Below are positions 1 through 39,846 of a stretch of DNA of 39,846 bases, piece by piece. The notes beneath the pieces are model-generated. The model had not been told where the DNA came from, did no database searches, and was given only the letters and a program-made list of their open reading frames with translations. How positions within the stretch are numbered: position 1 is the stretch's first letter; every line of letters starts with the position of its first letter. The translations under genes were made by a program, and so were the position numbers. Source of the stretch: Bdellovibrio sp. Lineage in GTDB: Bacteria; Bdellovibrionota; Bdellovibrionia; Bdellovibrionales; Bdellovibrionaceae. The DNA lies in NCBI GenBank assembly GCA_025359945.1, contig JANYDD010000042.1, positions 1-39,846 on the forward strand. Reading direction: 5' to 3'.

Positions 1-2
1 AC

Positions 3-275
3 GCAAAAGACTTTGGTGCGGCAGTTAGAAAGCATTGGGGTGTTGAAAACAATTTGCACTGGGTATTGGATGTTCAGTTTAAAGACGACGCGTGTTTAAA
101 AAAAGAAAAAAACTCGGCCGCAAATTTTAGTTCGTTAAAACCAGCGGCGCTAAATTTAATTAAAAACGTCGACAAGAAATTTAAAATCAAAAAGAAAATG
201 ACGCTCGCGGAGTACGATGATCAGTATCTACTTAAAATCCTTATGGGTGACTGCGGCTCCTACCTATGCACATGA
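3..275 (+). CDS. ISAs1-family transposase, C-terminal fragment
   Basis: The open frame runs in from the window edge and reads VRKHWGVENNLHWVLDVQF followed by a DDA motif. This is the characteristic C-terminal block of ISAs1-family DDE transposases (H-W-x-x-E-N-x-L-H-W-x-L-D-V-x-F). It continues to YDDQYLLKILMG near the end. The natural end would be MGDCG-stop. A miniature element inserted at 259 duplicated CTGCGGCT and replaced the stop, adding the tail SYLCT, so the end of the enzyme is altered by only five residues. Whether the rest of the gene is intact is outside the window. Confidence 0.88.
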   Translation, partial: AKDFGAAVRKHWGVENNLHWVLDVQFKDDACLKKEKNSAANFSSLKPAALNLIKNVDKKFKIKKKMTLAEYDDQYLLKILMGDCGSYLCT

Positions 276-364
276 CGCCAGCAAATTCGCCTTGTCGAAT
301 ATTGTCGACTTGAATGCGCTCCAGTCGAACACGACAGGTAGGTGGCGTCATGTGCATACGTAAG
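259..364 (+). mobile_element. 106-bp miniature inverted-repeat element, copy 1
   Basis: The segment begins and ends with the inverted repeat TATGCACATGACGCC / GGCGTCATGTGCATA (265-279 and 344-358), extendable outward with mismatches. It is flanked by identical 8-bp direct repeats CTGCGGCT at 251-258 and 365-372, as expected for a target duplication. Its complement occurs at 11901-12006 with one base changed (third base T here, C there). It has no coding capacity of its own. The interior contains further self-complementary stretches (TGTCG...CGACA, CGACT...AGTCG). Deleting the element and one repeat restores MGDCG-stop for the host transposase. It looks like a MITE mobilised in trans. An 8-bp duplication is compatible with an ISAs1-type enzyme, but its ends differ from those of the host IS. 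Confidence 0.9.
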
Positions 365-388
365 CTGCGGCTAAGTGCGTACGCCCTG

Positions 389-559
389 GCATTGCAGCCC
401 CCTGAACAGCGCCCACTTCGTGGCGCACTTAAAACTTATGTTAAGTTGGAATTTGGTGTTAAAGAGGCGGATGCTCTTCGCCTGCTTAAATTAGCCGCCG
501 CCCTAATTGAAACTGATTCTAAATCTATCCCAAGCGATGAAGTTCAATCTGCAAATTGA
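389..559 (+). pseudogene. 3' fragment of a gene interrupted by the ISAs1 element
   Basis: Directly after the inferred IS end an open frame without a start runs to TGA at 557-559. It encodes about 55 residues (PEQRPLRGALKTYVKLEFG then a Leu/Ala-rich helix and a polar tail ending DEVQSAN). I do not recognise the family. The natural reading is the C-terminal part of a gene cut by the IS, with its 5' part on the far side of the element. A start-less artefact is possible. A GCGCC/GGCGC inverted repeat lies within it at about 410-427. Confidence 0.45.
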
Positions 560-579
560 ACGTCAACCCTGATGATAAG

Positions 580-597
580 TGGACCGGCGCCGGTCCA
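580..597. promoter_or_regulatory. 18-bp perfect palindrome upstream of the ACT-domain gene
   Basis: TGGACCGGCGCCGGTCCA is perfectly self-complementary. It lies 20 bp downstream of the previous stop and 36 bp before the ATG at 634. It has no following T tract, so it is not a standard terminator. Its position suits a dimeric-repressor operator or a hairpin in the leader of the downstream gene. No regulator is identified. Confidence 0.4.
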
Positions 598-633
598 TTG
601 GGTGACAGGTGGAAGCCGAAAGGACCGAGAAAA

Positions 634-1014
634 ATGATTTATTTGTCTTTGCAAGTTTGGCCCCAGATTTTTTCGATTGCTCGCCTGCCACCGTCGCATT
701 CCATTCCCGATTGGGTTTTCCAAAGTTCTTTTTTTTCGATTTCAAAAATGGCTGACGAGCTTTCCATCGTTGCCGAGCAAAAGTTCGTGCCTTTGGAATT
801 TCGACAAGAGCCTGGGTGGCGAGCCTTTCGGGTGGTAGGAACTTTGGATTTTGGATTGACTGGAATTTTGGCGTCGCTGACTTCGCCGTTGGCCAAAGCC
901 ACGATCAGTCTTTTCGCTGTATCCACCTTTGATACTGATTATTTATTGGTAAAGTCAGCGACCTTCGAGAAAGCTTGCGAATGTTTGCGGATCGCGGGCC
1001 ACAATCTGGATTGA
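634..1014 (+). CDS. ACT-domain protein (ACT_7/CASTOR-like)
   Basis: The protein has about 126 residues and two short ACT-like repeats. The N-terminal half has FSIARLPP, then W-V-F-x-S-S-F-F-S-I-S-K-M-A-D-E-L-S-I-V, a pattern of small stand-alone ACT_7 proteins. The C-terminal half has GTLDFGLTGILASLTSPLAK, the glycine turn and helix typical of ACT folds, followed by VSTFDTDYLLVK. Such proteins bind amino acids as regulators or sit beside amino-acid enzymes; the ligand here is unknown. ATG 634 was chosen because residues upstream of it (from TTG 556) are unlike the family and an AAGGA-type sequence precedes it. It should be cytosolic, as no signal or membrane segment is seen. Confidence 0.75.
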   Translation: MIYLSLQVWPQIFSIARLPPSHSIPDWVFQSSFFSISKMADELSIVAEQKFVPLEFRQEPGWRAFRVVGTLDFGLTGILASLTSPLAKATISLFAVSTFDTDYLLVKSATFEKACECLRIAGHNLD

Positions 1015-1162
1015 GGCCATCGAGGCGCGGCGGATATCTTGAAAAGGACCAAAGGATAAATAACCAGGATTAAATTCAGAGATTTTGATAATCCAAGAGC
1101 TTTAAATCTTTCTTCGGCACCAATAAATTTGTGAGCCAGTTTCAGCTTGATTTCGGGATCCA
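939..1162 (-). CDS. Possible small ORF, unknown function
   Basis: A 74-codon minus-strand frame starts at ATG 1162 (MDPEIKLKLAHKFIGAEERF then a hydrophobic LILVIYPLVLFKIS stretch) and overlaps the end of the ACT gene by 76 bp. The first 45 residues, which occupy the gap between the ACT and S41 genes, look protein-like in composition. The last part, which overlaps the ACT gene, looks like a shadow. No convincing ribosome binding site precedes it. It may be a short gene, the remnant of one, or chance. Confidence 0.3.
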
Positions 1163-1185
1163 TTGCTGACAGCTTTGTCGAACTC

Positions 1186-2722
1186 GTGAAAAATTTCTGT
1201 CGACAATCCGTTTTAAGTTTCAGATTGGTTTGCCTTTTACCATGCTTGTTCCTTTGGGTGCACCACCTCAACGCGTCCGAATTTAAAAATCGGCTGCCGT
1301 TGGATGAATATTTTTTATTGAATCCACCGCACCTGACTGAGTTCTCGCCAAGCCACCTCTTGAAATACGGCACCCCCTCTCCTCTCAACGAAAAATTTTG
1401 TCGCAGTTTTTTATTGCGATTTAGAGCCTGCTTTTTTTCGTTAAAGACTTTTATTGAAGTGGGCTCGCGCGGGCAATATTCCCTTAAGCCCACACCCATC
1501 AACCCATTTGAATTGGTGTCGCCTGGAATACGGCCCAAATGGAAGCTGTTTATGGATCCCTCGGTCGCAGCTTCGGAAGAACGATCACAACTGGACCAGC
1601 AGCTGGAGAACATTTTCTCAAACGATTTGGTCAATGATTTTTCATTTATAAAGCTCTATCGACAACTGCGAGTTGACGTCCCCATTTTTAATCTTGAAAT
1701 AGCTCACCTTCGCGCGATGAATACTTTTTTAGCTTACGCTTACGATCCCCATACAATGTATATCACCGTCGAAGATTGGGCCAATGAGTCTCCGCACAAA
1801 GAATCAATAGTGCGAAAAAATCGCCCATCAGCGCAAAATAAGAATACGACGTTCGTGAACCCGATGGACTTGAGTCTTGCAAAAATCAGCCCCAGAGACG
1901 CCACTTCCTTAGCTAATGCAGTTCAAGCTATTGATGAATTGACCACCCTGGGTTCGAACAGCTTAGGTCAAAAAATTAAGCTCATTTCCATCACAGATTT
2001 TGATCTGGTTACAGATTGGAATCTGCTTGAAAACCAAATTTTTGATCTTGGGAAGCGAGGCTTCACGGGGGTTATTTTGGATTTGCGTGGAAATCTGGGT
2101 GGAAATCTTTTGGATGGACAAAAATTAAGTTCGTTTTTTCTGGGTCCAAAATCGGCCCTCAGCTACGAGATCATTCTTCGCCCCAGTCCCATTATTAGAT
2201 TCAGACCTTCGCAGAAAAAACTCACCCGATTGCCAACAGTTATTCTAGCCAACGCCAATTCGGCAAGCACATCAGAAATAGTGATTGGAGCGCTCCGAGA
2301 CTACCGACGTGCATTTATCATAGGGCAAAGAACTTTTGGAAAAGGGACTAGTCAAGTCTTTCATTCTGAAGAAGAAATTGCTCCCGGGCTTGTTTTTCTA
2401 GCAACCAATGCACGCATTTATCAGCCGTCGGGTTCGAGCAATCAATACTATGGAATTAATCCTGACTTCGAGGTCCCGCTGACTAAATACGCAAAAATTC
2501 TCTGAAGGACTACAACTTCACGAAAAAGATTTATTCGGAAATCCGTTTCCGCCAAAGGGGCCACCTTGGAAACAACCCAGAGCTGCGGAGATCAAATTGC
2601 TTGCCGATTGCGTTGAAAAAACAAAAGCTTCAAACGACGAGCTTATTCCGGATTCGCAAATAGAATTCGCTGAAAAACTATTGAATTGTCAAATCCAGCA
2701 TAAAATAGGAGTCTCTTTTTAA
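1186..2722 (+). pseudogene. S41-family (CtpA-like) exported peptidase, one-base frameshift near the 3' end
   Basis: GTG 1186 gives a good signal peptide (LVCLLPCLFLWVHHLNA). A DPHTMYI motif, typical of the region before the PDZ domain in tail-specific proteases, is followed by the S41 core: VILDLRGNLGGN, NANSASTSEI (nucleophile Ser about residue 359) and RTFGKGTSQ (Lys about residue 386). The expected PDZ domain is not recognisable: only about 85 residues separate DPHTMYI from the core. The frame stops at 2503-2505. The next frame continues at once as EGLQLHEKDLFGNPFPPKG and on to TAA 2720-2722, a tail that fits this family. The shift lies near the run of five A at 2493-2497; removing one A would join the two parts. 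The true stop overlaps the next gene's ATG (TAATG), so the 3' frame is preserved. Either a recent mutation or a sequencing error is possible. Confidence 0.8.
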
Positions 2723-3453
2723 TGGTCATAGATGTTTTTATCCGATCGATCTTTGATCTTTTTCATCCACGAATGATCCTTGCGATTTTAGCTTCTTTGA
2801 TTTTGGTTCTGGTCACTTTTTTGGTACTCTTTTACCTTAGTTTTGGTCCGGTCAGCTCATGGATGGAGAATTTAATTTTTTCCTTTGATTGGGCCAGAAA
2901 AAATTACGAATACTTTCAGCACTACTTTTCATTTTCTTTATTCCCCATCATGTCGCTGGTTTTGTTGATCCTTTTGTTTTTTCCGTTGAGCTGGTTTTTT
3001 TGTTTGGTGTTTATCAATTTTATTTCTTTCCCGCTGGTATTTCACTACTTAGATCGCCAGGGTACTTTGAACTTAGAGCGACGAGGTTCATTTGCTTTGA
3101 TCAAGTCGCTGAAAAATTCAAGCCTTGCTTTTTTGGTTTTTATTCTTTTGTGGTTGATGAGTTTGCCTTTTTGGCTTTTGGGCATTGGACCGCTGCTGAC
3201 TTTTCTTATTTTGGCACGGTTTAACACGAAAGTTTTTTCGTATGATTCGCTGGTTGATTTCGCCAACCGAAACGAGCGGCGTGAAATCGTTCAGAAATAT
3301 AGATGGGATTATTTTTTTCTCGGATTGTTGTTGTCTTTGACTTTATTTATTCCGTTTCTGAATTTAGCGGCGCCGATTTTGGGCGCCTTGGCATTTACCA
3401 GATATTCTTCGGCAAGGCTTCGCCAATTCCGCGAAATCAATACGACAAAGTAA
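2722..3453 (+). CDS. EI24/CysZ-like integral membrane protein
   Basis: The protein has 243 residues with at least five hydrophobic segments: about residues 15-42, 70-110, 133-165, 195-215 and 215-230. The order and the pattern of long helices with a conserved central Phe/Pro-rich part suggest the EI24 domain family, which includes the CysZ sulfate permease. The substrate cannot be deduced. Translation is probably coupled to the S41 gene: ATG 2722 overlaps its TAA, with AGGAG 11 bp upstream. A terminator-like hairpin follows immediately after the stop. Confidence 0.7.
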   Translation: MVIDVFIRSIFDLFHPRMILAILASLILVLVTFLVLFYLSFGPVSSWMENLIFSFDWARKNYEYFQHYFSFSLFPIMSLVLLILLFFPLSWFFCLVFINFISFPLVFHYLDRQGTLNLERRGSFALIKSLKNSSLAFLVFILLWLMSLPFWLLGIGPLLTFLILARFNTKVFSYDSLVDFANRNERREIVQKYRWDYFFLGLLLSLTLFIPFLNLAAPILGALAFTRYSSARLRQFREINTTK

Positions 3454-3484
3454 AATCTGGTTTCAAAACAGATTTATTTTTTTT
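3453..3484 (+). terminator. Rho-independent terminator after the EI24 gene
   Basis: AAATCTG (3453-3459) pairs with CAGATTT (3469-3475) around a nine-base loop, followed by ATTTTTTTT. It begins at the stop codon of the upstream gene. Confidence 0.65.
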
Positions 3485-3544
3485 CGACCGCATTTTTTTT
3501 TAATTGCATTCCCTTAATCACGGGCTCAGACTTATAAAGCTGGC

Positions 3545-3596
3545 GGTGCTGGTCTCGGAGACCTCCACCCCAACATTTAAGACTTTCTTAAGAAAG
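3545..3596. promoter_or_regulatory. Two adjacent inverted repeats in the leader of the HExxH-protein gene
   Basis: GGTG..GGTCTC at 3545-3556 pairs with GAGACC..CACC ending near 3569, forming a strong hairpin without a following T tract. A second perfect palindrome, CTTTCTTAAGAAAG, lies at 3583-3596. Both are 70-120 bp before the ATG at 3664. They may be operators or mRNA leader structures; no regulator is known. Confidence 0.3.
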
Positions 3597-3663
3597 CCTT
3601 AAGGAAGTTTAGAAAAAAACGTTTTTAACGATACACAAACACGAAAGAAACCACGGAGGGTTT

Positions 3664-4338
3664 ATGAAGTTTTGGGTCATTAGTTTTTGCAGTTTAACTG
3701 CACTTTTCGCACAAGCTCAGCTGAGGTTCGATCGCCAAGTTCCTGCCGAAATTCAAAAACAAGTTTTAAGCGACTTACAGGTCGTCGATCAGATTCAAGG
3801 CAGTAGGCAAACCCCTTTCCACACGCAAATCTTCGGAAATGTCGAAGGCAAGAATTACACTTCTTTTTTCAACCGTCATATCGCAAAAGTCGGTATGGAC
3901 AGTTGTGGAAACCCGAATGCTGTGGCTTGTGTAAAGCCGTTTTCGGGTAAAAAAATGTTTTTGACTCAGAATTATATTAAATTCAGCCATCCCGAGATTG
4001 CGCGCCTGATGATTCTTTTTCACGAAGCCCGCCACACAGAATCTGATAAAGGAAATTGGGCCCACGATTATTGCCCACAGCCCTTCAAAGATGCCAACGG
4101 CAACGACAAAAAAAGTATCTGGACTGGCGCTTTGCTTGAAGGTCAACCCGCGTGTGACGCAACTGCCTTTGGTTCGTATGGATCATCAACGATCCTGCTA
4201 AAAAATATTTCCAAATTCTGCAGCAACTGTACTTCCAAAATTAAAATGGATGCAGATTTGTATGCCACTGATCAACTGGAAAGAATCGTCGATAGTTCGG
4301 TCAAAAACGACATGATCAATGATTTCAACACGCCTTAA
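3664..4338 (+). CDS. Exported HExxH protein, putative zinc metallopeptidase
   Basis: The 224-residue protein has a clear signal peptide (MKFWVISFCSLTALFAQAQ) and GGAGG 5 bp before the ATG. Residues 118-126 read LFHEARHTE, an HExxH zinc site (H120, E121, H124). H134 or D135 in NWAHDYCPQ could supply the third ligand. Six or more cysteines (80s, 137, 167, 194, 197 areas) suggest disulfides in a periplasmic or secreted protein. I do not recognise a named peptidase family. The next gene overlaps its end by 20 bp, so the two probably act together. Confidence 0.6.
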   Translation: MKFWVISFCSLTALFAQAQLRFDRQVPAEIQKQVLSDLQVVDQIQGSRQTPFHTQIFGNVEGKNYTSFFNRHIAKVGMDSCGNPNAVACVKPFSGKKMFLTQNYIKFSHPEIARLMILFHEARHTESDKGNWAHDYCPQPFKDANGNDKKSIWTGALLEGQPACDATAFGSYGSSTILLKNISKFCSNCTSKIKMDADLYATDQLERIVDSSVKNDMINDFNTP

Positions 4339-5047
4339 GTTCTTTTCTGCTTTGCTTTTTGTTCTGACCGTAGTTCTCGGGGGCCTTCTCTTTAAACGGA
4401 GAGGCCCTCCCCCTTCGGATAGCTTGTCGCAAGTAAGTCCTGAAAAATCTTCTGTCGTGATTGCAGTTTCAAGATCCCAAGCTCAGACAAATGATCCTCC
4501 AAATTCAAAATTAGAAACTCAGAATCAGCCTTCGCTCTCTATCGAAGATCAAAAGAAGAAAGCGATCTTTGAAGAAATTCTACAGACCAAAAAAGATAAC
4601 GATCCCAGAATTGATCAAGAGCTTAATCATTTAAGCCCTGAACTCAAAAAAGTTCTGATGATGTCCTATTTAAACTTGGCCCTTGAACAAAGGAACCAGC
4701 GCGGGTTTGCGGCGCTGTTATTGGCGCGCGAAGCCTCGGGCGAACAGGAGTATTTGTTTTTAAAAGATATCTTAGAAGAAAAAACTTGTCTAAGCTTGCA
4801 AAACTGCGACAGTCCGTCGACGGATAAAGATGACCCTCACCATTCTGGCACCGACGAGGTCACTCTAAGTTACCCACAATTAGTTGTGCTGTACCAAATT
4901 GAACAGCGCCTGGGCCGCGAACCCGCGCTTCTAGAAAATCCCAAAGAGCGCGGTTTAATTTTAAAGGTCATCGAGGCCGGTCTGCGCAGCGATTCCGAGT
5001 TGGTCAAACGCCGCGCCTTGGCCCTGATCGAAAAATACAAAATTTAA
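4319..5047 (+). CDS. Membrane-anchored protein, unknown function
   Basis: The 242-residue protein begins MISTRLKFFSALLFVLTVVLGG, one N-terminal membrane segment. A Ser/Pro/Gln-rich linker follows (about 25-75), then an alpha-helical, charged C-terminal domain (85-242) containing two cysteines. ATG 4319 lies within the previous gene (20-bp overlap), which points to coupling with the HExxH protein. The likely topology is inner membrane with the bulk in the periplasm. No family is recognised. It ends 9 bp before a convergent gene, with no terminator visible between. Confidence 0.6.
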   Translation: MISTRLKFFSALLFVLTVVLGGLLFKRRGPPPSDSLSQVSPEKSSVVIAVSRSQAQTNDPPNSKLETQNQPSLSIEDQKKKAIFEEILQTKKDNDPRIDQELNHLSPELKKVLMMSYLNLALEQRNQRGFAALLLAREASGEQEYLFLKDILEEKTCLSLQNCDSPSTDKDDPHHSGTDEVTLSYPQLVVLYQIEQRLGREPALLENPKERGLILKVIEAGLRSDSELVKRRALALIEKYKI

Positions 5048-5056
5048 ATCAAGTTT

Positions 5057-5737
5057 TTATGGATAATATTGAGCCATCGAACTGGTCATTGTATTGCACA
5101 TTTGTCGATAACCATTGTTGTTCGGGTGAATTCCGTCGGAGCTCATTTTACTTGCGTCTAGCCACATATCCTTCATGCCGTCGATCACCAGCACGCCCTT
5201 GTTCTTGGCCAACTGACTGATTTTGGGCAGTCGTTCAACGCCATTTCCTGGCGGATTTAGCCCCAGGTAGGAAACAACAGCTCCTGTTTTTAAAAGCAGA
5301 CTAAAAATTTGCTCCATGTTTTTTAAAGTTTGGTCTTCAGTAAATGATCCGGATTTCTGAGCTTCGGCCAAAGCATCATTTCCGCCCGCGCTAATAAAAA
5401 TAAGTTTTGGTTTCAACCCTGAAGTTCCCAAGTTTTGAACTTGCAATAAAATTTGGTCGGTGTTCGCCCCCACAGCAGAAAATCTATTGACGACTTGCCC
5501 GAAGTAACCGGTCAAACATCCGACCGGCTGAATTGTCGGTTCGGTTGCACCAGTGCCCTCGGCCAGACTGTCTCCCAAAACAATAATATTCCCAGGGCCA
5601 GGTTTAGCATTAGTGATCCCTTGATCACCGCCGCCGCCAAGAGCGTCAATATTTTTTAACTGCACAGCATTGGAACAACCGAAACCAATCAAAAGCGTTA
5701 CAAAGAGTAACCCCCTACGAAAAAATTGAAATGGCAT
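5057..5737 (-). CDS. SGNH/GDSL-family hydrolase, probable lipoprotein
   Basis: The 226-residue protein has an N-terminal signal (LLFVTLLIGFGC, with Cys21 as probable lipid attachment, though the lipobox is imperfect). After a Gly-rich linker comes the TesA-like SGNH fold: block I IIVLGDSLAEG (Ser57), block III ISAGGND (Asn120), and block V SSDGIHPN (Asp201, His204). The family hydrolyses esters, thioesters or lysophospholipids, or deacetylates glycans; the substrate here is not determined. AAGGAAGGGACC before the ATG is a good ribosome binding site. It lies downstream of a tRNA gene on the same strand and converges with the membrane-anchored protein gene. Confidence 0.85.
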   Translation of the reverse strand: MPFQFFRRGLLFVTLLIGFGCSNAVQLKNIDALGGGGDQGITNAKPGPGNIIVLGDSLAEGTGATEPTIQPVGCLTGYFGQVVNRFSAVGANTDQILLQVQNLGTSGLKPKLIFISAGGNDALAEAQKSGSFTEDQTLKNMEQIFSLLLKTGAVVSYLGLNPPGNGVERLPKISQLAKNKGVLVIDGMKDMWLDASKMSSDGIHPNNNGYRQMCNTMTSSMAQYYP

Positions 5738-5769
5738 GCAAAGGTCCCTTCCTTATCAAAAAAAAAGAT

Positions 5770-5846
<77 letters not shown>

Positions 5847-5863
5847 GCGTCGACGAAGTTACA

Positions 5864-5892
5864 CCATTAAAAAATTCTGCAAATTCTGTCAA
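5864..5892 (-). promoter_or_regulatory. Probable promoter of the tRNA gene
   Basis: On the minus strand TTGACA (5892-5887) is a perfect -35 box. With a 17-bp spacer the -10 is TAATGG (5869-5864); TTTAAT at 5871-5866 is a better match with a 15-bp spacer. The tRNA 5' end is about 18 bp further on. Confidence 0.55.
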
Positions 5893-5951
5893 TGGCGTTT
5901 GGACTTTTCAAAATAAATTAATTTTATTTAAATTCGGTTTTCAGTATCTCT

Positions 5952-5980
5952 TTGACATCGAATTCAAGAGCCCCTGCAAT
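5952..5980 (+). promoter_or_regulatory. Probable promoter of the 6046 operon
   Basis: TTGACA (5952-5957) and TGCAAT (5975-5980) are separated by 17 bp. The leader between this and the ATG contains GGTTCA three times (5994, 6006, 6030) and AAGTTAC twice (5987, 6017). The GGTTCA copies are spaced by 12 and 24 bp, which could mark a protein binding site. Confidence 0.45.
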
Positions 5981-6045
5981 GAAACGAAGTTACGGTTCAC
6001 TTTTAGGTTCACACCAAAGTTACCCTTAAGGTTCAAGGAGGACCC

Positions 6046-7560
6046 ATGAAACCAATTCTTTCTCTGCTTTTGATCTTTGGGAATCTGTTTTTTGCATTTC
6101 CGGCCGCGATGGCGTATCCCGAACCCTCGTCTTTTGATTCGAAATCCGCAGTGCTGACCTACTTACGAAAATTATCGCAGCAGGCGATCACGCAACTGCT
6201 GAACCTAGAAGTGAAAGCCACCGAGACCACTCTTCAGTTTTTAGATGAGGATCAAAATCCAATCCCTCAAGCAAAAGTCTTTTTAGGGCTTGCACCCCAA
6301 GCTAGTCAGGCGATGATCACCGATGCTGAGGGCAAAGTGACTTTTGAGGTCAATTTCACCGAGACTCAAACAATTTCCGTGGCGGCTCCACAATTTGTTT
6401 TCTCAACTTTTCTAAATCAAAAATTGGCGCCCACTGAAATCCGCGCCTTTAGTTTAAAACAGGCGCCGGCGCCTGTTGTTTATGAACTTTCTGGGCAGGC
6501 GACTGGGTTTCAAGTGGTCGACCAAGACGGTTGGGCTGATTTTGGAGTCACTTTTCCGATTTTAAAAGCCGAAGACCTGACTTATTTTCAGTTGAATCGA
6601 GTTATTAGTTTCGAGCGCGACCAAACGTCGGCGGCTGGCAGGACTCTTTATATTCCAGCGAACATAAGCTTGCCGCATCAATCCGAAGACTATTCAATAG
6701 TGACTGTGACCTTAGACAAAGTGTCTTACAAAAATCAGTTTGATCAGCCTGGTCCGCACAATGTTTATTCCGTCTACGGACGCTTTCCCTTCAAACGAGT
6801 CATCGATGAATTTCGCGCCGGAAAAGATTTCGCAGAACTGCTGAATTATTTTACCTATTACACTGGCACCGTTTCAAAAGTGGATTTGAAACAGCCTAAA
6901 ACAGTTATGAATCTTCCCGTCAATAAGTTTGGATTTAAGACTACAAAATCTTTTGTGACTCCGAATATTCCGCCAGGTTTTACGCTGTTTGGAAATTCTT
7001 TAAGCTCGCAAGCAGACGGCGAATTTTATATTTCAGATATTAAAAAATTGGCTTCAAAATTCAACCAGCCCCTGGTCGTTCACGATGCTAAAAACCCTTA
7101 TCTGCAGCTGACTTTGAAAGACGAGAAAAAAGTGACACCGGGTCCGGGAAATATGATTCTTAGTACAGCCTTGGTGCCCTTTACCGGGGCCACTCCTGAA
7201 CTTTTGCCAGTGCTTTCACCTCTGCAATTTGATGCGCAAAAGCTGATCGTAAAGATCCCGCAAGCTTTGCCGGTGAATAAAAACTTGGTGCCCTTGGGAA
7301 GCGTGGTTAAATTGTCTAACGTCGTTTATTTTAAAAACTCTAAAGGAGAAATCAAGGGCGAGAAGTCGTCTCCGGTCTGGGATGTTTACTCTAACGACTG
7401 GTCTCAGAACTTTGAACTTCCGAAATTTTCTTTTGCAAATATTCAAGCTTTGCGTGTGACGGCTTCGTTCTTAGCGGCTCCGCAAGCGACGGCATTTATT
7501 CTTGGCCCTGAAATGATAAAGAAATCGACTCATGCGACAACGACTTCTAATCCTTTGTAG
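6046..7560 (+). CDS. Large exported protein with a CnaB/carboxypeptidase-regulatory-like segment
   Basis: The 504-residue protein starts at ATG 6046 with AAGGAGG upstream and a clear signal peptide (LSLLLIFGNLFFAFPAAMA). Residues about 60-130 (LQFLDEDQNPIPQAKVFLG ... ITDAEGKVTFEV) fit a beta-sandwich of the CnaB or carboxypeptidase-regulatory type. The remainder is beta-rich with no catalytic motif visible. It is probably a periplasmic or surface protein. Its end overlaps the next gene by 29 bp, suggesting one operon with the lipoprotein. The exact function is unknown. Confidence 0.65.
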   Translation: MKPILSLLLIFGNLFFAFPAAMAYPEPSSFDSKSAVLTYLRKLSQQAITQLLNLEVKATETTLQFLDEDQNPIPQAKVFLGLAPQASQAMITDAEGKVTFEVNFTETQTISVAAPQFVFSTFLNQKLAPTEIRAFSLKQAPAPVVYELSGQATGFQVVDQDGWADFGVTFPILKAEDLTYFQLNRVISFERDQTSAAGRTLYIPANISLPHQSEDYSIVTVTLDKVSYKNQFDQPGPHNVYSVYGRFPFKRVIDEFRAGKDFAELLNYFTYYTGTVSKVDLKQPKTVMNLPVNKFGFKTTKSFVTPNIPPGFTLFGNSLSSQADGEFYISDIKKLASKFNQPLVVHDAKNPYLQLTLKDEKKVTPGPGNMILSTALVPFTGATPELLPVLSPLQFDAQKLIVKIPQALPVNKNLVPLGSVVKLSNVVYFKNSKGEIKGEKSSPVWDVYSNDWSQNFELPKFSFANIQALRVTASFLAAPQATAFILGPEMIKKSTHATTTSNPL

Positions 7561-8122
7561 TCTTTTGGGGCTTGTTGCCTGCGGAAGTTCTCAATGGCGT
7601 TCAGGAGAAAACTCCCCCAAGAGTTTCGAGCCCCCGCAGCGCGTTTATTTTTACCCCTATGATCTGGTGTGGAGAGCCGCACAGATCAGCCTGCGCTATC
7701 CCATCCAAATGAACAATATGGATACAGGTCTGATAGAGACCGAATGGGTCCGCATGGTCGACGGTTATCAAGCCCCTTTCGAAACCAACTTAAAACCCCA
7801 AGGTGTGCGCTATAAAATATCTTTGCAGGTTGTGCGCGGAAATTTCGAAGGAAAAAAATCCGTGAAAGTCACCATCAATAAAAAAATGGAACGCCTGAAG
7901 AACTTTTTTGTTGAGCCCGAAAAACTAGAAAGCGATTTGATTGAAGAGCGACTTCTTCTTTACCGCGTCCAGAGGGAACTTCAAATTGAAGAGGGGATCA
8001 GAAATTCAAACAAAGATGGCTCGGCTCCACCAGTGCCAGCGGTACAAAAATTTGAACCTGAAGGAAAAATTTACCGTTATCGCGGCAAGAAAAAATCACC
8101 ACCGGTTCGCCCTGAATTTTAA
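7532..8122 (+). CDS. Lipoprotein, BamC-like
   Basis: The 196-residue protein has a textbook lipobox: LLILCSLLGLVACGSS, Cys17. The region YFYPYDLVWRAAQISLRYP followed by D-T-G-L-I-E-T-E-W resembles the repeat unit of NlpB/BamC-type lipoproteins (Y-D-x-V-W-x-A ... G-x-I-x-T-x-W), often seen in short form in delta-group bacteria. The C-terminus is basic (YRYRGKKKSPPVRPEF). It overlaps its neighbours on both sides: 29 bp with the exported protein and a TAATG junction with the following small membrane ORF. An outer membrane location is inferred; a role in the BAM complex is only a possibility. Confidence 0.6.
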   Translation: MRQRLLILCSLLGLVACGSSQWRSGENSPKSFEPPQRVYFYPYDLVWRAAQISLRYPIQMNNMDTGLIETEWVRMVDGYQAPFETNLKPQGVRYKISLQVVRGNFEGKKSVKVTINKKMERLKNFFVEPEKLESDLIEERLLLYRVQRELQIEEGIRNSNKDGSAPPVPAVQKFEPEGKIYRYRGKKKSPPVRPEF

Positions 8123-8350
8123 TGACTCCTTGGGTGGTAGAAACGATCGGATGGATTTCAAAAATCTTGTTTTTGATTTCAATCATCGTCCCGCGAAGGG
8201 TGGATTTACACTACCCAGGATTGCTGACATCGGTGACCGCGGGATTTTACGCCTTCACTTATTGATGCGACTGCCATTTGGGTGAAATGGGTTATCGCTT
8301 TTGGATTTCACTGCTTGATGATTTGGAAGTATCGAAAGAAAACCACTTAA
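8122..8350 (+). pseudogene. Small membrane protein gene with an apparent one-base frameshift
   Basis: ATG 8122 overlaps the lipoprotein stop (TAATG) and opens MTPWVVETIGWISKILFLIS, with 47 codons to TGA 8263. The adjacent frame continues immediately as IDATAIWVKWVIAFGFHCLM then IWKYRKKTT to TAA 8348-8350. Joined, they make a protein of about 75 residues with two or three membrane segments. The shift lies between about 8240 and 8265. It may be real decay or a sequencing error. The general character recalls small inner membrane proteins of the YgjV/CBU_0592 kind, but I cannot assign it firmly. It is too short for ordinary gene calling. Confidence 0.5.
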
Positions 8351-8988
8351 AGCTTTTTCAGAGCATTTTTAGCGATCAATTTTATTTGCGGGTCTTTATC
8401 TTTGGCCAATGTCTGCCATTTTGATTTTTCGTCGGGGTGAGCCTTGTTCGCCAAGGCTTTCGCCAACTGCGGACGAATCCACAAGCTTTGGTTTTTGTGA
8501 AAGTTATAAGGTTTATCCAGTTCTTGCCAGAAGAGTGCTCGCGACGAGTCCGTCAATGATTGAGCCAGCAACTCGACGGCCAAAGAGCGAACAACCAGCG
8601 CCTTATCAAACAAACTTTTTTCCAAAATTGGTCGAGCTTTTTCAGGCTCTAAATGCACTTGCGCCGCGGTCAAAGCGGCGCTTCGTAAAAACCACTCAGA
8701 GCGCTGAGAAGCTTTTTCCAATTCGGCAAAAGATTCTTTTTTTCGCAACTGCGAGTACAGCATCAAAGACTTCCATCTTTTTTCAAAGGGCAGGTCGGCT
8801 TTGTAAGCCGTCTTTAAAAATTCTTGATCAAGGCCTTGCTGAATGGTTTTTCCCTTGACCAGTTCAATCGCGTTTTGCAACGGCAATGAAATAAAATCTT
8901 CGGCAGTTAATAGGCTTCCGAGAACGGTTGAGTTGGCTAAAATCAAGCCGGTAAAAAATGTCGGAAAAAACAAAGATCTCATCTGCAA
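8347..8988 (-). CDS. HEAT-repeat-like exported protein
   Basis: The 213-residue protein has an N-terminal signal (LFFPTFFTGLILANSTVLG) followed by paired helices. Examples are SEWFLRSAALTAAQVHLEP, KALVVRSLAVELLAQSL and DPQIKLIAKNALKKL, with the D-x-x-I/V-R-x-x-A pattern of HEAT repeats. It is probably a periplasmic scaffold. It follows the coiled-coil protein gene by 4 bp on the same strand, so the two are likely cotranscribed. Partner unknown. Confidence 0.65.
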   Translation of the reverse strand: MQMRSLFFPTFFTGLILANSTVLGSLLTAEDFISLPLQNAIELVKGKTIQQGLDQEFLKTAYKADLPFEKRWKSLMLYSQLRKKESFAELEKASQRSEWFLRSAALTAAQVHLEPEKARPILEKSLFDKALVVRSLAVELLAQSLTDSSRALFWQELDKPYNFHKNQSLWIRPQLAKALANKAHPDEKSKWQTLAKDKDPQIKLIAKNALKKL

Positions 8989-8992
8989 GACT

Positions 8993-10105
8993 CTAACCTT
9001 TTTTGACGAATTTTTGAAACTGATCCATCACTTCTTTTTCATCAGGCTTTAGCGGAATGACCATGGACGGCGTGGCTTCTTTCATCACTTGATCAATATC
9101 GACTTCGCTGATGTCGATTTCTGCGACGGTTTGGCCATTTTCAACTCCGGGAGGCTCTAAACTTTCGGCGGCTTTTTCGAATTCTCTCATCAGTTCTTCA
9201 TCGATCCCTAAGCTTTCATCCAAAACAATTTCAGGCGCTGCGGCAGCGACAGGTTCAGCAGACGGAGGAACTTCAACTGGTGCAGGATTAACTGCTGCGA
9301 CAACTGGTTCAGCTTTCGGCATCTCTGCTTGAGCAGCAGGCTCAGCGATCGTTGCAGCTGATGCAATTGGTGCAGGATTAACTGCTGCGACAACTGGTTC
9401 AGCTTTTGGCGAGCTCGCTGCTGCTGGCGTTGGAGCTGCAGGCTTAATGGCCGGCGTTGGTTTGGGGACGACAACTGCTGCGGCCGGCGCCGGAGTTTCT
9501 GCCGCAACGGGCGGAGCAGCTGTTGCCGGTGCTGCCTTCAGAGCTTCCAATTCTTTCTGCAATTTTGAATTCTCTTCTTTAAAGAAAGAAAGATCTGCAA
9601 TGTCTTCACTTATAATTTCGTATTCAGATAATTTTCCCTGAAGTTCTCTGATTTGCTGATTTAATTTTTCTTTTTCGTCGTTGCTGAGCCCAACTGAACC
9701 GGCCGATTCCCCAGCTGCAGCGGAACCCCCGGGTTGATTTTTTTGGTTTTCAATATAACTCTGCTTTTCCTGAAGGTCTTTTTTAAGATTATTGATTTCG
9801 GACAATAACTTTTGTGCATCTTCACTGCCCGTTGGAACGGCGGCAGCGCCGGTTGAATCTCCAGCGACGGCCGAAGCTCCACCGCCCTGGGGCTGAGGAA
9901 CTGCTTGAGCTTGAGCTAAAATCTGCTGCAGCATTTTTTCCAATTTATCTTGATTAAATTCTGGTCCTGCGTTCGGGGCTTCGGATCCCGATTGAATGAC
10001 ATAGTTTCGAAATGCCAAATAGGCGACGGTCAAAAGAATCAAAAAAACAAAAAGTTCAATCAGAAGGACGTTGTTCTGAAAAATAAAACGAAGTAGGGAT
10101 TCCAC
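8993..10105 (-). CDS. Membrane-anchored coiled-coil protein with Ala/Pro-rich linker
   Basis: The 370-residue protein begins at GTG 10105 (weak upstream signal). It has one membrane segment (about 13-33, VLLIELFVFLILLTVAYLAF). Residues 55-185 are Gln/Glu/Lys-rich and predicted coiled coil. Residues 190-285 are a low-complexity Ala-Pro-Val linker with the repeated unit PKAEPVVAAVNPAP. A conserved-looking acidic end follows (EIDISEVDIDQVMKEATPSM to FQKFVKKG). The shape recalls TolA-type spacers. It may tether a periplasmic function to the inner membrane, but nothing identifies the partner. Confidence 0.6.
   Translation of the reverse strand: MESLLRFIFQNNVLLIELFVFLILLTVAYLAFRNYVIQSGSEAPNAGPEFNQDKLEKMLQQILAQAQAVPQPQGGGASAVAGDSTGAAAVPTGSEDAQKLLSEINNLKKDLQEKQSYIENQKNQPGGSAAAGESAGSVGLSNDEKEKLNQQIRELQGKLSEYEIISEDIADLSFFKEENSKLQKELEALKAAPATAAPPVAAETPAPAAAVVVPKPTPAIKPAAPTPAAASSPKAEPVVAAVNPAPIASAATIAEPAAQAEMPKAEPVVAAVNPAPVEVPPSAEPVAAAAPEIVLDESLGIDEELMREFEKAAESLEPPGVENGQTVAEIDISEVDIDQVMKEATPSMVIPLKPDEKEVMDQFQKFVKKG
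9278..9406 (-). repeat. 39-bp direct repeat with 90-bp period inside the Ala/Pro-rich linker
   Basis: The 39 bases at 9278-9316 recur identically at 9368-9406. The 90-bp period equals 30 codons, so repeat loss or gain keeps the frame. The repeat encodes the PKAEPVVAAVNPAP unit. Confidence 0.85.
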
Positions 10106-10213
10106 CCAAATAGTTTAAATTTTCCTGCCGCAAAGATCCAGATGAAATCAAACTCTAGACCTTGATCTCGGTGGCAAAATCGGCAACTCTGCAGCAAATG
10201 GAAAGGATCTCGT

Positions 10214-11563
10214 ATGAATTTCGATTTAGTGATTAATGATGGCACGGCCTTAGTCTTTCAAAATGGAATCATAGTTCCGCAAAAATTAAATATCGGAATC
10301 AAAGATAAAAAAATTGTGGCCATCTCGGCGCAATCCTTAATTGGTGAAGCCAACTCCTCAAAAAAAGTGATCTCGGCGATGCACCTGCATATTTTACCCG
10401 GAGTCATAGACTCGCAGGTGCACTTTCGCGATCCCGGTTTCCCGCAAAAAGAAGATTTAGAATCAGGGTCACGCGCCGCCGCTTTAGGAGGCGTCACTTC
10501 TTTTTTTGAAATGCCCAACACGCTGCCAGCAACAACAACCGCACCGTTTCTGAATGACAAGTTGTCTAAGGCGGCTAACGTCAGCCATGTGAATTTCGCT
10601 TTTTTTAGCGGCGGCAGCCATCAAAATATTTCACAGCTGTCTCGCCTAGAAAATACGGCGGGCAGCCCTGGAATAAAAGTTTTTGTTGGGTCGTCAACAG
10701 GAACTCTTTTGGTTGAAGATGATCCCTCGATAGAAAAAATTTTGCGAAGCACACAGCGACGGGTCGTTTTTCATAGCGAGGACGAAAATCTTTTGAAAAG
10801 CCGCAAAAGTATGGTTCTGCCCACCGCGGATCCACGCATGCATTCAGTTTGGCGAAACGAAGAAACCGGATTTCGGTCGACGGCGCGATTAATAAAACTA
10901 GCTCAAAAAACCGGGCGAAAAATTCATATTCTGCATATTTCTTCGATGGAAGAAATGGATCTTATTCGTAGCGCTAAAAAGCTGCAAAACTTGGTGTCGT
11001 GTGAAATTTTGCCACAGTATTTAATTTTATCAGCGCCGGACTGCTACGATCGTTGGAAAACCTTGGCCCAGCAGAACCCACCGATCAGGGACCACCGGCA
11101 TATGAAATATTTGTGGCAAGCGGTGCTAGATAAAACCGTCGACGTGATGGGATCGGATCATGCGCCGCACACTTTGGCGGAAAAAAATCGCCCCTATCCG
11201 CAATCTCCATCCGGAATGCCGATGGTGCAAACCATGGTTCCTTTGATGCTTCATCAGGTCGCTCAGCAAAAAATCTCGTTGGAAAGATTGGTGGAACTTT
11301 GGTGCGAAAAACCGCGCGAAATTTTTGGTTGTAAAACCAAGGGTCGGATCGAAGTTGGATTGGATGCGGATTTTACTTTGGTTGATCTAAAAAAGAAAAA
11401 GCAAATTCAAAATTCTTGGATCGCAAGCAAGTGCGGCTGGACTTTATTTGACGGCTATTGGGTGCAAGGTTGGGTCGAACAGACAGTTGTGATGGGAGAA
11501 GTGGTGATGGAATCTGACCAGGTTTTGCACGGGTCGCGCGGACAAAAAGTTTTATTTAGTTAG
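10214..11563 (+). CDS. pyrC: Dihydroorotase (class I type), amidohydrolase superfamily
   Basis: The 449-residue protein catalyses the third step of pyrimidine synthesis (carbamoyl-aspartate to dihydroorotate), in the cytosol. It shows the family pattern: DSQVHFRDPG (Q68, H70, R72), GGVTSFFEMPNT (substrate-binding Asn), GIKVFVGSSTG (K155), VVFHSED (H187), KIHILHIS (H238/H241) and VMGSDHAPHT (D315). The first metal His of the usual HxH is Gln, as I recall from Bacteroidetes-type dihydroorotases (DDQVHFREPG), so this is probably a subfamily trait rather than loss. GGAAAGGA precedes the ATG. It is a single gene, divergent from the coiled-coil gene. A non-catalytic role is the main alternative. 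Confidence 0.85.
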   Translation: MNFDLVINDGTALVFQNGIIVPQKLNIGIKDKKIVAISAQSLIGEANSSKKVISAMHLHILPGVIDSQVHFRDPGFPQKEDLESGSRAAALGGVTSFFEMPNTLPATTTAPFLNDKLSKAANVSHVNFAFFSGGSHQNISQLSRLENTAGSPGIKVFVGSSTGTLLVEDDPSIEKILRSTQRRVVFHSEDENLLKSRKSMVLPTADPRMHSVWRNEETGFRSTARLIKLAQKTGRKIHILHISSMEEMDLIRSAKKLQNLVSCEILPQYLILSAPDCYDRWKTLAQQNPPIRDHRHMKYLWQAVLDKTVDVMGSDHAPHTLAEKNRPYPQSPSGMPMVQTMVPLMLHQVAQQKISLERLVELWCEKPREIFGCKTKGRIEVGLDADFTLVDLKKKKQIQNSWIASKCGWTLFDGYWVQGWVEQTVVMGEVVMESDQVLHGSRGQKVLFS

Positions 11564-11713
11564 GGACTTTTTCAAATGTTCGTTTTCGGGAAAAATTTTT
11601 TTTAAATTTGTTCCTAAACAAATTGAGTAAAAAAACCTTCGAGCCCAGTGAAGCAAAGTGAAGTGAAATGTGGTGCAATAGAGCGCCATGAAGGACTATG
11701 AAGCGAAAAAAAT

Positions 11714-11743
11714 TAAGGCGACGGAATGACCGTCGCCTTTTTA
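11714..11743. terminator. Bidirectional terminator between dihydroorotase and the DUF4360 gene
   Basis: AAGGCGACGG (11715-11724) pairs with CCGTCGCCTT (11730-11739) around AATGA, followed by TTT on the plus strand. On the minus strand it is followed by an AATTTTTTTT tract. It serves the convergent genes on both sides. The stretch 11564-11713 before it holds no gene, only GTGAAG-like purine repeats. Confidence 0.85.
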
Positions 11744-11766
11744 AAAATTACAAAACATTTCTTTGA

Positions 11767-12501
11767 TTATAGTCGACAGGATCGCCACTGAAGTTGGTAA
11801 ACCAGTTCGCCGTTGACGTCGGCCGAATCCACCACCGCTAAAGTTTGATCTCCACGCCGATTTGTTTGCGACAACATCGAAGCGTTGACTCGCAAATTGA
11901 CTTACGTATGCACATGACGCCACCTACCTGTCGTGTTCGACTGGAGCGCATTCAAGTCGACAATATTCGACAAGGCGAATTTGCTGGCGTCATGTGCATA
12001 GGTGGGCAAATTGACGCTAGCCCCACACGGAGTCCACACCACCGTCGTCGCCAATAAATTATCCGTAACATCGAACCCATCATCGATCGGACCATAGAAA
12101 GATCGACTAATTCTTGGTCCTCGCGATCCCGCCCAAAAATATTCAGCATCGAATCTAGACATCGCACCCGACGGAACGTTCAAGTATCCTCGGTAATCCA
12201 CACCAATCACTGCGACCGAAAACCCTTGAGGAACTTCTACTGGAATCGACAGATTGCACGACTTGCGGTCGACACGTTTTCCAGTGGTACCGCCGGCCTC
12301 GGCACTGAATTGATCAAACAAAATTGACAGCGATTGCTGATCTGGACTGACCGAAGCACTGGCTGTTCCCCCGGGGCATCCGCTACCACCATAAGCTGGT
12401 GATCCTAAACGAATTTGATCTTGACCTCCGTTTTGCGCGTAAGCGCAGTGATAAAATACCCACAGAGAAAATGCGGCTAGAAATGCGACCCTTCGAATCA
12501 T
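11767..12501 (-). pseudogene. DUF4360 secreted protein gene, disrupted by the miniature element
   Basis: ATG 12501, preceded by a GGGGGG ribosome binding site, opens a signal peptide (MIRRVAFLAAFSLWVFYHCAYA). The DUF4360 pattern follows: AYGGSGCPGGTASASVS, ILFDQF, the C-x-L-x-I-P-V-E-V-P-x-G-F segment, YRGYLNVP and TVVWTPCG. After CGASVNL the frame enters the 106-bp element and stops at its right end. On the other side the same frame resumes as NLRVNASMLSQ and ends VYQLQWRSCRL-stop, the expected DUF4360 C-terminus. Removing the element plus one 8-bp repeat gives ASVNLRVNAS with no frame break. The truncated product lacks the last 47 or so residues including the final cysteine, so it is probably non-functional. 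Confidence 0.88.
11901..12006 (-). mobile_element. 106-bp miniature inverted-repeat element, copy 2
   Basis: This is the reverse complement of the element at 259-364 with one base difference. The 15-bp inverted repeat TATGCACATGACGCC is at 11907-11921, and its complement is at about 11986-12000. The 8-bp duplication (CAAATTGA in plus orientation) abuts both ends; the matching direct repeat can be extended to 10 bp, GCAAATTGAC, at 11892 and 12006. Insertion size plus duplication is 114 bp, a multiple of three, but the element brings an in-frame TAA. Confidence 0.9.
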
Positions 12502-12827
12502 GAATCCCCCCTTTTTGGTTTTTTTGGCACCACTTGCAGTGCACACAAAAAAGAAGTTCAAAGTTCGGGCCACGCCAAAGTGACACCGACTCACATTTTT
12601 ATTTATTTTTTTGGAATTTTTGTTTTTAAAAATAAAAAAAATTTCTTAAAACTTTTTTTCGCAGTTTTTTTAGAGAAAAAAATAAAAGCAAATTTCGCTC
12701 AGCAGGAACTAATTATTCACAAAATAGGCTGGGCTTTTATAAGAATGAAAAAATACAATCGAATTTAAAATCACGACTTAGTTAGGATCGGTCGCCACAC
12801 GCCAGCCCGTTGTAGTCTGCAATAAAA
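12502..12827. other. AT-rich intergenic region without a confident gene
   Basis: This region is the upstream side of the DUF4360 gene and the downstream side of the subtilase gene. It is strongly A/T-rich with several A and T tracts. A 62-codon frame on the plus strand (12580-12768) is Phe/Lys-rich low complexity and looks non-coding. Promoter elements for the DUF4360 gene must lie here, but I cannot pick a convincing -35/-10 pair. Confidence 0.6.
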
Positions 12828-12878
12828 AAAAGGCCCTTCCGGGGCCTTTTTGCAGGCGAGTTGTTTCCACTCGCCATT
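12828..12878 (-). terminator. Tandem terminator hairpins downstream of the subtilase gene
   Basis: AAAGGCCC pairs with GGGCCTTT at about 12829-12850, with a long T tract on the minus strand. A second hairpin, GGCGAG/CTCGCC at about 12855-12875, has T-rich flanks on the plus strand. On the minus strand they form an efficient stop shortly after the subtilase TAA at 12900. Confidence 0.8.
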
Positions 12879-12899
12879 TTATTTTTTTAAAGAATTAAA

Positions 12900-14450
12900 T
12901 TAGCCGCAGAAAGGAAGTGGGAAATCAATGCCAATGACCGGAAATAATCCGCAGGCAATTTCACACCAAGTGGGATCTCCGAAGGGACACTCTTCGCCGC
13001 CTCCATCACCACCGCGATCCACTTTTCCGATGATAATGTCGTAAGACGATGCCGTTTGGCCCCCAGCGTCCTTCACTGACACAGTGACTTTTCCTTTTGT
13101 TAAACCTTTTAAGTTTCCATCCTGATCAATGGATGCAACTTTCGAGTCAGAAACTGAAAACTGCAACGGAGCTTTTCCATAAACACCGGCAAATTTCATA
13201 GACTCATTTTCACCAATGGTTTCGGCGAAGGGAGCCACAAACATTTTCTTATTTTTCAAGACTTGGGCTGCACCAAAGGCGTTGATTCGGCAATCACAAG
13301 CAGTTTCGATTCCCACTTTATCTGCAGATGCTTGCATCAATGCGCGAATTTGAACCGGAGTTAAAGCATTGTCCTGAGCTTTAATAAAAGCCGCAAATCC
13401 CGCAACCATCGGAGTCGCCATTGAGGTCCCCGAAAGATTTCCATATTTTCCATTAGGTAAAGTGCTCATGATACCTTCACCAGGAGCCGCCAAGGAAACG
13501 CTTGATTTCCCGTAGTTTGACCACTGGGGTTTTGCATCACCAGATCCCGAAGCAGAAACCACGATCATGTTTTGCACGCCCGAGTTCGCAGGATAAACTT
13601 CGTAAGAATCATTATTTTTTCCATCGTTTGAAGCGGCGGCAACAAACATAATGCCGGCTTTGTCAGCGCGTTCAATCGCTTCGATCAAAGGTTTGGCAGA
13701 AGATCTAGGGACAGCGGCTCCCCAGCTGGCAGAAATAATATCGACTTTTTTTGCAATCGCATAATCGATCGCTTTGATCGCCATGTTCAAATCGCCTTGT
13801 CCTTTTTCGTCTAAAAATCGCAAAGGCATGATTGAAACTTCCGGAGAAATTCCAACTGTCCCACCATCTATAAGACCAGTGGCTCCGACTATTCCGGCGC
13901 AATGAGTGCCATGCCCGGGGTTGGCTTGGCCAGTGACGTCCATTGGATCATTGCTACTATTAATGAAGTCATAACCTTCGATCATATTCGGAGCTAAATT
14001 TTTGTGTTTGTAATCGGTGCCTGTATCGATCACCGCCACTTTTATATTTCTAGAACCTTTATTGCCGACAGTTCCCCAAGCTTTTTCAGCTTCAACTTTG
14101 GCGATAGACCATTGTTTCTGAAGCTCGGTTTTGTCGACTTGGTCTCGCAGTGCGTGGATCTTGAAGTTCGGTACAATGTATTCAATTTGCGGATTGTTGA
14201 TCAGATGGGCATAGGCTTTTAGACCTCGCTGATCCGCTTGAATGTCGACTTTAAATAGACGACCTTCCTGGTGAATATCTGTGATTTGTAAGTCAGTCGA
14301 TGCCAACTGGCTACTCAGCACTGCTGCAGTTCTATATTTGACCAAAAACTCGGCGGCTTCCGATGACACTGAGAAATTCAAAACTACTGCAGAGATCGCA
14401 AGTGCCAAAATGGCCCGCACTCCGCATAAAAATCCTGTGGTTTTTTTCAT
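12900..14450 (-). CDS. Secreted subtilisin-like serine protease (S8) with a C-terminal Big2-type domain
   Basis: ATG 14450 was chosen because AAAGGAGGGTGAA precedes it and a signal peptide follows (AILALAISAVVLNFSVSSEAA). The order is signal, a short inhibitor-like propeptide (about 35-110), then the S8 catalytic domain: IDTGTDYKH (Asp142), GHGTHCAGIVG (His180), AAASNDG (oxyanion Asn274) and LSGTSMATPMVAG (Ser342). A bacterial Ig-like segment follows (FSVSDSKVASIDQDGNLKGL). A Cys-rich tail ends the protein (GGGEECPFGDPTWCEIACG). All catalytic residues are present. It is a monocistronic gene with its own terminator and could serve as a prey or nutrient protease. Confidence 0.93.
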   Translation of the reverse strand: MKKTTGFLCGVRAILALAISAVVLNFSVSSEAAEFLVKYRTAAVLSSQLASTDLQITDIHQEGRLFKVDIQADQRGLKAYAHLINNPQIEYIVPNFKIHALRDQVDKTELQKQWSIAKVEAEKAWGTVGNKGSRNIKVAVIDTGTDYKHKNLAPNMIEGYDFINSSNDPMDVTGQANPGHGTHCAGIVGATGLIDGGTVGISPEVSIMPLRFLDEKGQGDLNMAIKAIDYAIAKKVDIISASWGAAVPRSSAKPLIEAIERADKAGIMFVAAASNDGKNNDSYEVYPANSGVQNMIVVSASGSGDAKPQWSNYGKSSVSLAAPGEGIMSTLPNGKYGNLSGTSMATPMVAGFAAFIKAQDNALTPVQIRALMQASADKVGIETACDCRINAFGAAQVLKNKKMFVAPFAETIGENESMKFAGVYGKAPLQFSVSDSKVASIDQDGNLKGLTKGKVTVSVKDAGGQTASSYDIIIGKVDRGGDGGGEECPFGDPTWCEIACGLFPVIGIDFPLPFCG

Positions 14451-14598
14451 TTCACCCTCCTTTGTGCAGTTAAAGGATGGGAACAAAGAAAACGGAAGTG
14501 AATGATTTTTGTGCAGAAACGGCAGTTTTTTGGCTCCTTAACGTTAATTTAAGTTTTTTGTTTTTATTTGCCAGGACCTTCGCCTAGAGTTGAATGAG

Positions 14599-15372
14599 AT
14601 GAATTTTATAGAAGTCATAATATTATCTTTTGTTGAAGGGCTCACAGAGTACTTGCCGATTTCATCGACTGGGCATTTAATTATTGTCTCGCATTTTCTG
14701 CAAATCAAAGATCAAAACTTTCTGAACTCGTTCAATATCATCATCCAGTTCGGCGCCATTCTCTCAGTTTTGGTCGTTTACTTCGAAAAATTTAAGTGGG
14801 ATCCGGAGTTTTATAAAAAACTTTTGGTTTCATTCCTACCCGCGGTAGTTTTGGGTTTGCTGTTTAAAAGTAAAATTGAAGCCTTGTTGGATAGTGTTCT
14901 CGTAGTCGCCTGGGCTTTGGTCGCGGGCGGAATCCTTTTGATTTTATCCGATTTTTTTTTCAAAGAAAAAAATCAAGATCAAAAACGATCTTTTGCACAG
15001 CTCACTGTGGCACAATGCTTAGGGATCGGCTTTTTTCAGTGTTTTGCATTTATCCCCGGAGTCTCGCGCTCGGCCGCCACAATTTTGGCCGGACTGGGTT
15101 TTGGCCTTAGTAAAAAAGACGCTGCCGAATATTCATTTTTCTTGGCCGTCCCAACTTTAACTGCCGCGGCCGGGTACAAAAGTCTGCCGTTAGTTAAAAC
15201 TATAAATATGTCTCAGGCAGGAGCTTTGGCGCTGGGAATTTTCTTGTCTTTTTTATTTGCTTTGGCTGCCGTTCGATTTTTTATTGCCTTGGTATCCAGA
15301 TATGGCTTTAAGCATTTTGGAATTTATAGAATTCTGTTGGGCGTATTTTTAATCTTTATGGAGTCGCGATGA
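14599..15372 (+). CDS. uppP: Undecaprenyl-diphosphatase UppP/BacA
   Basis: This integral membrane enzyme removes a phosphate from undecaprenyl pyrophosphate to recycle the peptidoglycan lipid carrier. It shows both signature loops: EGLTEYLPISSTGH (Glu13, Glu17, His26) and PGVSRSAATI with its essential Arg. About eight hydrophobic helices fit the roughly 260-residue family. ATG 14599 is preferred over TTG 14590, three codons upstream, since the family starts shortly before the E-x-x-x-E motif; neither has a strong binding site. It overlaps the MscS gene by four bases (ATGA). Confidence 0.95.
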   Translation: MNFIEVIILSFVEGLTEYLPISSTGHLIIVSHFLQIKDQNFLNSFNIIIQFGAILSVLVVYFEKFKWDPEFYKKLLVSFLPAVVLGLLFKSKIEALLDSVLVVAWALVAGGILLILSDFFFKEKNQDQKRSFAQLTVAQCLGIGFFQCFAFIPGVSRSAATILAGLGFGLSKKDAAEYSFFLAVPTLTAAAGYKSLPLVKTINMSQAGALALGIFLSFLFALAAVRFFIALVSRYGFKHFGIYRILLGVFLIFMESR

Positions 15373-16460
15373 ATCTTTCAGAAATAGAATCTGCGCTAAA
15401 GGTCAGTTTTTTTGGTTTTGCTTTGGGTCCCGTGCTGCTTTTAATTTTAGGTTTTTTGTTTGGTCTGGTGGCCAAGCCGATCCTTGAAAAATTTGTCGCC
15501 CGAATTAAAACTCAAATTCATCAGCGGGTGCATGGGCGACCTTTTATAGACAACCTTTTGGAACTAAATATCGAGAACCCCTTGGCTTGGGTCCTGCTCG
15601 CGTCTTACTGGAAATTTTTATTTGATAGTGTTGACTTGCCCTTGGCGCTGATGAAAATGTTTGGCCTTTTCGTACAAATACTAATGGCTTTTCATTTGAT
15701 TCGACTTTCTTACAAAGCAGTTGATGCCTTTGGAAAATTTTTAGAAGGCGCGGTGAAACGAAGCAACGATACTTTAGACAACCAGTTGGCGCCATTTGCA
15801 GCCAAAACGCTTAAGGTTTTTGTAATTTTATTTGGCGGTTTGTTGGCGCTTCAGAGTTTTGGGTTTAACGTTGTTTCGCTTTTGGCAGGATTAGGTATTG
15901 GAGGTTTGGCTTTGGCTTTGGCAGCTCAGGATACAGCCGCCAATTTGTTTGGGTCGATCACGATTATTTTAGATCGTCCCTTTAAGGTCGGTGACTATAT
16001 CAAAGTTTTAGATGTCGAGGGCGAGGTCGAAGAAGTGGGCTTTCGATCCACGCGCGTTCGAACCTTCTACAAATCTTTAGTGACCGTTCCCAATTCAACA
16101 ATGGCCAAAGAGAAAATCGATAATATGGGAGAACGTCCCGTTCGGCGCCTGCGGCATATTCTAAGTTTAGAATACTCAACTCCCGTCCCGCGAATTGAAG
16201 AATTTATCGATCGGGTCAGGTACTATATCAATCAAAATCCACTAGTCCTTCGCGAAGACACGGCAGTGGTCCTGGAATCACTGGGAGACTTTGATTTAAA
16301 AATTTTAGTCCAATTTTTCGCGCAAGTTTCAACCGTCCAAGAAGAACGAGCTTTAAATCAAAATTTTTTGCTTGAGTGTTTGAAGATTTCGCAGGAAATA
16401 AAGGTCCAGTTCGCGTTTCCCACTCAGACACTTCACGTGGCTAGCACGCCGCAAGAGTAA
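15369..16460 (+). CDS. MscS-family mechanosensitive ion channel
   Basis: The 363-residue protein has N-terminal hydrophobic helices (about 15-40, 75-110, 145-165). The hallmark pore helix is the Gly/Ala-rich LLAGLGIGGLALALAAQD at about 173-190, followed by NLFGSITIILDRPFKVGDYI (MscS beta domain) and VEEVGFRSTRVRTF. The C-terminal alpha/beta cytosolic domain ends FPTQTLHVAS. It releases osmolytes on hypo-osmotic shock. Its start overlaps uppP by ATGA, so the two are cotranscribed. Confidence 0.92.
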   Translation: MNLSEIESALKVSFFGFALGPVLLLILGFLFGLVAKPILEKFVARIKTQIHQRVHGRPFIDNLLELNIENPLAWVLLASYWKFLFDSVDLPLALMKMFGLFVQILMAFHLIRLSYKAVDAFGKFLEGAVKRSNDTLDNQLAPFAAKTLKVFVILFGGLLALQSFGFNVVSLLAGLGIGGLALALAAQDTAANLFGSITIILDRPFKVGDYIKVLDVEGEVEEVGFRSTRVRTFYKSLVTVPNSTMAKEKIDNMGERPVRRLRHILSLEYSTPVPRIEEFIDRVRYYINQNPLVLREDTAVVLESLGDFDLKILVQFFAQVSTVQEERALNQNFLLECLKISQEIKVQFAFPTQTLHVASTPQE

Positions 16461-16514
16461 GAGATATTGCGAATCGCTTTTGAATCGGCTCCATTTTTTT
16501 TAAAGGAAAGAATT

Positions 16515-17117
16515 ATGTCATTACTCTCTCGACCTTCAAGTTTCGCGGTTATTCCTTATTTTTTGGATTGCAAATTGGATCTTAAAAATAAATCAGCAAT
16601 TCATAGCATTTTTTTGAACTTGCTTTTTGTATCCAGCGGGGTGCTTCTATTGGCCTTGATGACCCGTGTGATTTTTCCATTGCCTTGGACCCCGGTTCCG
16701 ATTACTGGGCAAACCTTTGCGGTCACTTTGTTGTCACTTACATATGGCAGAAGATTAGGTTTTTTAACTGTCTCGTCCTACGTTTTGTTGGGCGGACTTG
16801 GGCTTCCGATTTTTGCCAATGGGATAAGCGGCATTACTTTTGGTCCCACATTTGGATATTTAATTGGAATGATGATCGCAAGTTTTGTGGTCGGAAGTCT
16901 GGCTGATCGCGGCTGGACCAAAAAATTATGGACATCCTATTTAGCTGGACTGATCGGAAGTGTTTTTGTTTTTGGTTTCGGACTTCTTATTCTTTCGCGA
17001 TTCGTGCCCGGTGATAAACTTTTGCTGGCGGGGCTTTACCCCTTTTTATTGGGTGATTTACTAAAAACAATTTCAGCAGCTGGAATTGCGCGCGCTCTTT
17101 CGTCGCGCAACCATTAA
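16515..17117 (+). CDS. bioY: BioY-family biotin transporter (ECF substrate-binding subunit)
   Basis: The 200-residue protein from ATG 16515 (AAAGGAAAG upstream) has six hydrophobic helices. Motifs PLPWTPVPITGQTFAV and YVLLGGLGLPIFANG match BioY, as do GPTFGYLIGM and the tail FLLGDLLKTISAAGIA. BioY captures biotin alone or with an ECF ATPase/BioN module; no such partner is visible here. It follows mscS by 54 bp. The N-terminus carries about 35 extra hydrophilic residues. Its stop codon overlaps the convergent gene's stop by four bases. Confidence 0.9.
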   Translation: MSLLSRPSSFAVIPYFLDCKLDLKNKSAIHSIFLNLLFVSSGVLLLALMTRVIFPLPWTPVPITGQTFAVTLLSLTYGRRLGFLTVSSYVLLGGLGLPIFANGISGITFGPTFGYLIGMMIASFVVGSLADRGWTKKLWTSYLAGLIGSVFVFGFGLLILSRFVPGDKLLLAGLYPFLLGDLLKTISAAGIARALSSRNH

Positions 17118-17659
17118 CTCTTTATCGATTGCCATAGTCTTTCTTTTTCTTCCAGGGGAAGCATTGCAAATGCTGGCTGATCGATCCCAGAAGCTTGCAG
17201 CATCTTTTCAAATCGCAGATTGAATTTGAGATTGGCTTTATGCAAAGCAATCTCGGGATTAAATCCTAGAAATCGGGCCACCTGTGCTAGTGAAAAAAAA
17301 CAATCGCCTAGCTCTTCCTCCAAATGATTCTTTTGTATCTCATCGACCTTTGTTAGTGCCTGAAAAATTTCTAGCCGGGTGGCTTTTAGAAAATCGAATT
17401 TTTTGGCACTTAAAGACTCACTATATTGAGCTTCCTGCAGCACCTGAAGTATCTCCTGTTTCTCTTCTTCGACTTTTTCAAAGACGTCACCCAAGCTGTT
17501 CCATTCAAACTGATAGTCTGCACTTTTAATTCCAATTTCGTAGGCCTGCCACAGTGCTGGGTTTTGGGCCGGGGTTTGGCCAGAACTGTTCCCGTCAAAA
17601 ATCGGATTTTTAGTCAAATTATTTGTCATCGCGCACCTGCCGTTCATTTTCTTTTTCAT
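17114..17659 (-). CDS. MazG-like nucleotide pyrophosphohydrolase domain protein
   Basis: The 181-residue protein has the MazG-type all-alpha domain: VFEKVEEEKQEI (first metal-binding Glu cluster) and HLEEELGDCFFSLAQVARFL (E-E-x-G-D cluster). The helix NPEIALHKANLKFNLRFEKM is typical of MazG C-terminal repeats. These enzymes hydrolyse NTPs to NMP and pyrophosphate as house-cleaning. It is shorter than two-domain MazG, with one domain only. Start ATG 17659 is taken; ATG 17629, preceded by AGGTG, is a plausible alternative. It converges with bioY (4-bp overlap) and diverges from the 7TM-HD gene. Confidence 0.8.
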   Translation of the reverse strand: MKKKMNGRCAMTNNLTKNPIFDGNSSGQTPAQNPALWQAYEIGIKSADYQFEWNSLGDVFEKVEEEKQEILQVLQEAQYSESLSAKKFDFLKATRLEIFQALTKVDEIQKNHLEEELGDCFFSLAQVARFLGFNPEIALHKANLKFNLRFEKMLQASGIDQPAFAMLPLEEKERLWQSIKS

Positions 17660-17742
17660 CGAGAATTAAAATTTAATTTCCAATTTTTATTCCCTAGACT
17701 CTGGTAGAGTTAGGATAAATTAGAAAAAACCGATAAGTTATT

Positions 17743-17751
17743 TGATATAAT
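17743..17751 (+). promoter_or_regulatory. Extended -10 promoter element before the 7TM-HD gene
   Basis: TGATATAAT is an extended -10 (TGn plus a consensus TATAAT), 54 bp before the ATG at 17805. The -35 position is A-rich and non-consensus, as is common for extended -10 promoters. Confidence 0.5.
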
Positions 17752-17804
17752 GGGATTTTCTAACTTTATACAAGTTTTTGAAAAACGCGCGAAGGAATTC
17801 CTGA

Positions 17805-20270
17805 ATGCAGGTTAAATTCAGTAAAGAAAAAAATACCGACGCCCACTTACGCGAAAATTACGAAAGCCCCAATCATTCTTTTGCTGATTGGGTGCACAAC
17901 CACGGGTTTGAAAAAACCTGGGCAGGAACTTACATCGCCCATTTAGAAAATCGCTATCATATCAGAAAGTACGGATTATTTTTACTGTTCTCGATTCTTT
18001 TAGCTTACACGCTGAATTTGGAAATTCAGACACCGATCAACTACAAGATGGGAGACATCGCCCGGACCGACATTATCTCGCCACTGTCTTTTGAAATTGT
18101 CGACGAAGTGACCACCGAAGATTTGCGAACCAAGGCCGAGCTTTCTGTTCCGCTGTTGTTTGATTACGACCCCAAGGTTTTCGAGCGCGTCAGCGCCCGA
18201 GTCTACGAATCCTTCCGAGCTATGCGCACAGAAATTAAAAAAATTCATTTTCCCAAGGCCATCCTTCAACGAGAAGAAAAAATAAAAGAATTTTTTGTTT
18301 TTAAAAATGATTTTGAAAAGTTATTGGGCGTGCCAGTTCCGGATTACACGTTTGAATGGCTGGCGCAAAATCGGTTTGCTGCCCGAATTGAAAATATACT
18401 GATTAGGAATCTCTCGCAGTGGTATCAAAAGAAAATTGTTGAGGGCATCGAACGAAATATTCCATCGCAGCTGTCGCAGCTCAGCTCTAGGCAAGTTCAG
18501 CAGAACGCCAAGGGCAAAGAATTCTTAATTCAAAAATCGGAACTTCGAGATTCAAGTCTTCCGGAACAATTCGAGCTTTCTGATTTTCGCGGTCTTGATC
18601 ACAGCCCTGATCGTGTTAAAAAAGGATCCAAAGATTCCAAAGAATCTGAGGAAGAAGCTTTTATAGTGGGGCTAGCCCGAAAATTAGTTTATCCCAATTT
18701 AACGATCAACGTGCAGGATATATCTAGCCGACGTAAGCAAGCCCGGGACTCGGTGTTGCCGGTTGTGATCTCTGTTAAAAAAAATCAAACCATCGTCGAC
18801 GAGGGATCTCCCGTGTTAGTTTCCAAGATGGCTTTGCTGAAAGAAATCGAACATCTTCGATCGGATAAACGAAGCGATCTGCTGACTCTGGCGATGGGTT
18901 TTTTATTTTTTGGTCTGATCTTTATTTTACTGCAGTACATGCGACGGTTTAATAACAACAAGTTACCGATTCAGGTAAAAGATTTTCTAGTGATGGGATT
19001 GATCACTTTATTTGTCGTTTTGATGACCAAGTTTTTTTGGTTTACGACCGAAAAAGCTTTCGTTTCAAAATTTGGGTCTCTTCTTCCGTCGACATTATTT
19101 TTATTTGCCACGCCCGTCGCCGCCGGACCCATGCTGGTGGGTCTGTTAATCCCTGCCGGCGAAGTGGTTTGGGTCTTTTCGGTATTCTTGGCTATAGTCA
19201 TGGGTTTTATGACCGAAATGAATTTTTCTTTCGTGCTGATCTGTTTTGCCGGTGGGATTGCCGGGGCTCGCGGCGTTTTTAATTGTAAAAAAAGAAACGA
19301 TATTTATTGGGCGGGTTTGCGATGTGGGGTCGTCAACGCTGTTGTGATCTCTCTGACTTTGACCATCACGCGAATGGATCAATCGCAGTTTGGGCGAGAA
19401 CTTCTATTATCAGTCCCAGCCGGCCTATTGGGTGGGATCTTATCGTCGCTGGTTGCAATGATGGCCGTCCCACTTTTGGAAAGTGTTTTTCGCTACACCA
19501 CTGATGTTAAACTTTTAGAATTGAGTAATTTAAATCACCCACTACTTCGCGATATGATTGTGAAGTCTCCGGGAACTTATCACCATTCAATGATGGTCGG
19601 AAGCATGGTCGAAGCCGCTGCCGAAGAAATCGGCGCCAATGCGCTTTTAGGAAAAGTAATGAGCTACTACCACGACATCGGAAAGATGGAGCACGCCAAT
19701 TACTTTATTGAGAATCAAAAACCAGGATCGAACCCGCACGATCATATATCCCCATATTTAAGCAAAACACTTTTAGTCGCGCACGTAAAAGATGGAGTTG
19801 AAATGGGGATTAAATATAAACTTGGTCAGCCCATTATTGACGGCATTGTTCAGCACCACGGCACCACTTTAATTTCGTATTTTTACAATAAAGCTTTGGA
19901 CCTTCGACAAGAAGGCGATCCGGAAATTTCGGAAGAAGAATTTCGCTACCCAGGCCCCAAACCCCAGTTTCGCGAGGCCGCCTTATGCATGCTTGCTGAT
20001 TCTATTGAAGCCGCAGCTCGATCGCTGGACGAGCCCACACCGGTGCGTTTACAGAATATTGTGAAAAATATTTTACAAAGAAAATTTATGGAAAGTCAGT
20101 TGGATGAATGCAATTTGTCGCTTAAAGATTTAGCTAAAGTAGAACGGGCTTTCACAAAAATATTACTGGGGATTTATCACCAACGGATTGACTACCCCAA
20201 GAGTGCTGGCGGCGGCACACACGATTTTCCGGTTCAAAATATATTTTCAAAATTTACGAGCGGCCGTTGA
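17805..20270 (+). CDS. 7TM-HD family cyclic-di-AMP phosphodiesterase (PgpH/YqfF type)
   Basis: The 821-residue protein has a first membrane helix (56-71), an extracytoplasmic 7TMR-HDED region (about 75-355) and a block of membrane helices (about 360-560). A cytosolic HD domain follows, with TYHHSMMVGSM (His593/594), YYHDIGKMEH (His623-Asp624), NPHDHISPYLS and IDGIVQHHGTT. All metal ligands of the HD superfamily appear present. By homology to PgpH it would hydrolyse c-di-AMP, or another cyclic dinucleotide in this lineage. AAGGAA lies upstream of the ATG. The next gene, ybeY, overlaps its end, a conserved pgpH-ybeY neighbourhood. Confidence 0.9.
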   Translation: MQVKFSKEKNTDAHLRENYESPNHSFADWVHNHGFEKTWAGTYIAHLENRYHIRKYGLFLLFSILLAYTLNLEIQTPINYKMGDIARTDIISPLSFEIVDEVTTEDLRTKAELSVPLLFDYDPKVFERVSARVYESFRAMRTEIKKIHFPKAILQREEKIKEFFVFKNDFEKLLGVPVPDYTFEWLAQNRFAARIENILIRNLSQWYQKKIVEGIERNIPSQLSQLSSRQVQQNAKGKEFLIQKSELRDSSLPEQFELSDFRGLDHSPDRVKKGSKDSKESEEEAFIVGLARKLVYPNLTINVQDISSRRKQARDSVLPVVISVKKNQTIVDEGSPVLVSKMALLKEIEHLRSDKRSDLLTLAMGFLFFGLIFILLQYMRRFNNNKLPIQVKDFLVMGLITLFVVLMTKFFWFTTEKAFVSKFGSLLPSTLFLFATPVAAGPMLVGLLIPAGEVVWVFSVFLAIVMGFMTEMNFSFVLICFAGGIAGARGVFNCKKRNDIYWAGLRCGVVNAVVISLTLTITRMDQSQFGRELLLSVPAGLLGGILSSLVAMMAVPLLESVFRYTTDVKLLELSNLNHPLLRDMIVKSPGTYHHSMMVGSMVEAAAEEIGANALLGKVMSYYHDIGKMEHANYFIENQKPGSNPHDHISPYLSKTLLVAHVKDGVEMGIKYKLGQPIIDGIVQHHGTTLISYFYNKALDLRQEGDPEISEEEFRYPGPKPQFREAALCMLADSIEAAARSLDEPTPVRLQNIVKNILQRKFMESQLDECNLSLKDLAKVERAFTKILLGIYHQRIDYPKSAGGGTHDFPVQNIFSKFTSGR

Positions 20271-20776
20271 TCGTCGAAACTAGGGATCTAATCGTTCAAA
20301 AACGTTCCTACAAAATCCCTAAAAAAAGAATTCTTTTCCTTCTGCAGTTTTTAAGAAACTCAAAAAATCCATGGCGTATTAAAAATTATAAGCAAATGCA
20401 AAAGCCCTTGGTGCTGGTCTTCATGTCAAAGCCTGAGATAACGAAAATAAATTTTCAGCATCGAAAAAAAAACAAGGCCACCGACGTTTTAAGTTTTGAA
20501 AGTGATGAGGAAACACTTGGTGAACTGTTAGTATGCCCATGGGTGATCAGACGGCAAGCTCCCCGCTTTGGCCATAGCTACGTTGAAGAACTTACCTTTA
20601 TGATCTTGCACGGAATTTTGCACCTTTTAGGCTATGACCACGAGACAAGTCCCTCCGATAAAAAAAAAATGTTTGTCTTGCAAAAAAAAATTTTTGAAGC
20701 TTTTCAGGAATGTTCAAGGGCTTCTAACGGAGATAATTTCTCGGCCCGGCCTGCGGGGATTAGGCCGCTCAAGTAA
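20267..20776 (+). CDS. ybeY: Endoribonuclease YbeY (16S rRNA maturation)
   Basis: The 169-residue protein carries the zinc-binding motif HGILHLLGYDHE (His115, His119, His125) and the upstream NKATDVLSF motif of YbeY. It functions in 16S rRNA 3'-end processing and ribosome quality control. The start is TTG 20267, overlapping the end of the 7TM-HD gene. The C-terminus beyond about residue 145 (ECSRASNGDNFSARPAGIRP) is an extension caused by reading 73 bp into the oppositely transcribed MacB gene. This tail may be under selection mainly for MacB. Confidence 0.93.
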   Translation: MIVETRDLIVQKRSYKIPKKRILFLLQFLRNSKNPWRIKNYKQMQKPLVLVFMSKPEITKINFQHRKKNKATDVLSFESDEETLGELLVCPWVIRRQAPRFGHSYVEELTFMILHGILHLLGYDHETSPSDKKKMFVLQKKIFEAFQECSRASNGDNFSARPAGIRPLK

Positions 20777-22725
20777 CCTACCAAAAACATACTTAACAAT
20801 GAAAAAATAAGCGCCGGAATATCCCAAATCCAAACAAATAAGAAATTTGGCAAAATAAAACTGGCTCCCCAAATGATAAGATGCACGACAATAAATCCAA
20901 AAACTATACCCACCAAACCTGCTACGCTGCAGGTGATTAAGCTTTCTTGCAGAAATAAAATCTTTAAACTTTTCGATGTGCATCCTAAAGCTCGGTAAAG
21001 TCCGATTTCTTGTGTGCGTTCGGATAGTGAAACCAACATCATATTCGTGACGCCGATGGATCCCACGGACAAACAGATCAGCGCCAGCGCCACCAAAAAG
21101 ATTTGGAAAATATTTAGAAATTTGGCCATTTGTTCTAACAAAATGGCATCCGAATCAACCCAAAAAGATCCATTGCTTCCGTATTTCATTTGCAAAAAAT
21201 TCTTAATGGCAATGCCGGTTTTTTCAATTTCGCTGTCCATCGAAAGTTGAATGACCATGGTGTCTATCCGGGTAGACCACCACTCTTTGGATGTTTGTTT
21301 AAGAAAAGTGTAGGGTATATAGATTTCTGAATTAGGACTACGCCCACTAGCTTTCGAGCTTCTTGCTTTTAGCACACCTTTGACCACGCAATAAAATTGC
21401 GTCTGTTGGCTTGAGATCGTGACCACTTGCCCAATCGCAATTTGATTTTCAAAAAGGTTTTTTTGTAAATCCGAACCAATCACACAAACAGGATCTTTAT
21501 TAGCGACATTGATTTCTGAAAAAAAATCTCCCTGTTCTATTTGTAAAGGCAGAATTGAAAAAATTTGATCCGAAACACCTACACCAGTAGCTTCTTTGTC
21601 GACCTTGCGGCCCCCAAATGTTGCGGTCAACCCCCACATATGAAATGTGGGCGATATTTTTTGAACTGCTGGAAATATTTCTTTTAAGTCTTTGAAATCT
21701 CGATCCGGGACAAACTCGTCAAAGGGCAGAACTTTTGGATCTATGAATTTTTGATTCCAGTCTTTATAGCCTCGAATCATTAAAGTGTTCACGCCCATAG
21801 AATTGTAACCTTGCAAAACCTGTTTCTTGACGAATCCACCAAGACATAGCATCGAAAAAACCGCTGCAATCCCCACCGAAATTCCAAACAAAGTCAGTAG
21901 GCTTCGAAGTTTTGATTTCTTTAAGTTGGTCATTGACTGCCGAAAAATAAAGGGATCAATAAAACTTAAAGCCTTTTGTGGAGCATCGGGAAATTCCATT
22001 GATTTAAAATCAACCCAGCCTTGACCGATTTTCCTGGGAATTTCCTTAAGAATTTTCTCTTCAAAGATCTCGCCGTCTCGAACAGTTAGTATGCGGTCCG
22101 CGTTTTGGGCCAGCTTTTCGTCGTGAGTGATCAACACAATCGTTTTCTTTAAAGTTTTTAGCCGAAGAAGTTCCTGCATCACTTTCTGTGAATTTGCAGA
22201 ATCTAAATTTCCCGTGGGCTCATCCGCTAAGATAATTTGCGGCTGTTGACTAAGGGCGCGAATGATAGCCACTCGTTGTCGTTGGCCACCCGATAGTTCG
22301 TGGGGAAGCGCACCGGATTTTTCAAATAAACCAAACGTTTTTAAATCTTGAGTTGAATTTTCGTTCATGGATTGTGGCATTTCTAAGGGAAATGCCGATG
22401 GCAATTGAATATTTTCGGCGACCGTCAATTGCGACAAAAGATGAAACTGTTGAAAAACGAACCCAATATAATGGTTTCGAAATAGGCTTAGCTGAAAGTC
22501 ATTCAGTTTTTGTAAACACATACCTTGAAAAAAAATCTGCCCCTGCGCTGGCTGAATCAATCCACCTAATAAAAATAAAAGGGTCGACTTTCCAGATCCA
22601 GACGGGCCCAACAGCGCCACGAATTCATTTTGAAAAATTTGAAAGTTCATATTTTTTAAAACCAATTCTGAACTTTTGGGATATGAAAAACTTAAATTTT
22701 TAATTTCAAAAATCGGTTCAACCAA
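20704..22725 (-). CDS. macB: MacB-type ABC exporter, fused ATPase and permease
   Basis: The 673-residue protein starts at TTG 22725, 6 bp after the adaptor gene. The N-terminal ATPase (1-225) has Walker A GPSGSGKST (40-48), signature LSGGQRQR, Walker B IILADEPTG and the H-loop LITHDE. The C-terminal part has a MacB/FtsX permease: membrane helix about 270-290, a long periplasmic domain (about 295-545), then three helices. The motif SLSERTQEIGLYRALG and end PLEALEHS are typical. With the adjacent adaptor and TolC it should form a tripartite exporter for peptides, lipoproteins or toxins; the substrate is unknown. Its end overlaps ybeY by 73 bp. Confidence 0.92.
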   Translation of the reverse strand: MVEPIFEIKNLSFSYPKSSELVLKNMNFQIFQNEFVALLGPSGSGKSTLLFLLGGLIQPAQGQIFFQGMCLQKLNDFQLSLFRNHYIGFVFQQFHLLSQLTVAENIQLPSAFPLEMPQSMNENSTQDLKTFGLFEKSGALPHELSGGQRQRVAIIRALSQQPQIILADEPTGNLDSANSQKVMQELLRLKTLKKTIVLITHDEKLAQNADRILTVRDGEIFEEKILKEIPRKIGQGWVDFKSMEFPDAPQKALSFIDPFIFRQSMTNLKKSKLRSLLTLFGISVGIAAVFSMLCLGGFVKKQVLQGYNSMGVNTLMIRGYKDWNQKFIDPKVLPFDEFVPDRDFKDLKEIFPAVQKISPTFHMWGLTATFGGRKVDKEATGVGVSDQIFSILPLQIEQGDFFSEINVANKDPVCVIGSDLQKNLFENQIAIGQVVTISSQQTQFYCVVKGVLKARSSKASGRSPNSEIYIPYTFLKQTSKEWWSTRIDTMVIQLSMDSEIEKTGIAIKNFLQMKYGSNGSFWVDSDAILLEQMAKFLNIFQIFLVALALICLSVGSIGVTNMMLVSLSERTQEIGLYRALGCTSKSLKILFLQESLITCSVAGLVGIVFGFIVVHLIIWGASFILPNFLFVWIWDIPALIFSLLSMFLVGYLSGLIPAGRAEKLSPLEALEHS

Positions 22726-22731
22726 AATAAT

Positions 22732-23613
22732 TTACTTCTTTACTTGAAAATAATCGACTGCCATCACCGTGTCTTTTTCACTAAGGCCAGATTTAACTTC
22801 TACTTTCTCGTCGCTCATTAGGCCTACTTCTACCGGAATTTTTTTCTGTGCGGGCGTCAAAACAAAAAACTGCCCGTTCTCTTTTAAGAGATACTGATGC
22901 GGCAAAGCTAAAACTTGATCGCGACGAGCAGTGACGATCTCAACCAGTACACTCATGCCAGACTTCAGTTCTGGAGTCGGTTGCAAAATTTCTAGACGCA
23001 CAGGAAATTCAACACCAGCGGATCGATCCCAGCTCAGCCTTTCTTTGGGTGAAAGCGACAAATCACGTACAACAGCTTTAAGTTTTAAATCAGGAAGCGA
23101 AAAAATGCTGATGGTGGCCTGGTGATTTTCTTTAATCTTAACTCGATCGCCCTCGGCGACGGCGCCCAAAACGTACATGCGACTTTGGTCATCGATCCGC
23201 ATAATATATTCGCTGGCGTCTGCTGCAGTAATATCTTTGATAAACTCCCCTTCTTTTTTTTCAACATGAACCACACGCCCTGGAAAAGGGGCACGCAAAG
23301 GAAAATTCTGTTCAGAAGAACCCAATGAACTAACCACCGTGGCCAAAGGATCTTGGGCTTTAACCAAGTCCCCCAATTTAACAAATATTTTTTTGACGTA
23401 GCCGCGATAGGGAGCCGTGATAATTGTTTTTCGAGCGGGTTCGATCAAGCCATAAACAATGACTTTTTGTATTAAATCTTCTTTCTTCAAAACGTAAGAT
23501 GCCGATTTTGAATTCGAACGATTGGTCTGAATAAATCGCCCGCCGTAAAGAATTCCAGCAACCAAACAAAATAACACCAAGAAAAAAACAAATTTATTTT
23601 TTAGTAATTTCAT
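22732..23613 (-). CDS. Periplasmic adaptor (membrane fusion) protein, MacA-like
   Basis: From ATG 23613 (GGAAG upstream) the protein has about 293 residues. It has an N-terminal membrane anchor (FVFFLVLFCLVAGILYGG) and a lipoyl/barrel-sandwich region split by a short hairpin (TAPYRGYVKKIFVKLGDLV ... APFPGRVVHVEKKEGEFI). A beta-barrel and membrane-proximal domain end in LSEKDTVMAVDYFQV. It links MacB in the inner membrane to TolC. The helical hairpin is much shorter than in E. coli MacA. It overlaps the TolC gene by 20 bp; a start 11 codons upstream (23646) is less likely. Confidence 0.88.
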   Translation of the reverse strand: MKLLKNKFVFFLVLFCLVAGILYGGRFIQTNRSNSKSASYVLKKEDLIQKVIVYGLIEPARKTIITAPYRGYVKKIFVKLGDLVKAQDPLATVVSSLGSSEQNFPLRAPFPGRVVHVEKKEGEFIKDITAADASEYIMRIDDQSRMYVLGAVAEGDRVKIKENHQATISIFSLPDLKLKAVVRDLSLSPKERLSWDRSAGVEFPVRLEILQPTPELKSGMSVLVEIVTARRDQVLALPHQYLLKENGQFFVLTPAQKKIPVEVGLMSDEKVEVKSGLSEKDTVMAVDYFQVKK

Positions 23614-24892
23614 CTTCCAGCCGCCCTTGTAATGACAAAATTTCATAGTAGTTCTGAGTTATTTTAAAAAGACCTTCTAAGTAAGTTCGCTCGGCCAGAA
23701 ATCGACTCTCCAAAGCCGCGCTGTAATCGACATAAGACAACTGGCCACGCTTGTATTCATTAGCCAGATATAAGTAATTAGATTTCTCTAACTGCAAAAG
23801 CTCATCCTGGCGTGAAGAATTAACGATACCTGTCTGCAGTTCAGAAAAAACCGATCGATTGCGAGCTTCAAAATCCAGGAGTTCCCGAAAATCATTTCGC
23901 TCGTTAATAATCGCCTGACTTCGGGCGATCGAGACCTTTCGCCGAAGAATTCCAAAATCTAACAAATTCCAGTTGAATTGAACCAGCGCAGACCACGAGT
24001 TGGTTTCACCTGTGCGCCATGTTTGCCCCGGTGATAAAAAATCGCTGCTTCCGTAGCCGGCCGCCATCACCAAATTGACCTGCGGTAAGAAATTTCTTTC
24101 GACCCTAGAAACTTCGTATTCATCGATACTTCGAGAAAGTTCAAAAACTTTTTTTGGCAGCAGTTCGTCTTCGTTCAATTCTTTCGGGAGTAGCGGTAAG
24201 GATGGCCTAAAAGACTGAAACTGAACTGATGCCGCAGACCCTTCGCGACTGTCCGTTTGCAACAGGGTCAAAAGGCCCTGACGCTTTTGCTGATTGACCA
24301 AAGTTTCTTGCGACAAATCAATGTCGGCCTTTAGCTTTCGACTTTTAAAACGGATGTAATCACGCTGACTTTTAATCCCCTGAAAATAATCTTGAGAGGC
24401 ACCTTTAAAAATCTTGTCAACTTCCTGAGTCAGTTCCAAAAGAATTTTTTTCTTAAAATCCGACAGCATCAAATCAAAATACAAATTTAATACGTCTAAA
24501 AGTTTCTTTTCACGTTTGAGTCGGTTTTCAAAAACAATTTTTCTTTTTTTTAATTTTTCAATGGAAAAGATTTTCCAAGATTCACCGTTGTCATAGAGAT
24601 TCTCCGTCAGCTTCAAAGACAAACCACTGGCAAGATTGCTGTCCTTGGGAAAGGCCGTGTCCTTTTTAAAACCGTAGGTGGAATTCAAATCCAATGACGG
24701 ATAAAAAGCCGCCCTGGAATTTTGAAACTCAGCTTCTTGAATCTCTATTTTCTGATCCAAGGCCGCAAAATCCGGCAAGGCTTCAAGCGCCCGGCGGACC
24801 ACCTGCTGCAGTCCCCAGGCTTCAGATGCTTCAGCTTTTGGCAAGCTGGCGAACAGAATCCATAAAAAAAAATGTCCGACGTGGTTTCTAAT
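23594..24892 (-). CDS. TolC-family outer membrane efflux protein, probable ATT start
   Basis: The protein has about 432 residues with two long coiled-coil OEP repeats (about 35-215 and 245-430). Examples are SRAAFYPSLDLNSTYGF and ERNFLPQVNLVMAAGYGSS, the typical paired segments. The first ATG/GTG/TTG in frame is TTG 24844, but that would remove the signal peptide. The frame is open upstream and encodes RNHVGHFFLWILFASLPKAEA, an excellent export signal. The only suitable upstream codon is ATT at 24892-24890, overlapping the previous stop as TAATT with AAAAGGG just upstream. This mirrors the TAATG overlaps seen elsewhere in the window. The ATT start is an inference; an indel in the nine-T run would be the alternative. 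Confidence 0.85.
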   Translation of the reverse strand: MRNHVGHFFLWILFASLPKAEASEAWGLQQVVRRALEALPDFAALDQKIEIQEAEFQNSRAAFYPSLDLNSTYGFKKDTAFPKDSNLASGLSLKLTENLYDNGESWKIFSIEKLKKRKIVFENRLKREKKLLDVLNLYFDLMLSDFKKKILLELTQEVDKIFKGASQDYFQGIKSQRDYIRFKSRKLKADIDLSQETLVNQQKRQGLLTLLQTDSREGSAASVQFQSFRPSLPLLPKELNEDELLPKKVFELSRSIDEYEVSRVERNFLPQVNLVMAAGYGSSDFLSPGQTWRTGETNSWSALVQFNWNLLDFGILRRKVSIARSQAIINERNDFRELLDFEARNRSVFSELQTGIVNSSRQDELLQLEKSNYLYLANEYKRGQLSYVDYSAALESRFLAERTYLEGLFKITQNYYEILSLQGRLEDEITKK

Positions 24893-25461
24893 TATTTAAC
24901 CCTTTTAAATACCCCTTCAAGATATTCATCAACACGTTGGAAAACATCTTCAGGAAACCTTGGCACCCCCGCGCCTGACCCAGGAAATCCAATCGGTGGA
25001 TGGGCAGGCCAAGGGGAAATATTTGTTTTTCGCTCGTAGTGCCAGTTTTTAAAAATTCTCAAATTTAATTTCGAACTTGAAGAGGCGAAGTTACCAAAAA
25101 CTTCGACCGATCGCCCTTTGATTTCAAGCTGGCAAAGATTCGGCTGAAACGAAAAAGACAAAACCCCAGATTTTTTCTCAACCTGAGCCCACTCGATAGC
25201 CCCCACACTGGTCTGACATTCGGGAAGTAACATCGGCGTTGAAGGATCTGCCGCAAGTTGGCCCCGGTTCAAAGTGTCCACCACCAAAGTGAAAATAAAG
25301 GGTTTTTGTTCGAAAGATCCATTGTAAGTTCCAAGAACCGGTCCGATCTGCTTTTGAACTTCTACGGGCACAACGCCGTCCACAAAATTTATTCGCGAAT
25401 TCCCACAACCAGCCAAAGTTAATAACCCCAAAAAAGACAGCACCAACTGAAATCGTTTCAT
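24892..25461 (-). CDS. Lipoprotein heading the TolC/MacAB operon
   Basis: The 189-residue protein has a good lipobox (LLTLAGCG, Cys19) and a ribosome binding site AAAAGGGGGG before ATG 25461. The mature part is beta-rich with one Cys pair (TPMLLPECQTSVGAIEW and FQPNLCQLEIKG). A Pro/Gly-rich segment (PAHPPIGFPGSGAGVPRF) precedes a helical end. No family recognised. Its stop codon overlaps the inferred start of TolC. It may be an accessory or substrate of the exporter. Confidence 0.7.
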   Translation of the reverse strand: MKRFQLVLSFLGLLTLAGCGNSRINFVDGVVPVEVQKQIGPVLGTYNGSFEQKPFIFTLVVDTLNRGQLAADPSTPMLLPECQTSVGAIEWAQVEKKSGVLSFSFQPNLCQLEIKGRSVEVFGNFASSSSKLNLRIFKNWHYERKTNISPWPAHPPIGFPGSGAGVPRFPEDVFQRVDEYLEGVFKRVK

Positions 25462-25524
25462 AAATCCCCCCTTTTAACCTTTAGATGGATTCATAAACTA
25501 AGTCGCATTGGGATGTCTAGAGTT

Positions 25525-27663
25525 TCAAAGACAGGTTTTTCGGGCTAGCTCAAGCGCCCAATCTTCAACCGAAACAAAGAGAAATTGATTGACCATTTTG
25601 CGAAATTCAGGGTCCTTAGAACGTTGACCTTGAATTTCGCTTAAACAAACATCCTTTCGTTTTTCGGTATTTTTTTGAACGTCCAAGAACTTGGCTTCGG
25701 CGTCTTTCTTGGCTTGAGCCTCAACATTGGCGCTTTGTCGACTAAGATCCGTGAATGAATTGAGCAAATACCCCGATGCTTTTTCAACGGCGTAGCCTTG
25801 AGTCGTAGCGTGCTTGAGAGAAATTTGATAATTTTCAGCGTAAGACTTTACAAGGCCTGGCAACTGGATTTTGGTCTCTTGGTTTAAACAATTCAAAAAA
25901 TCTGATCTGAAGTAATTTTCACCACCCCAGAACGGAGACAGGCTGGGCATCTCGAACGGATCGTCCTGGCCTAAAACTTTTTTCTGACAGCTTTGCCAAA
26001 TCCTAGAAGCCTCAGTCTTTACTCTGCCCTCAAGCCCAGCGAATGTTCGCTCGAAGGATCGATTCAATTCTTGAAACGAATTTTGAAAAGGAAATCGACT
26101 GATGAAGTGATCAATGCTTTGATCTAGTTCACCCGCACTCACTGGTGCCGGCCAAGATTTAGAAAACTCAACTATGTACTGGCGAACCCGTTCTTGGTAA
26201 CAGGTCGACGACCCCTCTTGGAAACAATCCAAGGCCACTGTGGCTGGAGCTATCTGAACAAGGGCCCTTTCATAAAAACTGCTCGAAGGCGTTTCAATCT
26301 GCGAAAGAAATTTTTGACGCAATAAATTTCCGTGGTCCGACCAAATTCTACAAGCATCAACATCCTGAATTTTAATCTTTCGCTGCGAAACCGCAAATGA
26401 CTGAAGTCCTTTTTCAATTAGGCACTGGTTTTGATTTTGATTTTGAGCCTTTTCATTTTGGCATTGGGTCAGTGCCACTGAAGCCTTGGAATTCCAATCT
26501 TGAGAAATAGTTTTTGAGTATTCTTGAACCCAGTCCTCAACAGAAAATCGCCGATGATCATAGATTAGATCTGACACGAATTGAGATTTTTTTGGCACTT
26601 TCTGCAAGGTCAGATCTGGCCTTAGACGAAAGTAGCTGACGGTGTTGGCAAAGTCTTCAGAAGGATCTGGAGAATACTCCGGAAGAATCACATCTTCGGC
26701 GGTGCCGTCCTGTTCGCGACTCCATTGGATCGAAATCTCTTTTGTTACTGGATCCGAAACTTCCATTCGTTTCCAGCCGCCAAGACGCAGCCAAGGATGA
26801 CCAGCGGTCATTATTCTAGAGGCCCCGTTTTGTGCGGTCTCAAAACCATGGGCCAATTCATGAAAAACCGTCAGGAAAAAATTTTGATTTAAAGCATCTA
26901 GCCGAGTCTTCAGACTGATCGCGCTTTCCTCATACACAACAGCCTTCTCAATCAACAAATGCCTTGCACCAAGTTCGCCGTTCAAAGGAATAATCCCAGG
27001 CCCATGAATTTGCGAAATTCTTAAAGGAGGAGGTACAAATTGAAAATACCTCACCGAATTGAGATTCTTCAGCGCCGCTGGAATCATTCCAGCCAACAGA
27101 ACAAGGCGTTCAAGTCCCGCTTTTGGAAACAGAAATGCACGCTTGTTGATCTGGTCGGTTGGAACATTTTCGAAATTTTTCTTCAAGCGGTTATGTGTTG
27201 AGATTCCATATCCGGTTTTGAGAAAAAATAAATAGTGTTGATAGGCCGAATCTTTTCGTTCAGGGCCGTAAATAGAATTCAAAAGGCAAATCAGATCTTG
27301 GCAAACTTCGGGGATTTTGAGGTCCGATTCGAAAAGATCATCGAAACGCTGCAAATAGATCGCTTGCGGCTGGGGAATTTGATCTAGTTTAATTTGCTGC
27401 CGCCAAGTCTCACCCACAAATCGGGCACCCGAGCGAAATTCAGCTTCCGAGGTTTTTATTTCAGCCAACAATCGATCCGACTGCAAAAGATCAACGGCAC
27501 AAACCTCTGACGAAGTATCCCCCAAATTATCGGATTTTTGTGTCTGTGAAAGCGCCAAAGAGTTAGTACCCGTAGCCCAACTGGAAAGATCGTTGGCTTT
27601 AAACTGATTTTGCTGACAAGTTCCGACTGTCGTTAGAACCAACAACCAAAAAAAACTTTTCAT
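25525..27663 (-). CDS. Large exported protein with HExxH...E site, gluzincin-like
   Basis: The 712-residue protein has an N-terminal signal (MKSFFWLLVLTTVGTC; a poor lipobox at Cys16). Residues 265-275 read TVFHELAHGFE (His268, Glu269, His272). About 65 residues later PSEDFANTVSYF supplies a candidate third ligand Glu336, an E-D-F-A pattern common in gluzincin-type exported peptidases. The C-terminal half is helical and Cys-rich. No named family is recognised. ATG 27663 overlaps the preceding lipoprotein gene by four bases, so the two are a pair. It is probably periplasmic or secreted and may act on protein substrates or the cell wall. Confidence 0.6.
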   Translation of the reverse strand: MKSFFWLLVLTTVGTCQQNQFKANDLSSWATGTNSLALSQTQKSDNLGDTSSEVCAVDLLQSDRLLAEIKTSEAEFRSGARFVGETWRQQIKLDQIPQPQAIYLQRFDDLFESDLKIPEVCQDLICLLNSIYGPERKDSAYQHYLFFLKTGYGISTHNRLKKNFENVPTDQINKRAFLFPKAGLERLVLLAGMIPAALKNLNSVRYFQFVPPPLRISQIHGPGIIPLNGELGARHLLIEKAVVYEESAISLKTRLDALNQNFFLTVFHELAHGFETAQNGASRIMTAGHPWLRLGGWKRMEVSDPVTKEISIQWSREQDGTAEDVILPEYSPDPSEDFANTVSYFRLRPDLTLQKVPKKSQFVSDLIYDHRRFSVEDWVQEYSKTISQDWNSKASVALTQCQNEKAQNQNQNQCLIEKGLQSFAVSQRKIKIQDVDACRIWSDHGNLLRQKFLSQIETPSSSFYERALVQIAPATVALDCFQEGSSTCYQERVRQYIVEFSKSWPAPVSAGELDQSIDHFISRFPFQNSFQELNRSFERTFAGLEGRVKTEASRIWQSCQKKVLGQDDPFEMPSLSPFWGGENYFRSDFLNCLNQETKIQLPGLVKSYAENYQISLKHATTQGYAVEKASGYLLNSFTDLSRQSANVEAQAKKDAEAKFLDVQKNTEKRKDVCLSEIQGQRSKDPEFRKMVNQFLFVSVEDWALELARKTCL

Positions 27664-28103
27664 AGTTCGTAAACTCGTTCCACACGATCTGATTTGGGAT
27701 TGTACAAAATTTGAAGATGGCGCGAGGGCAAATTAAATTTTAGCCCGACGTCTGGATCCGCAGTTTGGGTTAAGTAATTTTGGCCCCTCCACAGATGTCG
27801 CCAGTATTGCAATTTAATTTCATCTCCTTTTGGTTCGCGAGAATGTAAAACTACGCTGTCGCCGCGCACTTGAAATTTTTCGTTGTTGGGATAAACCAAA
27901 ATGGCATCTTTGCTTGGCGGCATGAGATCTACAGTTTGCAGTGGCGGACCTTTTTCCTTGATCAAGCCAGCGACACTTAGCGAGTGATCCGGCACAAAAT
28001 CTTGACTAGGATTTGCGCTGCGCGGATCATTTTTCTTTGAACACGCAATCGCAAAACCGCAAACTACAAGGAAAAATTTAAAAGCTTTAAATCCTAACTG
28101 CAT
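27660..28103 (-). CDS. Small lipoprotein paired with the HExxH protein
   Basis: The 147-residue protein has the signal FKFFLVVCGFAIACSKK with lipid Cys21. The mature part is beta-rich with no recognised domain (LQYWRHLWRGQNYLTQTAD, ILYNPKSDRVERVYEL). Its stop overlaps the ATG of the large exported protein, so they are translationally coupled. A chaperone or anchor role for the peptidase is possible but not shown. Confidence 0.6.
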   Translation of the reverse strand: MQLGFKAFKFFLVVCGFAIACSKKNDPRSANPSQDFVPDHSLSVAGLIKEKGPPLQTVDLMPPSKDAILVYPNNEKFQVRGDSVVLHSREPKGDEIKLQYWRHLWRGQNYLTQTADPDVGLKFNLPSRHLQILYNPKSDRVERVYEL

Positions 28104-28152
28104 AAATCTGTTTCGGAATTTAACCCAAATGACAAAAGTCTAGGGAGACCAT

Positions 28153-29256
28153 TTAGGAGGCTATTGTTTTCAGGCCACAAACCATTTTCGAGAAAAAACC
28201 AAAATCAAGCTCAAGCTTTTCAAAGCTCGCGTCGCTCCACATTTTTTCCATGGGATGCATGGTATAATTTTTGTAAAAGGGCTCGTGAAAATCTTTGGGA
28301 AAGCTTTCTAATCCAAAGTCCAAGTGGGGCTTATCCCCCAGTTGCAAAGAATCCACCATTCCGCACCATCCGCCGGGCTTTAGCACTCGCAAAGATTCGC
28401 GTAAAACTTTCTGTCGAACGCCCATCGGCAGCTCATGAAACAAAAAACAACTGAAAACCAAATCAAAAGATTCATTTGAAAACGGCTGATCTGCAGCATC
28501 TGCGCGCAAAAAATTTACTTTTTTGCAGCCTTTTAAATGGTTTTGCACTTTTCTCAAATAAGATTCGCTGATGTCCGTCACTGTCAGTTCAAGTTCAGGA
28601 AAGGTTAACTTTACAAACCTAGACAGCGAACCCGTGCCGGCGCCCAATTCTAAAATTCTTATTTTTTTTAAATCGGGGCGCGAGTTCAGATATTTTTTCA
28701 TCGGCGGCAAAATCAATCTTCGCATGGCGTCCGCTGTGCCAGAAAATAAAATCTCTACCTGATGCTCGTAAAGCTCGGCACTTTCCGCAGACAAATATCC
28801 ATCCGTTTGAAAATGAAAATTCCTTTGAAAGTATTCTGGGTAATCGGCTAAATCACGCCGGGCCTTCGGAGAAAATTCCTGGTTCTTTTTTTGATGACGC
28901 CGGTTTGAAATTTTAATTCCATCCCAAACTATTTTTGGAAATCGAGACAGCGTTCGGTATGCCGATTCCGTTTTTAAAACGGAAATGGGATAAACTCCAT
29001 GCGAAATATTCTCGGAATCCTTTTTCAGCAAAAACACCAGTTCGTCGTAGGAAATGTGTGCCTTGTCTAAAAATTCTTTGTTTCGAATTCGGTTTCTTCC
29101 AGTAAAGAGCAATTCAAAAAGAGGCAAAGCTCTTTGTTGGGCGGTAAAAAAAGTACTTCGCGCCATTTGATATGAAAAGATTAGGCGATTTTGAACCTCT
29201 TTCGGAACCGAATTTTGAAAAAGGGATTGAAAACGATCAGTGGTAGTGTCCGACAT
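28153..29256 (-). CDS. Class I SAM-dependent methyltransferase with N-terminal extension
   Basis: The protein has about 367 residues from ATG 29256. The catalytic Rossmann domain lies at about residues 185-310: motif I ILELGAGTGSLSRF, motif II LTVTDISESYL, RADAADQPFSNESFD, then LVFSCFLFHELP and VLKPGGWCGMVD. The N-terminal 170 residues are helical and not recognised. The overall pattern resembles SAM enzymes acting on small molecules or lipids; the substrate is unknown. No clear ribosome binding site is seen, and a TTG start 13 codons upstream is possible. It follows the unknown protein gene closely on the same strand. Confidence 0.75.
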   Translation of the reverse strand: MSDTTTDRFQSLFQNSVPKEVQNRLIFSYQMARSTFFTAQQRALPLFELLFTGRNRIRNKEFLDKAHISYDELVFLLKKDSENISHGVYPISVLKTESAYRTLSRFPKIVWDGIKISNRRHQKKNQEFSPKARRDLADYPEYFQRNFHFQTDGYLSAESAELYEHQVEILFSGTADAMRRLILPPMKKYLNSRPDLKKIRILELGAGTGSLSRFVKLTFPELELTVTDISESYLRKVQNHLKGCKKVNFLRADAADQPFSNESFDLVFSCFLFHELPMGVRQKVLRESLRVLKPGGWCGMVDSLQLGDKPHLDFGLESFPKDFHEPFYKNYTMHPMEKMWSDASFEKLELDFGFFSKMVCGLKTIAS

Positions 29257-29313
29257 AATTAAAAGGTATCGATCCAAACTGTTTTTGTAAAACAAAACCA
29301 GCGCCAGAAAATC

Positions 29314-30330
29314 TTAAGCCGATTTTTTCCCCAGCTCTGCCTCTGTGATTCGACAATTCAAACTCAGCATTGTGGTTTTATTGTTCTTGGGTCGATGCAA
29401 TTCTCGAAAAAACACTTTGGTGTAACCCTGCTGAAGGCCATAAAGTTCCTCGCGGATCCGATACATCAAACCAGCGGGCGTTCCCAATAACCAGTTCATC
29501 TGCGCTTGATACAGGACTTCCTCTTTTGTTTCGGGATCAAGTTTTTCTTTAAACGCTTTTGGCAAAGACTGCATCAAGCACACACCATTATGACAGTACT
29601 GAAAAAATCGATCCGAGAGCTTTTCAAAAGTTTTTTCAGGCATTTCATTGCGAAGATTTTTAAACTCCGTAAACAACAGCGCATCGTTTAAAATATATTC
29701 AGCTCGCGGAAAATAATCCGTGATCGAATCCACCCGCAAAGATTCGTGACTGGCATCTTTGATCTGAGAATTGTAATCCATCGCCATCAAAGTTCGCAAA
29801 TTGAAAAAAAATGAATGCACGGCCATCGCTTTTTCTAAAAACTGCGAACTCATCTGATAGTTAAAATTAAAAAGCAAAGGCTCGCCAGAATCTTCTTCAA
29901 GCTCCTCATAGCCGTCTAAAATGCCAGCTATTTTATCAAACTGAATTCCCCGATCGGTCAGCAAGCTGCTAAAAGCGCTCTCGAAAAGGCCTTCGAATTT
30001 TGCCAAATTTATTTTTTTCTCAATCATTCCCACGATCGGTTTGTTTCGTTTTTCAATCATGTGATAAATTTCAAAGTGAGGTTCTAAAACTTCCCAAGCA
30101 AAATGCGCAAACGAGTAATTCATTTCAGGTGTAACGAAAGGGCTTTTCAAATTTTGATTCACCAGAATCAGTGACAGGCCCACCAAGGCATCAGTGCGAT
30201 AGGTAAATGGCGTCAGTGGCTGCGCTTTGGAGTAATTTTTTTCGTTCCAAAACTGAAGACTTATTGGCTGTAACAGCGGCCCAGGTTCAGTCGTAATGTC
30301 GTAGCCTAGCCATAAAGTCGATTGATTCAT
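29314..30330 (-). CDS. Unknown cytosolic protein upstream of the methyltransferase
   Basis: The 338-residue protein starts at ATG 30330 (AGGTG upstream); an in-frame start 16 codons earlier lacks support. It has no signal or membrane segment. It is mostly helical, with aromatic-rich patches (FNFNYQMSSQFLEKAM, VHSFFFNLRTLMAMDYN) and one Cys pair (YCHNGVCLMQ). I recognise no family. It is probably cotranscribed with the methyltransferase gene 57 bp downstream, so it could be a substrate-binding or partner protein. Confidence 0.6.
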   Translation of the reverse strand: MNQSTLWLGYDITTEPGPLLQPISLQFWNEKNYSKAQPLTPFTYRTDALVGLSLILVNQNLKSPFVTPEMNYSFAHFAWEVLEPHFEIYHMIEKRNKPIVGMIEKKINLAKFEGLFESAFSSLLTDRGIQFDKIAGILDGYEELEEDSGEPLLFNFNYQMSSQFLEKAMAVHSFFFNLRTLMAMDYNSQIKDASHESLRVDSITDYFPRAEYILNDALLFTEFKNLRNEMPEKTFEKLSDRFFQYCHNGVCLMQSLPKAFKEKLDPETKEEVLYQAQMNWLLGTPAGLMYRIREELYGLQQGYTKVFFRELHRPKNNKTTMLSLNCRITEAELGKKSA

Positions 30331-30488
30331 AAACACCTCGCTGCCCTTTATTTTCCAGCGAACTGAGCTCAGATCCAAGTCCTGAAAGCAAAGCTTGGAC
30401 TCAAACCAAGACTTTGTACTGGGGGTGTTGAGCAGCGGACTTAGGAAAATGAGTTGAAGACCAAGCGTGGTCTGGATATATAAAATTT

Positions 30489-30584
30489 ATGTTTGTAGCA
30501 CTTTGGTTTTTGATGTGTTTGGGCTTTGTGATTTTTGGCATCTGGTTTTCCGTTAAGGCCATCCAACACTCAAAGAAAAAATAG
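30489..30584 (+). CDS. Candidate 31-residue membrane micro-protein
   Basis: ATG 30489 opens MFVALWFLMCLGFVIFGIWF followed by SVKAIQHSKKK-stop. One hydrophobic helix and a positive tail are what a genuine single-pass small protein would show. It stands alone between two minus-strand genes. There is no Shine-Dalgarno sequence, though a TATATA-like box lies just upstream. Confidence 0.35.
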   Translation: MFVALWFLMCLGFVIFGIWFSVKAIQHSKKK

Positions 30585-30691
30585 TCCCCAAGGCTAAACT
30601 CGCGGCGATGGCACAATTGCGTGATACGTTGGCACTGTCACCGTATATCACTTACATATTGCTGCCCTATCTGTGTTCGCTTCGAAGCGAT

Positions 30692-30756
30692 CGAGGCTAA
30701 TGGCAAATATTCACGTTTAAATATTCACATTATTGTCGCCATCGCTGATAGCCTCG
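30692..30756 (-). repeat. Long inverted repeat at the end of the DedA gene
   Basis: CGAGGCTA at 30692-30699 pairs with TAGCCTCG at 30749-30756, and inside it GCCAT pairs with ATGGC. The loop contains TGAATATTT twice. A palindrome TCGCTTCGAAGCGA lies just outside (about 30678-30691). As RNA on the minus strand this folds over the DedA stop codon. There is no T tract, so it may be an mRNA-stabilising or Rho-related structure rather than an intrinsic terminator. The rest of 30331-30729 has no further gene that I can support. Confidence 0.4.
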
Positions 30757-31386
30757 CTTCAGCAACAAAAAAATCAACAGACATGCAAGTAGAGAAAAAA
30801 ACCAAATCTTAAACTCATAAAGCACTTTTAAAATCGAATCACCGTAGTGGTAAATCAAAAGAATCTGTGATGGCACGCTGATCGCAGCTGCAAGACTATC
30901 AACTAAAACAAATTGCCAAGCGGCGAAGTGGCTCATTCCCAAAACGATATGAGCCGGAAAGCGAATCCCGGGAGTAAAGCGAAAGATAAATGCAGCTAAC
31001 ACTCCAAATTTTTTTACAAAGTGATTCACTTTATTCATCAAGGATTCGGAAAAAAGCTTTTTAAATCTTGGATAGGACATGAGCTTGCGACCAAAGATAC
31101 GACCGATCGAAAACACCAAAAAATCGGCAAAGATCACCGAAATTAAAGTCACGATCGCAGCATGATAACCATTGACTACCGGAGCGCCGGTGAAAGGGGG
31201 TGGAAAAAGATCGGGGTTGGCTCCCATATAGGCCAAAACCCCAACGCTGACGATTGTAATTTCTTCTGGCAAGGGCAAACCAAAACCACTGGCCAACATC
31301 ATCAAAAAAACAAAAACATAAACTAAATTGGGTTGGTAGGCGTATTGAGCCAACCACTGAAAAATCGGTTCATGAGCAAAATCCAT
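30730..31386 (-). CDS. DedA-family membrane protein
   Basis: From ATG 31386 the protein has about 218 residues. It has the DedA pattern: an N-terminal helix with SGFGLPLPEE, a central helix VIFADFLVFSIGRIFGRKL, then FVKKFGVLAAFIFRFTPGIR, the family's F-x-R-x-x-P-G-x-R motif. Further helices follow. DedA proteins translocate lipids such as undecaprenyl phosphate or phosphatidylethanolamine. The frame is open 53 codons upstream, but that part is unlike the family and would overlap the divergent pseudouridine synthase gene. Confidence 0.9.
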   Translation of the reverse strand: MDFAHEPIFQWLAQYAYQPNLVYVFVFLMMLASGFGLPLPEEITIVSVGVLAYMGANPDLFPPPFTGAPVVNGYHAAIVTLISVIFADFLVFSIGRIFGRKLMSYPRFKKLFSESLMNKVNHFVKKFGVLAAFIFRFTPGIRFPAHIVLGMSHFAAWQFVLVDSLAAAISVPSQILLIYHYGDSILKVLYEFKIWFFSLLACLLIFLLLKRGYQRWRQ

Positions 31387-31496
31387 CAGCACCCGCAGTC
31401 TTTGAAAATCAACTTGCCAGAATGGCCTAGTGACCCTATTTAACCCACTGCTGAACAAGGGCTCAAGCCCAGTTTCTGATTTGACCCGAGGTCCTG

Positions 31497-32549
31497 TTGA
31501 TAAAAAATTTGATCGCTGAAAACCAAACCCCGACCTTGGGCCCAAAAAACTTAAAATTACAAATACCGACAGGAATCAAAAATCCAAGCGAAAGTACCGG
31601 ACTAAAAGCAGACGTCACTTCGTCTACTTTTCATTTTAAAGTTTCCTCTAAAACGTCGTTACTGGATTTTCTGGAACATCAATTTCCTGAAACAGAACCC
31701 GGGTATCTTCAACAGCTGAATCGATTGGGTTGCTTTTACCTTAACCAAAAGCGCCTGCCCTATGACCCTGAAAAAAATCTGCGACATGTTTTGCTTCAAG
31801 AAAAAGACTACTTAAGAGTGCATTTTCAACCCAGGCGTTTTGACGTTTCGGAAATTGACACCCATTTAGTTTTAGACAACCAACCCGATTTTTTGGTGGT
31901 TTTTAAACCCAGCGGAGTTCCCTGCCACCCCACAGTGGATAATTACCAGGAAAACTTGATCTATCAACTGACACAAAAATTAAATTTAAAAACTCCTCTG
32001 CAGATCACTCACCGCCTAGACACATTGACGTGTGGAATTTTGCTAGTGGCCAAAACCAAAAAAAGCCAAGCCGAAATTAATCTCTTGTTTTCTCAGCGAA
32101 AGGTGGAAAAAAAATACCATTGCCTGGCGGATGGACTTCTCAATCAACCACTTCATCTAAAACACTTTTTTATTGAAAGTCCCAGGGCACCTAAAGAAGT
32201 TTCAACATTTTACATTCCTGGTTCAAAGATTGGTGAACTTAAAATAAAGCCGCTCACCGTCTGCAGCCAAAAAGATCGGCCAATGACCTTTTGTGAGGTC
32301 GAACTTCTAACCGGAAGAACTCATCAGATCCGCGCCCAATTGAAAAAAATAGGTCTGCCCCTATTCGCAGACCCTGTTTACAATCCTAGGAATTCCGACA
32401 GCACAATTATTCCGATAGCTCCATTGGGTCTTTGCGCGTTTGATTTACAATTTCAGTTCTTGGGTCGAAAGTTTAACTACAATTTAAAAAATCACATTCA
32501 ATATAAGAAATGGATTGATTCCCTTGGGTCGCAATTTACACTTGGCTAA
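31497..32549 (+). CDS. RluA-family pseudouridine synthase
   Basis: The 350-residue protein modifies uridines in rRNA or tRNA. An S4-like N-terminal region (about 50-110) is followed by the catalytic domain: FLVVFKPSGVPCHP, then THRLDTLTCGILLVAKTK with catalytic Asp175. VEKKYHCLADG and LLTGRTHQIRAQL complete the family motifs. TTG 31497 is the first start (GAGG upstream). The first 45 residues are not typical, so a later start is possible. The exact target base cannot be told from sequence. Confidence 0.9.
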   Translation: MIKNLIAENQTPTLGPKNLKLQIPTGIKNPSESTGLKADVTSSTFHFKVSSKTSLLDFLEHQFPETEPGYLQQLNRLGCFYLNQKRLPYDPEKNLRHVLLQEKDYLRVHFQPRRFDVSEIDTHLVLDNQPDFLVVFKPSGVPCHPTVDNYQENLIYQLTQKLNLKTPLQITHRLDTLTCGILLVAKTKKSQAEINLLFSQRKVEKKYHCLADGLLNQPLHLKHFFIESPRAPKEVSTFYIPGSKIGELKIKPLTVCSQKDRPMTFCEVELLTGRTHQIRAQLKKIGLPLFADPVYNPRNSDSTIIPIAPLGLCAFDLQFQFLGRKFNYNLKNHIQYKKWIDSLGSQFTLG

Positions 32550-32565
32550 GTGGGAAATCGCAAGT

Positions 32566-34158
32566 CTATTTAGGAGTGACCCAGTTTTGCGCTTTAATCG
32601 CTTCAACATCTTGATCCAAAATGGCTTGGGCATTTGGATTATGGGCGTCAATCGCCAGAGCTATAATTCCAGGACTGGTTAATAGATCCTCGGTTTTTTT
32701 CACGCGGCTGCCGTCAGCTCTTAAATAATGGTGGTCGTACGTAGAAATCAACTTCAGCTGAAGCAGCTGTTCAAGCGGTGACGAAGAAAAAATTCCTGCG
32801 GATCGACTGATCAGATGAACCACCCGAACTAAACGTCGAACCGCGTATGTCTGGGGAAGGTTTTTAAATTTGTCGAAATCCAGGTAAGCCAAAACCCCAG
32901 CTTCAGCTTGGCTTAGACCCGTGCCTGAAAAAACTGATCTGGCTTTATGGGACCCGGCCATCCGAGCACCAAAATCAATCACATCCAGCTTTCCATCGGC
33001 ATGTTTAAACATCTCGACATGTGCAAAGCCGGTCTGCAAATCTAGCGCATCCGCAGCATGAACCGCGGCATCAAACAAAGCGCGATGCTGGGTTTCATCA
33101 TATGGGACAAGAATATCAACATCGTAAACTTTTTTTCCATCAGGCAAAACTTGCTTAAGGTAAATCCAAATGTCGGTGCAAATCGTAACTTTTTTTCCGG
33201 TGGCGGGATCCACTGAGCGCACCAAATTCACGACGTACTCTGGCAAATGCAAATACTTTTGAATCAAAACTTTGCTGTTGGAGTTCGAAAACAAATCTCG
33301 GCTTTTTAAAAACCGACGGAAGATCTGCTCGGCTTCCTGGATTGTCCATGCGAACTCTACGCCGTGACCTGCAGCCCCACTCAGCATTTTTAGCGTTAAT
33401 AACGGAGTTTGAATAAGGTCCCCAGTGCGGTTCATCATTTGGTTATCTAAAATCCAGTTTTTTGCAGCTTCCCAAGTATCGAAGGCTTCTTCAGGAAAGT
33501 GTCGTAAGCCGTGGGCTTTAAGAATTTTTCCCATCTCGGACTTGTCACGCCAGCCCACCGAGTAACCAGAATAAGCAATGGCTGGAAAGTAATTTTGAAA
33601 CGCTTTTTGAAATTGGCTACCTAACAAGACCGACGGTTCAAAAGGGGCGACTACCGCAGCCACTCGATTCACTTTAGAAATCAAATAAGTTAAGGCCTGG
33701 ATTTCGTCAGCAGTTTTTTTCCCGTAGAAGTACAGATGTTCATCAATACCGGCCAAAGGGATTGGCCCTAAAAGTTTATCAAACGAAAGCTCAGTGTGAA
33801 TGGCTATTGTTTTGTATCCCAACTTTAAAAACATCGCAGGCAGCATATCGCCCGATGAACGAGGATCAATAATCACAACCGTTCCAGAATTTTTAGCATC
33901 AGAAGTTTTGGCCTTAAGTTCTCTTTTTAAAACTTTTGCATCTAGCTTAAAACTTTCTGGTAGCTGGGTTGGGAACCAATAGTAGGGATTCGTTTTGCTA
34001 AACCTTTTAGGTCCGGCGATGTCCTTTGGGCTAAATTTATTTTTTGTTTGGCCCGGGTCATTGCATCGACCTGCCTGCAAATCCAAAGTCAAAAATAAAC
34101 AACTGGTGCAAACTAGGGCAGCAGCACGCAAAAACAAATGTGTTCGCAGAAATTTCAA
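32566..34158 (-). CDS. Exported ATP-grasp ligase-like protein (copy A)
   Basis: From TTG 34158, chosen because a G7 ribosome binding site precedes it, the protein has 530 residues. The start is a signal-like LFLRAAALVCTSCLFLTLDLQA. A pre-ATP-grasp domain follows with IIDPRSSGDMLPAMFLKLGY (residues about 95-115). The ATP-grasp fold has TLKMLSGAAGHGVEF (Lys257), LPEYVVN (Glu307), GFAHVEM (His380, Glu382) and VIDFGARMAG (Asp395, Arg399). This order is that of amino-acid ligase-type ATP-grasp enzymes, which join a carboxylate to an amine. One metal-site residue is Asp where Glu is usual. ATP is not normally present outside the cytosol, so either the signal acts as an anchor or the enzyme works in another compartment. 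Confidence 0.75.
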   Translation of the reverse strand: MKFLRTHLFLRAAALVCTSCLFLTLDLQAGRCNDPGQTKNKFSPKDIAGPKRFSKTNPYYWFPTQLPESFKLDAKVLKRELKAKTSDAKNSGTVVIIDPRSSGDMLPAMFLKLGYKTIAIHTELSFDKLLGPIPLAGIDEHLYFYGKKTADEIQALTYLISKVNRVAAVVAPFEPSVLLGSQFQKAFQNYFPAIAYSGYSVGWRDKSEMGKILKAHGLRHFPEEAFDTWEAAKNWILDNQMMNRTGDLIQTPLLTLKMLSGAAGHGVEFAWTIQEAEQIFRRFLKSRDLFSNSNSKVLIQKYLHLPEYVVNLVRSVDPATGKKVTICTDIWIYLKQVLPDGKKVYDVDILVPYDETQHRALFDAAVHAADALDLQTGFAHVEMFKHADGKLDVIDFGARMAGSHKARSVFSGTGLSQAEAGVLAYLDFDKFKNLPQTYAVRRLVRVVHLISRSAGIFSSSPLEQLLQLKLISTYDHHYLRADGSRVKKTEDLLTSPGIIALAIDAHNPNAQAILDQDVEAIKAQNWVTPK

Positions 34159-34391
34159 TATCCCCCCCAAAAAATGATCCTAGATCAATCAGAACAACCC
34201 CGAACAGTTCCAAAAGGAAACCAGGATTAAACAACAAATTTTTGAAAGACAACTAAACTTCGTGAATGGACTTGGCTTTGACACTTCGACGCATTTTTCC
34301 TGCGAAAAAACCCCGATATTTTTGCTGAAAAATTCATCAAAGAAATAATATTGTTTGATGCAAGCCAGATTGGCACGCGCAAAAAAGCAAA
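34159..34391. other. Intergenic region upstream of ATP-grasp gene A
   Basis: I see no supported gene. Several short frames here are shadows or AT-rich. The promoter of the minus-strand ATP-grasp gene should lie here. No strong -35/-10 pair was found by eye. Confidence 0.5.
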
Positions 34392-34411
34392 CGGCCGAAA
34401 AAAATCGGCCG
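34392..34411 (-). terminator. Terminator after the minus-strand membrane-protein cluster
   Basis: CGGCCGA (34392-34398) pairs perfectly with TCGGCCG (34405-34411). On the minus strand it is followed by TTTGCTTTTTT, shortly after the stop at 34430. Confidence 0.75.
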
Positions 34412-34429
34412 CATTTTTAAACAAATATT

Positions 34430-35323
34430 TTACCGAAGAGTTCTAGATCTTCGGCAAGAACTTAAAATCCTTTTTCCAAGCGATTCTCGGCCAGTGGCAA
34501 CACCGCCAGCAGCTTGTAAATCTGGATGCGACCTTTCCCAATCCTCGCGCAGCTTCTGAAGAATTCGATGCGTGCTTTGAAAAGACCACCCGACAAGGGA
34601 TTGCCCTTTTTCCAGGGCTTTGTAGACGGCCCCTAACGAGACCAACATCAGCGCGGAAACACCCAGCATCTCGAATCCAGTTACAAAAGGCGATTCTGCA
34701 AACGCTTTTGGCAAGTCAATTTGGTAACCTAATATGTCGATCTTCAGGCGTCCAAACGCGATCAACGACGTAAACGAGCCTATAAAGTTAGTCCCAATGA
34801 TTGCGGCCTGGGTGGTCGTGATATCAACCAATGCGTTGGGCTTAGTTGGAAAGGGCGAATTGGACTTGGCCTGCATCCACCCATAGGCTTCTTTGGCAGT
34901 CGCCACTAAAGGCTCTGGCGTGAATTCATCCGCTATCTGACGAAGCTTCTCGAAATTTTCGCCTGGGGGTGAATCGACGATCTGTCTTGCCGCCGAAATT
35001 CGTTCTGCCAGATCTTGTGGAACAAGATGATTATTCTGGAAATATAAATTTAATAGATTCTGAAAGCTTCGAAGAATTTCCACTTCATTTCCAGATTCAA
35101 CCGCCAATTCTAACCTCGCCCGAATATCGAAAAGATGCCGGCGATTTTTTTGGTAGAAAACATCATAAGCGGCAAAGCTATTAAAAGCTTGCTCCCAAAA
35201 ACTTGAAAACAGGGCCCTGATCCGGTGCAACCCCTTACCAGAGGGATCCGCCGCAATAGCGTTAGTCTCTAACATGCGTTCGCGAAGCACAGGACTGATA
35301 CTTTTGTCGGCATGTGCGTACAT
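34430..35323 (-). CDS. Membrane-cluster protein 3 (may be the frameshifted continuation of protein 2)
   Basis: From ATG 35323 the protein has about 297 residues. The N-terminal two thirds are helical and charged. Two hydrophobic segments follow (about AAIIGTNFIGSFTSLIAFG and EMLGVSALMLVSLGAVYKAL), and the tail is basic. Coding-like sequence in this frame already begins around 35345 (STSFEKIIEMYAHADK), just where protein 2 stops in another frame, which suggests one protein split by a single-base shift near GGGG at about 35353-35356. The frame is open to ATG 35500, but that part is the shadow of protein 2. No family recognised. Confidence 0.5.
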   Translation of the reverse strand: MYAHADKSISPVLRERMLETNAIAADPSGKGLHRIRALFSSFWEQAFNSFAAYDVFYQKNRRHLFDIRARLELAVESGNEVEILRSFQNLLNLYFQNNHLVPQDLAERISAARQIVDSPPGENFEKLRQIADEFTPEPLVATAKEAYGWMQAKSNSPFPTKPNALVDITTTQAAIIGTNFIGSFTSLIAFGRLKIDILGYQIDLPKAFAESPFVTGFEMLGVSALMLVSLGAVYKALEKGQSLVGWSFQSTHRILQKLREDWERSHPDLQAAGGVATGRESLGKRILSSCRRSRTLR

Positions 35324-35342
35324 TTCTATGATCTTTTCAAAA

Positions 35343-36068
35343 CTAGTTGAAATCCCCGATTGGATCAGCAAAATAATTATGCGAATTTGATGGATCCGCT
35401 TTGGGGCCATACAGCGCTGACTGCGGTACATATTCCATGACGTCCAAATAATACTGACTAACAGTAATCCTAACATTGCTGGCGTCAGGCGAAGTCTCAT
35501 TTAAAATTCGATTGTTTTCTAAACCAAGATTTCCGACCGTACTGCAAAATCGGTGCCTAACTAAACTGGCCGTGTATCTAAATCGGTCAAAAAAACGTGC
35601 GATTGCTGGGCTATCGTTTCTAATTTTCTGAAGGGACTGATATTTGCTTTGAGCTATTTCAACGGCTTCTTTTAAAAACTGCGGATCAATTTCACTGAAT
35701 CTCGCACCCAGCTTACCGGAAGCCAGCGCGCCTAAGGCCAAATTAGCTTCGTGCGTTGTGCGGGTCACATCTTCGAAAAAATGAGGGTCTTGGTGAGCTA
35801 CTTCGATGGTTTTTTTATCCAAGTCCCCTTTTTCAATCAAAGCTAACATTAGGCCCAGGTCGATCGCATCATTTCCATCTTGTTGGGAAACGACGAGCAA
35901 AGAAATCATCAAAGCAAGGCTCTCGACCTTTTTTTTCTCGACATATTTTTCTTGAAGTACTTGTCGATTGGCTTCAATTTTCGCAGAACTAGTCACCAAC
36001 GGCCAGTTAAGGGCTTTGCCCCAATAGGGTCTAAGACCCCGCTGAGCTGCGTAAATCATATTGGTCAT
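35343..36068 (-). CDS. Membrane-cluster protein 2, unknown
   Basis: ATG 36068 overlaps the stop of protein 1 in an ATGA arrangement and opens MTNMIYAAQRGLRPYWGKAL. The protein has about 241 residues, mostly helical, with one weak hydrophobic segment (ESLALMISLLVVSQQDG). It ends YFADPIGDFN-stop. It has no recognised domain. It may be a separate protein in an operon with protein 1, or the middle of a larger protein broken by frameshifts at both ends. Confidence 0.5.
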   Translation of the reverse strand: MTNMIYAAQRGLRPYWGKALNWPLVTSSAKIEANRQVLQEKYVEKKKVESLALMISLLVVSQQDGNDAIDLGLMLALIEKGDLDKKTIEVAHQDPHFFEDVTRTTHEANLALGALASGKLGARFSEIDPQFLKEAVEIAQSKYQSLQKIRNDSPAIARFFDRFRYTASLVRHRFCSTVGNLGLENNRILNETSPDASNVRITVSQYYLDVMEYVPQSALYGPKADPSNSHNYFADPIGDFN

Positions 36069-37162
36069 TCGGAACACATTCGCCAAATGAAACCAAAAGG
36101 TTTCATTCCAGAATACACGAATCCTCTTGCTGCTTCAAAAGTTCCGAAAGCTGCTTTGTGCACGAAGCCGCCTAACACCAGAAGTAAATTTGGGATCAAC
36201 ATGAGTGTGCTTACCGAAATCGCCATCGCCCCATAAGCATACGCTGGGTCATTGAACACGTCTGATTTTATGACTGCATAGGCTTTGTTGAACAAATGAA
36301 CGGCCCATTGCGGACCAATACCGTGGCCCAAAGTCGAATAAACGGCAAATCCTAAAAGCCCCGCAGTGACCAATCCCAAATAACGAAATTTATTTCCTTG
36401 AAAGTGATAGGGCAATCTTTCAATCATTGGTTCAAATTTAGGTGAATGAATTCCATTTTGGAACGAGGTTAAATTTCCTTGCGCCAAACCTTCGCTTATA
36501 GTTTGGCCGAAGGCACGATCGGCGCCATGGATCTGCAAGCTTTTTTGAACTCGGGGGGGGGCTTTCGCTTTTTCACTTAAGTTTTGATAGGCCTCGGGGC
36601 GCTGATCCCCCAGGATCCGGGCCATCTGTGCATTCATTTTTGCTCTGGCGTCAGGGGCCAAATTTCCCGATGCCCTTGCAACCATCGCTGGCAACACCGG
36701 TGGTGACAGGGTTCGCAGGGCCGCTGCCGACAATGGATCAACGTTGTTACTTTGGTTTTCCAAAAACTGCTGATACTCGGGACTTGTCTTGAAAAGTTCG
36801 TTCGAGGCCTGCAAATTTTGAAAAGTTTTAGCACTTGGTAGAATCAAACTTCCCAAGCGTCCCAAAGCTCCCTGCACCACATGCAGGTGGGTTCTGATCA
36901 CGTCGCGATCAAAGATTCCTGCGATTGATACTCCACTTTGATCGCGCACCATCACCGTCAAATGGCCAAAGCGAAAGACACCGCGAGCGCCTTCTTCCAA
37001 AGGAAATTTGGCTTGCGGGTGCAAGGGGTACGACAATCCATCGTTAAAAAAGGCGGCGCTTTCAACTCGAGTGCTGGCCGGAAGCGCTGGAATGGACCCC
37101 ACATCGATCACCGGCAGAACAGATGAAAAGCATTCGAATTTAGCAGTGATCGCATCCATCAT
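36065..37162 (-). CDS. Membrane-cluster protein 1, unknown
   Basis: ATG 37162 or 37159 opens MMDAITAKFECFSSVLPVID. The protein has about 365 residues. The first 240 are soluble with no signal, including a possible sensory-like FRFGHLTVMVRDQSGVSIAG and Pro/Ala-rich linkers. Two membrane helices lie near the C-terminus (YLGLVTAGLLGFAVYSTLG and AMAISVSTLMLIPNLLLVLG). No ribosome binding site is evident; it follows the start-less ORF at 37169 by a few bases. The ATGA overlap with protein 2 suggests coupling. No family recognised. Confidence 0.55.
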   Translation of the reverse strand: MMDAITAKFECFSSVLPVIDVGSIPALPASTRVESAAFFNDGLSYPLHPQAKFPLEEGARGVFRFGHLTVMVRDQSGVSIAGIFDRDVIRTHLHVVQGALGRLGSLILPSAKTFQNLQASNELFKTSPEYQQFLENQSNNVDPLSAAALRTLSPPVLPAMVARASGNLAPDARAKMNAQMARILGDQRPEAYQNLSEKAKAPPRVQKSLQIHGADRAFGQTISEGLAQGNLTSFQNGIHSPKFEPMIERLPYHFQGNKFRYLGLVTAGLLGFAVYSTLGHGIGPQWAVHLFNKAYAVIKSDVFNDPAYAYGAMAISVSTLMLIPNLLLVLGGFVHKAAFGTFEAARGFVYSGMKPFGFIWRMCSE

Positions 37163-37168
37163 CAAAAT

Positions 37169-37417
37169 TCAGCCGTCTTTGGTAATTACCGATATCAATT
37201 CCTGATCGCCGGCACTGACCGCGCCGTTGATGTTTCCGATAATATGTTCGGCTCGCATTCTTTTTTTAAGTCGACTAGGGCCCAAACCCGCCGTCAGATT
37301 GTCTTTCCATTTTTGGAGGTTGGTGTAATCGCCTTCCGCGTATTCGTAGACCAGGCGCAGGGTCTGATCATCTGGGTTTAAATGAATCTTAAATATCGCG
37401 GTAAAAATTATTTCGTT
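37169..37417 (-). pseudogene. Start-less, coding-like ORF upstream of protein 1
   Basis: This 82-codon open frame has no ATG, GTG or TTG before residue 56, yet reads like protein: NPDDQTLRLVYEYAEGDYTN, then LQKWKDNLTAGLGPSRLKKR and HIIGNINGAVSAGDQELISV. It ends at TGA 37169, six bases before the next start. It may be the truncated remnant of a gene, or it may use a rare start: ATT within TAATT at about 37405 is the same layout as inferred for TolC. No family recognised. Confidence 0.4.
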
Positions 37418-37895
37418 TCAATGGAACTTTTGGAGGTTGGTCTTTTAATAAATTGAATCGCGAACACCTGCGCTAAAATGTAGTAATTAATTTTTTTGAA
37501 ATTCGCTTTTCGCAAATCACTTCTGCGAAAACCATGAAGCGTTAACTAGGACAAAACATTTAAAAACCGCATCAAATAGCTTCGTAAAGAATTCACCCAG
37601 ACAACTCACTTTCATGGTGGAACAAGTTCAAGGTCGAACAGGCTGTGAAAAGGCGAAGTCGAACACTATTCTTAAAAGTGCTTTTTGAGCAATGAAAAAG
37701 CGCAAAGAGAAAAAAATAAAATGCTCCATCGTGACCCGGACAAAAATCAATGACGAAAAAAGTGGAGCAAAAAAATCTAAGTTTTGACCCAACTACTGAT
37801 GAATTTTTAAGTCCTCCTTAGTGTTTTTTTCTTGTGCGAAAAATCATTCTTCGCTACATCCAATGCTTCTCAAACATCGGCAACCGGGGGCTCCT
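37418..37895. other. 478-bp intergenic region with several inverted repeats
   Basis: There is no confident gene. Structures seen are TTTTCGCA (37507-37514) with TGCGAAAA (37524-37531), GCTTTTT (37680-37686) with AAAAAGC (37695-37701), and TGCTCCA (37724-37730) with TGGAGCA (37763-37769). Short plus-strand frames of 24 and 31 codons (the latter Lys-rich from ATG 37692) lack support. A coding-like minus frame of about 45 codons ending near 37410 has no start. The region must carry promoters for both flanking transcription units. Confidence 0.5.
37712..37769 (-). terminator. Possible minus-strand terminator with no gene upstream
   Basis: On the minus strand TGCTCCA and TGGAGCA pair (with extra TCGT/ACGA pairing inside) and are followed by TTTTATTTTTTT. 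The loop is long, so efficiency is uncertain. If real, it ends a transcript starting between 37770 and about 38000. Confidence 0.3.
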
Positions 37896-38030
37896 ATGAA
37901 AAAACCAGTGATCGCAAGACAGACTCCCTCGCAAATTGAACTTTTTCCTCGAATCGAAATCGCCGGCCGCCATCACCATCATCACTGCCGTCACCAACTG
38001 AAAGGCCGTTTTTTCATGGCGACGAGATAA
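37896..38030 (+). CDS. 44-residue His-rich ORF, possible leader peptide
   Basis: ATG 37896 is preceded by GGGGG and encodes MKKPVIARQTPSQIELFPRI followed by a run of five His codons and Cys-Arg-His (about residues 26-33), then a basic end. It stops 8 bp before ATP-grasp gene B. Runs of one amino acid just before a gene are typical of transcription attenuation leaders such as hisL. Here CGGCC (37964-37968) could pair with GGCCG (38004-38008), which is followed by TTTTTT. Five base pairs and a 35-base loop make a weak terminator, so a metal-binding micro-protein is an equal alternative. Confidence 0.45.
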   Translation: MKKPVIARQTPSQIELFPRIEIAGRHHHHHCRHQLKGRFFMATR

Positions 38031-38038
38031 GACATCCC

Positions 38039-39709
38039 ATGAAATTTTATACCAGCAATTTAGAAAATATTTCGAAGTCGGACGTCTATTTACAACTCAG
38101 AGCTGGGCTCTGGTCGCTGGCCTTAACGGTGATCAGTGCAACTTTCTCTTCGCAAAATCCTGCACTGGCCAATTCTTGCAAAGAATCCAAGAGTAATCCA
38201 GAGTCCCGCCCTACTTTTGAAGTACCCAATGCCGTCAGGCCGTGGCCCCTTTGGAGCGCTTCCAGCGGCGCCATCGCCAAAGGCCGAAAAGTGGTTGTAA
38301 TTGTTGGGCCCTATTCGTCAGGTTCTCTCTTGGGAAAGGTCGCTAAAAGCGGCTGGGTTCATGATGGCCCTGAAGATTTTGTGGTCGCCGTTGAAGACAA
38401 AGAAAACGTATTACCTGCAGCAGCAAGGCCGACGGAAGGTTTTGATCTTGAAATTCCCTGGACCGCCCATCGGGGAGACCACCTTCAGCTGATTGGAGTA
38501 GTAAAAAGTCTGGGCGGCGAAGTTGTCTTAGTTCAACCCGGCTATGAATATGCCACCCGACTGGCCTTTGAGACTCTGCAAAAGGGATTTCCGCATTTAA
38601 TGCCGTTAGCGGATGGTTGGGAACCTTTCCAAAGCAAAAAAGTATTGGGCGAAAAGACCCGCACGTTAAGCCGCCAAGTACAGCGAGTTTTTAGTAGTCT
38701 TGAACGCCTGCAGGACTGGCTGATCCAATTTAGCAACGGTTTTAGCAATGGTGGCGATAAACTTCCCTACCCTTTGATGTTCAAGGCCGTTCAAGGCGCA
38801 GCTAGTGTTGGAAATCAACGGGTGGATACCGTGAAACAAGGGATTGCGGCCTTTAACAGTTTGATCGGATTGCCCCTAACCAAGGGAATTAAAAATGATG
38901 AGGTTCACGTTTCAAAGTTTATCGAGGGCCCTGAAGTCGCGGTGAACATCGCCCGATTTACGGATCCTAAATCAGGAAAGACTTATCACAAGGTTAGCTC
39001 AGCGATTTTAATTTTAAAGGATTTTATTAATGGGCATCCCGTTTACAAGCGCGAGATTCTGCTGAACTTTAAAGATCCAAATTTGCAACGGAATATGCGC
39101 AAGGTCCTGGGAAGCCAAGCACCCTTGATTGACCGCGATAAAATCTTTGGCTACGTCAAAAAGTGGTCTGATGCTGTTGGATTCAAAAATGGACCCGGCC
39201 ATAGCGAAGTGATGATCGATCCCAATTTGAGTGGAGGGTTAGAAGGACCCTTTATTGAAGGCATAGATTTCGCCCTTCGCCTGATGGGCGGACGACGTGT
39301 GGCTTGGAGCCGCCGGGCCTCATATTTGTTCAAGGGCAATCAATTGGGCGATGCAGAATACGGGTACGCAGCGCTAAGAAATCCTGAAAGGTTTAAGCAG
39401 TTGCCCGACTACAACGAACCTTGGGGAATCGCTGGAGTGGTTTTTCTTAGAACGGCCACAGGTGGAAAAATTTCTGCTCAGGCTTTTGAACAGTTAAAAG
39501 CCCTAGTTAAGTCTGGAAAAATAAAATCGACTTTAAATGTGGGCGTCTGGCCTGTGGGCGCGACTGTCCCCATCACAAGTAATTTAGGTAATATCCCAGG
39601 GTTTATCGAATTCGTTTTGGATCCGTCTAGGGTTGAACCTTCCGAAGACGCCTTCGATAGGCTCATTCAAGAAATGGATCTAGTCGATGCCCTCAATTGG
39701 GTTAACTAG
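38039..39709 (+). CDS. Exported ATP-grasp ligase-like protein (copy B)
   Basis: The 556-residue protein has a long N-terminal region, then a signal-like core ending SSQNPALA about residue 45. A pre-ATP-grasp domain follows (VVVIVGPYSSGSLLGKVAKS, about 85-105). The ATP-grasp part has MFKAVQGAASVGN (Lys249), EGPEVAVN (Glu299), GPGHSEVMID (His388, Glu390) and FIEGIDFALRLMGG (Asp about 410). The motif order and the P-x-S-S-G and H-x-E-x-M/V signatures match copy A, so they are distant paralogs. Overall identity is low. The expected product is a peptide- or amide-bond-forming ligase. It starts 8 bp after the His-rich ORF and ends with its own terminator. As for copy A, the predicted export is odd for an ATP-dependent enzyme. 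Confidence 0.72.
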   Translation: MKFYTSNLENISKSDVYLQLRAGLWSLALTVISATFSSQNPALANSCKESKSNPESRPTFEVPNAVRPWPLWSASSGAIAKGRKVVVIVGPYSSGSLLGKVAKSGWVHDGPEDFVVAVEDKENVLPAAARPTEGFDLEIPWTAHRGDHLQLIGVVKSLGGEVVLVQPGYEYATRLAFETLQKGFPHLMPLADGWEPFQSKKVLGEKTRTLSRQVQRVFSSLERLQDWLIQFSNGFSNGGDKLPYPLMFKAVQGAASVGNQRVDTVKQGIAAFNSLIGLPLTKGIKNDEVHVSKFIEGPEVAVNIARFTDPKSGKTYHKVSSAILILKDFINGHPVYKREILLNFKDPNLQRNMRKVLGSQAPLIDRDKIFGYVKKWSDAVGFKNGPGHSEVMIDPNLSGGLEGPFIEGIDFALRLMGGRRVAWSRRASYLFKGNQLGDAEYGYAALRNPERFKQLPDYNEPWGIAGVVFLRTATGGKISAQAFEQLKALVKSGKIKSTLNVGVWPVGATVPITSNLGNIPGFIEFVLDPSRVEPSEDAFDRLIQEMDLVDALNWVN

Positions 39710-39772
39710 TCGGCCCGGAAAAAGTCAAAAATCGTTGATTCCAGCAGAAAGCATTTTGATTTGTTATGTTTG

Positions 39773-39819
39773 AAACGACCGGGATGAAGCGGTGAGACTT
39801 CAAAATCCGGTCGTTTTTT
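39773..39819 (+). terminator. Terminator after ATP-grasp gene B
   Basis: AACGACCGG (39774-39782) pairs with CCGGTCGTT (about 39807-39815), with a second GAAG/CTTC pairing inside, followed by TTTTTT. It lies 64 bp after the stop codon. Confidence 0.85.
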
Positions 39820-39846
39820 GTTTGAATTTTTAAATGAAAAACAAAA

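What the first reader, a model, noticed from the sequence alone, without database searches (positions are those of the whole stretch)
32566..39709. Two exported ATP-grasp proteins flanking a membrane-protein cluster
Both genes encode ATP-grasp enzymes with recognisable lysine, glutamate, H-x-E and IDFxxR positions, and both begin with signal-like segments. ATP-grasp enzymes need ATP, which the periplasm lacks. Possible explanations: they are secreted into a host or prey cell, they are membrane-anchored facing the cytosol, or they use a different donor. Placement around an unknown membrane cluster suggests a dedicated system, for example making and exporting a peptide.
Basis: partly seen in the sequence, partly recalled or inferred. 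Interest (0 to 1): 0.75.

Follow-up and report, generated by a model that had tools for sequence, protein, structure and literature searches.

The report
Secreted ATP-grasp ligases in a Bdellovibrio relative
A relative of the predatory bacterium Bdellovibrio carries four related ATP-using amino-acid-joining enzymes that all bear an export signal and keep their catalytic residues, which is odd because there should be no ATP outside the cell unless they work inside a prey or host cell; the "membrane-protein cluster" between two of them is only the wreck of one broken gene.

Summary
The observation on the two ATP-grasp proteins holds. The 534-aa (32566-34170, -) and 556-aa (38039-39709, +) proteins are L-amino-acid-ligase-type ATP-grasps (best PDB match 3VOT for both models; VIA-align Z 29.6 for the first). 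Both start with a Sec-type leader. It is not a start-site artefact: the genome holds two more leader-bearing paralogs, and a search of 369 genomes of the phylum, which contains Bdellovibrio, found 20 leader-bearing genes in 9 genomes and 5 families. All 19 full-length ones keep both ATP lysines, HxE, the second acidic ligand and the arginine; 19 of 20 carry a cysteine soon after the leader, often the only one. The leaderless sister clade (Bdellovibrio kdesi, Legionella and others) lacks the leader.

The "membrane-protein cluster" does not stand: it is one gene, intact elsewhere in the genome (1355 codons, contig C35), broken here by three out-of-frame deletions. A dedicated peptide-making and exporting system is not supported.

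Best explanation: Sec-exported, catalytically competent amino-acid ligases, diversified like effectors, acting where foreign ATP exists (prey or host). Export and competence are inferred from sequence; site of action and substrate are conjecture. I found no published description in the open-access papers searched.

The parts
32566..34170 (-). 534-aa leader-bearing ATP-grasp protein, L-amino-acid-ligase type (TTG start; stop included)
   Evidence: ORF; NCBIfam PRK07206 1.4e-53, DdaF 4.8e-26; PDB 30vh L-amino acid ligase 1.2e-17; model and fold match to 3VOT
34072..34170 (-). predicted Sec leader of the 534-aa protein (residues 1-33, LQA|GRC; an alternative TTG start at residue 5 leaves the leader intact)
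   Evidence: read from sequence; rule-based check; no SignalP available
32569..33885 (-). ATP-grasp catalytic region of the 534-aa protein (residues 96-534; K210, K261, E311, H384xE386, D399, R403)
   Evidence: VIA-align covers model residues 93-534
   Evidence: blastn 78% over 2136 bp, 77% over 755 bp, 75% over 162 bp; tblastn fragments in different frames
38039..39709 (+). 556-aa leader-bearing ATP-grasp protein (ATG start; stop included)
   Evidence: PRK07206 2.6e-12; model and fold match to 3VOT and YwfE
38039..38170 (+). predicted Sec leader of the 556-aa protein (residues 1-44, ALA|NSC)
   Evidence: read from sequence
38171..38179 (+). first three codons of the predicted mature 556-aa protein, N-S-C: the cysteine kept near the N-end of 19 of 20 relatives, here the only cysteine of the protein

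Best explanation
The two proteins belong to a branch of the L-amino-acid-ligase-type ATP-grasp family, found in Bdellovibrionota, that has acquired a cleavable Sec leader. They are exported, stay catalytically competent, and join an amino acid (or amine) to a carboxylate via an acyl-phosphate, using ATP that is not in their own periplasm: most likely ATP of a prey or host cell whose pools they meet after secretion. Sequence diversity, patchy occurrence and several copies per genome fit secreted effectors better than a house-keeping enzyme. Shown by computation: family, fold, conserved active site, leader in 20 genes, paralog expansion. Inferred: cleavage and export, activity. Conjecture: prey or host as the place of action, and the substrate. 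The membrane cluster plays no part.
For: Leader in 4 genes of this genome and 16 others, in 9 genomes and 5 families altogether. Catalytic residues kept in all full-length leader-bearing members although most are only about 16-44% identical. Fold: best PDB match for both models is L-amino acid ligase 3VOT, with YwfE and RizA close. The four paralogs of this genome form one clade (SH-aLRT 99) and leader-bearing genes cluster on the tree (5 label changes; 0 of 500 shuffles as low; mean 14). [quoted passage not shown]
Against: No experiment. SignalP was not available; leaders were judged by rule and eye. It is not known whether this organism is a predator. It has no PF03219 ATP/ADP translocase, and that family is almost absent from the phylum, so there is no genetic sign that it handles prey ATP that way. 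Most genomes of the family, including nearly all of genus g6 (Bdellovibrio), lack these genes, so they are not core predation genes. The 556-aa model is of modest confidence (pLDDT 63.5).
Confidence: 0.5

Rival explanations
1. Exported, but working in the organism's own periplasm or at its surface with leaked or extracellular ATP, or with another phosphoryl donor, for example adding amino acids to its own envelope.
For: Leaders and intact active site as above. One paralog is convergent with a D-Ala-D-Ala-carboxypeptidase-like exported gene on C102 (my reading of the ORF).
Against: The ATP-binding lysines are kept, so the donor is probably still ATP; neighbours are not shared between loci; patchy distribution does not fit an envelope function.
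Confidence: 0.2
2. The hydrophobic N-end is an uncleaved anchor and the enzyme acts in the cytosol or at the inner face of the membrane.
For: Would solve the ATP problem; the leaders are not all perfect (the 556-aa h-region is weak, KD 1.68).
Against: Positive charge lies before the hydrophobic stretch in most members, which places the enzyme outside; AxA-like sites follow; a cysteine follows.
Confidence: 0.12
3. Exported proteins that have lost catalysis and use the ATP-grasp fold only to bind a ligand.
For: Would also remove the ATP problem; some columns are relaxed (the second acidic residue is Asp instead of Glu in this genome).
Against: Both lysines, HxE, acidic residue and arginine are invariant across very divergent members.
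Confidence: 0.13
4. One reading: a dedicated system in which two ATP-grasp enzymes and a membrane-protein cluster make and export a peptide.
For: The three units lie next to each other in the window.
Against: The cluster is a broken copy of one gene with three frame-breaking deletions; the intact copy on C35 has no ATP-grasp gene on its contig; other paralogs have unrelated neighbours; no precursor or transporter found.
Confidence: 0.05

Closest known systems
L-amino acid ligases of the ATP-grasp superfamily: BL00235 (PDB 3VOT), YwfE/BacD (3WNZ, 3VMM), RizA (4WD3), PDB 30vh
   Same: Fold over the whole domain (Z 29.6, 381 residues aligned, for the 534-aa model), order of elements, two ATP lysines, metal-binding acidic residues and arginine
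   Different: About 16% identity in the structure alignment; the solved enzymes align only from model residue 92 on, whereas these have a Sec leader before it
NCBIfam PRK07206 and dapdiamide A synthase DdaF
   Same: Best sequence-profile matches (1.4e-53 and 4.8e-26 for the 534-aa protein)
   Different: Scores (182 and 91 bits) far under the curated cut-offs (302 and 840)
Leaderless clade of Legionella, Bdellovibrio kdesi, Obscuribacterales, Chryseobacterium (loci L097-L124)
   Same: Same catalytic residues; 26-30% identical to the 534-aa protein
   Different: No reliable leader in any of the loci checked; one tight clade (SH-aLRT 100) apart from the leader-bearing genes
Secreted ATP-grasp domain of animal C7orf58 (PMC2824669)
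   Same: An ATP-grasp ligase domain predicted to act outside the cytosol
   Different: Tubulin-tyrosine-ligase-like, in the eukaryotic secretory route, fused to an esterase
CDC123-like ATP-grasp proteins linked to type VI or type IV secretion (PMC4431377)
   Same: ATP-grasp ligases proposed as effectors delivered into other cells
   Different: Other ATP-grasp clade (R2K); no Sec leader mentioned in the paper's text as searched; other secretion routes

Membership tests
ATP-grasp superfamily, L-amino-acid-ligase type | ATP-grasp fold with best structural match to L-amino acid ligases | tested here: met
   3VOT first for both models
ATP-grasp superfamily, L-amino-acid-ligase type | two ATP-binding lysines, acidic metal ligands (HxE and D/E), catalytic-site arginine | tested here: met
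   invariant in both window proteins and in all other full-length leader-bearing members
ATP-grasp superfamily, L-amino-acid-ligase type | ATP-dependent joining of amino acids | not testable with these tools
   needs enzyme assay
dapdiamide A synthase (NF041595) or PRK07206 (NF005543) | score above the curated cut-off | tested here: not met
   91.5 vs 840 and 182 vs 302 bits for 534 aa; lower for 556 aa
Sec / signal peptidase I substrates | positive n-region, hydrophobic core, small residues at -3 and -1 | tested here: met
   by rule and by eye (the 534-aa site has Leu at -3, as LQA); no SignalP; cleavage not shown
bacterial lipoproteins | lipobox [LVI][ASTVI][GAS]C | tested here: not met
   AGRC, ANSC, AVQC, ALVC, GPVC do not fit; one paralog (ISSC) does
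Tat substrates | twin-arginine motif before the hydrophobic core | tested here: not met
   no RR in the n-regions of the four paralogs of this genome
graspetide or dipeptide biosynthetic cluster | precursor or tailoring genes and transporter conserved beside the ligase | tested here: not met
   no gene family shared as an immediate neighbour between the loci; the membrane gene here is broken

The most novel reading that the evidence does not exclude
A previously undescribed class of secreted bacterial effectors: Sec-exported ATP-grasp amino-acid ligases that run on the ATP of the prey or host and tag or modify its molecules, expanded in Bdellovibrionota and marked by a cysteine at the mature N-end.
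Probability: 0.4. Interest if true: 0.82.

Novelty: new variant of a known kind. Interest (0 to 1): 0.62.

Why it matters
ATP-grasp ligases need ATP and are known as cytosolic enzymes in bacteria. A conserved, catalytically intact, leader-bearing branch makes a clean, testable question: do predators or intracellular bacteria send out enzymes that spend the victim's ATP? If so it would be a new enzyme class for interbacterial or host conflict and a new protein- or peptide-modifying activity outside the cell.

Tried and rejected
A genome-contig scan with the 534-aa protein alone found no relative and alignment A2 had no stretch conserved enough for a scan; the scan with the leaderless alignment A4 gave the taxonomy and the wider family instead. 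Co-occurrence with an ATP/ADP translocase (PF03219): absent from this genome, 2 of 369 in the phylum. Lipoprotein and Tat export: motifs do not fit. Intramolecular disulfide for the N-end cysteine: excluded as a general rule, since five members have no other cysteine in the mature protein. Remnant of an ATP-grasp gene beside the intact 1355-codon gene on C35: none found. A viral-contig scan with the 821-aa HD protein of the window gave nothing. Papers on ATP-grasp with Bdellovibrio: two, neither describing this.

Full report
Observation. Sequence profiles place both in the ATP-grasp superfamily near L-amino acid ligases: NCBIfam PRK07206 and dapdiamide A synthase, below the curated cut-offs; PDB 30vh, an L-amino acid ligase, matches the 534-aa protein at 1.2e-17. 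AlphaFold2 models, built with relatives from the search for related loci, match L-amino acid ligase 3VOT best; for the 534-aa model VIA-align gives Z 29.6, rmsd 3.1, 381 residues. The first 77 residues of the 534-aa model have pLDDT under 50, as expected for a leader and linker.

The leader is real by every check available. The same genome has two other paralogs (C102 and C63) with leaders and one distant relative without (C18). The family search (66 genomes) found one more leader-bearing gene in another genus, G008. A 19-row alignment extended the search to 369 genomes of the phylum. After reading the ORFs I count 20 leader-bearing genes in 9 genomes of 5 families: G000 four, G278 four, G273, G275, G276, G277 and G317 two each, G008 and G139 one each. 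Net positive charge precedes the hydrophobic stretch in most of them by script (the script found no stretch in one and mis-located it in two others, which I read by eye). A cysteine follows within 30 residues in 17 by script and 19 by reading, against 12 of 40 other exported-looking ORFs of the same loci, several of them lipoproteins (Fisher p 6e-5 by script counts, 1e-6 by reading; the genes are related, so this is only indicative). In five members it is the only cysteine of the mature protein.

The active site is kept. In the alignment, K200, K249, H388, E390, D/E410, R414 (556-aa numbering) are present in every full-length leader-bearing member; E299 in all but one, where the alignment may have slipped; one member is cut by a contig end.

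Taxonomy. Genome G045, in the same family as the window's genome, has a contig of 3,343,978 bases carrying the match at the position that the search for related loci names as NZ_CP102930.1, Bdellovibrio bacteriovorus strain kdesi. The window therefore lies in a member of the GTDB family of Bdellovibrio, in a genus of which no other genome was listed. Whether it preys on bacteria is not known.

Evolution. On the tree the four paralogs of this genome form one clade (SH-aLRT 99), with the 534-aa protein as the deepest branch. The leaderless genes of Bdellovibrio kdesi, Legionella, Coxiellaceae, Obscuribacterales and Chryseobacterium form a tight separate clade (100). A search of 22 named genomes, mostly from other phyla, found no member with a reliable leader; other phyla were not searched exhaustively. 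Deep branches are weakly supported, so one or several gains of the leader cannot be told apart.

The membrane cluster. A copy of the three fragments exists as one 1355-codon ORF at C35:4371-8435. The window copy lacks about 333, 22 and 527 bp, each out of frame, and the remaining large protein fragments are 70-83% identical. No relative was found in the other 99 or so related genomes searched. It is a pseudogene, and its neighbourhood with the ATP-grasp genes is not repeated at the other paralogs. A 130-bp sequence that ends the window directly after the 556-aa gene also occurs, identical, on C35 and C102, and C35 carries a transposase ORF, so the region has been rearranged by repeats.

How it probably works. 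By homology (established for L-amino acid ligases) the enzyme forms an acyl-phosphate on a carboxylate with ATP-Mg and lets an amine attack. Outside the cytosol this needs ATP from elsewhere. In Bdellovibrio, prey cytoplasmic and periplasmic pools are reported to equilibrate to some degree, and prey nucleotide phosphate esters are used directly (PMC10482364); Sec-dependent leaders there drive release to the medium (PMC12622784). A secreted ligase spending the victim's ATP is thus plausible, and the diversity, patchiness and copy number fit effectors. This last step is conjecture: the organism's lifestyle, the export and the substrate are all untested, and the lack of a PF03219 translocase gives no help.

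Novelty. Precedents for ATP-grasp ligases outside their own cytosol are the predicted secreted domain of animal C7orf58 (PMC2824669) and CDC123-like proteins proposed as type IV or VI effectors (PMC4431377); both are from other ATP-grasp clades. In the open-access papers searched I found no account of Sec-exported L-amino-acid-ligase-type ATP-grasps in bacteria. Automatic annotations in protein databases were not searched.

Noticed in passing
34430-37614 and contig C35:4371-8435 (L036): A large orphan gene (1355 codons, three TM-like stretches, leader-like N-end) present twice in this genome, once broken; no relative in about 99 other related genomes.
   Followed up: partly
39707-39836; L036:3269-3398; L037:11-140: A 130-bp sequence, 100% identical on three contigs, with a terminator-like hairpin; it lies at or near two contig ends and looks like a mobile or dispersed repeat.
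   Followed up: partly
259-367, 11901-12006; L036:9126-9234: A 106-109-bp repeat, 99% identical, at the edge of an IS3-type transposase ORF on C35 and twice in the window.
   Followed up: no
L039:6467-7951: A distant leaderless ATP-grasp relative of this genome lies just upstream of a diaminopimelate-decarboxylase-like ORF and near a DapD-like ORF (my reading), so it may belong to lysine metabolism.
   Followed up: no
L043:6420-9600: Two tandem leader-bearing ATP-grasp genes in genome G277, both with A-L-I-D-[SA]-C after the leader.
   Followed up: partly
L022 (G274): A leaderless relative sits beside an NRPS-like adenylation ORF (my reading), suggesting natural-product synthesis for that branch.
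   Followed up: no
all leader-bearing members: The cysteine a few residues after the predicted cleavage site is unexplained; rarely a lipobox and often no partner cysteine.
   Followed up: partly
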